From NCBI RefSeq assembly GCF_002980555.1, contig NZ_PVBT01000002.1:124001-188000 (forward strand): a DNA stretch of 64,000 nt, written 5' to 3'. The stretch comes from Phyllobacterium myrsinacearum (GTDB lineage Bacteria; Pseudomonadota; Alphaproteobacteria; Rhizobiales; Rhizobiaceae). The position numbers were made by a program, and so were the translations under genes. This document shows, piece by piece, positions 1 to 64,000 of this stretch. A model generated the notes under the pieces. The model was not told where the DNA came from, ran no database searches, and saw only the letters and a list, made by a program, of their open reading frames with translations. Positions within the stretch are counted from its first letter, which is position 1. The number at the start of each line of letters is the position of its first letter.

Positions 1-486
1 CTGACGCATTCCGCCGGAGAACTGATGCGGATAAAAGTCTATTTTCTGTTGCGGATCGATAATTCGCACCTGCCGCAGTGCTTGGATACAGCGGGCCCGC
101 GCTTCGGTGTTCGACACGTTTTCGTGGGCTCGAAGAGCCATGGCCATTTGTTCGAAAACGGTGAGTACCGGATTGAGCGTCATCATGGGGTCTTGAAAAA
201 CCATGGAAATTTCGCGGCCCCGGATGTGCCGCAACCCATCCTCGGCGAGTCCAACGAGTTCTCGCCCTTCAAGCTTTATGGAGCCGCCCTTGATCTGTCC
301 GGGTCTGTCTATCAATCCGATGATCGAGAACCCCGTGATCGATTTTCCGGATCCGGACTCCCCAACAAGGCCAAGGACTTCCCCGCGATTGAGATGAAAC
401 GATATCCCGTCGACGGCCTTCACTGTCCCTGTTTGGGTTTCGAAATGCGTGTAGAGGTCGGTAACCTTAAGCACAGGATCTGTCAT
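1..486 (-). CDS. Peptide-type ABC transporter ATP-binding protein (DppD/OppD-like), C-terminus cut off by window edge
   Basis: Reading leftward from an ATG at 486, 162 codons stay open to base 1. The product shows the Walker A loop (GESGSGKS, about residues 41-48), the Q-loop segment MVFQDPMMTLNP, and the start of the ABC signature ([10 protein letters not shown]) at the window edge. These are typical of the OppD/DppD family, which powers uptake of peptides or related solutes from the periplasm. The ATG overlaps the stop of the upstream permease gene by 4 bp (ATGA), so it is translationally coupled. Walker B and the C-terminal solute-importer extension lie outside the window. The substrate is unknown. 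Confidence 0.93.
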   Translation of the reverse strand, partial: MTDPVLKVTDLYTHFETQTGTVKAVDGISFHLNRGEVLGLVGESGSGKSITGFSIIGLIDRPGQIKGGSIKLEGRELVGLAEDGLRHIRGREISMVFQDPMMTLNPVLTVFEQMAMALRAHENVSNTEARARCIQALRQVRIIDPQQKIDFYPHQFSGGMRQ

Positions 487-1373
487 TTTTTTAGCCTTGG
501 ATTTAGCTGTTCGCGCACCTGATCGCCAACAATGTTGATCGCCATAACAAGCACGATGAGCGCGATGCCCGGATAGATCGAAATCCAGTAACGGCCCGAA
601 AGCAGATATTGGAAACCGCCTGAGATCAGCATGCCCAAGGAAGGCTCGGTGGGCGGCAGGCCCACGCCGAGAAATGATAGCGTGGCCTCAAGGGAGATGG
701 CGCTCGCCACCTGTACCGTCGCAACGACGATCAATGGGGGCAGGGTGTTGGGTAGGATGTGACGAGTTACGACAAACCAACCGCTCATCGGGATGGAAAG
801 TGCTGCTTCCACATAGTCTTTGTTGCATTCCGCAGACGCGGCTCCGTGAGCTGTGCGCACGAAATAGGCATATTGGGAAAAGGTGAGCGCAATAATTAAC
901 TGGAATTTTCCCTGACCGAGAAGAGCGGCCACAACAAAAGCGAGCAAAATGGCCGGGAACGATAGTTGAAGATCGACCAGACGCATCACGAAAGCTTCTA
1001 CACGTCCGCCAATGTAAGCGGCGGCTGAGCCAACCAGAGCCCCGATCGAGAAAGCGACGGCTCCTGCCAGCAGTCCCATCTGGAGTGAAATTCGCAGGCC
1101 ATAAAGAATGGCGGAGAAAAGATCTCTGCCTTGACTGTCGGTGCCGAGAATATGGGTGTATCCGCCAATTCCTACGAAGCCCGGTGGCCGGCGTGCGTCT
1201 CTCAGCGCGAGCCCGGCAAGGTCATAGGGATTTTGCGGAGCAATGAGCGGCGCGAAAATGGCCAACAGCGTGACTGCAATCACAACGCATGCGGCAGCTA
1301 CCGCTACGGGATGCTGACAGAACTCCGTCCAAAATCCGCCTGGCGAACGAGGCTTTATAGCCGACTCAGTCAT
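483..1373 (-). CDS. Peptide-type ABC transporter permease (DppC-like)
   Basis: A 296-residue inner-membrane permease of the DppC/OppC family. An N-terminal membrane segment lies at about residues 24-45, followed by a periplasmic stretch with the family motif LGTDSQGRDLFS. Several hydrophobic helices carry the EAA-type coupling loop (EAALSIPMSGWFVVTRHILPN), and the C-terminus is the usual GDQVREQLNPRLK. It overlaps the permease gene before it and the ATPase gene after it by 4 bp each, so the three form one coupled operon. Family assignment is firm; the transported solute is not known. Confidence 0.93.
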   Translation of the reverse strand: MTESAIKPRSPGGFWTEFCQHPVAVAAACVVIAVTLLAIFAPLIAPQNPYDLAGLALRDARRPPGFVGIGGYTHILGTDSQGRDLFSAILYGLRISLQMGLLAGAVAFSIGALVGSAAAYIGGRVEAFVMRLVDLQLSFPAILLAFVVAALLGQGKFQLIIALTFSQYAYFVRTAHGAASAECNKDYVEAALSIPMSGWFVVTRHILPNTLPPLIVVATVQVASAISLEATLSFLGVGLPPTEPSLGMLISGGFQYLLSGRYWISIYPGIALIVLVMAINIVGDQVREQLNPRLKK

Positions 1374-2347
1374 TTGCCGTCTCCTTGGCGCATGCGTGGA
1401 TCAAGCACTGCATAAGCGAGATCAACGGCCAGATTGATTGTGATGAACAGAAGCGACACCATCATGAGATAGGCAATCATGACCGGGCGATCGAGTGATG
1501 TGATGCTGTCGATGATAAGTTTGCCCAGGCCCGGCCAGGAAAAAATGGTTTCAGTGACAACCGCAAACGCGATTGTCGAACCCAATTCCAGTCCAAAAAC
1601 CGTCACCAGGGGAATAGAGATCAAGCGAAGCACGTGCCTGCGCAAAATTGTGAATTCGTCGATACCTGCCGCGCGCGCGAATTTGATCGTATCGGTCAGC
1701 ATGATTTCGCGCGTGCCGGATGCCGCCAGCCGGATCATCATCGACATCTTGAACAGGGACAGATTCGCAGCAGGAAGGATCAGGTGCTGCAGGCCAGTGG
1801 CCGTCGGGAAGCTCCAGGGGATTCCGAAAATCGAGACGGCCTCACCGCGTCCACCGGCTGGCAGGACACCTAGTTCGACCGCAAAGACCATGATCATCAT
1901 CAGGCCAATCCAGAATGTTGGTACCGAAAACCCTAGAATGGATGCCGCCATGATAGCCTTTGATGGCCATCCATTGGGCCTGTAGCCAGCGTAGATTCCA
2001 AGCGGGATGCCGATTGCGCTGGCCAGCAATATGGCCATGGTTGCCAGTTCCATCGTTGCGGGAAAACGGGAAGCGATCAGTTCCACGACCGGCATATTGT
2101 AGACAAAGGAACGGCCAAGATCGCCATGGATAAGCGCGTTCATGAAATGGAGATATTGCTGCCAGATCGGAAGGTCGAGCCCGTACTGGGTTATAATCTG
2201 CTGGCGTATCTCCTGTGTGGCATCTGGCGATATCAATACGTCGATGGGATTGCCGATGACGAACACGCCGTAGAACACCAGCATCGACATCACGATTATG
2301 ACCAGCAACGCCTGCCACATTCTCCGAACAATAAATGCAACCATCAC
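1370..2347 (-). CDS. Peptide-type ABC transporter permease (DppB-like)
   Basis: A 325-residue DppB/OppB-family permease. It shows the N-terminal membrane anchor (about residues 9-31), the family segment with QQIITQYGLDLPIWQQYL, multiple hydrophobic helices, the coupling loop FARAAGIDEFTILRRHVLR and the C-terminal LDPRMRQG. It ends in an ATGA overlap with the DppC-like gene. No substrate-binding protein gene precedes it here. Instead a creatininase-family gene ends 82 bp upstream on the same strand and is probably the first gene of this transcription unit. A binding-protein gene may lie beyond the left edge. Confidence 0.93.
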   Translation of the reverse strand: MMVAFIVRRMWQALLVIIVMSMLVFYGVFVIGNPIDVLISPDATQEIRQQIITQYGLDLPIWQQYLHFMNALIHGDLGRSFVYNMPVVELIASRFPATMELATMAILLASAIGIPLGIYAGYRPNGWPSKAIMAASILGFSVPTFWIGLMMIMVFAVELGVLPAGGRGEAVSIFGIPWSFPTATGLQHLILPAANLSLFKMSMMIRLAASGTREIMLTDTIKFARAAGIDEFTILRRHVLRLISIPLVTVFGLELGSTIAFAVVTETIFSWPGLGKLIIDSITSLDRPVMIAYLMMVSLLFITINLAVDLAYAVLDPRMRQGDGK

Positions 2348-2429
2348 GCTCTTCCCATTCGCGTTGTTGAAAACGGCAGATGCCCAGCTATTATGTTGTC
2401 GTTGGCTAAGCTATCTGTCCCATGACCGG

Positions 2430-3131
2430 TCAGTGCCAATCATTTTCCAGTTGCGCGCGCGTCTCTTCGACCGCGATTTCCCATATGGCCAGCATGTCCG
2501 TATCCGGTCGCTCATAGAGGCCATGGCAACAGCCATCACCAAGACGCTCGCGTTTGCGGCCAGCATCGACACGGGCGAGCCCGTTCAAGTCGACGCAATC
2601 CTTCACGTGCTGCGGCTGGACGACACCTTCCAGCCGTGTCCACGGAAAGTTTTCCATCCAGGAGGCGTGCGAGGCACGGCTGTCGATCTCAAGCACCTTT
2701 GCCATGGTTTTTGGGGCACGCCACCAGTCATACATCTTGACACTGGCGTCACGATTCCGGTTCATCCATTCGGATATCACGACTCCCGCCGGCGCATTTC
2801 CCCCGTGCCCGTTGACGATAAGAATACGGCGAAATCCTGAATGGTACAGACCGTCAAGTATATCCTCGATGAACGCGATATAGGTGCGAATGCGCAGTGA
2901 TATCGTGCCTGGAAAATCAACAAAGCCAGCTGTCAGGCCATAAGGCATCGCCGGAAAAACGGGAATGCCCAGCGGCTCCGCCGCGTCCATTGCAATTTTC
3001 TCCGAGAGGATCATGTCGGTTCCCAGGCTGAGGTGCGCATGTTGTTCAATGCACCCAAGCGGAAAGATGCATCGATCATCTTTCTTGATATGTTCCTCGA
3101 CTTGGCTCCAGTTCATCGCGTTGATATACAT
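2430..3131 (-). CDS. Creatininase-family metal-dependent amidohydrolase
   Basis: A 233-residue protein of the creatininase superfamily, cytosolic hydrolases of cyclic or linear amides such as creatinine and formamides. The metal-binding motif near the N-terminus reads GCIEQHAHLSLGTD (Glu29, His31, Asp39), followed by VNGHGGN (His109) and a late Glu (about 160) in SHASWMENF, matching the family pattern. The canonical late HAGE-x-ETS motif is degenerate, so the substrate may differ from creatinine. The start at 3131 is chosen because GGAGG lies 8 bp upstream; a TTG two codons earlier is too close to it. The gene heads the DppBCD-like cassette, suggesting hydrolysis of the imported amide. Confidence 0.85.
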   Translation of the reverse strand: MYINAMNWSQVEEHIKKDDRCIFPLGCIEQHAHLSLGTDMILSEKIAMDAAEPLGIPVFPAMPYGLTAGFVDFPGTISLRIRTYIAFIEDILDGLYHSGFRRILIVNGHGGNAPAGVVISEWMNRNRDASVKMYDWWRAPKTMAKVLEIDSRASHASWMENFPWTRLEGVVQPQHVKDCVDLNGLARVDAGRKRERLGDGCCHGLYERPDTDMLAIWEIAVEETRAQLENDWH

Positions 3132-3471
3132 TTGCAAATCCTCCCAATACTTCCATTTTTATGACTTTGACGAGTCCGATGAAGCTGAACAAAACCACTG
3201 CTTCATAGGCCTGTGAAAAAGACATGGTTGCCGGAAACTCTGCCTGATCGGTCACGTGCGGAATTTTTGCACGAAGCAGCTGTCTGCGCAGGTCTGTATG
3301 CAGCAGCACGTCCCGATTGCCTTCGAAAGTCCGGCATGGTCCTCCCTATTCCGGTTTTATCCGCTCGTGCCATTCTCCTCCGGCGCGTGCGGTTCATCCC
3401 TCTCATCGTTACAGTCGCGTCTTCTGGCCATTCGGACAGTTTCGACGCTGGTTAGCAAAGCGCCCGCTTCC
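3132..3471. other. Intergenic region between creatininase and PatB-like genes
   Basis: About 340 bp without a convincing gene. It holds the ribosome-binding site of the creatininase gene (GGAGG at its right-hand side on the minus strand) and presumably that operon's promoter. Short open frames on both strands show no recognisable domain, and no transposon end or strong terminator was seen. Confidence 0.5.
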
Positions 3472-4665
3472 TCATAACGGCGCTTTGGGACCAAAAGCCC
3501 GTTTCATTCTTTCGATGGCTTCCTGGACGCGGGAGCGCGGGCAGGCGAGATTGACCCGCATGAAGCCCTGGCCCTGCCTGCCGAACCTGGGCCCGCGATC
3601 GAACCATACCCGTGCCTTGGTCAGCATGAACTTTTCCAGTTCCGGTCCCTGCATATTAAGGCGGCGGCAATCCATCCACGCCAGATAAAGGGCATCGGTC
3701 TCGAAAACGCGCAAGGCAGGAATGGCCTGATGAACGGCCGCCGCAAAATGGCGCTGATTTCCCCGGATATAGGCCAACAGCTCCTCGAGCCACGGCTCAC
3801 CATCCCGATAGGCCGCTTCGCAGGCCACCGCGCCCAACATGTTGACAAAGCTCATACCGCCCCGGGCCAGCGCACTCTGGACGTCTTTCCGGCGTTTTTC
3901 GTTGACGATAAACATGTTGGAGCATTTCAGCCCCGCAAGATTGAATGTCTTGCTCGGCGCCGTGCAGACGATCGAATTTTGTGCGAACTCGTCGCCGAGC
4001 GCGGCAAAGGGGATATGTTTACGGTGCGGCGTAAGGATCATATCCTGGTGGATTTCATCCGATACGACCAGAATATTGTGGCGCAGACAAATCTCGCCCA
4101 TGCGGCGCAAATCGGCTTTCGACCAGATATTGCCTGTTGGATTGTGCGGATTGCACAGAAAGAAGAGTCTGGTCTTCGGCGTGATGGCCGCCTCAAAAGC
4201 CTCCGCGTCAAAACCGTAGGAACGCGTGCCCTCATCCAGTTGAAGCGGCGCTTCCACGACGTGCCGGCCGTTTTCAACAATGCTCGTGAAAAAATGCGCA
4301 TATACCGGCGGTTGCACAAGGACGGCATCCCCGGGATGACTGAAGGTCTTGACAATAAGATTGAGTGCTGTGACCACGCTGGGTATTTGCACCAGCCATT
4401 GCGGCTGCGCATCCCATCCGAAGCGTTTTTTCTGCCAGCCGCAGACGGCTTCCTCGTAGCTTTTCGTGCGGAACGTGTAGCCGAAGATGCCATCGCGGAC
4501 AGCCTTGCCGAGGGCTTCGACAACCGGTGGAGGCGCTGGGAAGTCCATGTCGGCTACCCACATGGGCAAGGGGTCGGCGGCGGCTTCGTCCGCGGTCAGG
4601 TTTCTTTGGGGAGCCCATTTGATCGAACTCGTATGACGGCGATCAACCTCCAGATCAAAATGCAT
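3472..4665 (-). CDS. PatB/MalY-type PLP-dependent C-S lyase (putative cystathionine beta-lyase)
   Basis: A 397-residue fold-type I PLP enzyme of the MalY/PatB aminotransferase-like family, which cleaves C-S bonds in cystathionine and related thioethers to give pyruvate, ammonia and a thiol. Diagnostic segments are the N-terminal FDLEVDRRHTSSIKW, MWVADMDFPAPPPV, CNPHNPTGNIW, VSDEIHQDMI and APSKTFNLAGLK, whose Lys (about 239) forms the PLP Schiff base. The start was set at 4665 because the family begins this way; an ATG four codons earlier directly abuts the GGGAGG Shine-Dalgarno. It is divergent from a LysR gene, its likely regulator. The substrate is inferred only at family level. Confidence 0.9.
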   Translation of the reverse strand: MHFDLEVDRRHTSSIKWAPQRNLTADEAAADPLPMWVADMDFPAPPPVVEALGKAVRDGIFGYTFRTKSYEEAVCGWQKKRFGWDAQPQWLVQIPSVVTALNLIVKTFSHPGDAVLVQPPVYAHFFTSIVENGRHVVEAPLQLDEGTRSYGFDAEAFEAAITPKTRLFFLCNPHNPTGNIWSKADLRRMGEICLRHNILVVSDEIHQDMILTPHRKHIPFAALGDEFAQNSIVCTAPSKTFNLAGLKCSNMFIVNEKRRKDVQSALARGGMSFVNMLGAVACEAAYRDGEPWLEELLAYIRGNQRHFAAAVHQAIPALRVFETDALYLAWMDCRRLNMQGPELEKFMLTKARVWFDRGPRFGRQGQGFMRVNLACPRSRVQEAIERMKRAFGPKAPL

Positions 4666-4711
4666 GCTCAAAGTCATCCTCCCGGTTGCGGTTATATTAG
4701 CGCGGCTGCCG

Positions 4712-4762
4712 TTTGTGAGAATTAGTTTATTTTTGCAAACTATGATGATATATATTCACAAA
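4712..4762. promoter_or_regulatory. Interrupted inverted repeat between patB-like and lysR genes
   Basis: TTTGTGA at 4712-4718 is mirrored by TCACAAA at 4756-4762; allowing two mismatches the arms extend to 11 bp. The right arm reaches the first base of the LysR start codon, and the spacer is AT-rich. The position between divergent genes suits a LysR-type operator controlling both genes. Function is inferred. Confidence 0.45.
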
Positions 4763-5676
4763 TGAAGCCAGCCGCCTCCCTCACGCAATTTGTCGTCCTT
4801 GCCAAAATCGCCGAAACCGGCGGCCTTTCCTCGGCTGCCCGAGAACTGGGCATGACCCCGTCGGCCGTCAGCAAAAGCCTGACCTTGCTCGAAGAGCAAC
4901 TCGGTGTGTCCCTGGTACGCCGGACAACGCGGGCAGTGACGTTGACCACTCACGGCAAACTGTTTTTCCGGCGTATTTCCCATATTCTGGCAGAGGTGGA
5001 GGATACACTCGACGAGGTGGGCGGCTTGAGTAACCGGGCCAAGGGGGATCTGCATATTTCCTGCTCGATTGCCTTTGGTTGTTCTCAGCTTGTTGGTATC
5101 GTCGGCCGATACCAGCAAGCCTTTCCAGAGGTTAACATTCATATCTCGCTTGATGACAAACTCGTCAATCTCAGCGAGGGGCAGATCGACGTGGCCCTGC
5201 GCATTACAGATGCAACTGACGGCCCTTATGCGGCCCGCAAGCTTGCACAGATCCGTTGGGTTTATTGTGCGACCCCATTCTATCTGAATAAATTTGAACG
5301 GCCGCAGAAACCGCAGGATCTGGCAAATCAGCGGCATCAATTGCTGGTCTATCCTGCGATGACCAATAGCGGGGCATGGACTTACTGGCGTGAGGGAACC
5401 CTGGAACGGATAAGGGTTGACGCGGCGCTCGAATGCAATAGCAGCCTGGCGCTGCTGAATTTCACCCTAGCGCATCAAGGGATTGCTTGCCTTCCGCTCT
5501 ATGTTGCCAGTACCCATATCGCCAATGGCGCAATTGAGGTGATTTTGCCCGATTACGAGCCGGCGAGTGTTCACACGCTTTACGCCATGTATTTTCAAAG
5601 CCGATATAAAAACCCGCTCATCCGCACCTTTGTCGATTTCATCAAGACAGACATCCAGACAAATCGGGATTGGTAG
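4762..5676 (+). CDS. LysR-family transcriptional regulator
   Basis: A 304-residue LysR regulator. The N-terminal winged helix-turn-helix (about residues 6-65: FVVLAKIAETGGLSSAARELGMTPSAVSKSLTLLEEQLG) is followed by a linker helix and a periplasmic-binding-like effector domain. It resembles the CrgA/DmlR-like subgroup in layout. It is divergent from the PatB-like lyase gene 96 bp away, the usual arrangement for a LysR activator and its target. No Shine-Dalgarno is visible before the ATG, so translation may be leaderless or weak. The effector cannot be predicted. Confidence 0.92.
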   Translation: MKPAASLTQFVVLAKIAETGGLSSAARELGMTPSAVSKSLTLLEEQLGVSLVRRTTRAVTLTTHGKLFFRRISHILAEVEDTLDEVGGLSNRAKGDLHISCSIAFGCSQLVGIVGRYQQAFPEVNIHISLDDKLVNLSEGQIDVALRITDATDGPYAARKLAQIRWVYCATPFYLNKFERPQKPQDLANQRHQLLVYPAMTNSGAWTYWREGTLERIRVDAALECNSSLALLNFTLAHQGIACLPLYVASTHIANGAIEVILPDYEPASVHTLYAMYFQSRYKNPLIRTFVDFIKTDIQTNRDW

Positions 5677-6047
5677 AAAACTGTTTGGAATATCCCTTGG
5701 TTTATCGAATGGAATTGTATTCCTTTGGGTAAACAGGATCGGGACAGGCTATTGACTATCCTGCCCGCCTTCCGAAGAGAGACGCATTGCAACGTGCCAT
5801 GCTCGCAGCACTAGCACCTTGCGCTATTCTTCTGACGAATAATCGATGGGTTGGGATCATAGCTTCGTAATTGTCCTGCGACGGTAATTTTGACGTCGAT
5901 GGAATAAATCCGCGTGCCGCGTGTCTTCAACAGGTGGAGTGCGCGTTGGAGTTTCCAGGCAATGCATTTGATTGCTCTGGCCTTTCTCCCAGCTTTCCTT
6001 TCCAGCGGCAACGCCTTGCCGACAAGCCATTACTCATGAGGTAGTCA
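5677..6047. other. Intergenic region before msrP
   Basis: About 370 bp. A 66-codon minus-strand frame (5811-6011) has no recognisable domain and no good ribosome site, so it is not called as a gene. The region contains the putative ECF-type promoter described separately, which would give msrP a leader of about 120 nt, and the msrP ribosome site (GAGG about 8 bp before the ATG). Confidence 0.5.
5901..5927 (+). promoter_or_regulatory. Putative ECF sigma promoter of msrPQ (GGAATAAA-N14-GTCTT)
   Basis: GGAATAAA at 5901-5908 and GTCTT at 5923-5927 are separated by 14 bp. The same two boxes with the same spacing recur at 7731-7757 before the DUF305 gene of this cluster. A GGAA-type -35 box with a short -10 box is the general form of ECF sigma promoters, and an ECF sigma gene lies at 9919. 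Assignment to that sigma factor is inference. Confidence 0.6.
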
Positions 6048-6995
6048 ATGTCGATCTATCATCCGCCGAGAATCCCGGCTTCAGAAATCACACCGCGCGG
6101 TATTTACCTCAAGCGCCGCGACTTTCTTGCGGCCGTAGCCATGTCCGGGCTCTCGATCCTTGCACCTGATCAGGCTGATGCCGCACCTCTCTCGGCGAAG
6201 AAGAGCGGGTACACGGTATCGGAAAAACCGACACCCCACGATGATGTCACAGCTTACAATAACTTTTACGAATTCGGCACCAGCAAATCGGATCCGATGA
6301 GCTATTCCGGGGATTTCAAGCCACGGCCATGGGCCATCAAGGTTGATGGCATGGTTGCCAATCCCAGAACCTTCGACATTGATCAGATCATGCAGGAATA
6401 TCCGGCGGAGGAGCGTGTCTACAGGATGCGTTGCGTCGAAGGATGGTCCATGGTGATCCCATGGCAGGGTTTTCCGCTGTCAGCACTTCTTGACAAAGTC
6501 GAACCCCTTGGAAGCGCCAAGTACGTCATCTTCGAAACAGTCGTGCGGCCAGAGCAGATGCCGGGACAAAACGGCCTGTTTCAACCGCTGCCATGGCCAT
6601 ATATCGAAGGTCTCCGCCTTGACGAAGCTCGCAATCCTTTGACGATCCTGGCGGTTGGTCTTTATGGTGAGACACTCCCTAACCAGAACGGCGCTCCCAT
6701 TCGCTTGGTCGTGCCATGGAAATACGGTTTCAAGGGATGCAAATCGATTGTTCGTATTTCGTTGACCGATACGCAGCCAAAGAACACCTGGAATATCGTC
6801 GCGCCAAGCGAGTATGGTTTTTTTGCCAACGTTAATCCTGAGGTCGATCATCCCCGATGGAGCCAGGCAACTGAGCGACGCATCGGGACAGGGGGCTTCT
6901 TCAGTTCGGACCGGCGTCCAACCTTGATGTTCAATGGCTATGCGGAAGACGTTGCCAGCCTTTACGCCGGCATGGACCTGCGGAAGAACTTCTGA
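6048..6995 (+). CDS. msrP: Protein-methionine-sulfoxide reductase catalytic subunit MsrP
   Basis: A 315-residue periplasmic molybdoenzyme that reduces methionine sulfoxide in oxidised envelope proteins. A twin-arginine-like signal ([10 protein letters not shown], residues 21-30) precedes a hydrophobic stretch ending near Ala46. The mature part has the family segment [14 protein letters not shown], then [10 protein letters not shown], whose Cys129 is the expected molybdenum ligand, and [13 protein letters not shown] near the C-terminus. Length is normal for YedY/MsrP. Its stop overlaps the msrQ start (TGATG), so the pair is translationally coupled. A candidate ECF promoter lies about 120 bp upstream. 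Confidence 0.97.
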
Positions 6996-7660
6996 TGGCC
7001 GTCATGTTCACTGGCACAAGACACTGGAAGGGCGCCTCGGTCTGGCTGCTTTACATCATCGGCCTAACGCCAGGGGTTTGGTATTTTTACTTGGGGGCAA
7101 CCGACAGTCTTGGAGCCAACCCGGTCAAGGCCTTTGAGCAGCTTCTCGGGCTCTGGACGGTCCGTTTTCTCATTCTAACACTTGCCGTCTCGCCGGCACG
7201 TGAGCTTTTCGGCTTGAATTTCATCCGCTATCGCCGCGCATTGGGACTCCTGTGCTTCTACTATGCATTGGTACATCTTTCGGTCTATGTTGTATTTGAC
7301 CAGCCGCCGATTTTGTCGGTCATTCTTGCTGATATCCTAAAGCGTCCATTCATCATGTTGGGCATGGCGGCATTCTTGTTGCTTGTACCGCTCGCAGCGA
7401 CATCGAATGCGTTCTCTATTCGCAGGCTCGGCAAGAATTGGCTTCGCTTGCACCGATTGATCTACGCTGCAACAGTCTGCGGAGGAATCCATTTTGCGCT
7501 GTCAACGAAGGTGCTTTCTGGTGAGCAGTATTTCTATCTGGCTCTGATAGTTCTGATGCTCGGCTATCGGCTTCTTCGTCCAATCCTCAAGAGGCGGCGC
7601 CGGGCCTCAAATTCGGCGCAGCGCTATCAGTCCCGTACGAACAGTGCGCTTGGCAACTGA
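6995..7660 (+). CDS. msrQ: Haem-binding membrane subunit MsrQ
   Basis: A 221-residue inner-membrane protein of the ferric-reductase-like family that passes electrons from the respiratory chain to MsrP. About six hydrophobic segments are visible, including GASVWLLYIIGLTPGVWYFY at the N-terminus. Family motifs are TVRFLILTLAVSPAR, RRALGLLCFYYALVHLSVYV and LHRLIYAATVCGGIHF, whose histidines are candidate haem ligands. The C-terminus is basic and cytosolic. It starts one base into the msrP stop codon. Confidence 0.95.
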   Translation: MAVMFTGTRHWKGASVWLLYIIGLTPGVWYFYLGATDSLGANPVKAFEQLLGLWTVRFLILTLAVSPARELFGLNFIRYRRALGLLCFYYALVHLSVYVVFDQPPILSVILADILKRPFIMLGMAAFLLLVPLAATSNAFSIRRLGKNWLRLHRLIYAATVCGGIHFALSTKVLSGEQYFYLALIVLMLGYRLLRPILKRRRRASNSAQRYQSRTNSALGN

Positions 7661-7730
7661 TCACTATTATGGATTGAAGACACTGGTCGTGAAGTGCTCC
7701 CCGTTTTTGACGCAAAAAATGTCAGGGCGC

Positions 7731-7757
7731 GGAATAAACCCTCGCCTGGGTTGTCTT
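7731..7757 (+). promoter_or_regulatory. Putative ECF sigma promoter of the DUF305 gene (GGAATAAA-N14-GTCTT)
   Basis: GGAATAAA at 7731-7738 and GTCTT at 7753-7757 with a 14-bp spacer, identical in both boxes and in spacing to the element before msrP, while the spacer sequence differs. The start codon of the DUF305 gene is 38 bp downstream, a typical leader length. Confidence 0.6.
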
Positions 7758-7795
7758 ACCGCCAGAACACACAATCTGATCGGAGTATAAAAGAC

Positions 7796-8308
7796 ATGTC
7801 CCATGGATATCTCGACGGTCACCGCGCACTGCTCATCGCTGGAACACTTGCAGTGGCTTGCTCCGCCATCGCGTCGGCACACGATCTGTCCCATATCGCG
7901 GCCAGTACGGAAAATGTGGCGCCACGCGGTGAAGCGGACGAAACGCCGTTTCTGACGCGAAACGATGCCGCCATGACAAAGATGATGGCGGATATGAACG
8001 TCAAGCCTACGGGCGACGTTGATCGTGACTTTGTGGCAATGATGGTGCCGCACCATCAGGGAGCGATTGCCATGGCTCTGGCAGTTCTGCGTTACGGCAA
8101 AAACGAGAAAATAAGACGTCTGGCGCAGGAAATCATCGTTACGCAGCAACAGGAAATTGCCGCGATGCGCCTTGCGATCGGCGACCCGCTGCCATCGTCC
8201 AAGCCATCTTCAACCCAAACCGCGTTCATACCTGATCTGGATACGCACTCGCCGTCAACTCAAGCAATATCCGTGTCGTCAGCCGTTAACATCCAACAAG
8301 GAATTTAA
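7796..8308 (+). CDS. DUF305 domain-containing exported protein
   Basis: A 170-residue protein with an N-terminal hydrophobic signal segment (LLIAGTLAVACSAIASA, ending near residue 25). One DUF305 domain follows, with core DRDFVAMMVPHHQGAIAMALAVL and the later Gln/Met-rich helix EIIVTQQQEIAAMR. DUF305 proteins are ferritin-like helical bundles, often exported and sometimes linked to copper. The start at 7796 is chosen over an upstream in-frame ATG at 7694 because GGAG precedes it and it begins the signal peptide. It lies 38 bp after the putative ECF promoter and directly before the beta-propeller gene. Confidence 0.85.
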   Translation: MSHGYLDGHRALLIAGTLAVACSAIASAHDLSHIAASTENVAPRGEADETPFLTRNDAAMTKMMADMNVKPTGDVDRDFVAMMVPHHQGAIAMALAVLRYGKNEKIRRLAQEIIVTQQQEIAAMRLAIGDPLPSSKPSSTQTAFIPDLDTHSPSTQAISVSSAVNIQQGI

Positions 8309-8309
8309 A

Positions 8310-9773
8310 ATGAGATCGAAGCTTTTCACCTTGACGCTATTGATTGGCACTGCAGCAGCAGGGCTCGGATCGGCATTCGCCGGGCAGGTCCCAGGACCAG
8401 CCTCGGCGCCGGACATCCCCGTCAGTCATCGCGACCGTGTCTACGCGGCCGAACAGTTTTCAAATACGGTATCGGTCACCGATCCTGCCGATAACAAGCT
8501 GTTGGGCGTCATCCGGCTCGGAGATCCGCAGCCAGGCAATCTTGCCCCACTCTATCGCGGTCAGGTGCTTGTGCACGGCATGGGTTTTTCCCCCGATCAC
8601 AAAACGCTCGCGGTTGTCTCGATCGGCACCAATTCTGTTACGTTTATCGACACGGCCACCAACGCGATCAAACACGTCACGTACCTCGGGCGGGCACCGC
8701 ATGAGGCATTTTTCACACTTGACGGTAAGGAAGTCTGGGTCACGGTTCGGGGTGAAGATTACATCGCCGTTCTGGATGGACATACATTTGCAGAAAAGAC
8801 GCGGATCAAGGTGCCCGGAGGACCGGGCATGCAGATATTCTCGCCTGACAACAAATACGGCTATGTCTGTTCGTCATTCAATCCGGAAACCGTCGTCATT
8901 TCCGTTGCCGATCACAAAATCGTCGGCCATGTGAAGCAGGAAAGCCCGTTCTGTCCCGATCTCGCAGCAACGCCTGATGGCAAGCAAGTCTGGTTCACTC
9001 TGAAAGACGTGGGCAGGACACAGGTGTTTGACGCCAAGCCACCCTTCAAACTCATCAAAACGCTGGATACGGGGCCGATCACCAATCACGTCAACATCGT
9101 CCGCAATGCCAATGGCATGTTTGCCTACGTGACTGTTGGCGGATTGAACCAGATCAAGGTTTTCCGCACCGACACATTTGAGCAAGTGGCCACGATCCCG
9201 GTCGGTAAGCTCCCGCATGGGCTGTGGCCCGCTGGTGATGGCACACGTGTTTACGTCGGCCTGGAAAATGCCGATGCACTGGCGGCCATCGACACGCTGA
9301 CCAATACGGTGATCGCAACCATTCCCATTGGACAGGCGCCGCAGGCTTTGACCTATGTTCCCAATGCTGTTCCGGAAGGTGACGGGATGCAGAATTTGCA
9401 ACCTCTCGGTGTTGCTGGCCAAGCGGCTCAGTTGACCCTCGCTTCGGTGTCGGCTGCTGCATCTGCGGAGGCAAAGCCGACGAGTGTGACCCTCTTTGAT
9501 CAGGGGCTTACACAGGTTCTGCAAGCTGCAGTGACGGGTCTGGAGCCCAAACAGCCTTATGTGCTGGCACTGGCATCTCAGCCGGATGGTGGTGGTGCGC
9601 TCCAGCCGCTGGCAGCCTTCATGACCAACCCCGCGGGTTCGGCAATCGTCAATGCGGTTGGCCCCATTCGTCAATTGGCAGAGAGTGGACAGGACGTCCC
9701 GAGCCGCTATCTGGTGGTTGCGTCCGGCACAGCCGCCAAGATCGGTAAGCTCGTGCAGGTGCAGACGAAATGA
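8310..9773 (+). CDS. Exported YVTN/YncE-type beta-propeller protein
   Basis: A 487-residue protein with a signal peptide (MRSKLFTLTLLIGTAAAGLGSAFA). It is followed by repeated blades of the YVTN type, for example RVYAAEQFSNTVSVTDPADNKLLGVI, NSVTFIDTATNAIKHV, and YVGLENADALAAIDTLTNTVIATIPIG. After the propeller (to about residue 370) a C-terminal segment of about 110 residues resembles no named domain I recognise. The start is the ATG at 8310, one base after the DUF305 stop. It is probably a periplasmic scaffold or redox-partner protein co-expressed with DUF305; the molecular role is unknown. Confidence 0.85.
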   Translation: MRSKLFTLTLLIGTAAAGLGSAFAGQVPGPASAPDIPVSHRDRVYAAEQFSNTVSVTDPADNKLLGVIRLGDPQPGNLAPLYRGQVLVHGMGFSPDHKTLAVVSIGTNSVTFIDTATNAIKHVTYLGRAPHEAFFTLDGKEVWVTVRGEDYIAVLDGHTFAEKTRIKVPGGPGMQIFSPDNKYGYVCSSFNPETVVISVADHKIVGHVKQESPFCPDLAATPDGKQVWFTLKDVGRTQVFDAKPPFKLIKTLDTGPITNHVNIVRNANGMFAYVTVGGLNQIKVFRTDTFEQVATIPVGKLPHGLWPAGDGTRVYVGLENADALAAIDTLTNTVIATIPIGQAPQALTYVPNAVPEGDGMQNLQPLGVAGQAAQLTLASVSAAASAEAKPTSVTLFDQGLTQVLQAAVTGLEPKQPYVLALASQPDGGGALQPLAAFMTNPAGSAIVNAVGPIRQLAESGQDVPSRYLVVASGTAAKIGKLVQVQTK

Positions 9774-9779
9774 TAAGGC

Positions 9780-9824
9780 GCTGCCCGCATTCGGTTTTCC
9801 ATCAGGCAGCGAGATGCGGGCAGC
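9780..9824. terminator. Perfect 11-bp inverted repeat between beta-propeller and sigma genes
   Basis: GCTGCCCGCAT at 9780-9790 is exactly mirrored by ATGCGGGCAGC at 9814-9824, with a 23-nt loop, just after the beta-propeller stop. There is no T-run, so it is not a classic intrinsic terminator. It could attenuate read-through into the sigma gene or protect the upstream mRNA end. Confidence 0.4.
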
Positions 9825-9918
9825 GGTCACATATCGAGACGGTACGGCAGAATGGTATTGGTACAATGGCTACCGTCAGCGGCGTCGTGCAACGCCTTGA
9901 AGCAGAAGGGGCTCTGAC

Positions 9919-10449
9919 ATGACAGATATGATCGTTTTGATCGAGCCCCTCATTCCGGCATTGCGGCGATATGCGCGTAGCTTGATGCGGGATCGTTCGG
10001 CTGCCGATGACCTGCTGCAGGATTGTCTGGAGCGGGCCGTCAGTCATTGGCATCAGCGGCGTGATGATGGTAACGCCAGAACATGGATGTTTACGATCCT
10101 GCACAATCTGGCCATCAACCGCCTACAGAAAACCGCACGGCGCGGAGTTCATCTGGATATTGACGATGCATCTGATCCGGCCCTCTCGGGGAGGCCGACG
10201 CAAGAGGATGGCTTACATCAACAGGACGTTTTGCGTGCCTTGAAAACTTTGCCGGAAGAGCAGAGAAATGTCATTCTTCTCGTTTCGGTTGAAGATTTAT
10301 CCTATGCGGAAACCGCAAAGGTTCTCGGAATTCCTATAGGTACGGTTATGTCGCGATTGGCGCGAGGCCGTGAACGGTTGCGGCAGGTTCTTGAGGGTGA
10401 AGTGAACAACAAGATTGAAAACGGTCCTCATTTGAGGAGAGTAAAATGA
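9919..10449 (+). CDS. ECF-family RNA polymerase sigma factor
   Basis: A 176-residue sigma-70-family ECF factor. Region 2 is RYARSLMRDRSAADDLLQDCLERAV through ARTWMFTILHNLAINRL (about residues 15-72), and region 4 is LPEEQRNVILLVSVEDLSYAETAKVLGIPIGTVMSRLARGRERL (about 112-157). It contains neither region 1.1 nor region 3, as usual for ECF factors. The gene overlaps the anti-sigma gene by 4 bp. Its position next to msrPQ, DUF305 and the beta-propeller, and the shared promoter motif there, suggest it controls that envelope-stress set. AGAAGGGG precedes the ATG. Confidence 0.95.
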   Translation: MTDMIVLIEPLIPALRRYARSLMRDRSAADDLLQDCLERAVSHWHQRRDDGNARTWMFTILHNLAINRLQKTARRGVHLDIDDASDPALSGRPTQEDGLHQQDVLRALKTLPEEQRNVILLVSVEDLSYAETAKVLGIPIGTVMSRLARGRERLRQVLEGEVNNKIENGPHLRRVK

Positions 10450-11222
10450 ACAACAGCCCGATCACGGAAGACGATCTGCACGCTTATGTCGACCAGGCTC
10501 TTAGCACGGCCAGACGGGATCAGGTTGCCCAGTATCTTGAGCAACACCCTGATGAGGCCGAGCGGATCGCAAGTTATCGAAAGCAGCGGGATCAACTGCG
10601 GTCTGCACTCGCACCAATAAGCGAAGAACCGGTACCTCCTGAGCTTAATCTGGCGCGCATGCTTGATAGCGCGCGGCGTCCAAGATTTCCGGTTTGGCGC
10701 TCCGCTGCTGCCGCTGTTGTATTGCTTGCAGTTGGCCTAACCGGCGGCTGGTCGCTTCAGACTCTGTCTCAACCAGCTACCGGCGGCATCATAGCGCTCG
10801 CTGACGAGGCGACATACAGCTATCAGGTCTATGCTGGAGATAAGGGACGGCCAGTGGAAATCAAAGCATCCGATCAGGATAGCCTGGTCAAATGGGTTTC
10901 GAACCGTCTGGGCCACAATGTATCCGTGCCTGACCTGACAGGCTCCGGCTACCGGTTCATGGGAGGGCGCGTTGTTGCCACAGCCCACGGCCCTGCGGGT
11001 ATGTTCATGTATGACGATGACAATGGCACCCGGTTGGTGATGCTCACACGGGCCATGGCAGCGGATAAAAACTCTCCCATGTTGTCGCAATCCGCCGGCC
11101 TTGTGCAGAGGATCAGCTGGTCAAAGGCGGGCATCGGCTACAGCCTGGTCGGGCCTCTTTCCACCGAGGTGCTCAATCCGCTTGCCAATGAAATGCGCCG
11201 GCAAATCGAAACAAATGCGTAG
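10446..11222 (+). CDS. Membrane-anchored anti-sigma factor
   Basis: A 258-residue protein. The N-terminal cytosolic part (ITEDDLHAYVDQALSTARRDQVAQYLEQHPDEAERIASYRKQ) is the pattern seen in rhizobial anti-sigma factors. One transmembrane helix follows (about residues 81-99, AAAAVVLLAVGLTGGWSL), then a periplasmic domain of about 155 residues. No HxxxCxxC zinc motif is present, so it is not a ZAS-type anti-sigma. It overlaps the sigma gene by 4 bp with its own GAGGAG ribosome site. It probably holds the sigma factor at the membrane until an envelope signal. Confidence 0.9.
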   Translation: MNNSPITEDDLHAYVDQALSTARRDQVAQYLEQHPDEAERIASYRKQRDQLRSALAPISEEPVPPELNLARMLDSARRPRFPVWRSAAAAVVLLAVGLTGGWSLQTLSQPATGGIIALADEATYSYQVYAGDKGRPVEIKASDQDSLVKWVSNRLGHNVSVPDLTGSGYRFMGGRVVATAHGPAGMFMYDDDNGTRLVMLTRAMAADKNSPMLSQSAGLVQRISWSKAGIGYSLVGPLSTEVLNPLANEMRRQIETNA

Positions 11223-11385
11223 GTCCATCGTGAGCAGAAAGCGCAGCGGCTAAATTGGGGATCGGAAAAGCTGTTGTCACCGCGTCGCACACTATCGTGC
11301 ATTGAAGCTGACGAAATCTGACCGTCCGGCTGGTGAAGCCGATGAGATGGCTCATCGACTGTACGAGCGCGCGACGAGGTAGAAA

Positions 11386-12687
11386 ATGAAGCTTGCGACT
11401 TGGCCGCGATTTAATTTCAACCTCGCAGAGTTAGAGCGGGCAGCGCTTTCAGCGAAATCCAACCGGCATGCCGATATTTTTGTTGATTGGGATGCCAACG
11501 ATTTGAATGACGATCTGCGCTGGCAATCTGCCGGGCAGGGGAGTTGCGATTGTCGTAACTCATCACGTCAGCCGGTTGATGATGTGATTTTTGCCCGCAG
11601 CCGTTGTTTGAAGATGGGGATCATTGACTATCCATTTCAGAGTTCCGGTATTGCCGCTGAAACACCACCGGTCTGCGATATCGACATGGGAAAGCGGCGG
11701 GATGTTCCAAAGCGTGGTCGTCTGAGCATCGCCTATGCATGGTTCACTTCACTTGCGGTCCACCTCGCTTTGCTTGCTGCTCTTTCCTTTAGCCTGACGG
11801 CACCCATAGTGCAGGAGGAAGCTGGCTCAGTCGTTAGTTTGATCATAGTTGGCGATTCCGAAACCAACAGCACTGTTGCAGGTGATCCAGATTTGCAGGT
11901 TGATCCCCTGCACCAAGAAGACGTGCCTGCAAATACGCAATCAGCGGCAGTGCAGCCCAACGCGATGCCGGCAATTGAAGACAGGAAAAGTCAATTCGAG
12001 CAGGAGGCTGCGCTTGGTTCATCGATGCCGGATGCTGCCGAACCGCTGCCGCTGACGTCGAACGCTCCCGCTGAGACGGCGGCGTTACAGGCGGTGGCAA
12101 CGCAGGGGCAAGAAGATCCCAAGCCCGTTGCCCCCGTTGAAATGGGCGAAGGGCAAAAAGAACAATCAAGTTCTATGAACGCGCCCGGCTTGATGCCAGC
12201 CTCCAAAATCGTACATCCCATCGAAAAATTGAAGGCCACGGCGAAGAAAAAGCCGAAAAACAAAACAACAAAGAAACCTCCCGGTTCTCAAAGCGGGAAG
12301 AAGGGGGATTCCGGACATGGTGAGGACAATGACAGCAAAGCGGTATCTTCCGACCAAAGCTTCCGTTCTGCTGCACGTTCGGACGGAATGGGCAATGCGG
12401 ACATAGACAACTATCCGGGCAAGGTGCAGTCGCGTATTCGCCGTGCGGTCAGATATCCCTTGGGGAACAGGCGCATGTTGGCCTCAATGAATGTGCGAGT
12501 GCGTCTCACTATCAGCCGGGACGGTTCACTCGCGGAAGTCTCGGTCGTCCAGAGTTCAGGAATTCCGGCACTTGACAGTGCTGTGGTAGCAGGTGTCCGG
12601 CGCGCAGCGCCGTACCCCCCGCTGCCGTCCAAGTGGAGCAAGCCGAGCTGGACCTTTGCACAAGACGTTCAGGTTACGGGACGATAG
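11386..12687 (+). CDS. TonB-like energy-transducing protein, start uncertain
   Basis: The certain part has a single transmembrane helix (YAWFTSLAVHLALLAALSFSL), an acidic/Gln-rich periplasmic spacer and a Lys-rich segment (KKKPKNKTTKKPPG). It ends in a TonB_C domain (YPGKVQSRIRRAVRYPLGNRR through RAAPYPPLP), as in proteins that couple inner-membrane energy to outer-membrane receptors. The open frame is 433 codons from 11386, where a GAGG site exists. That start places about 120 residues before the helix, which is unusual. Internal ATGs at 11614 (357 aa) and 11686 (333 aa) give more normal lengths but weak ribosome sites. No ExbBD genes are adjacent. Confidence 0.8.
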   Translation: MKLATWPRFNFNLAELERAALSAKSNRHADIFVDWDANDLNDDLRWQSAGQGSCDCRNSSRQPVDDVIFARSRCLKMGIIDYPFQSSGIAAETPPVCDIDMGKRRDVPKRGRLSIAYAWFTSLAVHLALLAALSFSLTAPIVQEEAGSVVSLIIVGDSETNSTVAGDPDLQVDPLHQEDVPANTQSAAVQPNAMPAIEDRKSQFEQEAALGSSMPDAAEPLPLTSNAPAETAALQAVATQGQEDPKPVAPVEMGEGQKEQSSSMNAPGLMPASKIVHPIEKLKATAKKKPKNKTTKKPPGSQSGKKGDSGHGEDNDSKAVSSDQSFRSAARSDGMGNADIDNYPGKVQSRIRRAVRYPLGNRRMLASMNVRVRLTISRDGSLAEVSVVQSSGIPALDSAVVAGVRRAAPYPPLPSKWSKPSWTFAQDVQVTGR

Positions 12688-13094
12688 CCGCACTGAGCAC
12701 TGGTGCAATGCTTGCGAGGTGCCAATCCTAACCAGACCAAGACCTGTCGAGGATTGACACAGTGTTGGAAGTCGCCGACCTCCTGTACCAGCGCGATCTT
12801 CTGAGCGCGGTATTGGAAATAACCACAGCGTGTCAGTCATGTATCATCAGCTTTGACAATCGGGCGGACTGATGGACGGAGACGGAGATGCTATCTGCTT
12901 AGGCGACTGACCAGGATGGTCACGCACCGGGACGGACCCGCTTCGACAGTAGTACCTGCCCGCCACCCAGCATTCTCTTCGCGGTCAAAGATTGTAGTGC
13001 TCTTCAGAGTTGTCCCTCGAGCGCACAGTTCGGCTGCCATTTGACGCATCACGGCATTGATCTGGGTATGGAATTTTCGCAAGAACGCGAGTTC
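12688..13094. other. Intergenic region after the tonB-like gene
   Basis: About 400 bp without a supported gene. A minus-strand frame at 12891-13082 (63 codons, TTG start) lies just downstream of the small conserved gene at 13095 but has no recognisable domain or ribosome site. No repeat or transposon end was seen. Confidence 0.4.
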
Positions 13095-13400
13095 TCAAAT
13101 TCCTGAACCGTCGAGCTGCTCGGCGTCTTCGCCTTCCCAGGGTGGGGGCATTGACGTACGATCCAGATTAGCCGAGGGCATCGGCATCCAGCACTTCAAT
13201 TCCGGCTCGGCATATTCGACGATGCGGCCGGGTGAGGAATCGGAGGCGCGCCAGCCTTCGGCCCCAAACTGGTCAGCACGGGACCAATATGCAAGATCAA
13301 CTTCTGCCTGCCCCTGTTCGGATGGACGGATCGTTACGAGGATTCGGCTGCCGTCCTTCGGTGCGCTTGCCATGTGGCGCCAGCGGTTTGGCTCATCCAT
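13095..13400 (-). CDS. Small conserved hypothetical protein
   Basis: A 101-residue protein whose layout (RWRHMASAPKDGSRILVTI, then DLAYWSRADQF, then a Trp/Pro-rich CWMPMP near the end) resembles short DUF551-like proteins common in phages and alphaproteobacteria. The function of such proteins is unknown. The start at 13400 is supported by an AGAGG ribosome site; the frame extends upstream to 13460 without one. It is flanked by non-coding DNA on both sides and is probably monocistronic. Confidence 0.6.
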   Translation of the reverse strand: MDEPNRWRHMASAPKDGSRILVTIRPSEQGQAEVDLAYWSRADQFGAEGWRASDSSPGRIVEYAEPELKCWMPMPSANLDRTSMPPPWEGEDAEQLDGSGI

Positions 13401-13500
13401 CGTTTTTCCTCTTGTATTGCTATGGATTGCAAGTGTCGCCTCACCGCTGAAAGCCGTCAACTCAAACTTTTACACAGTCATCCCGCGAATTCGCCGCGAC

Positions 13501-14451
13501 TCAGCGATGGGTGGAAACTGCTATGTCCGCTTGTGAGCGCGGATGTGCCGAAACTGAAATGAACCGGGTCTGGAGATTGTCGAGGAGCCAAGCGCCTGCG
13601 CGGCCCGGAAAACGATCGCGCATATGCGCGGCATAAATGGTCAGAGGGCTGTGAGCGCTGGCGGGATCGTCCTCAATTTGCAGCGGAACGAGACGTTCTT
13701 CGGCCAAAAGCGGCTTCACCAGATGTTCGGGCATCCGGCACCAGCCAAGTCCTGCGAGAAGGAAATCCAGCCGGCGCCCCAGATCAATGAAGCGCCATAC
13801 CTTCGTTCCAAGAATGCCATAGCCGGGACTGTCCGGTGTGGACGGATCAGACAGTACAAGCTGAACATGCTCATCCAGGTCCGCATGCGTTACCGGCCGG
13901 CCGAGCCGGGCGAGCGGATGGGCTGGCGACACGACCGGAAGCAGGCGCACGCCAAGCAATGGCAAAGCCACAACATCTTCAGGCACATCAGGCAGAAGCA
14001 CGCAGAATGCGAGCGCAGCATCTCCCCGGCGCAATCGTCGCTCGGCGCCGCCGAGGCCCTCTGTCGAGAAGCTCACCGGCAAGTAAGGAAATGTATCGCG
14101 GAGCGCATGCAGACTGTCGATAAACGAAGCAGTGGGTACCAGCGGATCAATTGCGACTGCAAGCTCGGGCTCCAGTCCATTGCGCGTGGCGGCGGCCATC
14201 GCCTCGAAACGTGCCGTGCCCGACAGGACGACACGGGCCTGAGCGACCAGCGCGCGGCCTGCGTCCGTCAGGTGCGGGCGATAGCTGCTCCGATCGAACA
14301 GGATCACACCCTGCACGTCTTCCAGCGTTGCAACGGCCTGGCTGATCGCGGACTGGGCACGATGGAGCTTGCGACCGGCAGCCGAGAAGCTGCCGGTTTC
14401 GGTGATCGCCACCAGCACACGCAACTGGTCCAGGGTCAGACTGCCCAACAT
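13501..14451 (-). CDS. LysR-family transcriptional regulator divergent from azoreductase
   Basis: A 316-residue LysR regulator with N-terminal helix-turn-helix ([38 protein letters not shown]) and a substrate-binding-like C-terminal domain. The ATG at 14451 is preferred because a TTG four codons upstream has no ribosome site. The gene is divergent from the azoreductase gene 139 bp away and probably regulates it. The inducer is unknown. Confidence 0.92.
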
Positions 14452-14590
14452 TCCATCATCCAAACCGATAGAGATTATAAGATTAATATCTCTTTCAATG
14501 ATGACCGTCCAGTGTGCAAGCTACAGCCATGCTCTTGGCGCGCCGAATTCCGGCTTCCGCTTCGGCCACCTCAAATCCAAGGATAGTTTC

Positions 14591-15205
14591 ATGCCCCGCC
14601 TTCTCGTTGTCGAAACCAGCCCGCGCGGCGATTCTTCGATCTCGCGCAATCTCACCCGTCGCTTCGTCACCAAATGGCAGGCAGCACATCCCGGCGGGCA
14701 GGTGGTTACCCGTGATCTGATGAAAACAGACATGCCGTTTGTGAACGCGCCATGGCTCCAGGCTTATTTTACGCCGCCCGAGCAGCATTCAGCCAAAATG
14801 AAAGAAGTGCTCCGGCTGTCGGACGAACTTGTCGCGGAGCTGCTGGCGACCGATCATCTCGTCATTGCCACGCCCGTGTACAACTACAACATTCCGGCGG
14901 CGCTCAAGGCTTGGGTTGACCACATCGTCCGCAAGGGGGCGACGCTTGGGATGGACGGCAAGGGCCTTGTTAGCGGCAAGAGGGCTACTGTGCTTATGGC
15001 TTCCGGAGGCGTTTACACAGAAGGGTCGCCAATCCGCGATCGAGACATCGCGACCCAGTATCTGCGCCTGATCCTGAACATCGTCGGTATCACCGAGGTA
15101 ACGTTCATTGCGGCGGGTGGAGCAAAGGCAGTTGATTTGGGCGAGATCGGGCGAGATGATTTTCTGAACAAGTTCCATGGTGAAATCGAGGCTGGGGCTT
15201 CGTAA
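14591..15205 (+). CDS. azoR: FMN-dependent NADH:quinone/azo oxidoreductase (AzoR family)
   Basis: A 204-residue flavodoxin-fold enzyme that reduces quinones and azo compounds with NADH. Family features are the N-terminal phosphate-binding loop ([16 protein letters not shown], residues 5-20), the FMN-contacting segment [23 protein letters not shown] (about 93-115), and the MASGGVY loop. The open frame extends upstream, but the ATG at 14591 begins the conserved beta-strand. It lies opposite the LysR gene, consistent with inducible quinone or electrophile detoxification. The gene symbol is used at family level. Confidence 0.9.
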
Positions 15206-15434
15206 TGCTGCCTTCGGGGTGGGCTCGGCAGCCGCATCCTGCAGACAATTGGATTGCAATCAAGAATGCCCGATGTTTGTCTGTTTTCGTCGTGGACGCT
15301 TTTGGAGTTGGTTGGGCACGTCACATAAAGCGGGCACAATCTACGGCAACGCTTCGCGGCTCAATCGCGTGAGAGCAGGCCGATCAGACTTATGGTAAGA
15401 GTTCATAAGGGAACGGCGCCGGGTGAGGGTGGAG

Positions 15435-16274
15435 ATGTTGGATCGTGCTGACTTCTATGATGCCGAATTAAAGCGGCACAATGAACATTTGCGCGCCGCT
15501 GCCAGGGTTGGAGTCCGTGACCGTGTGCTCGATGTCGGTTGTGGGGCGGGACAATCGACCCGCGACGCCGCCCGTGTCGCGGTGGAAGGCAACGCGATGG
15601 GCGTGGACACGTCCCCGGACATGCTCGAGGTTGCGCGACGGCGTTCCAACGAAGCGGGGTTGCGAAATGTTGCATTTGAGCAGGGTGATGCCCAGCATCA
15701 TGCATTTCCTGCCGCCAGCTTCGACCTTTGTATCAGCCGGTTTGGTGTGATGTTCTTTGCTGATCCGGCGGCAGCGTTTGCCAATATCGCTCGCGCGATG
15801 CGTCCGGGCGCGCGCCTCGTATGGATGGTGTGGCAGAGTCAGGAGCGCAACGCATGGTCTGGTGCCATTCGGCAAGCGTTGGCCCCGGGAACCGCGGTTT
15901 CCGCAGGTGCTTTGTCGCCATTTTCACTTGGCGATCCCACCATCGTTACAGAACTTCTGAGCAGGGCTGGCTTTGTTTCGATCGATTTTACCGATGTGCA
16001 AGAGCCGGTCTTCTATGGGCCTGACGCCGACAGTGCGTTTGACGCGCTCATCAACCTCTATCTGGTGAAGGACGCGCTGATGCGAACCGATGAAGCGCCC
16101 GATAAGGCATTGCAGCGGCTGCGCGCTTTACTGGAGTCTCATATGACCACAGAAGGTGTACTCTTTGAGTCGCGCGCCTGGATCATTACCGCTGACAGGG
16201 GGGAAAGACCACGGCGTCCCGGCGACCTCGATCGCCGTGCAATCTCGACGCGATTCATACGCCGTAAGGGATAG
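15435..16274 (+). CDS. Class I SAM-dependent methyltransferase
   Basis: A 279-residue methyltransferase of the UbiE/COQ5-like (Methyltransf_11/25) type. Motif I is VLDVGCGAGQSTRDAA (about residues 31-46), motif II MGVDTSPDMLEVARRR, then VAFEQGDAQHHAFPAASFDLCISRFGVMFF and MRPGARLVWMVWQ. The start ATG at 15435 has GAGG six bases upstream; a GTG four codons earlier is possible. The substrate cannot be inferred. It stands alone, ending about 20 bp before the convergent GntR gene. Confidence 0.85.
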   Translation: MLDRADFYDAELKRHNEHLRAAARVGVRDRVLDVGCGAGQSTRDAARVAVEGNAMGVDTSPDMLEVARRRSNEAGLRNVAFEQGDAQHHAFPAASFDLCISRFGVMFFADPAAAFANIARAMRPGARLVWMVWQSQERNAWSGAIRQALAPGTAVSAGALSPFSLGDPTIVTELLSRAGFVSIDFTDVQEPVFYGPDADSAFDALINLYLVKDALMRTDEAPDKALQRLRALLESHMTTEGVLFESRAWIITADRGERPRRPGDLDRRAISTRFIRRKG

Positions 16275-16294
16275 CAACGCCGTCTTGGACGGCG

Positions 16295-17197
16295 CTAGGG
16301 CAGGGCGTGAATGCGCAGCGAGGAGAGGAGCGTCTGCTTTGACGTACGCAGATGATCGCGCGCCGCAGCAAGCGCCGAGATTTCGTCGCGCGATTTCAGG
16401 GCCGCGATCAGTCTTAGATGTTCTCCGATCGCCGCAGCATTGCGCGCGCGCTCGTCCTTCTTGTCCCATTGATAATGGTAGTGGAAAATCAAGGAGATCA
16501 CCTTCTGGAATTCGGCGACGAAGCGATTGCGCGTGACGCTGCCTATTGCCAGATGAAAGCGCTCGTCCAGCAGGGAGAAATCATGAAAGCGCTCATCGAT
16601 TGCTGCTGCCAGCGCGCGATGCGCCGCCTCGAGTTCCTCGATCTTGCGCCAGATCGGGTGGCTGTCGGGCAGTGCAATGAGCTGTGAAACCGCGTTAAGC
16701 TCGATCATCATGCGGAAATCAGACAGCTCAATCGCGAAATCAGAGGTGAATCCAACCAACTCCCAGCCATTTTTGGGCCGCCGCTTGACAAGTCCGAACC
16801 GGCTGAGCGAGGCCAAGAACTCCTGCAGGCCGTAGACGCTGACCCGGAACTGCCGTGCAAGTTCGGCAACATTGAGCGGTGTGCCCGGCGGCACGTCAAA
16901 GCGCAGGATCCAGTAGAGGAACTGACGTTCGAGCTCTTCGGGAGAAACCTGACTGGCATTTACCGTCAGCCAATCGTCTGGAGATGGCGCACGCAAGAGC
17001 GCTTTCTGCCTTCCCCTCCATTTGACCACCCCAATCATATCCAAACGCTCGAGGATTGAACGGATCACCGTACGGCTCACCTCAAACTGCGCCGAAAGCA
17101 CCAGTTCCGAAGCCAGAAGATCCCCCGGTTTCAACGCGGAACACTCATCGAGAACCGCATTGAAAGCCGCCCTGAAGCGCTCGTCCGTCCGTGCCAT
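16295..17197 (-). CDS. GntR-type regulator of the adjacent sugar ABC operon
   Basis: A 300-residue regulator. An N-terminal winged-helix region (LASELVLSAQFEVSRTVIRSILERLDMIGVVKWRGR) is followed by a second HTH-like segment (LNVAELARQFRVSVYGLQEFLASLSRFGLV), then an all-helical FCD-like ligand domain. Having two DNA-binding-like segments makes it longer than usual GntR/FadR proteins. ATG 17197 with GGGAGG is chosen over a GTG three codons upstream. It is divergent from the sugar-type ABC transporter genes, 132 bp away, and most likely represses them. Confidence 0.85.
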   Translation of the reverse strand: MARTDERFRAAFNAVLDECSALKPGDLLASELVLSAQFEVSRTVIRSILERLDMIGVVKWRGRQKALLRAPSPDDWLTVNASQVSPEELERQFLYWILRFDVPPGTPLNVAELARQFRVSVYGLQEFLASLSRFGLVKRRPKNGWELVGFTSDFAIELSDFRMMIELNAVSQLIALPDSHPIWRKIEELEAAHRALAAAIDERFHDFSLLDERFHLAIGSVTRNRFVAEFQKVISLIFHYHYQWDKKDERARNAAAIGEHLRLIAALKSRDEISALAAARDHLRTSKQTLLSSLRIHALP

Positions 17198-17329
17198 CGC
17201 GCGCACCTCCCTGTCGCTGCCTTCGATACATCAAGAGTGAATAGTCGACAATAATTAAAAACAATTGACAGCGGATTTCGCGACCTGCAGTCTGCATTTA
17301 ATAATTTTATACCGCTCGGGAGGGGCACC

Positions 17330-18352
17330 ATGTCAGTTGAAGCGGACCGGCTTGTAGGCCGGTTGGCCGGGTTCAAAATTTCATCCGATGCCCTGCACAA
17401 GCTTTCTGCACTGTTTACGCTGTTCATGCTGGTTGCACTTTTCGCTTTCGGCAATGCGGCCTTTCTGAGCGTCGGCAACGGGCTCACAGTGCTGTTGCAA
17501 ACGTCGGTAATCGGCCTGCTCGGAATCGGAATGACGCTGGTAATCGTGACTGGCGGGATAGATCTCAGCGTGGGTTCGGTGCTGGCGCTTTCGGGAACCG
17601 TGGCCGGTCTTGCTGTGAAGGCCGGAATTCCCGTACCGCTCGGCATGGCCATGGGAATTGGTGTGGGCGCGCTGTGTGGTGCGGTCAATGGCATTGTGAT
17701 TACGAAAATGCGCATCACGCCCTTTGTTGCCACACTCGGCATGATGCTGATGGCGCGGGGCATTGCCTTGCAAATCACCGGCGCCGCTCCGATTTCACAA
17801 TTGGGCGAGGCATTCGGCAGACTGGGAAATGGTTCGCTGTTTCGTGTGATCGGCATGGGTGCAAATGGCCTGCCGAAAGTCATCTTCCCGGGAATTCCCT
17901 ACCCCGCGATCCTGCTTTTGGTTGTGGCCGTAGCCGTCGCCTTCATGCTGCGCCGTCGCTCGATCGGCCGCCATATCTATGCCACGGGCTCGAATGAGGA
18001 GGCCGCTCGGCTTTCGGGCGTCGAGGTCGATCGGACCAAGTTTGTCGCCTACGTCATGACCGGTGCCCTCGCCGGACTGGCTGGGATTGTTTTAATGTCC
18101 CGCCTGGTCACAGCGCAGCCCAATGAGGGCGTCATGTATGAACTCGACGCGATCGCTGCGGCCGTTATCGGTGGGGCATCGCTTATGGGCGGGGTCGGAA
18201 CCGTTTCAGGAACGATGATCGGTGCCTTCATCATCGGCGTCTTGCGCAATGGTTTGAACATGGCTGGCGTCTCAGCCTTCATTCAGCAGATCATCATCGG
18301 CTTTGTCGTGATTATGGCGGTCTATGTCGATCAGTTGAGAAGCCGCCGTTAA
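17330..18352 (+). CDS. Sugar-type ABC transporter permease (RbsC/FrcC-like)
   Basis: A 340-residue permease of the BPD_transp_2 family. It has 8-10 hydrophobic helices and family motifs GMTLVIVTGGIDLSVGSVLAL, NGIVITKMRITPFVATLGMM, IYATGSNEEAARLSGVEVDRTKF and AIAAAVIGGASLMGGVGTVSGT. It is the first gene of a permease, binding protein, ATPase, dehydrogenase operon and is preceded by GGGAGGGGC. It imports a monosaccharide or polyol across the inner membrane; the exact substrate is not determined. Confidence 0.93.
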   Translation: MSVEADRLVGRLAGFKISSDALHKLSALFTLFMLVALFAFGNAAFLSVGNGLTVLLQTSVIGLLGIGMTLVIVTGGIDLSVGSVLALSGTVAGLAVKAGIPVPLGMAMGIGVGALCGAVNGIVITKMRITPFVATLGMMLMARGIALQITGAAPISQLGEAFGRLGNGSLFRVIGMGANGLPKVIFPGIPYPAILLLVVAVAVAFMLRRRSIGRHIYATGSNEEAARLSGVEVDRTKFVAYVMTGALAGLAGIVLMSRLVTAQPNEGVMYELDAIAAAVIGGASLMGGVGTVSGTMIGAFIIGVLRNGLNMAGVSAFIQQIIIGFVVIMAVYVDQLRSRR

Positions 18353-18385
18353 CCGGCACAACTGTCTTCATTGGAGGAGGAGAAC

Positions 18386-19327
18386 ATGAAGAAGACCTTG
18401 AAAGCATTGTTTCTGGCAAGCACGATGATCGCTGCCCCCGCCACCGTTATGGCGGGCGAAATCGCTGTGATCGTCAAGACGACCAATTCGAACTTCTGGC
18501 AGAACGTCAACAAGGGCGCTTCGGCCGCGATCGCTGGCCATAGCGAACACACCATGACCTTCAACGGCCCGGCGGCTGAATCCGCAATCGCCGATGAACT
18601 CAGCATGGTCGAAAACGCCATCAATCGCGGCGTGGTTGGCATCGTGCTTGCGCCGTCAGATCCCGATGCGCTTGCGCCGGCCGTCAAGAAGGCCAATGAA
18701 GCCGGTATTCCCGTCGCAATCATTGATTCCGCGCTCTCGGACGCCGCCAAGAACACCTATCAAACCTTCCTTGCGACCGATAATTGTGCGGCAGGCAAGC
18801 TTGCCGCGACCATGATGATTGGAAAGGTCGGTACCGAAGGCAAGGTGGCCGTGATGTCCTACGTCGCGGGCGTCGGTTCGGAAGTGGGCCGCGTCGGCTG
18901 CTTCATTGATTATCTCAAGGCGAATTCCAAGCTGGAAATCGTTGGCCCGCTTTATTCGCAATCGCAGATGGCCACGGCACTCAACCAGACGACCGACGTG
19001 CTCTCCGCCCATCCGGATCTCAAAGGTATCTTCGGTGCCAACGAGCCGACGGCGGTCGGCATGGGCCGGGCAATCGTCCAGGCTGGCAAGACGGGGCAGA
19101 TCGTCGCCATCGGCTTTGATGGCAACGAAGACCTGCAGGCCTTTGTCCGGGATGGCACGCTCGCTGCAACCATGGTCCAGGGCTCCTACCAGATGGGAGA
19201 ACTCGGCGTGAAGGCCATTCTCGACATCATCGGCGGCAAGAAGGTCGAGCCGAAGATTGATACGGGCGTTGTCGCCGTCACCAAAGACAACATCAGTGCT
19301 CCCGAGGCCAAGAACGTTCTTTATTGA
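18386..19327 (+). CDS. Sugar-type ABC transporter substrate-binding protein
   Basis: A 313-residue periplasmic binding protein (type 1 fold, Peripla_BP_4). The signal peptide is [23 protein letters not shown], followed by the strand [39 protein letters not shown], and a late [17 protein letters not shown] with [15 protein letters not shown] typical of ribose/fructose-type binders. The ATG at 18386 is preceded by GGAGGAGG. A strong stem-loop follows its stop, fitting the need for excess binding protein over the ATPase. Confidence 0.93.
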
Positions 19328-19336
19328 ACGGCCAGC

Positions 19337-19375
19337 CGGGAGAAGGCAGGGCTTCGGCCTCTGCCTTCTCCTCCC
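19337..19375 (+). promoter_or_regulatory. Intercistronic stem-loop after the binding-protein gene
   Basis: A GC-rich stem (left arm from 19338, GGGAGAAGGCAGGGC; right arm ending at 19375) closes on a TTCG tetraloop at 19353-19356, with small bulges. It lies between the binding-protein stop and the ATPase start. Such hairpins commonly protect upstream mRNA and give the binding protein higher expression than the ATPase. There is no T-run, so full termination is unlikely. Confidence 0.6.
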
Positions 19376-19389
19376 ATCAGGAAAGTCCC

Positions 19390-20202
19390 ATGAACGCGCA
19401 AGTCTCAAAATTGCAGCCGCTGGTCGAGATGATCGATATCCAGAAAAGTTTCGGCGGCGTGCACGCCGTGGAACATGTGTCGGTTGATCTCTTTCCCGGA
19501 GAGGTCGTTGGAGTCCTGGGCCACAATGGTGCTGGAAAATCCTGCCTGATGCGGATTCTTTCGGGTGCAATGACACCGAACACCGGCAGAATCAGGATCG
19601 GGGATGAGGATGTCCGGTTCCTGTCGCCGCAAGACGCGCGGCGCAAGGGGGTCGAGGCCATCTACCAGACGCTGGCGCTTGCCGACCACCTTGATGCACC
19701 GTCAAATCTGTTTCTCGGCCGTGAGCTGAAAACGCGCTGGGGCAATCTTGACGACAGGAAAATGCTGGAGGAAGCGCGCAGGATCCTGCACCGGCTCAAC
19801 CCCAACTTCAAGAATTTGAGCGATCCTGTTTCTCAATTGTCCGGCGGTCAGCGGCAGGTCATTGCCATTGCCCGCGCCATCTATTTCAATGTGAAGATTC
19901 TCATCATGGATGAGCCGACGGCTGCGCTTGGACCGGCCGAGACAGCCATGGTCGCCGATCTCATCCGGCAATTGCGGCGTGAGGGTATCGGCATCTTCCT
20001 CATCAGCCACGACATGCATGACGTTTTCGATCTCTGCGACCGCATTGTGGTGATGAACCGGGGGCGCAATGTTGGCGCCTACCACGTCAAGGAAGTGACC
20101 AAGGATGACGTGCTGAGCCTGATCATCAAAGGTGAGATGCCCGACGGCTGGCGGCCGCGTGATGCGGCAAGCAGACTGCAGCCTGGTTTGGATTCAAATT
20201 GA
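19390..20202 (+). CDS. Sugar-type ABC transporter ATP-binding protein, single domain (FrcA-like)
   Basis: A 270-residue ATPase with Walker A GHNGAGKS (about residues 44-51), signature [15 protein letters not shown], Walker [13 protein letters not shown] and the H-loop FLISHDMHD. It has only one nucleotide-binding domain, unlike the double-domain RbsA type, and resembles the FrcA type known from rhizobia. The start is the ATG at 19390 with AGGAAAG upstream; the open frame extends earlier through the stem-loop. It energises the adjacent permease. Confidence 0.92.
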
Positions 20203-20214
20203 GGAGAATAATGA

Positions 20215-21210
20215 ATGTTGTGCGGCACCTGTGTCGAACCGGGACGGTTCGAACTCATCGAACGGCCCCTTCCATTGGCCCTGCCGGAAGGCTGGGCTTT
20301 TGTCGACATCACGGCGGTCGGCATCTGCGGTACGGATTATCACATCTATGCCGGCAAGCACCCCTTTCTCAATTATCCGCGTGTTATCGGCCATGAACTG
20401 AGTGGCCGGCTGGTCACCCCTGCCGGTGGCCTCAAGGCAGGCACACTTGTCGTGATCAATCCTTATATCGCGTGCGGCAAATGCCGCGCCTGTCTGCGCA
20501 GCAAGCCCAATTGCTGTGCGAACATCGCGGTCTTGGGTGTTCATTGCGATGGCGGTCTCTGCCAGCGTATCGCCGTTCCGGCGGAAAATCTGATCGCTGC
20601 CGACGGACTGGATGACATTCAGGCCGCCATGGTTGAGTTTCTGGCGATCGGCGCCCATGCAGTGGCCCGGTCGGGTCTGGCTGCCGGTGACTGTGTGCTG
20701 GTCACAGGCGCCGGACCGATCGGCATCGGGACCGCGCTCTTTGCCCGGCTCGCGGGCGCCGAGGTTCATCTTTTGGACGTGAGCGCGCAGCGGCTCGCCA
20801 TAGCCGGCGAGAAATTCGGTTTTCAAGATTCGTATGACGATCCATCGCGGGTCCTCGACGGCGACCGTGCCGACGGCTTCGATACAGTCTTCGATGCGAC
20901 GGGGGCTGCCGCAGCCATCGAAGCAGGCTTTCCATTCCTCGCGCATGGCAGCAGCTATGTGCTCGTCAGCGTCGTCAAGGATCATATTCGTTTCGACGAT
21001 GCGGAATTCCATAAGCGGGAAACCCGTATTGTCGGCAGCCGCAATGCCGTCCAATCCGATTTCGAAACCGTCATGACGGCCATGCGTGCCGGCAAGATCC
21101 CTACGGATGCTCTTTGTTCGGTGACATTGTCGCTGGCCGAACTGCCGGAACGCTTTCCCGAACTCGCCCGGGACAGGAGCGGACTGATCAAGGCGATCGT
21201 TAGGGTCTGA
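20215..21210 (+). CDS. Zinc-dependent alcohol/polyol dehydrogenase
   Basis: A 331-residue medium-chain dehydrogenase. Catalytic zinc site residues appear in VGICGTDYHIYAG and IGHELSGRL. The structural zinc motif is CGKCRACLRSKPNC (four Cys), and the NAD-binding loop is VTGAGPIGIGTALFARLAGAEVHLLD. It is similar in type to sorbitol, threonine or sugar-acid dehydrogenases (RspB/YjjN-like). It follows the sugar ABC ATPase by 12 bp with its own GAGGAG site, so it likely oxidises the imported sugar, polyol or sugar acid. Confidence 0.88.
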   Translation: MLCGTCVEPGRFELIERPLPLALPEGWAFVDITAVGICGTDYHIYAGKHPFLNYPRVIGHELSGRLVTPAGGLKAGTLVVINPYIACGKCRACLRSKPNCCANIAVLGVHCDGGLCQRIAVPAENLIAADGLDDIQAAMVEFLAIGAHAVARSGLAAGDCVLVTGAGPIGIGTALFARLAGAEVHLLDVSAQRLAIAGEKFGFQDSYDDPSRVLDGDRADGFDTVFDATGAAAAIEAGFPFLAHGSSYVLVSVVKDHIRFDDAEFHKRETRIVGSRNAVQSDFETVMTAMRAGKIPTDALCSVTLSLAELPERFPELARDRSGLIKAIVRV

Positions 21211-21286
21211 CGGTGCCGATCCCGAAAGCGGGTATCCTATTGCGATGCTTGCATCGGCGAATATGGGCTGCATGATCATGACAGGT

Positions 21287-21605
21287 CAGCTGGGGTATCG
21301 AGCATTGCTACCTCGGCAACACGCCAGCTTCCCCACGTAGTGTGTGCCTAGCATCCGGTGTGCCTCCACAGCTTTGTTGAGAGTGGGAATGTTCCGGCGA
21401 CGTGAACCTCAAACGAGCTTGAGCCGATGATTTCGTTGAGCGTGCTGGTTGCAGTTTGGCTGCGATCGCCATTGTACATCAACAATTGCACCCCTGTTGG
21501 GACGTTTGGCTCGGGGAACACGCCATATGGGCAAGCAACGCGGTCGCCGCGCTTTAAAAGCCGTAGCGCGGTCAGCTGCCTCGCCACCTGAATCAAGCTG
21601 CATCT
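21287..21605 (-). pseudogene. Decayed C-terminal fragment of a zinc-binding quinone-oxidoreductase-like dehydrogenase
   Basis: Reading leftward, three pieces in different frames together resemble the C-terminus of an NADP-dependent quinone-oxidoreductase-like protein. They are SGGEAADRATA in one frame, KRGDRVACPYGVFPEPNVP through FEVHVAGTFPLSTK in a second, and AVEAHRMLGTHYVGKLA in a third, ending at a TGA near 21287. The frame changes and the missing N-terminal two thirds indicate a degraded remnant. Its right edge runs into the 3' end of the GST gene, suggesting a past deletion joined the two. Homology is judged by eye. Confidence 0.6.
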
Positions 21606-22240
21606 CCCGCAGCAAAGTGGGCCATCTGTTCGTCGTATGCTTTCAGGAATGCCGGCCGCGCCGTCGCGCGCGCGACGTAGGTGCAGCAAGCAGGGTACCT
21701 TGTGAGCCCGTCAAATCGGTCTACCTGCCGCAGTACGTCCGCCATCAGAAGGTCGGCCACGGTGAATCGACCGGCCGCCAGCCAGTCCCTGCTGGCCAGC
21801 ACCGCTTCCATCCGTTCAAGCCTGGCCTTCAGAAAGTCGTCCACAAACCTAGCCTCGGGCGATTCACCGGGATAGCCCATGAAGCGGAAAAGCGCCCACG
21901 GCTGGCTCGGCAGGTCGACGGAGTTCAGCGCGGCGATCACCCACTCCACAACCTCGGCCCGGCTGCGCGAATCGGTGGGCATGAGCGCTGCGCTTTTCTC
22001 GGCGAGGTGCAGCAGGATGGCGCCGCTCTCGAAGATAATGAGGTCTCCATCGGTCAGCCACGGAACCTGGCCGAACGGCTGCGCTGCAAAATGGTCGGGG
22101 CCTCGATCTCGAAACGGCGTGCTCTCCACCCGATAGGCCAGCCCGGCCTCCTGCAGAGCCCAACGCACCCGCAGGTCGCGCACCATGCCGCGCGGCATTT
22201 CGGGAACCCAATCGAAGGTGGTGAGAATTATGTCGCTCAT
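21593..22240 (-). CDS. Glutathione S-transferase family protein
   Basis: A 215-residue protein with a thioredoxin-like N-terminal domain (motif PFGQVPWLTDGDLIIFESGAILLHLAEK, about residues 55-82, containing the cis-Pro and the ES pair that binds the glutathione gamma-glutamyl group) and an all-helical C-terminal domain (SRDWLAAGRFTVADLLMADVL). It is the last gene of an ArsR-SRPBCC-GST operon, overlapping the SRPBCC gene by 4 bp. The 3' end abuts a pseudogene fragment, but the domain appears complete. The substrate is unknown. Confidence 0.9.
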   Translation of the reverse strand: MSDIILTTFDWVPEMPRGMVRDLRVRWALQEAGLAYRVESTPFRDRGPDHFAAQPFGQVPWLTDGDLIIFESGAILLHLAEKSAALMPTDSRSRAEVVEWVIAALNSVDLPSQPWALFRFMGYPGESPEARFVDDFLKARLERMEAVLASRDWLAAGRFTVADLLMADVLRQVDRFDGLTRYPACCTYVARATARPAFLKAYDEQMAHFAAGDAA

Positions 22241-22677
22241 CTGTCGTCTCCAAGGAATACGGGAAGCTTGTCGAGAAGGCCGTTCCAGCCATGCTCATGA
22301 CTATTGCGGGCCTCTTCGTCGGGCAGGTGCTCGTGGGTCAGGGTCAACATGGTCCCGCCGTCGAACGGTTCAAGCCGGAACGTCACCAGGGACTCCCGTT
22401 CCTTCGTCCCGGGCAGATCCCAAGTGAAAACAAGCATCTTTTCGGGAATTACCTCCTGATAGATGCCGGTTGGATTGTGCTCGTCGCCATTGACCAACCG
22501 GAACACGACACTGAAGCGGCCGCCCGGCCGCACATCGGCCACCACGCTGATGGTTGGTCCCGCATCGGGACCCCACCATTGCATCATCAAATCAGGTTGC
22601 GTAATGGCCGCCCACACCTTGGCGGGCGAAGCATTGATCCGGCGCACGATGGTCACGCTCGGGAGCCGGTCAGTCAT
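22237..22677 (-). CDS. SRPBCC/AHSA1-domain protein
   Basis: A 146-residue START-like protein of the AHSA1 group: RRINASPAKVWAAITQPDLMMQWWGP, GGRFSVVFRLVNGDEHNPTGIYQEVIPEKMLVFTW, and a C-terminal helix HGWNGLLDKLPVFL. Such proteins form a hydrophobic cavity and often sit downstream of ArsR regulators, as here. Four-base overlaps on both sides indicate coupled translation with ArsR and GST. The biological role is undetermined. Confidence 0.9.
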   Translation of the reverse strand: MTDRLPSVTIVRRINASPAKVWAAITQPDLMMQWWGPDAGPTISVVADVRPGGRFSVVFRLVNGDEHNPTGIYQEVIPEKMLVFTWDLPGTKERESLVTFRLEPFDGGTMLTLTHEHLPDEEARNSHEHGWNGLLDKLPVFLGDDR

Positions 22678-23012
22678 TGTTCCCCATCCTCTTCAACGAG
22701 TGCGACAAGCCGGTCGAGACTTACCGCCCAGAAGCGTTCATACTGGTTGAGCCAAGTCATCGCCTCCCGCATCGGGGCGGCTGACAGGTTCACCGCCACG
22801 GTGCGGCCTGTCTTGGTCCGCGTGATCAGTCCGGCATCGGACAGGACGTCCAGATGCTTCGTCATGCCGGGAAGCTTTAGCGAAAAGCGCCCCGCGAGAT
22901 CGCTGACCGAAAGCCCCGGTTCCACCATCAGGCGCTGCAGGACGCCCCGCCGGGTTGGATCGGCCAGCGCCCAGAATGTGCGATCGATTCCTGATGTTTT
23001 AAGCTTCGCCAT
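22674..23012 (-). CDS. ArsR-family transcriptional regulator
   Basis: A 112-residue winged-helix regulator. FWALADPTRRGVLQRLMVEPGLSVSDLAGRFSLKLPGMTKHLDVLSDAGLITRTKTGRT is the ArsR HTH and wing. The typical metal-binding Cys pairs of metal sensors are absent, so it belongs to the metal-independent subgroup that accompanies AHSA1 proteins. It is first in the operon and probably autoregulatory; a dyad covers its start codon. Confidence 0.92.
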   Translation of the reverse strand: MAKLKTSGIDRTFWALADPTRRGVLQRLMVEPGLSVSDLAGRFSLKLPGMTKHLDVLSDAGLITRTKTGRTVAVNLSAAPMREAMTWLNQYERFWAVSLDRLVALVEEDGEQ

Positions 23013-23021
23013 GTAGCGAAG
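23004..23021. promoter_or_regulatory. Dyad over the arsR start codon
   Basis: CTTCGC at 23004-23009 is mirrored by GCGAAG at 23016-23021 with a 6-bp centre containing the start codon. The placement suits an autoregulatory ArsR operator. Short arms make chance possible. Confidence 0.35.
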
Positions 23022-23137
23022 TGTTTAACCTTTACACCGGTGGAGTCAACCATTTGATAGGGCTCTGCCACAAAATATTTAACCCTCGCAAGTCGATAGC
23101 TCTCGACGGCAATCAGGTCGACTACGACGGTTTCCAA

Positions 23138-23291
23138 CGCCGGACAGGCATTGGCACCAAATGGCAAGACCGATGGTCTTCCTCTGCTAGAAACGATCCA
23201 ATGGGAATTTGCCGGTCGATCGCGCAATGATCGGTTGGATGGCGTTTTCTTGCCCCGTGCCGATCTCCGGTGGAATGGCGTGGGAGCCGTT
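23138..23291. repeat. Duplicated intergenic element, copy A
   Basis: About 150 bp that aligns by eye with 25515-25666 at roughly three quarters identity. Identity is concentrated in three blocks: GCCGGACAG through TGGCAAGACC; GAATTTGCCGGTCGATC followed by GATCGGT; and GTGGAATGGC. The first block holds two TTGGCA/TGGCAA half-sites. It sits upstream of the outer-membrane-protein gene at 23503, as copy B sits upstream of the DUF1254 gene. Confidence 0.75.
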
Positions 23292-23380
23292 CGTCAGGGG
23301 GAACATTGTGAGCTGGGTCATGAAAAAAGGGCTGTGTGCTGGGTATTCGCCCGTGACATACGCGGCACTTTTTCTCCAAT

Positions 23381-23428
23381 TTTTCCCATTGGCAACTGTG
23401 CCGATCAGCACAGTTGCCAATGGGAAAA
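23381..23428. repeat. Perfect 21-bp inverted repeat in the leader of the outer-membrane-protein gene
   Basis: The arms at 23381-23401 and 23408-23428 are perfectly complementary over 21 bp and flank a 6-nt loop (CGATCA). The outer ends are TTTT and AAAA, so the transcript would form a very stable hairpin without a following U-run. It lies 74 bp before the start codon of the 23503 gene and after repeat copy A. Possible roles are attenuation, mRNA stability, a protein-binding site or a small mobile repeat. Confidence 0.8.
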
Positions 23429-23502
23429 TGTGAAACATTACAAACAGCATGGTCTTGCTAGTGCAAGATTAGTTCATGATCTATTTAGGGGAAGGGTGGA
23501 AA

Positions 23503-24333
23503 ATGCAGTACACAAATGATCTGTTCAGTGGGCTTAAACGGCTCTGCGCCACGATTATTTCGATTATTGGCTTTGTCACAATCAACCCTGGTGCGGTTTG
23601 GTCGCAACCTTCGGCCGACGACCTGTCGCAGCAATTGGCCAATCCTCTGGCTAGTCTTATCAGCGTTCCCCTCCAAAGTAATTTTGATTTTAAAGCCGGT
23701 GCCAGCAAGAGCGGCTTTGCCTACGGGCTCAACATTCAGCCGGTTGTTCCATTCAGTCTGAACGATGAGTGGAACATCATATCACGTACAATTATACCGA
23801 TTGCCTATCGTGATTATACGCCAGGTGGAAGCGTTTCCGGTTTGGGCGATATAAATGCCAGCCTTTTTCTATCTCCCAAAAATGCAGGGCCTGGCGGTTT
23901 GATATGGGGTGCCGGTCCCGTGTTTCTTCTTCCCACGGCCACTGATGAATATCTTGGCAGCGGCAAATTTGGTCTTGGGCCGACTGCGGTAGCGCTTGTC
24001 CAGCGAAAAGAGTGGACGGTTGGCGCATTGGGGAATCATATTTGGTCCGTCGCGGGCTCTTCGAGCAGGCAGGATGTCAGCGCCAGTCTGTTGCAGCCAT
24101 TCGTTTCCTATAGTTTTGGCCACGGAAGATCGATGTCGCTTAGCGTGGATTCGACCTATGACTGGCAGGCTAATCAATGGACAGTGCCAATCAATTTGGG
24201 CGTTAGCCAGGTTTTCAAGATCAATGATCAGGCCATGAGCCTTCAACTGGGCGGGCGCTACTACGCCGATGGGCCCGAGGGCAGCCCGGAATGGGGCCTG
24301 CGCACAACCCTAACATTTATGTTTGCCAAATAA
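23503..24333 (+). CDS. Putative outer-membrane beta-barrel (phenol-MetA-like) protein
   Basis: A 276-residue exported protein. The N-terminal hydrophobic segment (ATIISIIGFVTINPGAVWSQ) acts as a signal, and the mature part has alternating beta-strand patterns. LANPLASLISVPLQSNFDFKAGASKSGFAYGLNIQPVVPFSLNDEWNIISRTIIPI and a C-terminus LRTTLTFMFAK resemble the MetA-pathway/transporter family of outer-membrane proteins. The start at 23503 has GGGTGGAA just upstream; the open frame begins nine codons earlier. It is probably regulated by the AraC gene that follows. The substrate is unknown. Confidence 0.75.
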   Translation: MQYTNDLFSGLKRLCATIISIIGFVTINPGAVWSQPSADDLSQQLANPLASLISVPLQSNFDFKAGASKSGFAYGLNIQPVVPFSLNDEWNIISRTIIPIAYRDYTPGGSVSGLGDINASLFLSPKNAGPGGLIWGAGPVFLLPTATDEYLGSGKFGLGPTAVALVQRKEWTVGALGNHIWSVAGSSSRQDVSASLLQPFVSYSFGHGRSMSLSVDSTYDWQANQWTVPINLGVSQVFKINDQAMSLQLGGRYYADGPEGSPEWGLRTTLTFMFAK

Positions 24334-24447
24334 GCGAGCCGACTGTGCTGGCAATATAACAGCGAAATTCACCACTCCCAAAAAGGTGTAATTCCCATGC
24401 GATTTTGGCAAGTGATAGCGTCAACCACGTGAGCGCGACGAGATGCA

Positions 24448-25446
24448 ATGGCCACCATCCCTATAACGCGCAGTCAGTTTCTTCTTCCTTTTGTCGGGAT
24501 TCTTGATGAAATTGGTGCGCCGACAAATTCGCTTCTGGAAAAATTCCGGCTACCATCGTCTCTGGAAGCGAAAAGCGATCTCTACGTCCCGCTCTTGCCT
24601 GCGATCCACTTTATTGAGACCGCCCAGAGCACCCAGGGCATCAAGGATTTTGGCTTCTTGGCCAGCCAACGTCTGCACTATTCGCATCTTAGGGAAAAGA
24701 CCAGAGCGCTGATCGCTCACTCCCCGACACTGCTGGTTGCGTTGCGGCACGCCTGCAACTGGGCGTCACGGGAGGATACGATCCTGAGCATGTGGATCGA
24801 ACACGATAACGATCACGTGCGGGTTTGCAGCAGACTGGGCAGATCAAGTGCGCTCTTGCACCTGGAGCATGCGCAATGGCTCCAGAATATTTTCTCTGTC
24901 TACATCGTCCGGCAATTCGCGGGGCTCAACTGGATGCCGCCGGCGATGGCTTTTGAAGCGCGTTACACGCCGAGTGCGGCGACGCAATCTTTCTGGCCAA
25001 ACGTGCGCTTCCTGTCCGAACAGCGTGCCGCTTGGATCAGCATACCGATCGCATGCCTTAGTCTCTCTAATCGTTCGGCCGAATTGTTTCCCTCGTCGCA
25101 GGAGCACGAGGATGGGCCTTCAGGCTACGATATCGTTGAAGTGCTCAAACTGATGTTGCCATCCTATCTCGACGGAGCCGTTCCAACGCTTCCCGAGGTG
25201 GCGGAGATGGCGGGGGTCAGCACGCGCACCTTTCAACGCAAACTCTCTCACATTGATTTTGCATATTCCGATATACTCGACAGCGTCAGATTTGAGCGCT
25301 CGAGCGCCCTTTTACGTGATACTGATTCCAAGATTATCGATATCGCATTTGCTTCTGGATACTCTGATCCAGCACATTTCAGCCGTGCATTCCGGCGAAT
25401 AGCTGGTGTTACGCCACAGCAGTTTCGCGCGCAGTCGCGGTTGTGA
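24448..25446 (+). CDS. AraC-family transcriptional regulator with N-terminal arabinose-binding-like (Arabinose_bd) domain
   Basis: A 332-residue regulator. The first about 200 residues match the layout of the Arabinose_bd type of AraC regulators (FLLPFVGILDEIGAPTNSLLEKFRLP; LREKTRALIAHSPTLLVALRHAC). The C-terminal 100 residues carry the double HTH: LPEVAEMAGVSTRTFQRKLSHIDFAYSDILDSVRFERSSALL and KIIDIAFASGYSDPAHFSRAFRRIAGVTPQQFR. It sits between two genes whose upstream regions share a duplicated element, making it the natural candidate regulator of both. A similar TTGGCA motif lies just upstream of it. Confidence 0.92.
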   Translation: MATIPITRSQFLLPFVGILDEIGAPTNSLLEKFRLPSSLEAKSDLYVPLLPAIHFIETAQSTQGIKDFGFLASQRLHYSHLREKTRALIAHSPTLLVALRHACNWASREDTILSMWIEHDNDHVRVCSRLGRSSALLHLEHAQWLQNIFSVYIVRQFAGLNWMPPAMAFEARYTPSAATQSFWPNVRFLSEQRAAWISIPIACLSLSNRSAELFPSSQEHEDGPSGYDIVEVLKLMLPSYLDGAVPTLPEVAEMAGVSTRTFQRKLSHIDFAYSDILDSVRFERSSALLRDTDSKIIDIAFASGYSDPAHFSRAFRRIAGVTPQQFRAQSRL

Positions 25447-25514
25447 GAGGTGCGTTTCTCCCAGAATATTTGTCGCCATATCGCGCCTTTTTCGCGCGAA
25501 TGGAAAATGCCGTC

Positions 25515-25666
25515 GCCGGACAGACTTTGGCACAAAATGGCAAGACCGGTGACCCGCCTGCGCCTAAAACGGACAGATCAGAATTTGCCGGTCGATCACA
25601 TGATGATCGGTCAGATGGTGTTTGCATGCTCCGTGTCTCCCCAGTGGAATGGCATGGGGTCGTTAA
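25515..25666. repeat. Duplicated intergenic element, copy B
   Basis: Second copy of the element described at 23138-23291, in the same orientation and ending about 25 bp before the DUF1254 gene start. The block TTTGGCACAAAATGGCAAGA contains two TGGCA half-sites one helical turn apart. A partial dyad follows (GGTCGATCA, five bases, TGATCGGTC; seven of nine positions match). Confidence 0.75.
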
Positions 25667-25690
25667 TCAGTTTGAAGAAGAGGTATATCC

Positions 25691-26719
25691 ATGTTCCGCT
25701 CGGTTAAGATCAGTCTAGCAGTTGCTTCGGTGGTATGGGCCAGCGGAGCATTTGCCGAAACATCAGGCAGCAAAATGCCGGTCACAGTGGACAATTTCAT
25801 TCGCGCGGAGACCGACCATTACCTTGCAGCCAATACGAAGGACATAGGCGGACTGGGCAAGTTCAAGCACTCGCGGGAGCCCGTACCGGTTGATAAGCAA
25901 ACGGTCATCCGCATGAATCGGGATACGCTTTATTCGTTTGCAGTTTTTGATCTTGCTGGCGGGCCGGTAACGCTGTCGCTGCCTGACGCGGGCAAGCGCT
26001 ATATGTCGATGATGGTTGTTGATCAGGATCACTATCTGCCAATCGTCGCCTACGGAACGAAGCCGGTTACGCTGACACAGAAATCGGTTGGCACCAGATA
26101 TGCCTTCGTGGCCATCCGGACGCTGGTTGACCCCAATGATCCGAAGGATCTCGACGAGGTTCACAAGCTTCAGGATGCCATCAAGGTCAGCCAGAAGGAC
26201 ACAGGCAAGCTCGATCTTCCAAACTGGGATGAAGAGGGCCTCACGGATGTTCGCAATGCGCTGCTTTCGCTGGCAAAACATCAGACGTCGTATCACGATT
26301 CCTTTGGAGCGCGCGGCGAGGTCGATCCGATCCAGCACTTGATCGGTACAGCCTCCGGATGGGGTGGCATTCCGGAAAAGGACGCCATGTACCCGAGTTT
26401 CACTCCCGAGAAAAACGATGGCAAAACGGTTTACACCCTTAACGTGCCAAAGAGCGTGCCGGTGAAGGCATTCTGGTCGATCAGCGTCTACAACGCAAAA
26501 GGCTTCTTCGAGAAAAACGACTACAACGCTTATTCGATCAACGACATCACTGCGACGAAAAATGCCGACGGATCGGTGACTGCCCAGTTCGGAGGCTGTG
26601 ATGGCAAAATCCCGAACTGCCTGCCGATCGTTGAGGGCTGGAACTACACCGTACGGCTTTATCGTCCGGAGCCAACCCTTGTGAGTGGTGAGTGGAAGCT
26701 TCCAGAGGCCAAGCACTAA
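25691..26719 (+). CDS. Exported DUF1254/DUF1214 protein
   Basis: A 342-residue protein with a signal peptide (ISLAVASVVWASGAFA). The DUF1254 region starts at about residue 35 (FIRAETDHYLAANTKDIGGLGKFKHSREPVPVDKQTVIRMNRDTLYSFAVFDL). The C-terminal DUF1214 region has WSISVYNAKGFFEKNDYNAYSINDITATKN and ends GWNYTVRLYRPEP. Proteins of this type are periplasmic and of unknown activity. It lies 25 bp after repeat copy B and is followed by an acid phosphatase gene, probably in one operon. Confidence 0.88.
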   Translation: MFRSVKISLAVASVVWASGAFAETSGSKMPVTVDNFIRAETDHYLAANTKDIGGLGKFKHSREPVPVDKQTVIRMNRDTLYSFAVFDLAGGPVTLSLPDAGKRYMSMMVVDQDHYLPIVAYGTKPVTLTQKSVGTRYAFVAIRTLVDPNDPKDLDEVHKLQDAIKVSQKDTGKLDLPNWDEEGLTDVRNALLSLAKHQTSYHDSFGARGEVDPIQHLIGTASGWGGIPEKDAMYPSFTPEKNDGKTVYTLNVPKSVPVKAFWSISVYNAKGFFEKNDYNAYSINDITATKNADGSVTAQFGGCDGKIPNCLPIVEGWNYTVRLYRPEPTLVSGEWKLPEAKH

Positions 26720-26781
26720 ACCGAATCCCAGGGGAACCACACGCCGAGGGTGCCCGGAGCCATATCTTGAGGAACAGTTGG

Positions 26782-27603
26782 ATGTTGTCAAAAATCCGTC
26801 AGATGGCCTTGCTCACCGCCGTCGCCTTATCTGGCCAAAGCATAAGTTCTGCTGTGGCGGAAACGGCTGTTGGGCCGAAGGTGACGGACCCACATTTCCA
26901 TCTGATTCCGGGCTATCTGCAGTCGAGCGAGCTGCCCAACAGTCTCGTTTTACTTGGGCCTCCTCCGGCAGACGGAAGTGCGGCGTTGGCGCGTGACGAG
27001 GCTGCCAGAGAAGCTACGATGGCGCTGCGCGGAAAAGCGCGCTGGAATCTCGCGCGGAAAGATGCCGATTTGCAGTTTCCCCAGCCCGCAAAGAATTTTT
27101 CTTGTGCTTTGGGCGCTGATATCAGCGAAGGGAAAACACCGCATCTCTATCGTCTGATGCAGCGAGTGCTGACGGATGCTGGGTTGTCGACCTATGGCAT
27201 CAAGAACCGGTACAACAGAACCCGTCCTTTCGTCGTGCACAATGAGGGCACGTGTCAGCCAGACGAAGAAGCTGTGCTGCGCCAGGATGGTTCCTATCCA
27301 TCGGGGCACACTGCTGCGGGCTGGGCCTGGGCGCTCGCTTTGGCCGAAGTCAACCCAAAACAAGCCGATAACCTGCTCAAGCGCGGATTGTCGTTTGGGC
27401 AGAGCCGGGTGATCTGTAATGCCCATTGGCAAAGCGATGTCGATGGGGGACGCATTATGGGCGCTGCAACGATTGCCAAACTCCATAGCAATGCCGAATT
27501 CCTTGCCGATGTTCAAGCAGCGCGCAAGGAACTGGAAACAGCCAGTTCCCCGGCCGCCGATTGTGCCGTTGAGGACGAAGTGCTCTCAGAACAAAAGCGC
27601 TGA
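26782..27603 (+). CDS. Class A non-specific acid phosphatase (PAP2 family, PhoN-like)
   Basis: A 273-residue exported phosphatase. The signal peptide ends near SAVAETAVG. The three-part PAP2 signature is complete: KNRYNRTRPF (KX6RP), YPSGHTAAG (PSGH) and SRVICNAHWQSDVDGG (SRX5HX3D), with the catalytic His in the last motif. It releases phosphate from organic phosphomonoesters in the periplasm. The open frame starts earlier, but ATG 26782 follows GAGG and begins the signal peptide. It follows the DUF1254 gene by 62 bp, hinting at co-expression. Confidence 0.92.
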   Translation: MLSKIRQMALLTAVALSGQSISSAVAETAVGPKVTDPHFHLIPGYLQSSELPNSLVLLGPPPADGSAALARDEAAREATMALRGKARWNLARKDADLQFPQPAKNFSCALGADISEGKTPHLYRLMQRVLTDAGLSTYGIKNRYNRTRPFVVHNEGTCQPDEEAVLRQDGSYPSGHTAAGWAWALALAEVNPKQADNLLKRGLSFGQSRVICNAHWQSDVDGGRIMGAATIAKLHSNAEFLADVQAARKELETASSPAADCAVEDEVLSEQKR

Positions 27604-27651
27604 CAATTCTTTCTCTAAACACATCACCAGAGCTTGATGTCGGGGGGACCA

Positions 27652-28449
27652 ATGCATCACCATAGGCTATTCGCGTTTTCGCTGGCTGCGTTCATCGGCA
27701 GCCAGCATGCGGCTGTCGCCGCAGATATTCCGCTGACGCCCGCCGTACCTGAGTTTGACAAGCAGGAGATCAAACCGGATGGATGGCGTTTTAGTGCAAG
27801 TCCTTATTTCTGGGCCGCTGGCATCAGCGGCACTGCAGGGCAATTCGGGTTGCCTCCTGCAAAAATGCAATCAGATTTCGGCAGTCTTTTCAATGATCTG
27901 GACTTCTCGTTCATGGGTATCATCGAAGGGCATTATGATCGCTACAGTCTGTTCAGCGATATCATTTATACAAAAATATCGACAGGTGGTCAGACCCCTC
28001 TTGGTGTATTCAGCAAAAGCGTCGATGTTACATCTCAGACCTTTTCCGGCTTTTTCGGCGGAGGTTACAGTCTGCTTGAAAATGGAAGAAGCCGTCTTGA
28101 TGCTGTGGTGGGAGGACGCGTCTGGTATGCAAGCACGGAAATCTCCTTTAATGGCGGATTGTTCGACGGACACAGCGGACGCGACAGCGCCGCATGGGTT
28201 GACGCCGTCGCAGGCATAAGGGGAAAATATTTCCTCACAGACGATCTGTATTTCAGTGGCTGGGGCGTCGTGGGGGCCGGACAGGCAAAGATCGATTGGG
28301 ATGTGGCCGGAACAATCGGATACCAATTCAGGGACAACCTGTCGGCAGTCGCAGGCTATCGCGCACTTGGTGTCGACTACAGTCACGATGGCTTCGTCTA
28401 CGACGTGGTTCAAAAGGGGCCAATATTGGGGATGGTGTTCCATTTCTAG
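27652..28449 (+). CDS. Putative outer-membrane beta-barrel protein
   Basis: A 265-residue exported protein of no named family I can place. The signal peptide (MHHHRLFAFSLAAFIGSQHAAVAA) is followed by a barrel-like pattern: WRFSASPYFWAAGISGTAGQFG, SFMGIIEGHYDRYSLFSDIIY, GGRVWYASTEISF, AWVDAVAGIRGKYFLTDDLYFSGWGVVGAG. It ends in aromatic Phe (GMVFHF), the usual barrel-insertion signal. The start codon is 48 bp after the phosphatase stop. It may be a pore or anchored partner in the same unit. Confidence 0.7.
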   Translation: MHHHRLFAFSLAAFIGSQHAAVAADIPLTPAVPEFDKQEIKPDGWRFSASPYFWAAGISGTAGQFGLPPAKMQSDFGSLFNDLDFSFMGIIEGHYDRYSLFSDIIYTKISTGGQTPLGVFSKSVDVTSQTFSGFFGGGYSLLENGRSRLDAVVGGRVWYASTEISFNGGLFDGHSGRDSAAWVDAVAGIRGKYFLTDDLYFSGWGVVGAGQAKIDWDVAGTIGYQFRDNLSAVAGYRALGVDYSHDGFVYDVVQKGPILGMVFHF

Positions 28450-28526
28450 CTCTGGCGAACGGAAGGGAAAGCGGCCGTTCTCCTATGGAGGCCGCGTTCA
28501 CCGTTGTTGTTGATCGGTCTTGCGCA

Positions 28527-29759
28527 TCAAAGAAGCAGCAATTTCTTCACGAGTGATAATACCTCTTTGAAGGGTAGTTTTGTCGCGCCCGCCACTGCGA
28601 AAGGAATGAGGGCTGCGGCCGCAACCGGCACCACGGCGCTTCTATCAACGAGGATCGTTGAAAGCTTGCGTGTCGCGTCATAGAGCTTGCTTGGGTCCGA
28701 AAGCTCCGTATCAGGCTCGTTCGCGGAATCGGAAAACACGTTCCGGCCAAGAGTCTTCCGCTCCGCAGATCGACAAAATTGCGTTGCCTGAGCTGCCAGC
28801 AATGAAAGGCTTTCCTCCTTCAATCGAAGAAGTGGAGGGGTGAAGGCAGATAGCGGATAGGCGAAGAAACCGATGACGATCGCAAGCCAACCGCTCATGA
28901 CCATACTGAGCATTGTTATGGAGGGATCTTCGTGAGCCAGGCTCTTGGCGACGACCGACGCAATGCCGCAGCTCAATCCAAAGACAAAAATGGCGTAGGC
29001 ATTGGGATAGCGTCCCAGAAAGGCCAATCCGCCCTTGCCGTCGGGGTGGGTTGCAACCAGCCGGAGATCAAGCTTTGCAAGTTTGCGCAGCATGCGCGCC
29101 CACAAGAGGTGCCTCCATCCTCCCCGCAGAAGAAGAAAGACGAACAATGGAAGGCTGACGCAGATCGACCACCAGCCGGCAAGCGTCACACGATTGCCGG
29201 CGGCGAGATGTTCGACCGCCCACGACGATGCTTGAGCCGCGTGGAGGTTAAGATAAGAGAGGATCGAGGCGAAAAGCGCCAGGACCAGGCAGGCAAACTC
29301 AGCCATGCGGGAATCGCGTTCGCGAAGCGTAGAGGCTACGATGCTTGCGGCGGCCGGGATGAATGTCGGAGCTATGATGGGTGTGCGCACAAGATGGGAC
29401 AGTCTGGCCTTCAGGCCCGCTTCGACCTGTTGTTCGGCCAGAACAAATGCACCGATCCCGCTGAAGAACTTTGCCCATACTCCGAGATCGGCAAGATAGG
29501 CTTCGGGACTGTGCTCCAAAGAAAAATTGCGCGGCAAGCCAAGCAGAAAGGGGCCTCCCCAGGCCAAGGCCACAAACAGGGCGGCACGGGGCCCGACGCG
29601 GAGCGTATTGTGGCGGAGCAATTTCAGTTGCCGTTGAAGTTCGAAAAAGGGCCCGCCATGGGAGACAAGAAAATCCCCGAGATCAGGCGCGCCACTCGAG
29701 GGCGGATTTTGCGTATTCGCGGGGCTCTGGTTCGATGTATCGTTCATTTCCCAATCCAT
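28527..29759 (-). CDS. Uncharacterised multi-pass integral membrane protein
   Basis: A 410-residue protein without a domain I recognise. A hydrophilic N-terminus (about 60 residues) is followed by six or seven hydrophobic segments: AALFVALAWGGPFLLGL, FFSGIGAFVLAEQQV, FACLVLALFASILSYL, ICVSLPLFVFLLLRGG, AYAIFVFGLSCGIASV, GWLAIVIGFFAYPL and VVPVAAAALIPFAVAG. The charged middle (RMLRKLAKLDLRL) may face the cytosol. An in-frame ATG at 29747 is an alternative start. It is convergent with the barrel-protein gene and divergent from the Crp-like gene. Confidence 0.75.
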   Translation of the reverse strand: MDWEMNDTSNQSPANTQNPPSSGAPDLGDFLVSHGGPFFELQRQLKLLRHNTLRVGPRAALFVALAWGGPFLLGLPRNFSLEHSPEAYLADLGVWAKFFSGIGAFVLAEQQVEAGLKARLSHLVRTPIIAPTFIPAAASIVASTLRERDSRMAEFACLVLALFASILSYLNLHAAQASSWAVEHLAAGNRVTLAGWWSICVSLPLFVFLLLRGGWRHLLWARMLRKLAKLDLRLVATHPDGKGGLAFLGRYPNAYAIFVFGLSCGIASVVAKSLAHEDPSITMLSMVMSGWLAIVIGFFAYPLSAFTPPLLRLKEESLSLLAAQATQFCRSAERKTLGRNVFSDSANEPDTELSDPSKLYDATRKLSTILVDRSAVVPVAAAALIPFAVAGATKLPFKEVLSLVKKLLLL

Positions 29760-29958
29760 TTGTTGAAAGAGCGACCCTCGACAACACCAGCTGCGATCTC
29801 AGGGCGGCTGTGCGGGCGGCCGAGCAATTCAATGGGCATGAGCAGGCATCAGGACGCGAACAGCCATAAGCCATCGCATCCTCTTTTCTCTTGTCACAAA
29901 GTTGATACAAGGCTTTTGAACGGGGCATTGTGTCAAACCGCACAATCGGGAGAAGAAA

Positions 29959-30648
29959 ATGGCGCGTATGTCACGAGCGAATGCGGAACGCATCATGTGC
30001 GAGGCCGGCTGGCTGGCTCAAATGCCCGAAGCCTTCCGGGTCCGCTTGTTCCAAAATGCGCTGCTTCAGAAATTTGACGCAGGCCAGGTCATATTCCGTC
30101 CGGGCGACCCGGCCGGCGGCATCTATGGTCTCGTCTCAGGAACTGTGACGGTGGATACCGCACCCCTCGACTCAACGCCGCGCCTGATCCATATCGCCGT
30201 ACCCGGCGGATGGACCGGCGAAGACAGCTTCATGACTGGGAAGCCGAGACGGATAGAGCTGTTCGCGCGCAGTGAGACATGGGTGATGCATGTGCCACTT
30301 GAGACGATGGAGCAGATGGCCGCCTCCGATCCCGGCAACATTCGCGCTTTCGGCGTCATTTCGATCTTGGCGGCCGACAAGCTTCTCAGGATCGTGCATG
30401 ATCTGCAGAAAAAAAGTGTCAGCTCCAGGATCGCTTCAGTCCTGCACCGCATGTCATGGGCGACGGACGTTCCGATTTCCGTTTCCCAGGAAAATCTCGG
30501 TATCCTGACAAACACCTCACGCAAGCAGGTCAATAACGCCATCCAACGTTTCATTGAGGCGGGTTGGATTGAAACCGGTTATCGCTCCATAACCGTCACC
30601 AATCCCCTGGCTTTGCGGCGGCATGCCGAACAGGACGTTGTGGACTGA
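29959..30648 (+). CDS. Crp/Fnr-family transcriptional regulator
   Basis: A 229-residue regulator with an N-terminal cyclic-nucleotide-binding-type beta-roll (LLQKFDAGQVIFRPGDPAGGIYGLVSGTVTV, residues 35-65) and a C-terminal HTH (VSQENLGILTNTSRKQVNNAIQRFIEAGWIE, about 173-204). No Cys cluster for an Fe-S centre is visible, so it is not an Fnr oxygen sensor. The start is well supported by GGGAGAAG. It stands alone and divergent from the membrane-protein gene 199 bp away. Confidence 0.9.
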   Translation: MARMSRANAERIMCEAGWLAQMPEAFRVRLFQNALLQKFDAGQVIFRPGDPAGGIYGLVSGTVTVDTAPLDSTPRLIHIAVPGGWTGEDSFMTGKPRRIELFARSETWVMHVPLETMEQMAASDPGNIRAFGVISILAADKLLRIVHDLQKKSVSSRIASVLHRMSWATDVPISVSQENLGILTNTSRKQVNNAIQRFIEAGWIETGYRSITVTNPLALRRHAEQDVVD

Positions 30649-30778
30649 TCTGTTTCAGCGACCGGAGCGCCGCGGCGAAACGTCGAGTTCGGCTGTCGCC
30701 GTTCGCATGCCATGCTCGATCGGACTTTTCATTCATTTTCCGATGGCCCCAAGATCATAAACTTAGATGGCGGATATT

Positions 30779-30809
30779 GTTTAATCACTATTAATCACTA
30801 TGATTAAAC
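30779..30809. promoter_or_regulatory. Operator-like inverted and direct repeats before the toxin-antitoxin genes
   Basis: GTTTAATCA at 30779-30787 is perfectly mirrored by TGATTAAAC at 30801-30809. Within this, TTAATCACTA is repeated in tandem (30781-30790 and 30791-30800). The array ends about 20 bp before the antitoxin start, where ribbon-helix-helix antitoxins autoregulate. Confidence 0.7.
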
Positions 30810-30830
30810 ATGACGACATGGAGCTATCCG

Positions 30831-31091
30831 ATGCAAACAAAAGTACTGACTGCGCATGTCCCTCTGCCGCTTGCTCAAAAGGTTGACGAACTGGCTGGCC
30901 GATTGGACCGGTCAAGGGGCTGGATTGTAAAACAGGCCTTGGCGGCCTGGATCGAACAGGAAGAGGAACGGCATCAACTGACACTTGAAGCCCTTGCCGA
31001 CGTTGACGCCGGCAACGCGATAGATCATCAGGCTGTGAAGGCCTGGGCCGCAAGTCTTGCAACAGATAAGCCGCTGCCTGTTCCGCGCTGA
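30831..31091 (+). CDS. Ribbon-helix-helix antitoxin (ParD/RelB-like)
   Basis: An 86-residue protein with an N-terminal ribbon-helix-helix DNA-binding fold (TKVLTAHVPLPLAQKVDELAGRLDRSRGWIVKQALAAWIEQEEE) and a disordered C-terminal tail (AVKAWAASLATDKPLPVPR) of the kind that wraps a RelE/ParE toxin. ATG 30831 is chosen because GGAG lies 7 bases before it; an ATG at 30810 has no ribosome site. It overlaps the toxin gene (TGATG) and follows an operator-like repeat array. Confidence 0.9.
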   Translation: MQTKVLTAHVPLPLAQKVDELAGRLDRSRGWIVKQALAAWIEQEEERHQLTLEALADVDAGNAIDHQAVKAWAASLATDKPLPVPR

Positions 31092-31366
31092 TGCAAATCG
31101 AATGGACACTTGCTGCACTGTCTGACCTGGCACGGCTTTATGATTTCCTTGAGCCCGTCAATCCAGCTGCTGCGGCGCGGACGGTTCAATCACTTACCGC
31201 GGCGCCGGAACAGTTGCTGCTTCATCCTCGCCTGGGTGAAGGGCTTGATGAATTCCAGCCGCGTGAGGTTCGCAGGATTCTGATTGGCCGTTACGAAATA
31301 CGCTATGAGATCCAGAACCTGACAATCTATGTCTTGCGGATATGGCACACGCGTGAAGACCGTTGA
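31091..31366 (+). CDS. ParE/RelE-family toxin
   Basis: A 91-residue toxin of the ParE/RelE superfamily, which poisons DNA gyrase or cleaves ribosome-bound mRNA. The fold pattern is visible: EWTLAALSDLARLYDFLEPVNPAAAARTV (helices), HPRLGEGLDEFQPREVRRILIGRYEIRYEIQNLTIYVLRIWHTRED (sheet and C-terminal active region). Length and coupling to the antitoxin are normal, so the pair looks intact. Which target it hits cannot be read from the sequence. Confidence 0.9.
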   Translation: MQIEWTLAALSDLARLYDFLEPVNPAAAARTVQSLTAAPEQLLLHPRLGEGLDEFQPREVRRILIGRYEIRYEIQNLTIYVLRIWHTREDR

Positions 31367-31525
31367 ATGGTGAGGGTTTGTAGCGCTGATCGGCAAACGC
31401 TGATTTTTGTCTTTGATCAAAACCGCTTGGTGGCGAGCACGACGCGGTGCCCAGTACGATAGCAGTACTGCCCACGAGACATTGTGTTCTTCAAACAGCG
31501 TGATATTTTTTGCAGCAGGCCCGTT

Positions 31526-32686
31526 TCAATCGGTCTGTTGCAGAGAATGCATCTGGATGGGAGGCACTGCCAGAGTAGCAAGCCGCATGAGCTCAGACTG
31601 CCGCCGGACGCCGGTCTTTTGAAAGATATTGTTGAGATGAGTTTTGACCGTCGTCATGGCGATACCCAGCTCTTCCGCTGTGTCCGCAAGTGTGCGGCCG
31701 GCCACCAGGCAGTTTGTCACCTTCGTTTCAGCGGGTGTCAGTTTAAAGGCCGCCGCAAATGTGACAGCAGCATGCTTGTCGTCGGAATTTGCATCGATGA
31801 ATACCGCGGCGACAGCCGCAGGATGTAATCTTGTTCTCACATCGCCACCGGTCATGGGGAGAACATGCGCGAACATGGGGTGCAGGTTGGTCTCCGTCAG
31901 CCGGATAGAAACGCCTGTTCGGCCAAGCTTGGATTCATCGCGTGATGCAAGCTTGATTGCTTTTTGCAATTCGTTGTTCGCCGAGCGCGAAGTAGCGATG
32001 AGCGAGCCGCCATTGCTCACAATGGGATGCCGGTTCAGGAGCATGTCTTCCGCCGACCGGTTTGCGTGCAATATTGCTCCACGCTCGCTGATCAACATGA
32101 CCGCGTTGCGAAGTGCGTCCAGCGTTTCTGCCATGCGGTCCCGCTCTACTGTTCTCACGTCAAGAACGTTACTGATCGTTACCGCACGGCGCAGATGCGG
32201 CAGCAAGAGCATGCCATCTTCAATTTCATGCTTGGTAAAAATCCCGCGCCGATTTTGTTTGGCAAGTACCAGTTCCGAGAAATGTGCGGGTGTTGAAACC
32301 AGAAAATAATGGGCGATGTCTATGATGCCAAGTGGTTGCAAACATTCACGAACATAAGCCGAATTCTCAGCTTGGGACGCCGGAATTTCAATGGAACCGA
32401 CAAACGGTTGATCCAGTGATGTTTGGCGTAGGAGCCATGGAGTCAGTTTGGCGTGGATCTCCGGAAGATGTTTATTCCGTTGTTCCAGCCAGTATGGTTC
32501 CCAGCCCGTACTCCGATTGATCAGGATGCGATCGCGTTCAATATCGTTGAGCGATAATATTCCGTGCTCGCATTCGAGCGCCTGTGCCACCTCAGCCAGC
32601 GTGTTGTTCCATCGCTGTGGATCGAGAGCGCAGTCGTATATTGATCCGATCAACGCAGACAATTCCTGGTTCGATAGTGTTGTCAC
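31526..32686 (-). CDS. LuxR-type HTH transcriptional regulator
   Basis: A 386-residue protein with a C-terminal LuxR/NarL HTH (FKLTPAETKVTNCLVAGRTLADTAEELGIAMTTVKTHLNNIFQKTGVRRQSELMRL). A PAS-like segment (ALRNAVMLISERGAILHANRSAEDMLLN) precedes it, and the N-terminal part is uncharacterised (SNQELSALIGSIYDCALDPQRWNNTL). GTG at 32686 is chosen because GGGAG lies six bases upstream; the frame extends 55 codons further without such a signal. No autoinducer-binding domain is obvious. It stands alone; its target is unknown. Confidence 0.85.
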   Translation of the reverse strand: MTTLSNQELSALIGSIYDCALDPQRWNNTLAEVAQALECEHGILSLNDIERDRILINRSTGWEPYWLEQRNKHLPEIHAKLTPWLLRQTSLDQPFVGSIEIPASQAENSAYVRECLQPLGIIDIAHYFLVSTPAHFSELVLAKQNRRGIFTKHEIEDGMLLLPHLRRAVTISNVLDVRTVERDRMAETLDALRNAVMLISERGAILHANRSAEDMLLNRHPIVSNGGSLIATSRSANNELQKAIKLASRDESKLGRTGVSIRLTETNLHPMFAHVLPMTGGDVRTRLHPAAVAAVFIDANSDDKHAAVTFAAAFKLTPAETKVTNCLVAGRTLADTAEELGIAMTTVKTHLNNIFQKTGVRRQSELMRLATLAVPPIQMHSLQQTD

Positions 32687-33096
32687 TGCCGTCTCCCTCG
32701 CCACAAGATGATCTGGTTTGGCGAAAAGGCACGCCTTGCCTCCCCCAAACGTATGGATGTACCAACCCGCCTCCGGAAATATAGTAGGCCGGAAGCGTTC
32801 ATCGCGGTAGAGGGCCGAGGAGTTCAAAAAATGGGAAGAAGAGTGATGCAAGCAATGGGCGTTGCTTGTTGTAAATAGTGCCGTTCAGGGATGAAAGCTG
32901 TAGAAGATGAGAAGCATTAATATTGGTGCGTTATTCTTGGTTCCCTGATCGTTAAAGGTAAAGATATATTCCTGTGCGGTTATATTCTATACAACGGTGG
33001 TTTTCTATTGGCGTCATCGAATATGCTCCGATGCTGGTATTTTCTGCCATAAATGGGCATGCCGGATGAGTGGAATACCGCGATCAGATGGCTCGC
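32687..33096. other. Intergenic region between luxR-type gene and Gsi-like operon end
   Basis: About 410 bp containing the promoter region of the LuxR-type gene and the 3' flank of the ATPase gene, both on the minus strand. The part near 32880-33060 is AT-richer than its surroundings. No gene, clear terminator or repeat is supported. Confidence 0.45.
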
Positions 33097-34929
33097 TCAC
33101 TGCTGAACAAAGTGGCCTTCCGTTACTTCCACGTAATCACGCCGGGGTGCCTTGTAGCCGACAGGACGCACGGGGCTTTTCAATTCGCTGACGACGGTGT
33201 TGCGTTTGATTGCGCGCCGGGCCGGGTCGGGGACGGGGACGGCGTTCATCAATGTTTTCGTGTAGGTGTGTTGCGGGTTGTCGAAAACTGCGGCGCGCGG
33301 TCCGATCTCGACTATCTCGCCGAGATACATAACGGCCACGCGGTGGCTCACCCGTTCGACAACGGCCATATCGTGCGAAATAAACAGGAATGACAGGTTG
33401 AAATCCTGCTGCAGATCAAGGAGCAGGTTGACCACCTGCGCCTTGATCGACACATCAAGCGCGGACACCGACTCATCAGCGACGATGACCTTGGGATCAA
33501 GCGAAAGTGCCCGGGCAATGGCGATACGCTGGCGCTGCCCGCCGGAAAACTCGTGCGGATAGCGGTTGAACATGTCGGCAGACAAGCCAACCCGTTCAAG
33601 CAGATCCACGGCTTTCTCGCGCGCCTGCTTCTGAGTGCCCAGCCGATGGACGATGAATGGCTCGGCAATGGTTGCGCCGACGCTCATGCGCGGGTTGAGG
33701 CTGGCGAAGGGATCCTGAAAGATCATCTGGATGCTCTTGCGCATAGTGCGCAGAGCTGTCGGGTCAAGGCTGAGGACATTGGCGCCGTCGAGGAGCACTT
33801 CGCCGCTGTTGGGTTGCACGAGACGTGTGATGGACCGGCCGGTGGTCGATTTTCCGCAGCCGGATTCGCCAACGAGGGACAGCGTCTCGCCCTGGAACAG
33901 GTCAAACGACACATTCTCGACCGCATGAACCGCGCCGGTCTTGCGCGAGAACAAGCCGGAGCGGATATCGAAACGGGTGGTCAGGTTCCTGACTTCGAGG
34001 ATCGGTGTTTTGTGCCTGCCGACCGTATCGGCCGCTGCGGCTGGAATGGTGGTTTCGCCGGTTTTGATGTCGACAATGGGAAAGCGCAGCGGCCAGCGCT
34101 GCCCCTTCATGGACCCGAGGCGAGGCACGGCTGAAAGCAGTGCCCGCGTATAGGGATGCTTGCCGCGATGAAAGATGTCGGCGGTCAGTCCGCTCTCGAC
34201 CGCTTCCCCGCGATACATCACAATGGTGCGATCGGAGATTTCGGCGACCACGCCCATGTCATGGGTGATGAAGAGGACCGCCATGCCTTCCTCTTCCTGC
34301 AGGACCTTGATCAGGTCCAGAATCTGTCCCTGGATCGTGACATCAAGGGCCGTTGTCGGTTCATCGGCAATGAGGAGCTTGGGGCGGCTTGCAAGCGCCA
34401 TGGCGATCATGACCCTCTGGCGCATTCCGCCGGAGAACTGATGGGGGTACTCATCGAAGCGGGCCGCAGCATTGGGAATGCGGACCTTTTCCAGCAGGCG
34501 TATGGTTTCAGCCCGCGCCTCCGTCGGTGTCATCGCGCGGTGACAGGTCAAGGCCTCCGAGATCTGCCGTCCGATGGTGAATATCGGGTTGAGGCTGGTC
34601 ATCGGTTCCTGAAAGATCATCGCGATGTCATTGCCCCGGATATCACGCATCTGCCGGTCAGAGAGTGACAGCAGGTTCCGGCCGTTGAGGATGACACTGC
34701 CCTCGATGCGGCTGGTTGCCTTTGCCAGCAGGCGCATGATGGAGAGCGATGTGACGCTCTTTCCCGAGCCGGATTCCCCGACGATGGCAACGGTCTCGCC
34801 GGGCATAACCTCAAAGGATACGTCGCGCACCACGCTTTTCCAGCTGCCGTCGACGAGGAAGGACGTGGTCAGTCCTTCGACTGACAGCACGGGGCTGGTT
34901 GCGGGTGCCGTCAAAGGGGGCATCGTCAT
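33097..34929 (-). CDS. Double-domain peptide/glutathione-type ABC ATPase (GsiA/DdpDF-like)
   Basis: About 610 residues with two complete nucleotide-binding domains. Each has Walker A (VGESGSGKS and VGESGCGKS), signature (FSGGMRQRV and FSGGQRQRI), Walker B ([12 protein letters not shown] and [12 protein letters not shown]) and the oligopeptide-importer C-terminal extension ([24 protein letters not shown]). The second Walker B reads DES instead of DEP, a common tolerated variant. Start 34929 lies 4 bp after the GGT stop; an upstream ATG at 34950 would overlap GGT. Last gene of the Gsi/Dpp-like operon. Confidence 0.93.
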
Positions 34930-34933
34930 TCTG

Positions 34934-36715
34934 TCAGCGTCCTGCCGCATAGGCCTGCATCAGGCGCGGAGTGGCAGCGGCGCGCAGCAGTCCGTCTGCT
35001 TCGCGTTTCGCCGCGGTCAGGCGGCCCACGGTCCATGGGTCCGCGGGGGTGATCAGATGGCCCTTCTGCTTGAGCGCGGTCAATGCGTCCGCTCCGATGC
35101 TGGTCTCGATGGTGATGTTTCCAGGCTCGCTCGTGCGCGGATAGAAGGAGCTTGGGAAATGCGCCGTGTGGAACAGCGGCTGGTCGATGGCTTCCTGCAG
35201 ATTCAGGCCGTGATGGACGTGGCGCAGGAAGAACGGCAGCTGCCATTGGTCCTGCTGGTCGCCGCCGGGTGTGCCGAAGGCCATGGCTGGCCGCCCTTCA
35301 AACAGGGCGATGGTGGGGGTCAGCGTGGTACGGGGGCGCTTGCCAGGCGCAAGCGATGTCGGCAGTCCCTCCCGCAGCCAGAACATCTGTGCGCGCGAGT
35401 TGAGACAGAAACCGAGACCGGGAATGACGGGCGAGGATTGCAGCCAGCCGCCGGATGGGGTGACCGAGACCAGATTGCCGCCCCGGTCAATCACGTCGAT
35501 ATGGACTGTATCCCCGCGCTTTTCCGACAGGTGCGCCATGGTCGGTTCATAAACAACACCGCCGCCCATGCCCTTCAACATCTGCATGGTCAGGTCATAT
35601 TGTGCGTCAAAGCCCGGTATCCTGCCCGGTTGAAGCGTGCGGGAGGCTTCTCCCGTGATCAGCTTGCGGCGCTCATCCGTATAGGCATCGGACAGGAGAT
35701 GGTCGATCGGCACATCGGCGTGCATTGGATCGCCGTAATAGACTTCCCGGTCCGCGTAAGCGAGTTTCATTGCCTCAACCACCGTGTGCACGAACTCCGC
35801 GCTGTTCGGGTCCATGGCCGCAATGTCAAAGCCCTTCAGCAGCGCAAGCGATTGCAGCAGGGCAGGTCCCTGGCCCCACGGGCCCGTCTTGGCAACGGTC
35901 CAGCCATGATAGTCGTAGGTTTGCGGCGCTTCGATCGTTGCGTGCCAGTTCGCCATGTCGCCGGCGGTCAGGACGCCCCTGTGGCGATTGCCGCTGGCAT
36001 CCATGACTTCGGCGCTGTGCAGATAGCCGGCAATATGCTCGGCGACAAAGCCGCGATAAAACGCATCGCGCGCGGCTTCGATCTGGCTTTCGCGTTCCTT
36101 CCTGCTTTCGGCTTCGGCAATAATGCGCTTCCAGGTTGCCGCAAGGACCGGGTTTTTGAAATTGGCATGCGGCGCCGGGGCCGCACCGCCCGGCAGCCAT
36201 GTGGCGAAGGAGGTCGGCCATTGCGTGCGGAAAAACTCTCCCAAACCGCTGATGGTCGCGGCGACCCGCGGCAGAACGGGGTGCCCGTTTTCGGCGTAAT
36301 AGATCGCGGGTTCCAGCACGTCCCGTACCGACATCGTGCCATAGTCGCGCAGCATCAGCATCCAGCCGTCGAATGCGCCGGGTATGACGGTGGCCAGCAG
36401 GCCATCGCCGGGGATCAGATCCAGTCCCTCGCGCTTGTAATGGTCGATCGTCGCGCCTGCCGGCGCCGGGCCCTGTGCGCAGATGACTTCAACCTTGTTT
36501 TTCTTCTTTGAGTAGAAGATTGCCGGCATGTCACCGCCAGCACCGTTCAGGTGCGGTTCCACCACCTGCAGGACCATGCCTGTTGCGACGGCCGCATCAA
36601 ACGCATTGCCGCCCTTTTCCAGAATGCTCATGCCGACGGCGGTGGCGATCCAGTGGGTCGATGTGACAACGCCAAAGGTTCCAAGAATCTCGGGCCGGGT
36701 GGTGAAACGGGTCAT
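34934..36715 (-). CDS. Gamma-glutamyltransferase family protein
   Basis: A 593-residue Ntn-hydrolase that removes or transfers gamma-glutamyl groups from glutathione and similar amides. Family signs are GMSILEKGGNAFDAAVATGMVLQVVEPHLNGAGGD (residues 28-62), PGAFDGWMLML, and the self-cleavage motif GDTVHIDVIDRGGNLVS, where Thr403 is the predicted new N-terminal nucleophile. GTPGGDQQDQW lies near the C-terminus. No signal peptide is visible, so it probably acts in the cytosol, unlike periplasmic E. coli GGT. It lies between permease and ATPase genes of a peptide-type importer, suggesting intracellular use of imported gamma-glutamyl compounds. Confidence 0.92.
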   Translation of the reverse strand: MTRFTTRPEILGTFGVVTSTHWIATAVGMSILEKGGNAFDAAVATGMVLQVVEPHLNGAGGDMPAIFYSKKKNKVEVICAQGPAPAGATIDHYKREGLDLIPGDGLLATVIPGAFDGWMLMLRDYGTMSVRDVLEPAIYYAENGHPVLPRVAATISGLGEFFRTQWPTSFATWLPGGAAPAPHANFKNPVLAATWKRIIAEAESRKERESQIEAARDAFYRGFVAEHIAGYLHSAEVMDASGNRHRGVLTAGDMANWHATIEAPQTYDYHGWTVAKTGPWGQGPALLQSLALLKGFDIAAMDPNSAEFVHTVVEAMKLAYADREVYYGDPMHADVPIDHLLSDAYTDERRKLITGEASRTLQPGRIPGFDAQYDLTMQMLKGMGGGVVYEPTMAHLSEKRGDTVHIDVIDRGGNLVSVTPSGGWLQSSPVIPGLGFCLNSRAQMFWLREGLPTSLAPGKRPRTTLTPTIALFEGRPAMAFGTPGGDQQDQWQLPFFLRHVHHGLNLQEAIDQPLFHTAHFPSSFYPRTSEPGNITIETSIGADALTALKQKGHLITPADPWTVGRLTAAKREADGLLRAAATPRLMQAYAAGR

Positions 36716-36734
36716 AGTGTCGTCCTTTCAGATA

Positions 36735-37610
36735 TTATGCTTCGCGCGGATCGAGGGCATCGCGCAGGCCGTCGCCAAGGAGGTTGAAACCGATAACTAC
36801 GAGAAAGATGGCGGCACCCGGCCACATGGCCATCCAGGGTGCCTGGGAGAGGAAGTTCTTGGCGACATTGAGCATCGAACCCCAGCTTGGGGCGGGAGGC
36901 TGCTGCCCGAGCCCGAGGAAGGACAGGCTGGCCTCGGCAATGATGGCGGTCGCGATGGTGAGGCTCGCCTGTACGAGCAGCGGCGAGAACACGTTTGGCA
37001 GGATGTACCGCGTGATGATCCGGTAGTGGCCAAGCCCGACGGAACGCGCGCCTTCCACATAGTCTTCGGTTTTCACGGTCAGCACCTGTCCGCGGGTCAG
37101 CCGGACAAAAAGCGGCATGGCGGAAAACCCGATGGCGATCATTGCATTGCCAAGGCTTGGTCCGAGAAAGGCGGCAAGGGCAATGGCCGTGATGAGGAAC
37201 GGCATGGCCAGAAATGCCTCGGTGATGCGCGAAATAATGACGTCGATCCAGCCGCCGAAATAACCGGATATCAGCCCCAGCGGCACGCCGATGGCAACGG
37301 CGATGCCCACGGAGAAAACGCCCGCCATCAGCGAAGCGCGGGCACCCCAGATCATGCGCGAAAGAATATCGCGGCCGATATCGTCGGTTCCCAGCCAATG
37401 CGCGGCGGAGGGAGCTTTGCGAATAGCGGACCAGCTGGTGGCGACAGGGTCGGCGATGGGTAAAAACGGCGCCGCGACGGCGAGGATCAGGAAGACGCTG
37501 ATGATCAGAAGCCCAGCGAGGGCGCTCTTGTTCGCCTTCAGCTTTTTCCACGCACGGTTGCCTGAACGGCTTTGCGGGCGCGCAGCCGGTATTGTCTGCT
37601 GTATCGTCAT
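36735..37610 (-). CDS. Peptide/glutathione-type ABC permease (GsiD/DppC-like)
   Basis: A 291-residue DppC-family permease. N-terminal helix LAGLLIISVFLILAVAAPFL, LGTDDIGRDILSRMIWGARASL, coupling loop EGARSVGLGHYRIITRYILPN and C-terminal LGDGLRDALDPRE are diagnostic. The start is ATG 37610, overlapping the DppB-like stop by 4 bp; the open frame runs far upstream as an artefact. It forms the membrane channel with its DppB partner. Confidence 0.93.
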   Translation of the reverse strand: MTIQQTIPAARPQSRSGNRAWKKLKANKSALAGLLIISVFLILAVAAPFLPIADPVATSWSAIRKAPSAAHWLGTDDIGRDILSRMIWGARASLMAGVFSVGIAVAIGVPLGLISGYFGGWIDVIISRITEAFLAMPFLITAIALAAFLGPSLGNAMIAIGFSAMPLFVRLTRGQVLTVKTEDYVEGARSVGLGHYRIITRYILPNVFSPLLVQASLTIATAIIAEASLSFLGLGQQPPAPSWGSMLNVAKNFLSQAPWMAMWPGAAIFLVVIGFNLLGDGLRDALDPREA

Positions 37611-38575
37611 AGCGCGGCTCTCATTCTGGGGTTGAGCAGGATGGAGAGCACGTCGGCGACGAGGTTCATCAGGATGAAGCCTGCCCCGGTGCACAGGACA
37701 ACGCCTTGGACAACCGCGTAGTCCCGGTTGAAGACCGCATCGACGATCAGTTTGCCGAAACCGGGGATGGTGAAAATCTGCTCCGTCAGCACGGCGCCCG
37801 CCAGCAGTTCGCCAAAGAGAAGCGCGGTCATGGTGATGATGGGAAGGAGCGCGTTGCGGAAAGTATGCCGCAGAATAACGGACCGTTCGGAAACGCCCTT
37901 GGCGCGGGCTGTGCGGATGTAGTCGGCACCCAGCACGGTCAGCATGGACGAGCGCGTGTGGCGCATGAGGGTTGCCGCCAGTGCCAGCCCGAGAACGAAG
38001 GCCGGCATGATCATAGTCTGCAGCGACCGCAGCGGCTCCCGGAAAAACGGCTCGTAGCCCGATGCGGGGAGCCAGCCCAGTTTCACCGACACGAGCAGAA
38101 TGAGCATGATGCCCATCCAGAAATTGGGCACGGAGAGGCCCGAGAGCGCAACAATGTTGGCGATGTAGTCGACAACGGTATTCTTCTTCACTGCGGCTAT
38201 TATTCCGATGGGCACGCCGATCGCGAAGGCGAAGGTCATGGCCATGATGGCCAGTTGGATTGTCACGGGCAGCTTTTCGGCAATCAGGGAAAGGACAGGC
38301 TGGTTGGTCCGCAAGGATATGCCGAAATCTCCCCGGAGGGCGGAGCCCACCCAATAGAGATACTGAATGATGACGGGGTCGTTCAGGCGGTACTTGTCGC
38401 GCAGGAGTTCCAGCACCTGCGGATCGCGTTCTTCGCCGGCCATGGCGAGAATAGGGTCACCCGGCAGCAGCTTTTGCAGCGAGAATGCAAAGATCGATAT
38501 GATGATCAGTGTCGGTATGGCCAGCAGAAGCCGCTTTCCGATGTAAGTATACATGGGCTGAAAATCCTGACTCAT
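37607..38575 (-). CDS. Peptide/glutathione-type ABC permease (GsiC/DppB-like)
   Basis: A 322-residue DppB-family permease: MYTYIGKRLLLAIPTLIIISIFAFSLQKLLPGDP at the N-terminus, LLRDKYRLNDPVIIQYLYWV, coupling loop RTARAKGVSERSVILRHTFRN, and the C-terminal LLNPRMR. The start at 38575 or seven codons later cannot be separated. It follows the binding-protein gene after a stem-loop and precedes the DppC-like gene with a 4-bp overlap. Confidence 0.93.
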   Translation of the reverse strand: MSQDFQPMYTYIGKRLLLAIPTLIIISIFAFSLQKLLPGDPILAMAGEERDPQVLELLRDKYRLNDPVIIQYLYWVGSALRGDFGISLRTNQPVLSLIAEKLPVTIQLAIMAMTFAFAIGVPIGIIAAVKKNTVVDYIANIVALSGLSVPNFWMGIMLILLVSVKLGWLPASGYEPFFREPLRSLQTMIMPAFVLGLALAATLMRHTRSSMLTVLGADYIRTARAKGVSERSVILRHTFRNALLPIITMTALLFGELLAGAVLTEQIFTIPGFGKLIVDAVFNRDYAVVQGVVLCTGAGFILMNLVADVLSILLNPRMRAAL

Positions 38576-38583
38576 CGCCTGGC

Positions 38584-38613
38584 GGCGAGGCTGCGGTACT
38601 CTGCAGTCTCGCC
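38584..38613 (-). promoter_or_regulatory. Stem-loop between binding-protein and permease genes
   Basis: GGCGAGGCTGC at 38584-38594 and GCAGTCTCGCC at 38603-38613 pair over 10 of 11 positions with an 8-nt loop. It lies between the binding-protein stop and the permease start on the minus strand. It probably stabilises the binding-protein mRNA end, parallel to the stem-loop in the sugar operon. Confidence 0.55.
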
Positions 38614-38626
38614 CCAAGCCGTTTCG

Positions 38627-40132
38627 TTAGCTCTTCTTGACGCCCTGCAGGCGGATCATGCCGTCAGGGGTTGGCACAAAGCCCGTCACATTCTTCTTGA
38701 GCGCCCAGATCCAAGCCTGATGGCCAAGATAGATAATGGGCATGGCGTCATTGAGAATCTGCGCTGCCGCATCGTATTTCTGTTTACGCACGGCGTTATC
38801 CGTGGAACTGCGGGCCTCGTTGAGAAGGGTGTCCACTTGAGGGTTGCAGTACTTGGCATCATTGATGGCACCCTTGCAGGTGACAAATTCGCGCAGATTG
38901 CCATCCGGATCAACACGTCCTGACCAGTCGGCATGGCCAAATTGGAATTTTCCGGCGGGTAATTCTGACTGGAGTGTCGCGAACTCGGTTGTCTTCAGTT
39001 TGACGTTGAACCCGGCCTCCGCAACCATCGATTGAATAACCTGCATTCTCTGCATGGTCACCGGATTATTGGGCGTTGAAAATTCGATGTCGAGCGTTGC
39101 AAAGCCAGCCTCTTTCATCAGGGATTTGGCCTTTTCGACATCGCGGGCCGGTACGGGAATATCCTTGTCATACCAGGGACTGTTGGGCGGAAAGGGCTGG
39201 TTGCCGGCAACCGACGTGCCTTCGTAAACAACCTGGTTGACAGCTTCGCGATCGATGGCCAGCGAGAAGGCCTGCCGCAACCGCTTATCCTTGCCGAATG
39301 GATTGTCGGCGCGCGGGCCATTGCCCACATTGGCGATCATGGCCAGATATCCGACACCGATCGCATCGGCATAGGTCAGTTTCGGATCCGCTTTGACGGC
39401 TGCCGCGTCCGTGGCGGCAAGACGTTCCAGCATGTCGAGATCGCCGGACTGCAGGTTGGCAAGACGGACGGTCGAGTCCGGAATTGGCAGGAACGTCACC
39501 TTGTCGATGAAGACGTTGGCCGCATTCCAGTAGTGTGGAAATTTCTCAAGCACGATGCGATCCTGCTGCACGCGCTCGACGAACTTGAAGGGACCGGAGC
39601 AGACCGGTTTGTTGCCAAGGTTCGCCCCCAGTTCCGCTGCGGCCTTTGGCGAAACCATCATGCCGCTGCGATCCGACAGCTGCGCAAGCAGGGACGCATC
39701 GGGGCTCTTGAGGGTGAATTTGACCTGATAGTCGCCCATTGCCTCGACGCTCTTCACGGATGACAGTTCGCTCTTGCGGCGCGATTCCGGCAGTGTCTGC
39801 GAGCGCTGGATGTTGGCGACGACGGCCGCCGCGTTGAACGGCGTCTCGTCATGGAAAACCACGTCCTTGCGCAGGTTCATGGTCAATTCGGAACCGTCAT
39901 CGGACCATTTCCAGTCCGTGGCCAGTTGCGGTACGATCTCGAGTGTGGGGCTGACATCGACCAGCTTGTCGCACAGGGCCGTATAGACGATGCGGCCAAC
40001 GAAGGTTCGCGACTGGGCCGGGTCGAGGACGTCGGCGTCGTCCTGAAGGCCGATGCGCAATTCACTGGCGCTCGCGGGCGCCGCAATGAGAATACCGGCT
40101 AGCAGGCTTGCAAGAAGTCTGGTCTTTTGCAT
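38627..40132 (-). CDS. Peptide/glutathione-type ABC substrate-binding protein (SBP_bac_5)
   Basis: A 501-residue periplasmic binding protein. The signal peptide is MQKTRLLASLLAGILIAAPASA. SBP_bac_5 features include LVDVSPTLEIVPQLATDWKWSDDGSELTMNLRKDVVFHD, NKPVCSGPFKFVERVQQDRIVLEKFPHYW and DKRLRQAFSLAIDREAVNQVVY. It is the first gene of the importer-GGT operon, so highest expression is expected. Co-location with GGT suggests gamma-glutamyl or glutathione-like ligands, but binding specificity is not readable. Confidence 0.93.
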   Translation of the reverse strand: MQKTRLLASLLAGILIAAPASASELRIGLQDDADVLDPAQSRTFVGRIVYTALCDKLVDVSPTLEIVPQLATDWKWSDDGSELTMNLRKDVVFHDETPFNAAAVVANIQRSQTLPESRRKSELSSVKSVEAMGDYQVKFTLKSPDASLLAQLSDRSGMMVSPKAAAELGANLGNKPVCSGPFKFVERVQQDRIVLEKFPHYWNAANVFIDKVTFLPIPDSTVRLANLQSGDLDMLERLAATDAAAVKADPKLTYADAIGVGYLAMIANVGNGPRADNPFGKDKRLRQAFSLAIDREAVNQVVYEGTSVAGNQPFPPNSPWYDKDIPVPARDVEKAKSLMKEAGFATLDIEFSTPNNPVTMQRMQVIQSMVAEAGFNVKLKTTEFATLQSELPAGKFQFGHADWSGRVDPDGNLREFVTCKGAINDAKYCNPQVDTLLNEARSSTDNAVRKQKYDAAAQILNDAMPIIYLGHQAWIWALKKNVTGFVPTPDGMIRLQGVKKS

Positions 40133-40240
40133 TGAAGTTCTCCTCTTTTCGTCAGAGCGGTGAAACCCGCTTGTTTGTTCCGTGTTGATGGCCGGTTATT
40201 TTCCGGTCCTTATCGCGATGGTGGTCCGTGCCTGCGGTAT

Positions 40241-40963
40241 TTATCCCGGCTGCTTCGTTTCGAATCCGTCCAGCGATGTCAGGCGGATCAGCCATTCCTG
40301 CAGCATCAGCAAGTGCTGGCGCATTGCTTCGCCCGCCTTCAGCGGGTCGCGGGATTCGATGGCGTCGATGATGGCTGAGTGATGGTCGTAGGATGTTGCC
40401 GCAGCGTTGTTGCCACTGCGCGCGCGCTCACGGATGACCTGCCATGCTTCGTCCTGGCGAACCCGGTTGACGACATCGAAAATGGTCAGAAAAAACGGGT
40501 TGCCGGCGCTCTGGGCAATTTGCCGATGCAATGAACCGTCCCACAGCTCGTGCGAGTCGGCGTCCTGGCTTTCGCGCGATTTCAGCGCCAGTTCACGCAT
40601 GCGGTCGATATCTGTTTTTTTGGCCCGCATGGCCGCGAGCTGTGCCAGCTGCGGTTCTATCCTCAGGCGGACCTCCATGATTTCCATGAAGTTGGTCCCG
40701 GCGATAATGGTGTCGACGTGCTCGCCCCAGCCATCGGGTTCGCGTCCGGCAAATGTGCCTTGGCCCTGCCGCCGCCATATCCGGCCTTCTGCCTCCAGCA
40801 CTTCCAGTGCCCGCCGGACCGAGCGGCGGCTGACGCCGAGCGATTCCGACAGCGCGCGTTCAGTTGGCAATTTGCCGTCTTTTCCGAATTCGTCGGACGC
40901 AAGAAGCCGCCGCAACCGGTCAAGCGCGTAGTTCGAGTTTTCCTGAGACTGGTTGCTTGCCAT
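40241..40963 (-). CDS. FadR-type GntR regulator upstream of the importer-GGT operon
   Basis: A 240-residue regulator with an N-terminal winged helix (LRRLLASDEFGKDGKLPTERALSESLGVSRRSVRRALEVLEAEGRIWRRQGQGTF) and a helical FCD ligand domain whose metal-site type pattern includes LWDGSLHRQIAQSAGN and YDHHSAIIDAIESRD. It lies 108 bp upstream of the binding-protein gene on the same strand. A perfect FadR-type palindrome sits 6 bp before its start codon, indicating autoregulation and probable control of the operon. Confidence 0.9.
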   Translation of the reverse strand: MASNQSQENSNYALDRLRRLLASDEFGKDGKLPTERALSESLGVSRRSVRRALEVLEAEGRIWRRQGQGTFAGREPDGWGEHVDTIIAGTNFMEIMEVRLRIEPQLAQLAAMRAKKTDIDRMRELALKSRESQDADSHELWDGSLHRQIAQSAGNPFFLTIFDVVNRVRQDEAWQVIRERARSGNNAAATSYDHHSAIIDAIESRDPLKAGEAMRQHLLMLQEWLIRLTSLDGFETKQPG

Positions 40964-40968
40964 GCGGT

Positions 40969-40984
40969 ATTGGTCCGGACCAAT
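40969..40984. promoter_or_regulatory. Perfect 16-bp palindrome, probable FadR-type operator
   Basis: ATTGGTCCGGACCAAT is a perfect palindrome containing the TGGT-N4-ACCA core usual for FadR-family GntR proteins. It ends 6 bp before the regulator's start codon, and a further ATTGGT half-site follows at 40991. Binding there would block translation initiation or early transcription of the regulator. Confidence 0.75.
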
Positions 40985-41222
40985 TATGATATTGGTTCAG
41001 TCGACGGTATTTTTCCGATGACGTCAAGATGTTATTTTAAGCATTTATGCCTCTGCTCAAATTGTGGGCATGTGCGTGCTGGCTAACTCCTTGGAATCAG
41101 ACGTTTTGCGGCAGAAACTTTTGTTCGCGACTTGCCACTTTGAAGCCATGTTTTTTACATCGGTCTGACATGAGGCGCTGGTAGGAATCCTTGACCGAAG
41201 CGAAACGGAATCGGTGACGAAC

Positions 41223-41489
41223 ATGCGCGCCACAACTGATCAATGGAATCCGCACTGGGCCGTACATCCCGGCGAGCATCTGGCGGCCTGTATCGGATCG
41301 CATGGGCTTTCGCGCGAGAGGTTCGCCCGGGTCGCCGACATTCCCGTGGAAACCATCGATGCAATCATTGGCGGTCAGCACCCCATTACGCTCGATATCG
41401 CCGTACGCATCGAGCGTTCGCTGGGCATCATGCCGGATCTCTGGTTCATCCTGCAGTCGAAATGGCATCGCCAGCAGAAGGCGTCCTAG
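41223..41489 (+). CDS. Orphan HigA-like antitoxin/HTH protein
   Basis: An 88-residue (91 from a GTG at 41214) Xre-type HTH protein. HPGEHLAACIGSHGLSRERFARVADIPVETIDAIIGGQHPITLDIAVRIERSLGIMPDLWFILQSKW follows the HigA pattern HPGE-x-L through FWLxLQ. No HigB-like toxin frame is present immediately upstream or downstream, so it is either a solitary regulator or the remnant of a former toxin-antitoxin pair. It is convergent with the nitroreductase gene, 16 bp away. Confidence 0.75.
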   Translation: MRATTDQWNPHWAVHPGEHLAACIGSHGLSRERFARVADIPVETIDAIIGGQHPITLDIAVRIERSLGIMPDLWFILQSKWHRQQKAS

Positions 41490-41505
41490 CTCGCTCCGAA
41501 TGGGG

Positions 41506-42195
41506 TCATAGAAAAGTTGCGATGTCTTCCAGCCGCCGTTTTTCCGTCGCATGCGCGGGAATGGTTGCGCCTGGACTGGGATAGCCGACAACCAGCATGA
41601 TATAGGGCTTGTCCTGGGCAGGGCGCCCGCAAATTTCATTCAGGAATCCCATGGGATTGGGCGTGTGGGTCAGCATGGCCAAGCCGGCCTTGTGCAGTGC
41701 GGCGATGAGAAAGCCGGTTGCGATGTTGACCGATTCCGGCACGTAATAATTCTTGCGCAATACCCCGTCGGCGGAGCGACTCTTTCGTTCGCCGAAAATG
41801 CAGATGAGCCAGGGAGCGTCTTCGAGAAAGGGTTTGCTGCTGTCGGTTCCCAGCGGTGCCAGTGCCTCAAGCCATTCTTCACCGGCACGGCCGGCATAGA
41901 AAGCCTGCTCCTCTTCTTCCGCAGCAATGCGGATCTGTCGCTTGATAGCGGGATTGCCGATGACGGCAAAATGCCATGGCTGGTGATTGGCACCATTGGG
42001 TGCTGTGCCCGCTGCAAGCAGGCAGCTTTCGATGATATCCCGAGGTACTGGCCTTGTATCGAAATCCCGCACGGTATGACGACGGCGAATTTCCTCGTAG
42101 AAATCAAGTGCATTGCGGCGCATGAGGTCGACAGGAAGTTCCTGATAGTCCGGCAGGGGGATCGGTTGATAGGCCGCGGGCTTGGTTTGGCTCAT
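41506..42195 (-). CDS. Nitroreductase-family flavoprotein
   Basis: A 229-residue FMN-dependent nitroreductase-fold protein. [44 protein letters not shown] is the N-terminal FMN-binding part. [38 protein letters not shown] and [16 protein letters not shown] complete the fold. The sequence is of the iodotyrosine-deiodinase/BluB-like branch rather than classic NfsB, judged by eye. The start ATG 42195 follows an AGGA site. It lies downstream of a FadR-type regulator gene with a palindrome between them. Confidence 0.88.
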
Positions 42196-42225
42196 GGTGA
42201 AAATCCTCGCATATTGTCCGCTTAT

Positions 42226-42238
42226 ATTGTCAGACAAT
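42226..42238. promoter_or_regulatory. Palindrome before the nitroreductase gene
   Basis: ATTGTCAGACAAT, two perfect 6-bp arms around one base, lies about 30 bp upstream of the nitroreductase start and beyond the end of the adjacent GntR gene. A further ATTGTC half-site lies near 42213. The TTGT-x-ACAA form fits a FadR-family operator. Confidence 0.65.
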
Positions 42239-42283
42239 TTCTGCGAAGCAATCCCTCTTCGTATAGGAGGCTGGCCTTTATCC

Positions 42284-42946
42284 CTAATCGGCGGTGAAAT
42301 GGTCGTCGGCCAGCGACTGTATGAGTGTGCGTGATGCTTCGATATGGTCGAACATGATGACCTCGGCGCGCTGCAGCTGTCCGTCAAGAATGGCTCTTAC
42401 CAGTGCCTGATGCTGGGCATTGGAGTTCAACACTTCCTGGCGGTGAACCAGCATGCGGAACTGCAGCCAATAGATTGAGTTGTTGAGGCGTCGCAAGGTT
42501 TCCGCCAGAAGCGCATTGCCGGCACTTTTCACGAACAAACCGTGGAACTCTTGGTTCAGATCCGAGAATCGCTGCATGTCGCCGCTGGAAACCGCTTTAT
42601 CCAGCTCTGTCTGCAGGGTCTCAAGCTTTGCCGGCTCGGCCAGGATGACCGGAGCCGCCAGACGGACGGCCAGCACCTCAAGCGCCCCGCGAACCTGAAA
42701 CAGCTGATCCACACCCTTGCGTGACAATTGTCTGACCGTTACCCCGCGATTGGGTTCAAAGGCCAGGAGACCGTCGGAAGCCAGGCGTTGAAAGGCTTCC
42801 CGGACCGTCGACCGCGATACACCGAGGCGCTGGGTAAATTCGCTTTCCGTCAGGCGCTGACCCGGTGCCAGATTGCCTGAGCGAACGCGCGCGGTAATGG
42901 CGGTGACCACGTTTTCAACGGTGGAAGCGTGTGCATGGTCACGCAT
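42284..42946 (-). CDS. FadR-type GntR regulator
   Basis: A 220-residue GntR/FCD regulator. The winged helix is [59 protein letters not shown] (residues 13-71). The FCD helical domain includes [16 protein letters not shown] and [15 protein letters not shown]. It lies directly upstream of the nitroreductase on the same strand (88 bp from its stop to that start), with a matching palindrome in the gap, so it probably regulates that gene. Confidence 0.92.
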
Positions 42947-43012
42947 GGTGCGATATTGCCCTCATGTCGTTGTCTGTACCGGGCCTGTGCCGAAGCGCAT
43001 CGGAACCAGATT

Positions 43013-43642
43013 CTAACTCTGGCCTGCGCGGCGCTTTCGGCGAAGGCTGAAAAACAGGATGATCGAGCCCTCGGCAATGAACAAGACGACGGATGCCCAG
43101 AAGCCGACATGGATGGGATCGTAAGGGGTTCCGCGCAGCGCATAGCCAAGGCAAAGAAACGGCGTGTTCCACAGAAATGTGCCGACCGCGGTGGCCAGGG
43201 TGAATGAGCGCGGATCGAGCCGCAGAACGCCCGCGGGCAGTGCGAGGTAGATCCGGACGGTAGGAATGACCTGTCCGGTCAAGGTCACCCAGAAATGATT
43301 GCTGCGGTACGAATTGGTCAACCGTTCGTAGAAGGCAGGCTTAAGGAAAACATATCGGCCGTAACGCGCGACGATAGCCTTTGCTCTCTCCGGTCCGAGC
43401 AGCCATCCCAGAGAAAACCAGCCCAAGGCCCCGGCGGCGGAACCGATTGTCGTGACGAGAATGGCCAGGCCCAGGCCGCTGCCATCGGGCACCGTCATTC
43501 CCAGAAGCATGAACAGGACGTAGGAAGGAATGACCGGAATGAATTTCTCAAGCAATGCCAGAGATCCAAAGCCGACGAGACCAAAGCTCAGGAGTGTCGC
43601 GATGGTTGCGGGTGCTTCGGCGGCTATATCGGCTGCAGGCAT
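43013..43642 (-). CDS. DedA/SNARE-associated family membrane protein
   Basis: A 209-residue integral membrane protein of the DedA family, putative lipid scramblase or flippase-like proteins needed for envelope homeostasis. Family signs are LLEKFIPVIPSYVLFMLLGM, GSAAGALGWFSLGWLLG, GQVIPTVRIYLALPAGVLRLDPRSFTLATAVGTFLWNTPFLCLGYAL and a basic C-terminus. The conserved Glu near residue 32 and the Arg in PTVRIYLALPAG are present. It stands alone on the minus strand. Confidence 0.9.
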   Translation of the reverse strand: MPAADIAAEAPATIATLLSFGLVGFGSLALLEKFIPVIPSYVLFMLLGMTVPDGSGLGLAILVTTIGSAAGALGWFSLGWLLGPERAKAIVARYGRYVFLKPAFYERLTNSYRSNHFWVTLTGQVIPTVRIYLALPAGVLRLDPRSFTLATAVGTFLWNTPFLCLGYALRGTPYDPIHVGFWASVVLFIAEGSIILFFSLRRKRRAGQS

Positions 43643-43825
43643 TCAAGTTCACGATCTTTTATGCCGGGGTCGGCGGTGTAGTGTCTTTCCTCCAACACGG
43701 GCCCGTCGAGGTCCTGTTGCGCCAGAACCTCTACGGCAATTGTAGCACAACTTCCAGAGCAATGTGCTGGCGCCCAATTCAGCCCGTCAGGTTGTACCGG
43801 AGATAATCATGGTTCGCAGCAAAAA

Positions 43826-45277
43826 CTAGGGATGGCCGATCTTCGGCCCGATATGCGCCGGAATTGGACATTGATAGGGGCGTCCTTCGGTTTTTTCCAG
43901 CCATTCCGCCTTTGCCTGGGCCAGAAGATCGGGGTTGAGGATGAGATCAAGGCCGGTTGAAGCCAGGGACTTTGCGGCGTGAGCAAAAGCCTTGTGCGCT
44001 GCCGGGCTCTTGCCCTGGGCCACCACCTGCCAGGTGTGCGGAGCGGTGCCGATGGCCCATGCGGGCGCCCAGCACTGCGCGGTCGGCGTGACCCAGCTGA
44101 CGTCGCCGACATCGGTCGAGCCTGCACGGAAATGCGATTCGCCTTCAAAGTCGCGCAGTCCGAGATGCAGCGGGCTTGAACCGTCGACCTTGCCGTTGAG
44201 GAATACGTCTTTCTTGATCTGATAGAGCCGGACACTGCTCTTGATGGCTTCCGGTGTCAGCGTGTTCTGTATTTCCTGGGCGAAGGCAACATCCCTGTCG
44301 TCAAACGGGACCGGACCAAGATCGACCATATTGGCGTGGATTGCACTTTCGAGAGTGATGTTGGGCAAAAGGTTTGTTGCCGCCCGGTCAAACACGATTT
44401 CGACCTCTGTATCCGTCATCATCGCCGCGCCCTTGGCGATCCGGTCAACGCGCGCCGCCAGATCAAGCGCCACCGGCAGTTCCGGCGCACGCACCAGATA
44501 AAGCGCTTCCGTGCGGGATTGAACCACATTGGCGGCTTTCCCGCCGGCGTCCGTGATGGCGTAGTGGACACGGCAATCCTGCGGCATGTGCTCGCGCAGG
44601 AAATTGACGCCGACATTCATCAGTTCCAGTGCATCGAGCGCGCTGCGGCCGAGATGGGCACCGTTGGAGGCATGGGCCGCCACGCCCTTGAAGCGATAGT
44701 AAATTTCCAGCACCGCCAGATTGTTGGTGGACCGTACGCCGTTGAACGGCGCAGGATGCCATGTCAGCGCGGTGTCCACATCATCGAAGGCACCCGCACG
44801 GGCCATGAATGTTTTTCCCGAGCCGCCCTCTTCGCCGGGGCAGCCATAATAGCGGATTGTGCCTGACAGTTTGTTGTCCGCCAGGTGCTTGGCGAGGGCA
44901 ACGGCGGCCAGCATCGAGCCGGTGCCGAGCAGATTGTGCCCGCATCCATGTCCCGTCCCCCCCGGTTTCTCCGGTTGCTCAACGGCAATACCCGCTCTCT
45001 GGCTCAATCCGGCAAGGGCGTCGAATTCACCGAGAAAGGCGATGACCGGCTTGCCATGACCGGACTCGCCAATGAATGCCGTTTCGATATCGGCGATTTC
45101 ACGCTCGATGCGGAACCCATGCTTCTCCAGCATGGAAATCTGCGTCTGTGCTGAATGGCGTTCGGAAAAGCTCAGCTCCGCATAGTCCCAGATGGCGTCG
45201 CTCATGACAGCAAATTCAGGCTGCAACTGGTCGACGGTTGCAGCAATGGCTGCAACAGTTTGCTTGTTGGTCATCAT
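43826..45277 (-). CDS. M20D-family amidohydrolase (AbgB/carboxypeptidase-like)
   Basis: A 483-residue metallo-aminoacylase of peptidase family M20D, in the same branch as AbgB (p-aminobenzoyl-glutamate hydrolase subunit). Metal-site segments are GTGHGCGHNLLGTGSMLAAVALA (Cys and His ligands), GCPGEEGGSGKTFMARAGAFDDVDTALTWHP and the dimerisation domain FKGVAAHASNGAHLGRSALDALELMNVG; SHFRAGSTDVGDVSWVTP closes the site. ATG 45277 follows AAGGGAA. It is the last gene of an importer operon (57 bp after the binding protein), so it likely hydrolyses the imported N-acyl or peptide-like solute. Confidence 0.9.
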   Translation of the reverse strand: MMTNKQTVAAIAATVDQLQPEFAVMSDAIWDYAELSFSERHSAQTQISMLEKHGFRIEREIADIETAFIGESGHGKPVIAFLGEFDALAGLSQRAGIAVEQPEKPGGTGHGCGHNLLGTGSMLAAVALAKHLADNKLSGTIRYYGCPGEEGGSGKTFMARAGAFDDVDTALTWHPAPFNGVRSTNNLAVLEIYYRFKGVAAHASNGAHLGRSALDALELMNVGVNFLREHMPQDCRVHYAITDAGGKAANVVQSRTEALYLVRAPELPVALDLAARVDRIAKGAAMMTDTEVEIVFDRAATNLLPNITLESAIHANMVDLGPVPFDDRDVAFAQEIQNTLTPEAIKSSVRLYQIKKDVFLNGKVDGSSPLHLGLRDFEGESHFRAGSTDVGDVSWVTPTAQCWAPAWAIGTAPHTWQVVAQGKSPAAHKAFAHAAKSLASTGLDLILNPDLLAQAKAEWLEKTEGRPYQCPIPAHIGPKIGHP

Positions 45278-45334
45278 GTCTTCCCTTTGGTTGTTCAATG
45301 TCCGGGCACAATGGCCCGCAAACAAACCTTCGAA

Positions 45335-46879
45335 TTAATCGTCGAGCGATACTTCCCAAACCCGCGCATTGGACTGCCACACGGGCGTGCCGTGCACCTT
45401 TTTCGATGCGCCCCAGAGGTCCATCAGATCATAGAGGAAGATGCCCGGTACATCCTGCAGCATGAGTTCGTGAAACTGGTCGAAGATGGCCTGGCGCTTG
45501 CTTTGGTCGGCTTCCCGGTAGGCCGCATCCATCAGTTCGATCGCCTTGGGGTTGTCCCACATGAGGGAGGCATTCTTGTCCTTGTTGCCGACATAGAAAC
45601 TGTACATCAGCGCCGGATCAAGACGTGGCGTCACCGACTGCGAGATCACCTGATAGTTGCCGCTGCGGCGGCGGTCGACCTGCGTGGCGTAGTCAAGCAC
45701 TTCGATCTGCACATTGAGGCCAACCTGCTGCATCATGGCCTGCGCGACAACGGCGACGGGATAGCTTGGAACATTGCCGCGCTTGTTGGCGATGATCTTG
45801 ATGACTTCGCCCTTGTAACCGGACTCGGCAAGCTCTTTCTTCGCCTTTTCAAGATCGGCGGCAATGCGTTTTTTCTGCACGTCGGAATAGTAGATCGAGT
45901 CCAGCGACACCATGGAGGCATTGGCAGCGCCGGTGCCATTGGAAACGGCTCCAACCAGATCGTCGAGATCGAGGGCTGCGGCCATGGCGCGGCGAACGCC
46001 TGCTTTGCTCAGCACCGGATCGCGGGTCTGGATGTAGAGAAGATTCTTGCCGTTGTTGCGCTTCATGATCAGCTGGATCGCACCATTGTCCTTCAGTTCG
46101 GGGACGAGATCGGCGGGCACTTCCGCCGCATCCAGCGCCCCTGACAGCAGGCCTGCCTTGACCGTGGACGCATCGGGAACCGCCGTGAATTTTACGCCGT
46201 CCACCAGGGGGCGCTTGGAACCAACCATGCCATCCGGCTTGCCGTCGTTCGGCGGCGATACATACTGGTCGAATTTTGCCAGACGGACATATTCGCCGCG
46301 TTTCCATTCACCCCATTTGAATGGTCCTGTGCCGATGGGAGCCACGAAACTGCCATCGGCGGCGATTGATTTGGGACTGATGATGCCGGTGTAACCGCAT
46401 TCCGGCCGTGCCATGAGGCCGAGAAAAACGGCCGAAGGCGATGCGATCTTCATGGCCACCGTATGGGCGTCGACTGCCTCGATGCCGGTGACCTTGACGG
46501 TACGGCTGCCATCGAAATCAGCGCGGCAGGTCCACTTTGTGTCCTCCGCCATGTAACGGTTCCAGTTCCACACCACATCGGCGGCGGTCAGCGCGTCGCC
46601 ATTGTGGAATTTCACATCGTCGCGCAACGGGAATGTATAGGTCAGGCCGTCCGCCGACACATTGACGGATTGGGCGAGAAGCGGCTTCACATCGCCGTTC
46701 TCCGTATAGCCCACCAGCCCTTCGACCAGATGAAATATGACGGAGTCGGTGTTGCCGTCGCGGTTGACGCCGGGGACGTTGCTGCGAATATCCGAGCTTT
46801 GCGCGACATTGATGTCACGGGCCTGAGCGAAGCCGCCGGCCGTCATCAGGATTGTTCCTGCGAGAAGTATTTTTTTCAT
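45335..46879 (-). CDS. Peptide-type ABC substrate-binding protein (SBP_bac_5)
   Basis: A 514-residue periplasmic binding protein: signal peptide MKKILLAGTILMTAGGFAQA; SBP_bac_5 core LVEGLVGYTENGDVKPLLAQSVNVSADGLTYTFPLRDDVKFHNGDALTAADVVWNWNRY, GTGPFKWGEWKRGEYVRLAKFDQY and AGVRRAMAAALDLDDLV. ATG 46879 starts the signal peptide; an in-frame ATG six codons upstream is possible. It lies after the ATPase gene and before the M20D amidohydrolase in the operon, an unusual late position for a binding protein. Confidence 0.93.
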   Translation of the reverse strand: MKKILLAGTILMTAGGFAQARDINVAQSSDIRSNVPGVNRDGNTDSVIFHLVEGLVGYTENGDVKPLLAQSVNVSADGLTYTFPLRDDVKFHNGDALTAADVVWNWNRYMAEDTKWTCRADFDGSRTVKVTGIEAVDAHTVAMKIASPSAVFLGLMARPECGYTGIISPKSIAADGSFVAPIGTGPFKWGEWKRGEYVRLAKFDQYVSPPNDGKPDGMVGSKRPLVDGVKFTAVPDASTVKAGLLSGALDAAEVPADLVPELKDNGAIQLIMKRNNGKNLLYIQTRDPVLSKAGVRRAMAAALDLDDLVGAVSNGTGAANASMVSLDSIYYSDVQKKRIAADLEKAKKELAESGYKGEVIKIIANKRGNVPSYPVAVVAQAMMQQVGLNVQIEVLDYATQVDRRRSGNYQVISQSVTPRLDPALMYSFYVGNKDKNASLMWDNPKAIELMDAAYREADQSKRQAIFDQFHELMLQDVPGIFLYDLMDLWGASKKVHGTPVWQSNARVWEVSLDD

Positions 46880-46901
46880 GTTCCACTCTTTTTCCATGGG
46901 T

Positions 46902-48533
46902 TCAGGCGTCCAGCCGCCATTTGAGTTTGACGCCGCCACTGTCGTTGAGATCCAGTGCGGGAATGGCTGAAAGCAGTTTGCGCGTATAGGCCTCCTTCGG
47001 CGCATCAAAGATCGCGTTCCGGTCGCCCTGTTCGATGATCCGGCCATCCTGCATAACGATCACACGGTCGGCGATCTGCTCGACGACGCCAAGATCATGG
47101 CTGATGAACAGGCAGGAAAAGCCGTAGCGCTTCTGCAGGTTTGAAAAGAGATCGAGAACCTGCGCACGTACGGTCACGTCCAGGGCGGATACCGGTTCGT
47201 CGGCAATGAGAAATTTGGGTCGCCGGGCAATGGCCCGGGCGATGGCAACGCGCTGGCGCTGACCGCCGGAAAGCTGGTGCGGATAGCGGCCGGCAAAAGC
47301 CTCGCCGAGGCCGACTTCCTCAAGTGTCTCGGCGGCGCGCTGCTTCTTTTCAGCCGCTGTCAGACTGGGGATAAGCCGCAATGCTTCCTCGACAAGCGAA
47401 AGAATGGTCATGCGTGGATCGAGCGAGGAGTAGGGATCCTGAAACACCATCTGGCAGTTCATGCGGTAATGGAACCAATCATTGTCGCGGCGCTTGCCTT
47501 GAAACAGGACCTCGCCGCTGGTTTCCTTGACCAGTCCGGCAATGGTGCGGCCAAGTGTGGTTTTCCCCGAACCCGAGCCGCCGACCAAAGCCACCACCTC
47601 GCCGGGATGGATATCGATGCTGATGCCATGCAGGGCGCGTTTGGCAGCACCCTTCTTGAACAGGCTTTTGCGTCCGGGATAGTCTACGACGATGTCGCGC
47701 GCCGAAACGATCGGGCTGACGTTGGTGTCGATGGCCCGAACGTCGCCGCGGAACGGCAGGGAGGACAGAAGCTTGCGCGTATAGGGATGCTTCGGTCTTG
47801 AGAGGATTTCCTCGGTCGTTCCCTGCTCGACCACCACACCCCGTTCCATCACCACAAAACGATGGGTGTAGCGGGCGACCATCGGCAAATCGTGGCTGAT
47901 CAGGAGGACGGCCGTTCCTTGCTCCTTCGTCAGTTCAACCATCAGTTCCATGACATCGCGCTGGACGACGGCATCAAGCGCGGTTGTCGGTTCGTCGGCA
48001 ATCAGCAAGGCCGGTTTCAGGAGCATGACCGAGGCCAGCATGATACGCTGGCGCATGCCGCCGGAAAACTCGTGCGGATAGGCGGTCAAGGCGCCGGCCG
48101 GGTCCTTCAGGCCGACGCGGGTCAGCATGTGCAGGATGTTGGTCCGGCGCATCTCGGCTGTCTGTTTGGTGTGGAGAATGAGCCCTTCTTCCAACTGGCG
48201 GCCAATGGTCATCGATGGATTGAGGGAGGTCATCGGTTCCTGAAAGACCACGCCGATTTCACCGCCGCGTAATCGCCGCAACGTGCGGTCACCGGCCTGC
48301 AGCGTATCCTGCCCCTTGTAAACGATCGAACCGCTGGCATGCCGGATGCCCGGCGCAATCAGTCCGATGATCGACCGTGTCGCCAGTGTCTTGCCCGATC
48401 CGGATTCACCGACGATGCCGACAATTTCTCCGGGCGAGACATCGAAGCTGACATCTTTGACAACGGCGCCGCCATTGTGGATGACCTCAAGCGTCAGTCC
48501 GCGAACGCTAAGCAGTGCGTTTTGATCGCTCAT
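46902..48533 (-). CDS. Double-domain peptide-type ABC ATPase
   Basis: A 543-residue fused ATPase with two nucleotide-binding domains. Walker [10 protein letters not shown] and VGGSGSGKT, signatures [11 protein letters not shown] and LSGGQRQRVAI, Walker [13 protein letters not shown] and FLIADEPVSALD, each followed by the oligopeptide-importer tail (HPYTRKLLSSLP; EAYTRKLLSAIP). The ATG at 48533 overlaps the permease stop by 4 bp; the long frame upstream of it is an artefact. It serves the adjacent DppB/DppC-like permeases. Confidence 0.93.
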   Translation of the reverse strand: MSDQNALLSVRGLTLEVIHNGGAVVKDVSFDVSPGEIVGIVGESGSGKTLATRSIIGLIAPGIRHASGSIVYKGQDTLQAGDRTLRRLRGGEIGVVFQEPMTSLNPSMTIGRQLEEGLILHTKQTAEMRRTNILHMLTRVGLKDPAGALTAYPHEFSGGMRQRIMLASVMLLKPALLIADEPTTALDAVVQRDVMELMVELTKEQGTAVLLISHDLPMVARYTHRFVVMERGVVVEQGTTEEILSRPKHPYTRKLLSSLPFRGDVRAIDTNVSPIVSARDIVVDYPGRKSLFKKGAAKRALHGISIDIHPGEVVALVGGSGSGKTTLGRTIAGLVKETSGEVLFQGKRRDNDWFHYRMNCQMVFQDPYSSLDPRMTILSLVEEALRLIPSLTAAEKKQRAAETLEEVGLGEAFAGRYPHQLSGGQRQRVAIARAIARRPKFLIADEPVSALDVTVRAQVLDLFSNLQKRYGFSCLFISHDLGVVEQIADRVIVMQDGRIIEQGDRNAIFDAPKEAYTRKLLSAIPALDLNDSGGVKLKWRLDA

Positions 48534-49348
48534 TTCAAACCTCTCATGCGGGGATCGAGCTTGTCGCGCAGCGCATCGCCAAGCAGGTTGATGCCGAGAA
48601 GGGTCAGCGCGATGCAAAGGCCGGGAAAGAAGCCAAGCCAGGCTGCCTGTTCGATGAATGGCCGGCCGGCGGCAAGCATGTTGCCCCAGGTTGGCGCGGG
48701 GGGTGGAACGCCAAGGCCAAGGAAGCTCAGCGCACTTTCCGAAAGGATTGCCCAGCCGAACATGGACGTCGCAAGAACTGTAATCGGTGCCAGGCAGTTG
48801 GGCAGGATGTGGCGCAGGATCGTATAGATTTCGCTGTTGCCCATGACCTTGGAGGCTTCGATAAACTCCCGTTCGCGCAGGGACAGGACGGCACCGCGCA
48901 CGATACGTGCCATTGAGGGGGTGTAGGCGATCCCAAGTGCAAAGATGATGCCGTACTGGTTGGCGCCGAAAACCGCGAGCAGCCCGAGGGCGAGAAGAAT
49001 GCCGGGAAAGGCCAGCAGTGCATTGTTGAACGCCATGATGATGCCATCGGCCCAGCCGCGGGCATAACCGCTGATCAGGCCGATAAGTGTACCGAAGAAC
49101 ACGGCAAAGCAGACAGTGGCAAAGCCGATCCAGACGCTTGCCTGTGCCCCGACCATCAGCCGGCTCAGGACATCCCGCCCAAACTCGTCCGTGCCCAGAA
49201 GATGCGCGCCGCTCGGTGCGGCGAGACGCGCGGAAAAGCTGAGTTTCATCGGATCGAACGGCGTCCAGAACATGCCGATGGCCGCGACGATAAAGAGGAG
49301 GGTGATAATGGTGCCGCCAATCACCCCGTTGAATGTAAGCTTTTTCAT
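48530..49348 (-). CDS. Peptide-type ABC permease (DppC-like)
   Basis: A 272-residue DppC-family permease: one N-terminal helix (GGTIITLLFIVAAIGMFW), LGTDEFGRDVLSRLMVGAQASVWIG, the coupling loop EASKVMGNSEIYTILRHILPNC, and the C-terminal LGDALRDKLDPRMRG. Four-base overlaps with both neighbours show tight coupling in the operon. Confidence 0.93.
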   Translation of the reverse strand: MKKLTFNGVIGGTIITLLFIVAAIGMFWTPFDPMKLSFSARLAAPSGAHLLGTDEFGRDVLSRLMVGAQASVWIGFATVCFAVFFGTLIGLISGYARGWADGIIMAFNNALLAFPGILLALGLLAVFGANQYGIIFALGIAYTPSMARIVRGAVLSLREREFIEASKVMGNSEIYTILRHILPNCLAPITVLATSMFGWAILSESALSFLGLGVPPPAPTWGNMLAAGRPFIEQAAWLGFFPGLCIALTLLGINLLGDALRDKLDPRMRGLK

Positions 49349-50289
49349 TCTGCCACCACGCGCGGATCAAAGAGTGGATAGAGAAGGTCCACGACGAGGT
49401 TGACCAGAACATAGGCAACCGCGACCAGCAGGAGACAGCCCTGAATGACGGGATAGTCGCGCTGGAAAATGCTGTCGACGAGCAGGCGGCCAAGACCCGG
49501 TATGGAGAAGACGGTTTCAATGACGGCGATGCCGCCAAGCAGATTGCCGAGAATCAAGCCGATCATCGTCCATGTCGGACCGAAAGCGTTCTTGAAGGCG
49601 TGACGCCAGAGAACGGCCTGTTCCGACAGGCCTTTGGCGCGGGCATGGGTGATGTAGTCAAGGCGCAGAACTTCCAGCGTCGATGCGCGGGCCATGCGGA
49701 TGATCACACCCATCTCATGGATAAAGAGAGTGGCAACCGGCAAGGCCATATAGATGAGCCCGGCCTTCCAGTCGGTTGTCACCGAGACGTAACCGAGCAC
49801 CGGCACCCAGCCGAGTTTCAGCCCGAAGAAAAGCAGCAGCAGAAGTCCGAGCCAGAATGTGGGAATGGACAGGAGAACCGTTGCCGTGCCGACAAGGGCA
49901 AGGTCGGTGAGGCTGTTCTGTTTCCATGCCGCGATAACACCGGCCGGGACAGCGATAATGCTGGCAATGAACACGGCAAGCACAACGATCTGGGCGCTGA
50001 TGAAAAAGCGCGAGAGGACAAGGTGCAGGACGGGTTCGCCTGTAACGATGGACTTGCCGAAGTCTCCGTTGAACAGGTGGCCGACCCAGATCATGAACTG
50101 CATCGGTATGCTCTGGTCGAGCCCCAGCGTGGAACGCAGGGCGGCGATCTGCTGCGGTTCGGCAAGATCCCCAAGCATCAGGGCTGCGGGGTCACCGGGA
50201 ATGAGGCGTATGAGGGTGAACACTGCCACTGCCACGATGACAATCGTGGGCACAGCCATCAGCATTCGGCCGAGTATAAATTTGATCAC
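49345..50289 (-). CDS. Peptide-type ABC permease (DppB-like), GTG start
   Basis: A 314-residue DppB-family permease: FILGRMLMAVPTIVIVAVAVFTLIRLIPGDPAALMLGD, LRSTLGLDQSIPMQFMIWVGHLFNGDFG, coupling loop HARAKGLSEQAVLWRHAFKNAF and C-terminal LYPLFDPRV. The start codon is GTG at 50289 with a weak GGGAA site. It is the first gene of the operon, and tandem regulatory-type repeats lie about 70-115 bp upstream. Confidence 0.92.
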   Translation of the reverse strand: MIKFILGRMLMAVPTIVIVAVAVFTLIRLIPGDPAALMLGDLAEPQQIAALRSTLGLDQSIPMQFMIWVGHLFNGDFGKSIVTGEPVLHLVLSRFFISAQIVVLAVFIASIIAVPAGVIAAWKQNSLTDLALVGTATVLLSIPTFWLGLLLLLFFGLKLGWVPVLGYVSVTTDWKAGLIYMALPVATLFIHEMGVIIRMARASTLEVLRLDYITHARAKGLSEQAVLWRHAFKNAFGPTWTMIGLILGNLLGGIAVIETVFSIPGLGRLLVDSIFQRDYPVIQGCLLLVAVAYVLVNLVVDLLYPLFDPRVVAE

Positions 50290-50358
50290 GTGGTTCCCAT
50301 TCTGCTCTTTTGGCTGCGGGGGAGTTCCCCGCAGTCATCTGGCCATTGTGTGCCGGAC

Positions 50359-50404
50359 TATGAGCATATGTGAAAACCATGCGCAATATTATGAGTAAAT
50401 GTCA
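50359..50404. promoter_or_regulatory. Tandem 15-bp direct repeats upstream of the importer-M20D operon
   Basis: TATGAGCATATGTGA at 50359-50373 and TATGAGTAAATGTCA at 50390-50404 match at 12 of 15 positions and start 31 bp apart, about three helical turns. They lie between the LysR gene and the operon it probably controls, suggesting paired binding sites on one DNA face. Confidence 0.6.
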
Positions 50405-50477
50405 TAGTGTTATGCAAACGGGTACTTGCGTGCCGGTCATCGGGGCTACCCATGCCGCTGACGGAACCTGTGCGCTT

Positions 50478-51386
50478 TCAGTTTTGCGGCCCCTCGACAT
50501 TTCGAAGCATGTGCTTCATCCGCCTGCTGAGCGCTTCGGCAGCGATGGAAAGCGGAACGCCAGCCGCCTTGGCAAGGCCAAAGCTCTGCGTGAGCGGCGG
50601 ATCGAAGGGGCGTATGACAATCCTTGCATCCTTGGTCAGGTGCGCAAAGAAGCTGTTGATGATCGCAATCCCAAGCCCATTGGCGGCATAGGAAAAGGCG
50701 GAATTGTTGCTGTGCGTTTCAATCTTGACGGTCTGCGTGACACCGGCCTGGCGGAAAATCTCGTCGAGTTTCATGCGGGTGGGCCGGTTGCGGCCGGTCA
50801 GGATCAAAGGAATATTGCGTAAATCCCTGGGTGTGACGATGTCCAGCCCGGCGAGAGGATGGCCGGCAGGAATGACGCAGACCTTCCGGCCGCTAACAAC
50901 CACTTCAAGTTCGACACTGCTGCTCTGCTGGCCCTCATAGCGCAGGAAGCCAAAATCCACGATGCGCTGTTCTATGAGGCGCGTGATGGCGCCCGACGTG
51001 TCGAAGAATGTTTCTATGCGCACCCGCGGAAAGTCCCTGTCAAAATCCGCGAGAAGATCCGGGGTAAACTGGTCGGCAAGACTGTTGGGCAGGGCAATGC
51101 GCACCGATTCGGGCCCAACGGCACCGCTGCGCAGATCCTGCGCAAGGTTGGTGAAGCGGTCTATGCCGGCAAGGACAAGTTCGGCGTCATAGGCGAGTTT
51201 TTCCGCTTCGGGTGTCGGGATCAGCCGACCCTTGTCCCGTGCAAAGAGCTGCATCGACAGGTTGGCCTCGAGCTGCTGCAGCAGGCGGCTGACACCGGAC
51301 TGGCTCAGGCCCATGGCGCGCGCCGTTGCGATCGTCGAGCCGGTGACGAGCAGGGTGCGCAGGACTTCGAGCTGCCGGACATTCAT
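50478..51386 (-). CDS. LysR-family regulator upstream of the importer-M20D operon
   Basis: A 302-residue LysR regulator. HTH: MNVRQLEVLRTLLVTGSTIATARAMGLSQSGVSRLLQQLEANLSMQLFARDKGRLIPTPEA. The effector domain contains RLIEQRIVDFGFLRYEG and TGRNRPTRMKLDEIFRQAG. It is transcribed toward the importer operon, 188 bp upstream of it on the same strand, with tandem repeats in the gap. The resemblance to amino-acid- or opine-catabolism LysR regulators is by eye only. Confidence 0.9.
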   Translation of the reverse strand: MNVRQLEVLRTLLVTGSTIATARAMGLSQSGVSRLLQQLEANLSMQLFARDKGRLIPTPEAEKLAYDAELVLAGIDRFTNLAQDLRSGAVGPESVRIALPNSLADQFTPDLLADFDRDFPRVRIETFFDTSGAITRLIEQRIVDFGFLRYEGQQSSSVELEVVVSGRKVCVIPAGHPLAGLDIVTPRDLRNIPLILTGRNRPTRMKLDEIFRQAGVTQTVKIETHSNNSAFSYAANGLGIAIINSFFAHLTKDARIVIRPFDPPLTQSFGLAKAAGVPLSIAAEALSRRMKHMLRNVEGPQN

Positions 51387-51684
51387 TGGATTCTCACAGG
51401 TCTCATGGACAGGGTGATTGTGTCTCGATTCGATGGAATAGGCTGAGCCTCGTCGAAGCTAAACTGTTAATTTTGCGTAAACAATCCTTCATGTGCCTTC
51501 AAAATGTCCCATTGGGAGGCGAATTGTGAATGGTCTGTCACTTGCGCATTCCGGCACGCCTTCACATGTGTTGCTTCAGGTCTATCGAATGAGATCGCCC
51601 GGCGATACCTTTTGTAACCTGTTGCTGAATTTGTGGGCTGGAGGATCGATTGCGGTGCACCGGTCACAATTTGAGAAGGAGAGT
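51387..51684. other. Intergenic region between LysR gene and DUF992 gene
   Basis: About 300 bp with the divergent promoters of the LysR and DUF992 genes. The open frame of the latter extends back to 51493 but lacks a ribosome site there, so this stretch is treated as non-coding. No strong repeat was seen. Confidence 0.45.
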
Positions 51685-52206
51685 ATGATGAAGAAGACAC
51701 TTGCTATGGCACTTGCGACCACGTCGTTGGCAATTGCTGGCGCAACGGTTGCTGTTGCAGCGGATATGCCGGCGACCTACCAGGAGCCAGACGCGCGCAA
51801 TGGCGTGAGGATCGGTTATCTCACCTGCGATATCGATGGCGGCGTTGGCTATGTGCTTGGGTCGGCCAAGGAAGTCGATTGTGTCTTCCGTTCGACAGTC
51901 GGCCGTGAGCGTTCGGATCACTATACCGGCGCAATCAAGAAACTCGGTGTCGATCTCGGCTTTACGACACGCAGCCGCCTCGTCTGGGCCGTGTTTGCAC
52001 CGACCGCCGGGTATCACCAGGGGTCGCTGAGCGGCGTTTACCGCGGTGCGACAGCGGAAGCCACACTTGGCGCCGGTATCGGCACCAATGTGCTGTTTGG
52101 CGGTACCGCAGGCTCCGTTCATCTGCAGGCAATCAGCGTAACAGGCCAGATTGGCCTGAACATTGCTGCTACTGGCACGTCGATGACGCTTGCTTCGGCC
52201 AACTAA
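51685..52206 (+). CDS. Exported DUF992 protein
   Basis: A 173-residue protein with a signal peptide (MMKKTLAMALATTSLAIAGATVAVAA) followed by one DUF992 domain: RIGYLTCDIDGGVGYVLGSAKEVDCVFRS, YTGAIKKLGVDLGFT, LVWAVFAPTAGYHQGSLSGVYRGATAEATLGAGIGTNVLFGG. DUF992 proteins are common in Hyphomicrobiales, periplasmic or outer-membrane associated, with unknown function. The start is supported by AAGGAG. A strong terminator follows, so it is monocistronic. Confidence 0.9.
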   Translation: MMKKTLAMALATTSLAIAGATVAVAADMPATYQEPDARNGVRIGYLTCDIDGGVGYVLGSAKEVDCVFRSTVGRERSDHYTGAIKKLGVDLGFTTRSRLVWAVFAPTAGYHQGSLSGVYRGATAEATLGAGIGTNVLFGGTAGSVHLQAISVTGQIGLNIAATGTSMTLASAN

Positions 52207-52252
52207 GATTGGCTGGTTTTCCTCGCGCTGCGGTGCGAGGGTTCCATTGGAA

Positions 52253-52294
52253 TGGGCATCACCGAACAGGTTTCGGTGGTGCCCATTTTCTTTA
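52253..52294 (+). terminator. Intrinsic terminator of the DUF992 gene
   Basis: A stem of about 14 bp (TGGGCATCACCGAA paired with TTTCGGTGGTGCCCA, one G-T pair) closes on a short loop and is followed by TTTTCTTTAT. A smaller hairpin (CCTCGC/GCGAGG) lies just before it. Form and position are classic. Confidence 0.85.
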
Positions 52295-52531
52295 TGCGAG
52301 CCCGTCCAATGAACCTATACCAAGGTATAGGCGAGCCGAAACCAACAGCCGATATCCCGGCTGAACGGCGCGGCATAGGCTGGCGGCTGTAGACTGTTCT
52401 CACCGGGCAACCAGCCAAAACGGACTGACAGCACGATTAAGGCACTCCTGCGAAGGGGAGGCGCGGGCCGTTCATGGTTGCTTGTCCATCTCTTTCATCC
52501 CGTGGCTCACCTGGCCGAGGAGGAAACGAAC

Positions 52532-53755
52532 ATGACAATATTCAATCGCCGCGACGCTCTCGTAACATTGACGGCAGGGAGCATTGCCGCTGCTGCTTCG
52601 TCGAAGGCATTTGCTGCTGACGTACCGCAACCGCGCCGTGCTGGCGCCGGCGGTGATGATCCTGGGCCGCGCAATGTCGGGCGTGACATCCAGAACCCGG
52701 ATATTCTCAACCAGCCCATCACCGATGCCGGGACCCTGCCGAATCTGCGCTTCTCGTTTGCCGATGCACCAACCAAGGAATATCCGGCGGGCTGGACACG
52801 CCAGATCACCATCCGCGAACTTGGAATCTCCAAAAGCATCGCCGGCGTCGACATGCGCCTCAATGCCGGCGGCATGCGAGAACTGCACTGGCACAAGGAG
52901 GGGGAATGGGCGTTCATGCTCTATGGAAACGCCCGCATTACCGCCGTTGATGCCGATGGCAAGAATTTTGTCGGCGATCTCGGGCCGGGCGACATATGGT
53001 ACTTTCCCTCCGGAATACCGCATTCCATTCAGGGATTGGGACCAGATGGCTGCGAGTTCCTGCTTGTCTTTGATGACGGAAGCTTTGACGAGGACAGCAC
53101 ATTCGTCGTGAGCGACTGGTTCAAGCATGTACCCAAGAGCGTCCTGGGCAAGAATTTCGGCATAGCGGAAACGCATTTCAACAGCCTCCCGTCACCCAGC
53201 GAACGCTATATCTTCCCCCTTCCCATCCCAGGCAGTCTAAAAAGCGATGAGATCGCTGGTGCAACGGCTGTCTCGAGCGGTTTGGTGCATCGGATGAGCG
53301 CGCAGGAACCGATCAAATCGAGCGGCGGCACGGTTCGTATCGCCGATTCAAAGAACTTTCCTGTTTCGAAGACAATTGCTGCAGCACTTGTTGAAATTGA
53401 GCCGGGCGGCCTGCGTGAACTGCATTGGCATCCGAACACTGACGAATGGCAGTATTATATCGAAGGTGTCGGACGCATGGGTGTTTTCGCCGCAAACGGC
53501 CATTCCCGCACATTTGATTTTGCTGCAGGCGACGTTGGCTATGTGCCGTTCGCCATGGGCCACTACATCGAGAACACCGGCGATACACCGCTCAGGTTTC
53601 TCGAAATGTTCAAGAGCGATCATTATGCCGACGTGTCACTCAACCAGTGGCTGGCGCTGACACCACCGGAAGTGGTTTCGGGTCATCTCAATTTCGATGC
53701 CGCAACAATGGCGGCGTTGAAAAAGAACAAGGAACCCGTGGTGAGCGGCGGCTGA
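52532..53755 (+). CDS. oxdC: Oxalate decarboxylase (bicupin, exported)
   Basis: A 407-residue bicupin that converts oxalate to formate and CO2. A twin-arginine-like signal ([12 protein letters not shown], ending near Ala29) indicates export. Cupin 1 manganese ligands are His119, His121, Glu125 and His164; cupin 2 ligands are His298, His300, Glu305 and His344. The active-site lid is DEDST (186-190) instead of the Bacillus SENST, but keeps the key Glu187, favouring decarboxylase over oxidase activity. ATG 52532 has GAGGAGG upstream. A YdeP-like oxidoreductase gene follows after 109 bp. Confidence 0.93.
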
Positions 53756-53864
53756 TGTGATTTCGCCGGCATACCCCGGAAGAACGGCATGCGGCATCCC
53801 GGTTATCTGCTACAATGGCGCATGCCTATCTGCCCATCATTGACCAGATTCCGAGGAGTATGAC

Positions 53865-56165
53865 ATGTCCAGAAAGCGACCGGAGGGTATTGAACGCTAC
53901 AACGCACCGGCAGGCGGCTGGGGGGCATTGAAGGCGGTGGCAGAGAGCCTTGCCCGTCAGCAGATTGTCGCCCAGGGGGCGGCAACGCTGCTGAAGGCCA
54001 ACCAGCCCGATGGTTTTGATTGTCCCGGTTGTGCCTGGCCGGACCCGAAGCACACCTCTTCTTTCGAATTCTGCGAGAACGGGGCCAAGGCCGTCACCTG
54101 GGAATCGACAGCCAAGCGTATCGGGCCATCCTTCTTCGCTGAGCATACGGTTTCGGAATTGTGGAACTGGTCCGATCACGATCTGGAAGATGAGGGCCGC
54201 TTGACCCATCCGCTGATCTATGACGCTGCGGCCGATACCTATGTTCCCATCGAGTGGGACAGGGCTTTCGCGCTGATCGGTGCGCAATTGAATGCTCTGC
54301 CCGATCCCGGTATGGCCGAATTCTATACCTCCGGCAGAGCCTCGAACGAGGCCGCATTCCTGTTTCAGCTGTTCGTCAGGGCCTATGGGACCAACAATTT
54401 TCCAGATTGTTCGAACATGTGCCACGAGGCGACAAGCGTCGGACTGCCGCATTCAATCGGCGTCGGCAAGGGAACCGTCACCCTGGAAGATTTCGATCAT
54501 GCCGATGCCATTTTCAGCTTTGGCCACAATCCCGGCACCAACCATCCGCGCATGATGGCGACTTTGCGCGATGTGGCGCGGCGTGGTGCCCCGATTATCG
54601 TTTTCAACCCGCTGAAGGAGCGGGCGCTCGAACGCTTTGCCTCGCCGCAAAGCCCGGTGGAGATGGCCACGCTCGGTTCGACGGATATCGCGTCCGCCTA
54701 TCATCAGGTTCGTATTGGCGGCGACGTCGCGGTGCTCAAGGGCATGATGAAAAGGGTTTTCGAGCTCGACCGGCGTGATCTGGAGCGCGGTGGAAAGGGA
54801 GTCCTCGACCGCGATTTCATTGCCGGACACACATCCGGCATCGAGGCCCTGAGAGAGGATATCGATGCAACGCGCTGGGAAGATATAGAGCTCATGTCGG
54901 GCCTTACCCGCAGTGCAATCGAAAGTGCGGGCGATGTCTATGCAAAATCCAAAAATGTCATCCTTTGCTACGGCATGGGCGTCACCCAGCACAGGAATGG
55001 CACAGCGAACGTTCAGCAGATAGCCAACTTCCTGATGCTGCGCGGCAATATCGGCCGGGAAGGCGCAGGCATATGCCCTTTGCGCGGTCATTCCAATGTG
55101 CAGGGTGACCGCACGGTCGGCATTACCGAAATTCCCAATGCTGCCCTCATCGACGGTATGGAGCGGGCGTTCGGCTTCCGGCCATCCGCCGCCAAGGGGC
55201 ACAACGCCATCGAAGCGATAGAGGCAATCATCGACGGCAGGTCCAAAGCGCTGGTTTGTCTTGGCGGTAATCTGGCTGTCGCCATGTCCGATCCCGATGC
55301 AACATTTGCAGGTATGCGCAAACTTGATCTTGCCGTGCATCTGACGACCAAGGTCAACCGTTCGCATCTTTTGACGGCCAAGACCACCATTGTGCTGCCC
55401 GTGCTTGGGCGCACGGATGCGGATGTGCAGGCCACAGGCCGGCAATCCGTTACGGTTGAAGATTCCATGTCGATGGTGCATGCCTCGCGCGGCTTCCTCA
55501 ATCCTCCCAGCGGCGATCTGCGGTCGGAACCCGCTATCATAGCGGGAATGGCAAAGGCGACTTTGGGTGATCGTTACGGTATCGAGTGGGACGCCATGAT
55601 CGCGGATTACGGCCGGATACGCGACAAGATTGAAGTTGTTTTTCCTGATTTCAAGGACTTCAATGCGCGCATCCGGGAGCCTGGCGGGTTTCGCCTGAGC
55701 GTGCCTGCCGCGCATCGCGAATGGAAAACACCGAACCAGAAAGCCTGTTTCCTGGTGGCGAAAGGCTTGAGCGAGGACCCGCGCGTTCTGGAAGCGAATG
55801 TGCTGACGCTGACGACAATTCGCAGCCACGATCAGTACAACACAACGATCTATGGTTTGGATGACCGGTATCGCGGTGTATTCGGGCGGCGGGATGTGAT
55901 CTTTTTGAATGCGAAGGACCTGGCCGAAAGAGGCTTGGCCGACGGTGATACGCTCGATGTTGAAGCAGCGCGCGATCATGCCGATCCCGATGACCGGCCG
56001 CGCCGGGTCAAGCGCTTGACTGCGGTAGCCTACAATATTCCGCGCGGTTCGGCCGCTGGCTATTATCCGGAACTCAACACGCTGGTCGCACTGTCCCACT
56101 ACGACCGGCAGTCGGGAACGCCGTCTTTCAAATCGATTCCCATCCGGATCACCCGTGCCGCCTGA
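53865..56165 (+). CDS. YdeP/FdhF-like molybdopterin oxidoreductase alpha subunit
   Basis: A 766-residue protein of the FdhF/YdeP family of bis-MGD oxidoreductases. The N-terminal Cys group is C53-x2-C56-x13-C70, fewer than the four Cys of a standard 4Fe-4S motif. PDCSNMCHEATSVGLPHSIGVGKGTVTLEDF holds a Cys (186) at the position suited to molybdenum ligation; GHNPGTNHPRMM, QIANFLMLRGNIGREGAGICPLRGHSNVQGDR and a C-terminal molydop-binding domain follow. No Tat signal, so cytosolic. It follows oxalate decarboxylase and could oxidise formate or support acid resistance, as E. coli YdeP does. Confidence 0.9.
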   Translation: MSRKRPEGIERYNAPAGGWGALKAVAESLARQQIVAQGAATLLKANQPDGFDCPGCAWPDPKHTSSFEFCENGAKAVTWESTAKRIGPSFFAEHTVSELWNWSDHDLEDEGRLTHPLIYDAAADTYVPIEWDRAFALIGAQLNALPDPGMAEFYTSGRASNEAAFLFQLFVRAYGTNNFPDCSNMCHEATSVGLPHSIGVGKGTVTLEDFDHADAIFSFGHNPGTNHPRMMATLRDVARRGAPIIVFNPLKERALERFASPQSPVEMATLGSTDIASAYHQVRIGGDVAVLKGMMKRVFELDRRDLERGGKGVLDRDFIAGHTSGIEALREDIDATRWEDIELMSGLTRSAIESAGDVYAKSKNVILCYGMGVTQHRNGTANVQQIANFLMLRGNIGREGAGICPLRGHSNVQGDRTVGITEIPNAALIDGMERAFGFRPSAAKGHNAIEAIEAIIDGRSKALVCLGGNLAVAMSDPDATFAGMRKLDLAVHLTTKVNRSHLLTAKTTIVLPVLGRTDADVQATGRQSVTVEDSMSMVHASRGFLNPPSGDLRSEPAIIAGMAKATLGDRYGIEWDAMIADYGRIRDKIEVVFPDFKDFNARIREPGGFRLSVPAAHREWKTPNQKACFLVAKGLSEDPRVLEANVLTLTTIRSHDQYNTTIYGLDDRYRGVFGRRDVIFLNAKDLAERGLADGDTLDVEAARDHADPDDRPRRVKRLTAVAYNIPRGSAAGYYPELNTLVALSHYDRQSGTPSFKSIPIRITRAA

Positions 56166-56185
56166 TCCATAGGCGGGGTATCGAT

Positions 56186-56213
56186 CGTCAGCGGCGCGCT
56201 GGTGCCGCTGACG
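56186..56213. repeat. Perfect 10-bp inverted repeat between convergent genes
   Basis: CGTCAGCGGC at 56186-56195 and GCCGCTGACG at 56204-56213 with an 8-nt loop, overlapping the 3' end of the esterase gene and 20 bp after the YdeP-like stop. It may act as a weak bidirectional terminator although no T-run follows. Confidence 0.45.
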
Positions 56214-57126
56214 TGAAGGGTGCCAGCCAGGCGGAAAAATAATCCGGCCACAGGCCGGTCGGCGTATCCTTCTCGCCCATGCCAAAACCGTGACCGCCGC
56301 TGGCCAGTTGATGCAGTTCCACAGGTATGCCTGCCCGTTTGCAGGCGTCTGCCATGATGCGGGTATTCGCCGGGTCGGAAATGGGATCATCCTGCGCCTG
56401 AACCAGAAACATGGCAGGGCAGCCGTCGCGAACATGGGTTTGAACCGACCATTCCGCACTACGTTCCGGGCTTGGATGCGTGCCAATCAGGATGCGCCGT
56501 GTCGAGGTATGGTCATAGGGCGGCTCCAGCGTAATGATGGGATAGATCAGTGCTGAAAACGACGGCCGGGCAGACAGGCTGTCCGCCGCATCGATCCGCT
56601 CGTAGGACGGAAAAGCCGAGCGGACGGAAGCCATTCCAAGCAGATGCCCGCCCGCAGAAAATCCAAGGACGCCAAGGCGTTCCGGATCGATCTGGAAGCG
56701 GCCAGCGTTCTGGCGGATCAAACGCAATGCGCGTTGCGCATCCTGCAAGGGCGCAAGCGGTCCGGCATGCCATCCTTCTCCGGGGAGCCTGTATGTCAGG
56801 GTGAAGACGGTGAAGCCCCGGCCGGTCAGCCAGCGGGCAGCCGAAAGGGCCTCTTTCTTCATTTCGATGCGCTTGTAGCCGCCGCCCGCCGCGACGAGAA
56901 CGGCCGCGCCATTGGGTTTTTCCGGCTGGAAAACCTCCATCGATGGAACGCCGATATTGCTGATCGCCCCGCGCGCGTTTTCATTGACCGGCCCTGCCGG
57001 TCCGCCCCCACCGGGCGGCGTTGCGGGCCAGAGCGGAATTATCGTGTCGGCGGTGCTGGCAAAGAGTTTTACCGGATATGCGGCGATACCGATTGCAGCC
57101 ATTACCGTTCGACGGGTCACCATCAT
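56188..57126 (-). CDS. Exported alpha/beta-hydrolase (acetyl-esterase/BD-FAE-like)
   Basis: A 312-residue esterase. The N-terminus (MMVTRRTVMAAIGIAAYPVKLFASTA) looks like a signal with a twin Arg. The fold has an oxyanion region VLVAAGGGYKRIEMKKEA, the nucleophile elbow LGFSAGGHLLG, an Asp in VQAQDDPISDPANT and the catalytic His in LASGGHGFGMG. It is similar to acetylxylan esterase or acyl-peptidase-like hydrolases that deacetylate sugars. It is convergent with the YdeP-like gene; the substrate is unknown. Confidence 0.87.
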   Translation of the reverse strand: MMVTRRTVMAAIGIAAYPVKLFASTADTIIPLWPATPPGGGGPAGPVNENARGAISNIGVPSMEVFQPEKPNGAAVLVAAGGGYKRIEMKKEALSAARWLTGRGFTVFTLTYRLPGEGWHAGPLAPLQDAQRALRLIRQNAGRFQIDPERLGVLGFSAGGHLLGMASVRSAFPSYERIDAADSLSARPSFSALIYPIITLEPPYDHTSTRRILIGTHPSPERSAEWSVQTHVRDGCPAMFLVQAQDDPISDPANTRIMADACKRAGIPVELHQLASGGHGFGMGEKDTPTGLWPDYFSAWLAPFTSAAPARR

Positions 57127-57178
57127 TCGCTTCCTTACCTGTTTGCCCCGCAGCGGCAGATTTTATCATCCCTGCAAT

Positions 57179-57715
57179 TCACGGTTGAGCCGTTGGTGTT
57201 TGTCCCTGGTCGCAAAGCCTCTGGATCGACTCGGTTAAAGCCAGGACTTCCTTGTCCCTGAGAAGATCGATCTTCTGGTGAAGCAGTTCCATCTTCTCAT
57301 GCAGCAATTCGATTTCCAGTTCAGCTTTGATGTTGATGCGGTAATCGTGCTCGGCTTCCTTGCGGTCAATATCCTGCTGCCGGTTCTGACTCATCATGAT
57401 GAAGGGCGCCGCATAGGCCGCCTGGAAGGAGAGGGCGAGATTAAGGAGAATGAACGGATAGGGGTCCCAATGCTGGATATAGGCCGTCACGTTCAATATG
57501 ATCCAGAAGAACAGGATCGTGGTCTGGATGATGATGAATGACCATGACCCCATCGTCGCAGCCACCTGATCGGCAATTCTCTGGCCGCTGGTCAGCCTGT
57601 CGCCTATTTCCTCGGGCTTGAGGCTTCTGTCCCGCCGGCGGAGCGTGCGTAAATGATGCAGCAGCGCCCGTTCGGTTTCCCAAAGGCCCCTGTGTTCAGT
57701 GTCCGTGTGTGTCAT
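57179..57715 (-). CDS. DUF1003 membrane protein
   Basis: A 178-residue protein with the DUF1003 pattern: RIADQVAATMGSWSFIIIQTTILFFWIILNVTAY, then PYPFILLNLALSFQAAYAAPFIMMSQNRQQDIDRKEAEHDYRINIKAELEIELLHEKM. Two transmembrane helices are followed by a coiled-coil-like C-terminal tail. DUF1003 proteins have no established activity. It lies between the esterase and the FixJ-like regulator genes, same strand, with gaps on both sides. Confidence 0.9.
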   Translation of the reverse strand: MTHTDTEHRGLWETERALLHHLRTLRRRDRSLKPEEIGDRLTSGQRIADQVAATMGSWSFIIIQTTILFFWIILNVTAYIQHWDPYPFILLNLALSFQAAYAAPFIMMSQNRQQDIDRKEAEHDYRINIKAELEIELLHEKMELLHQKIDLLRDKEVLALTESIQRLCDQGQTPTAQP

Positions 57716-57797
57716 CGCTTCATTCCCTGTGACTCATCTGGAAACAGTGCCTAACAAACGCGTTTCAGGCAATGCAGCGCCCGATCCGCTTCACCCG

Positions 57798-58424
57798 TTA
57801 GATGCCGCGTTCGGGACGAAGCATTTGGTAGATTTTGACCAGTTCAGCCAATGTCCTCACTCCCATTTTTTCCATCAGGTGCCCCCGGTGGATTTTGACG
57901 GTGATTTCGCTGACCCCGAGTTGTCCGGCAATCTGCTTGTTCATCAGCCCGGTGGTGACCAGGGCGATAACCTCACGCTCCCGCGCTGTCAGGCTGTCGT
58001 AGCGCGCCCGCAAAGTGGACAGTTCGCTTTCGGCCGCACGGCGCTCCCGGTCCAGCGCCAAGGCATTCGACACCGCATCAAGCATGTCCTGATCGCGAAA
58101 CGGCTTCATGAGGAAATCCAGCGCTCCGGCTTTCATGGCACGTACGGACATAGGAACGTCGCCGTGGCCGGTCATGAAGACAATGGGTATGGTGTTGCCG
58201 CGTTTTGCCAGCTGGGTCTGGAAATCCAACCCGCTGACACCGGGCAAACGTATGTCGAGCACCAGACAGCTTTCACAAGTTGCCGGGCCGCGCGCTAGAA
58301 ATTCGGCCGGCGAACCGAACAGCTCAACCTGCATGCCGACGGAACGGAACAGGCTGCCAAGCGCTTCACGCAGGGAGACGTCGTCATCGACGACAAACAC
58401 CAACGGAGATGGGGTCCCGGTCAT
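57798..58424 (-). CDS. FixJ-type two-component response regulator
   Basis: A 208-residue FixJ/NarL-class regulator. The receiver has FVVDDDVSLREALGSLF with phospho-acceptor Asp57 in LVLDIRLPG, FMTGHGDVPMSVRAMKAGALDFLMKPF, and a LuxR-type HTH (LTAREREVIALVTTGLMNKQIAGQLGVSEITVKIHRGHLMEKM). ATG 58424 overlaps the kinase stop by 4 bp; the open frame extends upstream as an artefact. It is the partner of the adjacent histidine kinase. Target genes are unknown. Confidence 0.93.
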   Translation of the reverse strand: MTGTPSPLVFVVDDDVSLREALGSLFRSVGMQVELFGSPAEFLARGPATCESCLVLDIRLPGVSGLDFQTQLAKRGNTIPIVFMTGHGDVPMSVRAMKAGALDFLMKPFRDQDMLDAVSNALALDRERRAAESELSTLRARYDSLTAREREVIALVTTGLMNKQIAGQLGVSEITVKIHRGHLMEKMGVRTLAELVKIYQMLRPERGI

Positions 58425-59935
58425 GACACTGGTTCCTCTTGCAATGGAATCGTGAACTCGAAACTGGCCCCGTTGCCAGGCTCCGAATGCGCGCTGATCC
58501 GGCCTCCGTGCGCCGTGACAATCGACCGGCAAATGGAGAGCCCCATGCCCATGCCATCAGCCTTGGTTGTATAAAATGCATCGAATAAATGCGCGGCTTT
58601 CGTCGCGGCGAATCCGGTGCCGCTATCTCTCACGTTCAATTGGACGGCGTCGCCTGCTCTTGTGGTTGCGATCAGCAGTGTCCGTGTTGCAACGGCAGGA
58701 TCGGCCATTGCCTGTATGGCATTGAGGATCAGGTTGATGATTACCTGCTGCAGTTGTATCCGGTCGCCGATAACGAGGGGCAATTTTCGCGCCAGTTCGG
58801 TGCGAAGACTGATCTTGTGGCTCGTGATTTCGCGCTGGACAAGGGCGATGCTTTCCGCAGCAATCTCACTGAGATTGACGGGGGCGGCCTGGGGTGTCGT
58901 CTTGCTCGAGAGCGTCCGCAGGCGCTTGATGACTTCGCTGGCCCGGCCAGCATCGGCGATCATACGCTGCATCGCAGTCTCCACCTCGCCGAGGTCTGGC
59001 GCGCTGCGTTTGAGCCATCGCAAACCTGCTCCGCCATTGGTGACAATGGCGGCAAGCGGCTGATTGACTTCATGGGCTATGGAGACGGTCAATTCGCCAA
59101 GCGTTGCTATGCGTGTCACGTGGGCGAGTTCGGTGTGGGCTGCATGCAGTTCGTTCTCCGCTTGGCGCCGGGCCGTAACATCCACGATACTGACCAGGAC
59201 GGTATCGAGCAGAGGACGATCGGCAGGCATGGCCACATTGTAAAGAATGGCGATACGGTCACCATTCACATCGTTCATCATGGTTTCGGATTCGTAGACT
59301 GGACGCCCGTCCCATATGGCTTCGAGCAGAGCCCAGATGGCGCCCTCCATGTCCTCGCCGATCAGCGTCGGCAAGGCAGCTTTGAGCGTATTGAAGTCCT
59401 TTGCGCTGAATGTTGTCAGAGCTGTATTGTTCACCTTTGTCAGCTTCATCATTGCGATCGCCTTGCTGGCGAAGCTGGGATCCTTCGCTGCGACGGCGCG
59501 GATGTCGGCAAAGCCTTGGCTTTTCAGCTGATGGACGGCTGCCTTCACCAGGGTGAAATCCATTTCAAGTATGGCAACGCCGGTTGCCAGAAAGATTGTG
59601 CGGTACCGCTGCTCGCTTTCGCGCAGGATCGCGATTCCCGTTTTGACCTGGTAGGCGAGGAACGTCGTAATTCCGATGGCGGACAGGCTGACAAAACAGC
59701 GTGCCGTGGCATCAGACGTGGGATCCTCGCCATGGGAAACGGCAAAGCTCAGCAGCGTCAGCCCCATGCAACCGGCGCCAATGACAAGCAGGTTCTTCTT
59801 GGTGGCGAAGGAAAGAGCGAGCAGGACGACCGTGACGTAGAGCACGGCGATGGCCATATCAAAGGTCGTCAGCGTGTCGAGAGCGAATATCGCGACGGCA
59901 ATGAACATTGCAACAAACGGCGAAAATCGTGACAT
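58421..59935 (-). CDS. Membrane sensor histidine kinase (FixL-like catalytic region)
   Basis: A 504-residue kinase. Three or four N-terminal hydrophobic helices (residues 5-98), a PAS-like region that does not show the haem-binding FixL pattern clearly (about 105-255), then the HisKA motif SIAHEVNQPLAAIVTNGGAGLRWL with His288. The ATPase domain has INLILNAIQAM, DSGTGF and GMGMGLSICRSIV. ATG 59935 follows GGGGA; an upstream in-frame start is possible. It is co-transcribed with the FixJ-like regulator. The signal sensed is unknown. Confidence 0.9.
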   Translation of the reverse strand: MSRFSPFVAMFIAVAIFALDTLTTFDMAIAVLYVTVVLLALSFATKKNLLVIGAGCMGLTLLSFAVSHGEDPTSDATARCFVSLSAIGITTFLAYQVKTGIAILRESEQRYRTIFLATGVAILEMDFTLVKAAVHQLKSQGFADIRAVAAKDPSFASKAIAMMKLTKVNNTALTTFSAKDFNTLKAALPTLIGEDMEGAIWALLEAIWDGRPVYESETMMNDVNGDRIAILYNVAMPADRPLLDTVLVSIVDVTARRQAENELHAAHTELAHVTRIATLGELTVSIAHEVNQPLAAIVTNGGAGLRWLKRSAPDLGEVETAMQRMIADAGRASEVIKRLRTLSSKTTPQAAPVNLSEIAAESIALVQREITSHKISLRTELARKLPLVIGDRIQLQQVIINLILNAIQAMADPAVATRTLLIATTRAGDAVQLNVRDSGTGFAATKAAHLFDAFYTTKADGMGMGLSICRSIVTAHGGRISAHSEPGNGASFEFTIPLQEEPVS

Positions 59936-60038
59936 GCTGTTCCCCGAACGAGAGATCATGTGAACCGGCATTAGCAGATCAATGGCACAATGAGCGAGAA
60001 ATATTGTCAGCCGGCGACATGCCAAAGACAGTCAACCG

Positions 60039-61403
60039 TCACAACGGCAACACCAGCCGCACGCAGAAACCGTTCTCGACAACGGGAAAAGTAAGCTCTC
60101 CGCCATGCGCCTTGGCAACCTCCGCCGCAATGGCGAGGCCCAAACCCGAACCCGATGCCGAACCCGAGCCGACCTCGAAGGGTTCAAGCAGCCGCGCCTG
60201 TTCCGCGCTTGAAATGCCGGGGCCGTCATCAAGCACGCTGATCCATGCCTTGTTCTCATTGCGGCCCAGCTCGACAGAAAGGCGCGTCGATGCGCCGTGG
60301 GTCAGAGCATTCTGGATGAGATTGGTCAGTGCCTCGCGGATGCTGATCATATCGCCCTGGATATGAGGCTCTGCCGGGGAGGGCAAAAATGCGATTGTCA
60401 CTTCCCGTTCCAGTGACAGCGGGACGGCTTGAGCCAGCGTGGTTTTCGCCAGTGCGTTCAGGTCGATCGGCGTAAAGCCAACGGTGCCGGCGCGATGAAT
60501 GACCATGGCATGGTCTAAAAGCTGACCGGTGAGATTGCCGAGCGCGTTCACTTTTGTGCCCAATTTCTGAATCTGTTCCTGCAGTCCCGGGCCGGCGTCG
60601 TTTGAGAGGATTTCCACCTGTGCATTGAGTTCGGCCAGAGGGGTACGCATCTGATGGGCGGCGTCGGCGATAAAGCGCTGCATCAGCGCTATGCGATCGG
60701 CAAGCCGGCGCATGAAGTCATCAAGAACGCTGACCAATGCGCGGATTTCATAGGGCGGCGTAACCTGTATGGCGCGCAGGTCGTCGGGTTTGCGCGCTGC
60801 GATTTCCCGTTCGATGCGCGTCAGCGGCTTCAAGGCAATACGGACGGAAATGGCGCCGGCGATCAGGGCGAGGAGGCTCATGATGGCGATCATGCCGACA
60901 GCCTTGCCGGCAAGATCCCAGGCGAGGGATTCCCGCGCCCGTAAGGTTTGTGCCACGACGATTTCCACCCAGCCGTTGCCGGAGCCGGTATCAATCTGCT
61001 TGCCGATTGCCGCAACGCGGACCGGCTGCCCCTGATAGGTGTCGTCGGCAAGGACCACGCCTTTGCGAATGCTTTCCGTCGAAATTTTCGGTGCAAGATC
61101 GCCATAGCCGGCGACAACGACACCGCGGGGATCGGTTACCCGGTAAAAAACGAGATCATAAGCCGACAGTGTCGCAAACGCGGCCGCTGGCGGGTCGAGG
61201 GTTACAACCCCGCCCTGTATGTAGACGTTTTCCGCAACCTGTATTGTCCCGCCGATCAAAAGCTTGTCATAGGCATCGCGCGCGGCAATGCCGGCATATT
61301 GCCAGGCAGCAAGCGCAAGGACGATGGCGCCGACACCCAGAATGAGCGCAATGAAGACGATAATCCGGATGTGCAGGGAGTAGCGGATATCATTTGCTTG
61401 CAA
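60039..61403 (-). CDS. TctE-like sensor histidine kinase, TTG start
   Basis: A 454-residue kinase of the TctE/QseC group. Two transmembrane helices (about residues 13-35 and 167-190) enclose a periplasmic TctE N-terminal sensor (YDKLLIGGTIQVAENVYIQGG). A HAMP segment is followed by HisKA AAHQMRTPLAELNAQVEIL (His250) and the ATPase boxes LTNLIQNALTHG, DDGPGIS and SGSGLGLAIAAEV. The only plausible start is TTG at 61403, overlapping the response-regulator gene by 14 bp. The pair probably controls the divergent ABC transporter. Confidence 0.92.
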   Translation of the reverse strand: MQANDIRYSLHIRIIVFIALILGVGAIVLALAAWQYAGIAARDAYDKLLIGGTIQVAENVYIQGGVVTLDPPAAAFATLSAYDLVFYRVTDPRGVVVAGYGDLAPKISTESIRKGVVLADDTYQGQPVRVAAIGKQIDTGSGNGWVEIVVAQTLRARESLAWDLAGKAVGMIAIMSLLALIAGAISVRIALKPLTRIEREIAARKPDDLRAIQVTPPYEIRALVSVLDDFMRRLADRIALMQRFIADAAHQMRTPLAELNAQVEILSNDAGPGLQEQIQKLGTKVNALGNLTGQLLDHAMVIHRAGTVGFTPIDLNALAKTTLAQAVPLSLEREVTIAFLPSPAEPHIQGDMISIREALTNLIQNALTHGASTRLSVELGRNENKAWISVLDDGPGISSAEQARLLEPFEVGSGSASGSGLGLAIAAEVAKAHGGELTFPVVENGFCVRLVLPL

Positions 61404-62055
61404 GTTGATAGCCCAGCCCGCGCGAGGTGCGAATTTCGATCGAAGTGTCCGCGAGCTTGCGCCGCAACCGTGTCACATATTGCTCGACGGCATTGGCGCT
61501 CGGCTCCTGGTCGAAGTTGAAAAGCTGCTCTACCAGTTCTTCCTTGGAGACGAAGCGTTTGGGCCGTGCTGCCAAAATCTCGAGAACGATCAGTTCACGC
61601 CGAGTCAGATCAAGAGCGGTACCGGCAACGCTGGCCGTGCGCCCGGCGCGATCAATGACGAGGTCGCCGAAGCGCAGGGCATTGTCGGACATCCCGGCGC
61701 TCCGGCGCAGCAGCGCACGGGCGCGTGCTTCCAGCTCGCGAAAATCGAACGGCTTGGTCAGATAATCGTCAGCACCAAGATCAAGGACATCGACGCGGTC
61801 ATCGACCGCCGAGCGCGCGGTCAGGACCAGGACGGGCGTCTTGTCCTTGCGGCCGCGCAGTCCTTTGAGTATCTCGAAACCATCGGCACCGGGCAGCATC
61901 ATGTCGAGGATGATGAGATCATAATCCTGCACCTGCAGCACTTCGCTGGCCGTACGGCCATCGGTTTCGCAATCAACGGCATGGCCGATCTTTTCAAAGC
62001 GCTGGGCAATCGCCTTGGCGATATCGGGCATGTCTTCCACGACAAGAATGCGCAA
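61390..62055 (-). CDS. TctD-like response regulator, TTG start
   Basis: A 221-residue OmpR/PhoB-class regulator. Receiver: RILVVEDMPDIAKAIAQRF, phospho-acceptor Asp51 in LIILDMMLPGADGFEIL, TARSAVDDRVDVLDLGADDYLTKPF. A winged-helix output domain follows (LDLTRRELIVLEILAARPKRFVSKEELVEQLFNFDQEPSANAVEQYVTRLRRKL). The start codon is TTG at 62055, as CGC ATT CTT begins the conserved strand. It is divergent from the NitT/TauT-type transporter genes and coupled to the TctE-like kinase. Confidence 0.92.
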   Translation of the reverse strand: MRILVVEDMPDIAKAIAQRFEKIGHAVDCETDGRTASEVLQVQDYDLIILDMMLPGADGFEILKGLRGRKDKTPVLVLTARSAVDDRVDVLDLGADDYLTKPFDFRELEARARALLRRSAGMSDNALRFGDLVIDRAGRTASVAGTALDLTRRELIVLEILAARPKRFVSKEELVEQLFNFDQEPSANAVEQYVTRLRRKLADTSIEIRTSRGLGYQLASK

Positions 62056-62170
62056 ATCGTGCCCCCGAAACGTGAGTCAGGTATGTGTCAGTTACCGCAA
62101 GTACAGTCGAGGTGGGAGTTTTGTCAACGTTACGGCGTTGTGCAAAAGAGACGACGCATTGGGAGGAAGT

Positions 62171-62947
62171 ATGACTTTGCATCAGTCCTTTGATGCTCGC
62201 GGCGCATTATTGAGCGTCGAGGGCGTCACATTGCAATACAAGACGGAAGATGCGCTGGTGACCGCCACGCATCGCGTCGATTTTCAGGTTTTTCAATCCG
62301 ACCGCTTTGTACTGCTCGGGCCATCGGGCTGCGGCAAGTCGACCTTGCTCAAGGCCATCGGCGGTTATCTCACGCCGACCGAAGGCCAGATCACGCTCAA
62401 GGGCAAGGAAGTCACCGAACCCGGACCGGACCGGATGATGGTCTTTCAGGAATTCGACCAGCTTCTGCCGTGGAAAACGGTCGGTGAGAATGTCGTCTTC
62501 GCCCTTACTGCCAGCGGACGGGCAAAGCCGGCAGAGGCACGCGAACGCGCCCGAAGCTATATCGACAAGGTCGGTCTGACGAAATTCATCGACAGCTATC
62601 CCCATATGCTGTCTGGCGGCATGAAGCAGCGTGTGGCTATCGCGCGCGGCATGGCCATGGAACCGGATGTGCTTCTCATGGATGAGCCGTTCGCAGCGCT
62701 CGACGCACTGACGCGCCGCAAGATGCAGGATGAATTGCTGCAACTCTGGGACGACACACATTTCACCGTCCTGTTCGTGACGCACTCCATCGAGGAGGCC
62801 ATCCGCATCGGCACCCGCATTCTGCTGCTTTCGCCCCACCCGGGTCAGGTGAAAGCCGAGCTGAACAGCATACCGCCCAGCGAGCTTGGCACCGGTACGC
62901 AGGCGGCACTCGAAACCCGCATCAACGACATGTTGTTCGCCAGTTGA
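62171..62947 (+). CDS. NitT/TauT-type ABC transporter ATP-binding protein
   Basis: A 258-residue ATPase of the nitrate/sulfonate/taurine class: Walker A LLGPSGCGKST, the Q-loop segment VFQEFDQLLPWKTV, signature LSGGMKQRVAIARG, Walker B VLLMDEPFAALD and H-loop LFVTHSIEEAI. The ATG at 62171 follows GGGAGGAAG. First gene of a three-gene importer divergent from TctDE-like regulators. Substrate class (sulfonates, nitrate, aromatic acids, pyrimidine-like) cannot be settled. Confidence 0.93.
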   Translation: MTLHQSFDARGALLSVEGVTLQYKTEDALVTATHRVDFQVFQSDRFVLLGPSGCGKSTLLKAIGGYLTPTEGQITLKGKEVTEPGPDRMMVFQEFDQLLPWKTVGENVVFALTASGRAKPAEARERARSYIDKVGLTKFIDSYPHMLSGGMKQRVAIARGMAMEPDVLLMDEPFAALDALTRRKMQDELLQLWDDTHFTVLFVTHSIEEAIRIGTRILLLSPHPGQVKAELNSIPPSELGTGTQAALETRINDMLFAS

Positions 62948-62961
62948 GATTGGAAGATTCG

Positions 62962-63828
62962 ATGACTGAAGTTCTCTACACACGTCCGGAGATTGTGCGC
63001 GGCGACGGCAAGAAGGATTTCCTGCAGGTCGAGAAGACGCTCTCCGCTTTCGAACGCATCTATCGCATCGGTGCGGTGCGAAAAGCTTTTATCCTGTTCG
63101 TTCTCGCTGCGGCCTGGGAGATTTACGGGCGCTGGCTTGGCAACCCGCTGCTGTTCCCGAGTTTTTCCGAGACGGTGACGGCTTTCGCTGCCAATATTGC
63201 TGACGGCACCATTCCGGCCAGAGCACTCGCATCCATCAAAACGCTGCTCATCGGCTATGGCATCGGCATCGTGCTGGCTGCGCTCTTGACCACCCTCGCC
63301 ATTGGATCGCGCATTGGTGCCGATCTGCTGGAAACACTGACCTCCATGTTCAATCCGCTCCCGGCCATTGCATTGCTGCCGCTGGCACTGATCTGGTTCG
63401 GTCTGGGGCAGGGGAGCGTGATCTTCGTGCTGGTGCACTCTGTGCTGTGGGCCATCGCCTTGAACACCCATGCCGGTTTCCGGTCCGTTTCCAACACGAT
63501 GCGGATGGTCGGCCTGAATTACGGCCTGCGCGGTCTCAAGCTCGTCCGCCATATCCTGATACCGGCTGCCTTTCCATCCATTCTGACGGGTTTGAAAGTC
63601 GGCTGGGCCTTTGCATGGCGCACGCTGATCGCCGCCGAACTGGTGTTCGGCGTATCGTCCGGTTCCGGCGGTCTTGGCTGGTTCATCTTCGAGAACCGCA
63701 ACCAGCTGGAAACCGCCAATGTCTTTGCAGGCCTGTTCACGGTTATCTTGATCGGCCTTGCCGTCGAGAACCTGATCTTTGCCACGATTGAAAAGAAAAC
63801 CATTCGCCGCTGGGGAATGCAGGCTTGA
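62962..63828 (+). CDS. NitT/TauT-type ABC transporter permease
   Basis: A 288-residue permease of the SsuC/TauC class with about six helices: KAFILFVLAAAWEIYGRWLGNPLLFPSFSETV, LLIGYGIGIVLAALLTTLAIGS, MFNPLPAIALLPLALIWFGLGQGS and the coupling loop NYGLRGLKLVRHILIPAAFPSILTGLKVG. The N-terminal 40 residues before the first helix are hydrophilic. It follows the ATPase gene by 14 bp and precedes the binding-protein gene. Confidence 0.93.
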   Translation: MTEVLYTRPEIVRGDGKKDFLQVEKTLSAFERIYRIGAVRKAFILFVLAAAWEIYGRWLGNPLLFPSFSETVTAFAANIADGTIPARALASIKTLLIGYGIGIVLAALLTTLAIGSRIGADLLETLTSMFNPLPAIALLPLALIWFGLGQGSVIFVLVHSVLWAIALNTHAGFRSVSNTMRMVGLNYGLRGLKLVRHILIPAAFPSILTGLKVGWAFAWRTLIAAELVFGVSSGSGGLGWFIFENRNQLETANVFAGLFTVILIGLAVENLIFATIEKKTIRRWGMQA

Positions 63829-63871
63829 GTTTAAACCGCCGGGAACCGGTATGTATCAAGGGAGGACTACG

Positions 63872-64000
63872 ATGAAAATGATGAAGCAGCTCTGTGCCGC
63901 CGTGCTCGGCATTGGCCTTGGATTGGCAGGCGCAACGGGTGCTGCCCGCGCCGAAGTCAGCGAAGTGCGGATTTCCAAGGGATACGGCATTCTCTATCTG
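63872..64000 (+). CDS. NitT/TauT-type ABC substrate-binding protein, N-terminus only
   Basis: Forty-three codons remain before the window ends. They start with a signal peptide (MKMMKQLCAAVLGIGLGLAGATGAARA) and continue EVSEVRISKGYGILYL, the usual opening of SsuA/TauA-like binding proteins. A GGAGG site precedes the ATG. The binding residues lie outside the window. Confidence 0.8.
   Translation, partial: MKMMKQLCAAVLGIGLGLAGATGAARAEVSEVRISKGYGILYL

Follow-up and report, generated by a model that had tools for sequence, protein, structure and literature searches.

A predicted ECF26-type sigma regulon that joins msrPQ to a DUF305–propeller unit in Phyllobacterium myrsinacearum

Introduction

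In Starkeya novella the unit Snov_0990–0993 encodes, in order, a DUF305 protein, a YVTN propeller, an ECF sigma factor and an anti-sigma factor. In reporter assays the promoter of the DUF305 gene, Snov_0990, is activated by SnRpoE1 (Snov_0992), and it presumably serves the propeller gene Snov_0991 as well, whereas the 270 bases 5′ of the sigma gene are not activated; the inducer is tetrathionate, and msrPQ is not among the genes described for the unit (PMC6527743). RpoE1 and RpoE4 of S. meliloti have a small regulon and an anti-sigma gene downstream, their targets being sorT, SMc02156 and their own operons and their signal sulfite-generating compounds; msrPQ was not found in the target lists examined (PMC3511301, PMC6180224). 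The ECF26 promoter consensus is −35 GGAATA and −10 GT (PMC6180224), and the S. meliloti and S. novella promoter is also given as −35 GGAAT and −10 CGTC (PMC6527743).

Methionine repair by MsrPQ is known from other regulatory settings. In Azospira suillum and Brucella melitensis the ECF16 factors SigF/BcrS control msrPQ together with an exported protein, using the promoter TGTAAC-N17-CGAA, a DUF1109 anti-sigma factor and a methionine-rich MXKDX peptide; MsrPQ belongs there to the HOCl-induced bcrXQP operon under BcrS (PMC8315932). In E. coli, copper induces MsrPQ via the two-component system CusSR, and MsrPQ keeps the methionines of CusF reduced (PMC9302797). Both the DUF305/propeller/sigma/anti-sigma unit and ECF control of MsrP are already known, from S. 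novella and ECF16 respectively; among titles and opening lines of abstracts in the open-access literature, no report of MsrPQ under an ECF26 sigma factor was found. Here we describe a locus of P. myrsinacearum in which the two appear to be combined.

Gene content of the locus

The window, the whole 64,000-nt stretch analysed, belongs to a genome of 5.44 Mb (5,437,700 bases, 44 contigs). Its features at the locus are given below; R1 is a promoter model built from 42 foreign DUF305 promoters without any sequence of the window's genome.

5901–5927, + strand: predicted ECF26-type promoter of msrPQ; exact motif match, best R1 match in the genome (16.1 bits)
6048–6995, + strand: msrP, catalytic subunit of periplasmic methionine sulfoxide reductase; NCBIfam MsrP equivalog 483.2 bits (cut-off 207)
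6995–7660, + strand: msrQ, heme-binding membrane subunit; NCBIfam MsrQ equivalog 142.8 bits (cut-off 130)
7731–7757, + strand: predicted ECF26-type promoter of the DUF305–propeller genes; exact motif match, second R1 match (15.1 bits), conserved 5′ of DUF305 in relatives
7796–8308, + strand: exported DUF305 protein, possible copper binder; PF03713, E 5.9e-19
8310–9773, + strand: exported YncE/YVTN-type beta-propeller protein; PF21783, YVTN repeats
9777–9828, + strand: strong hairpin between the propeller and sigma genes, without a T run; −31.1 kcal/mol, z −5.03
9919–10449, + strand: ECF sigma factor, RpoE1-like (ECF26); Sigma70 r2 and r4 matches
10446–11222, + strand: anti-sigma factor with one hydrophobic stretch (by eye), assigned by position; NCBIfam anti-sigma models weak, below cut-off

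Open reading frames, Pfam and NCBIfam agree with the initial annotation on the genes at this locus, including the ECF sigma/anti-sigma pair that it placed at 9919–11222, which consists of two frames, the start of the anti-sigma gene overlapping the end of the sigma gene. The MsrP and MsrQ equivalog models are both exceeded, which identifies the window's pair as MsrPQ; SorA and SorT models gave 43.2 and 23.8 bits on the window's molybdoenzyme, far under their cut-offs of 600 and 570. A LysR gene lies just upstream of msrP, and a signal-peptide-like open frame of 25 codons (5962–6039, + strand) fills the msrP leader, ending just 5′ of the msrP ribosome-binding site. The DUF305 protein has 9 Met in 170 residues and scores 87.6 bits with the CopM model, just under the cut-off of 90 (a second DUF305 protein of the genome scores 73.1); CopM binds Cu(I) (PMC4335983). 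In the propeller, His 89, 131, 260 and 303 and Cys 187 and 215 are invariant in 19 aligned relatives, and a metal site formed by these residues is conceivable. The stem of the hairpin is also visible in P. calauticae, and the structure could restrict how much transcription continues into the sigma gene. Sigma matches in the genome number 12, the closest paralogue of the 9919–10449 product being at most 42% identical to it. Downstream of the anti-sigma gene lies a TonB-like gene (11386–12687, + strand), and two TonB-receptor genes stand behind predicted motif copies on the same contig.

Despite the likeness to ECF16 systems, in which an ECF sigma factor controls msrPQ and an exported protein as predicted here, none of the distinguishing ECF16 features was found at the window's unit: the anti-sigma protein has no Pfam match and hence no DUF1109, no MXKDX peptide was found, and GTAA[CT]-N16-19-CGAA is absent from the 600 bases 5′ of msrP.

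The motif pair in the genome

Exact matches to GGAATAAA-N14-GTCTT were found on the + strand at both promoter positions, with identical boxes and different spacers, as the initial annotation had reported. Its proposed genome-wide search for the motif returned exactly these 2 copies, one before msrPQ and one before the DUF305–propeller genes; the reversed control occurs 0 times in the whole genome, and dinucleotide-preserving shuffles of the window gave a mean of 0.00 (n=100). Boxes of the ECF26 promoter are present at ECF26 spacing at both sites, and by its letters the motif is of the ECF26 type, GGAATA-N16-GTC. Judging from the mapped start of S. meliloti sorT (PMC6180224), transcription is predicted to begin near 5935 (msrPQ) and near 7765 (DUF305–propeller), about 113 bases from the start codon for msrP and 31 for DUF305. 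The two sites share 13 fixed bases at the same spacing. A recent duplication of the DUF305 promoter was considered as the source of the msrP site and ruled out, because spacers and flanks differ.

Among the 150 of 1486 candidates that were scored, the two top R1 ranks go to the msrP site and, next, the DUF305 site, at modest genome-wide E-values (0.08 and 0.17); behind them come C2:100039, a site on C4 within coding sequence, C2:112191 and C2:102056. The looser pattern GGAATAA-N13-18-GTCT shows no excess in the genome (9 sites vs 9 reversed-control sites). Limited to N15-16 it gives 7 vs 2, but the other 20 genomes of the genus combined give 46 vs 55, with six sites in one of them (G390), so that loose counts are weak by themselves and were dropped as evidence. 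What stands out in the N15-16 sites is location, not number: all but one of the 7 fall in the 46–132 kb interval of contig C2. Sites C1:972460, C4:402907, C9:6606 and C1:559572 resemble chance hits within or spanning other open frames, the first recurring in genus members without the propeller, and C4:343252 and C8:242253 were set aside for their shorter spacing.

Conservation in relatives

Relatives were collected by a profile search of genome contigs with the propeller alignment, and the best 80 of at least 538 were used, with propellers 72–94% identical. The footprinting set comprised these 80 loci, the window and three plasmid loci; a DUF305 gene was present in 83 of the 84 and none was found in L099. 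GGAAT[AT]-N15-18-GTC occurs 5′ of DUF305 in 59/62 loci with the sigma gene directly downstream (exceptions L032, L053 and L108) vs 3/21 without, a difference with a Fisher p of 2e-12 that is overstated, many loci being close kin, and inflated by beta-proteobacterial loci, which tend to lack both sigma gene and motif. Two of the three motif-bearing loci without an adjacent sigma gene, L057 and L068, are from Pseudomonas genomes that have an ECF sigma gene elsewhere with the motif before it; in the third, L100, the sole match is a GGAATT one at a distance of 311 bases. With the window and L100 set aside, the spacer is 16 in 60/61 sites. Strict-motif matches in the loci number 81, vs 2 for the reversed motif, and 59 permuted −35 words reach a mean of 5.6 and a maximum of 28. 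An opposite-strand match was found in 8/83 upstream regions; downstream of six strict opposite-strand sites lie short exported proteins or open frames, of which five are SnoaL/NTF2-like (one a partial match).

The order DUF305, propeller, sigma, anti-sigma agrees with that of the SnRpoE1 unit and is also found in Ancylobacter (L050, L055, L069). Where the sigma operon is not preceded by a DUF305 unit, in Roseomonas, Bartonella and Aureimonas, the motif stands directly 5′ of the sigma operon itself; the Methylorubrum locus L225 has no strict match there. Between the window's propeller and sigma genes R1 finds no match, in keeping with the inactivity of the corresponding region in S. novella (PMC6527743). 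Since the S. novella DUF305 promoter is activated by SnRpoE1, the window's unit is best seen as a relative of a known unit with msrPQ added.

Other predicted targets

Further genes of the genome stand behind predicted motif copies on contig C2:

C2 46361, − strand: predicted target, TonB receptor
C2 100043, + strand: predicted target, solute-binding protein
C2 101931, − strand: predicted target, second DUF305
C2 102057, + strand: predicted target, PCuAC then SCO1
C2 112220, − strand: predicted target, DJ-1/PfpI protein then TonB-receptor-like gene (by eye)

The site at C2:112220 (− strand; locus L237, 4220) repeats the promoter, leader and gene start of DUF305 in decayed form, an apparent case of promoter capture by duplication before the DJ-1/PfpI and TonB-receptor-like genes; that at C2 46361 shares part of the DUF305 leader.

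In Rhizobiales relatives, copC followed by copD directly precedes DUF305 in four loci, all with the motif before copC (L065, L075, L095, and L042 with GGAATT). A copD-like gene stands directly before DUF305 in L059 (cut by the contig end) and L092, copC not being found in either, and in L074 copC lies 3′ of the anti-sigma gene without the motif. Unlinked motif sites precede CopC in G806, G802 and G808 (the last identified by eye); G806 also has one before an exported MsrB, and G822 one before a catalase-like protein opposite a sigma gene. In L300 (G808, contig C66) the motif stands before ilvD, divergent from an ordinary msrP; its product, an iron-sulfur dehydratase, would be a plausible copper- or oxidant-sensitive target.

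Across 27 genomes with the DUF305–propeller–sigma cassette R1 gave 80 matches, 25 of which are DUF305 promoters (25/27 genomes); genes 3′ of the matches were examined where the strict motif stands. Fourteen matches precede other genes (4 CopC, 3 SnoaL/NTF2-like, and 1 each of sigma, catalase-like protein, msrP, exported MsrB, alpha/beta hydrolase, IlvD and unknown), and about 41 have no assigned gene or are probably chance, many spanning long stretches of open frame. What is said here on copper and on MsrB is picked from the 55 non-DUF305 matches.

msrP in other lineages

The strict motif lies within 200 bases of 3 of the 106 msrP genes examined (77, plus 29 from an Acetobacteraceae-family set), the same three that were seen with the sigma gene within about 11 kb: those of the window, of Roseomonas marmotae plasmid p1318-4 and of G1002, from the family of an Acetobacteraceae MAG. 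On p1318-4 the motif is 89 bases from msrP, and the sigma gene, about 10 kb off, has its own motif 78 bases 5′. G1002 has the order DUF305, propeller, sigma, anti-sigma, msrP, with the motif before DUF305 and before msrP, which is the window's two-promoter plan except that msrP flanks the cassette at its opposite end; its 16-kb stretch yielded no msrQ.

Elsewhere no motif was found within 200 bases of the gene: not in 11 genus-type copies (10 other genus genomes and the second copy of this genome), nor in 29 from the order (29 of 46 other genomes, matching at E 1e-110; the other 17 yielded no msrP locus), nor in 30 from other cassette genomes (of 32 with a match), so that msrP is not a core target. 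Among plasmids it was present in 1 of 6 msrP genes examined (of 59 records), that of Roseomonas, and in the Acetobacteraceae-family set in 1 of 29, a strict match at 581 bases in L258 being left uncounted. No msrPQ was found beside the cassette in the 80 relative loci (the best 80 of at least 538, with flanks up to 7 kb and often shorter), and L097 yielded no more than a weak molybdoenzyme match (26%). An msrQ-like gene (41%) stands at the very edge of the L071 stretch (109–675), about 6 kb 5′ of a DUF305–propeller pair without an adjacent sigma gene.

The second msrP of the genome, on C1, is 51% identical to the cassette copy and resembles the genus copies, whereas for the cassette msrP the other 20 genus genomes offer nothing closer than 52% identity. 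The msrP tree places Roseomonas and G1002 in a clade of three (0.962) and the window in a clade of 33 (0.998), which argues for two recruitments rather than three; msrP was probably recruited twice by the motif and its sigma factor. The sigma tree puts all three in a group of five that carries no support value, with Roseomonas and G1002 as sisters (0.993), and this shared group speaks against full independence of the recruitments. The predicted link to msrP is drawn from these two lineages.

Discussion

The sites at 5901–5927 and 7731–7757 are, in our judgement rather probably, the promoters of one small regulon read by the RpoE1-like, ECF26-type sigma factor 9919–10449, which the anti-sigma factor 10446–11222 would hold inactive. 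On sequence evidence, direct sigma control of both promoters is the best-supported mechanism, and we infer that it extends to msrPQ in P. myrsinacearum. The anti-sigma factor would keep sigma inactive at the membrane until envelope stress frees it; RNA polymerase would then start about 8 bases after each GTCTT, giving one transcript for msrPQ and one for DUF305 and the propeller. The latter may pass the hairpin at 9777–9828 into the sigma and anti-sigma genes, which would constitute feedback. MsrPQ would repair oxidised periplasmic methionines, its likely clients being methionine-containing, possibly copper-binding proteins of the regulon (the DUF305 protein and, elsewhere in the genome, the second DUF305 and PCuAC–SCO1). 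The one-sigma regulon of the initial annotation thus stands as a prediction for msrPQ and the DUF305–propeller genes, on the motif pair, the footprinting, the foreign-trained model and the second lineage; the DUF305–propeller unit was already known as a target of such a sigma factor, the homologous S. novella promoter being activated by SnRpoE1 (PMC6527743).

Two alternatives concern the promoters themselves. The msrP site might be a chance match or a decayed element, msrPQ being read from another promoter, for example one regulated by the upstream LysR gene; the position of that gene, the distance from predicted start to start codon and the loose counts without excess would all fit. Against this stand the 13 fixed bases at identical spacing, the first rank of the site with R1 among the candidates scored, the fact that sigma, motif and msrP occur together again in another lineage, and spacers and flanks that mark the site as no recent copy of the DUF305 promoter, and we regard it as quite unlikely. 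It is more improbable still that a different ECF sigma factor of the genome is the main reader of the motif. There are 11 further sigma matches, the targets of the four ECF26 factors of S. meliloti overlap (PMC6180224), and this sigma factor, too, may recognise promoters overlapping those of other ECF factors; however, its closest paralogue is distant, no GGAATA-type promoter was found in the loci of the five best paralogues scanned, and in relatives the motif accompanies the neighbouring sigma gene.

Granted direct control by this sigma factor, the nature of the stress can be read in several ways. The predicted targets suggest copper and methionine oxidation at least as much as the reactive chlorine that the initial annotation had named alongside oxidative stress. 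Because they include PCuAC–SCO1, the second DUF305, CopC and an exported MsrB, the DUF305–propeller–sigma cassette may, tentatively, be a joint envelope response to copper and methionine oxidation, gene content being what points to copper as the signal. If so, the sigma factor would make copper-binding, methionine-containing periplasmic proteins (DUF305, PCuAC–SCO1, CopC) and, in the capturing lineages, a repair enzyme as well (MsrPQ, or exported MsrB in one Rhizobiales genome); MsrP would have as its main client DUF305, a counterpart of the ECF16 methionine-rich peptide and of E. coli CusF; and members would have been recruited by gaining the promoter, once through a duplicated DUF305 promoter, leader and gene start. 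The proposal resembles the E. coli case, where copper-trafficking proteins and the MsrPQ that repairs their methionines are produced together, with the differences that CusSR is not a sigma factor and that the repair shown there is proposed here (PMC9302797).

A reactive sulfur compound (sulfite, tetrathionate or a product of taurine breakdown) acting through the same sigma factor and promoters is a rather doubtful signal, msrP then having been captured as a member of the sulfite-oxidase fold family, which is often ECF26-controlled. The response of S. meliloti RpoE1/RpoE4 to sulfite-generating compounds and their control of sorT (PMC3511301) speak for it, as do the rise of the S. novella unit on tetrathionate (PMC6527743) and a Sphingomonas parapaucimobilis plasmid locus (L227) in which a TDT-family transporter and SorA/SorT-like molybdoenzymes, the latter scoring under the model cut-offs, are found close to the cassette. 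The window's enzyme, however, is MsrP, far under the SorA/SorT cut-offs, and sulfite leaves PCuAC–SCO1, CopC and exported MsrB as predicted targets unexplained. In L227 the motif also occurs a second time, 5′ of a LysR gene. That reactive chlorine is the main signal, as for ECF16 of Brucella and Azospira, is unlikely: the HOCl-induced MsrPQ under BcrS (PMC8315932) offers a precedent, but the ECF16 features are absent at the window's msrP, and MsrPQ does not distinguish chlorine from copper, both of which induce it in E. coli (PMC9302797).

The predicted regulon links periplasmic methionine repair to a sigma group so far tied mainly to sulfite. That one sigma factor captured the same repair gene in two lineages, as the loci suggest, would be expected if it answers a methionine-damaging stress. 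The DUF305–propeller pair, found in many alpha- and some beta- and gamma-proteobacteria, gains a directly testable role: its apparent sharing of a switch with the MsrPQ repair enzymes hints that these two proteins help to cope with copper or oxidant damage.
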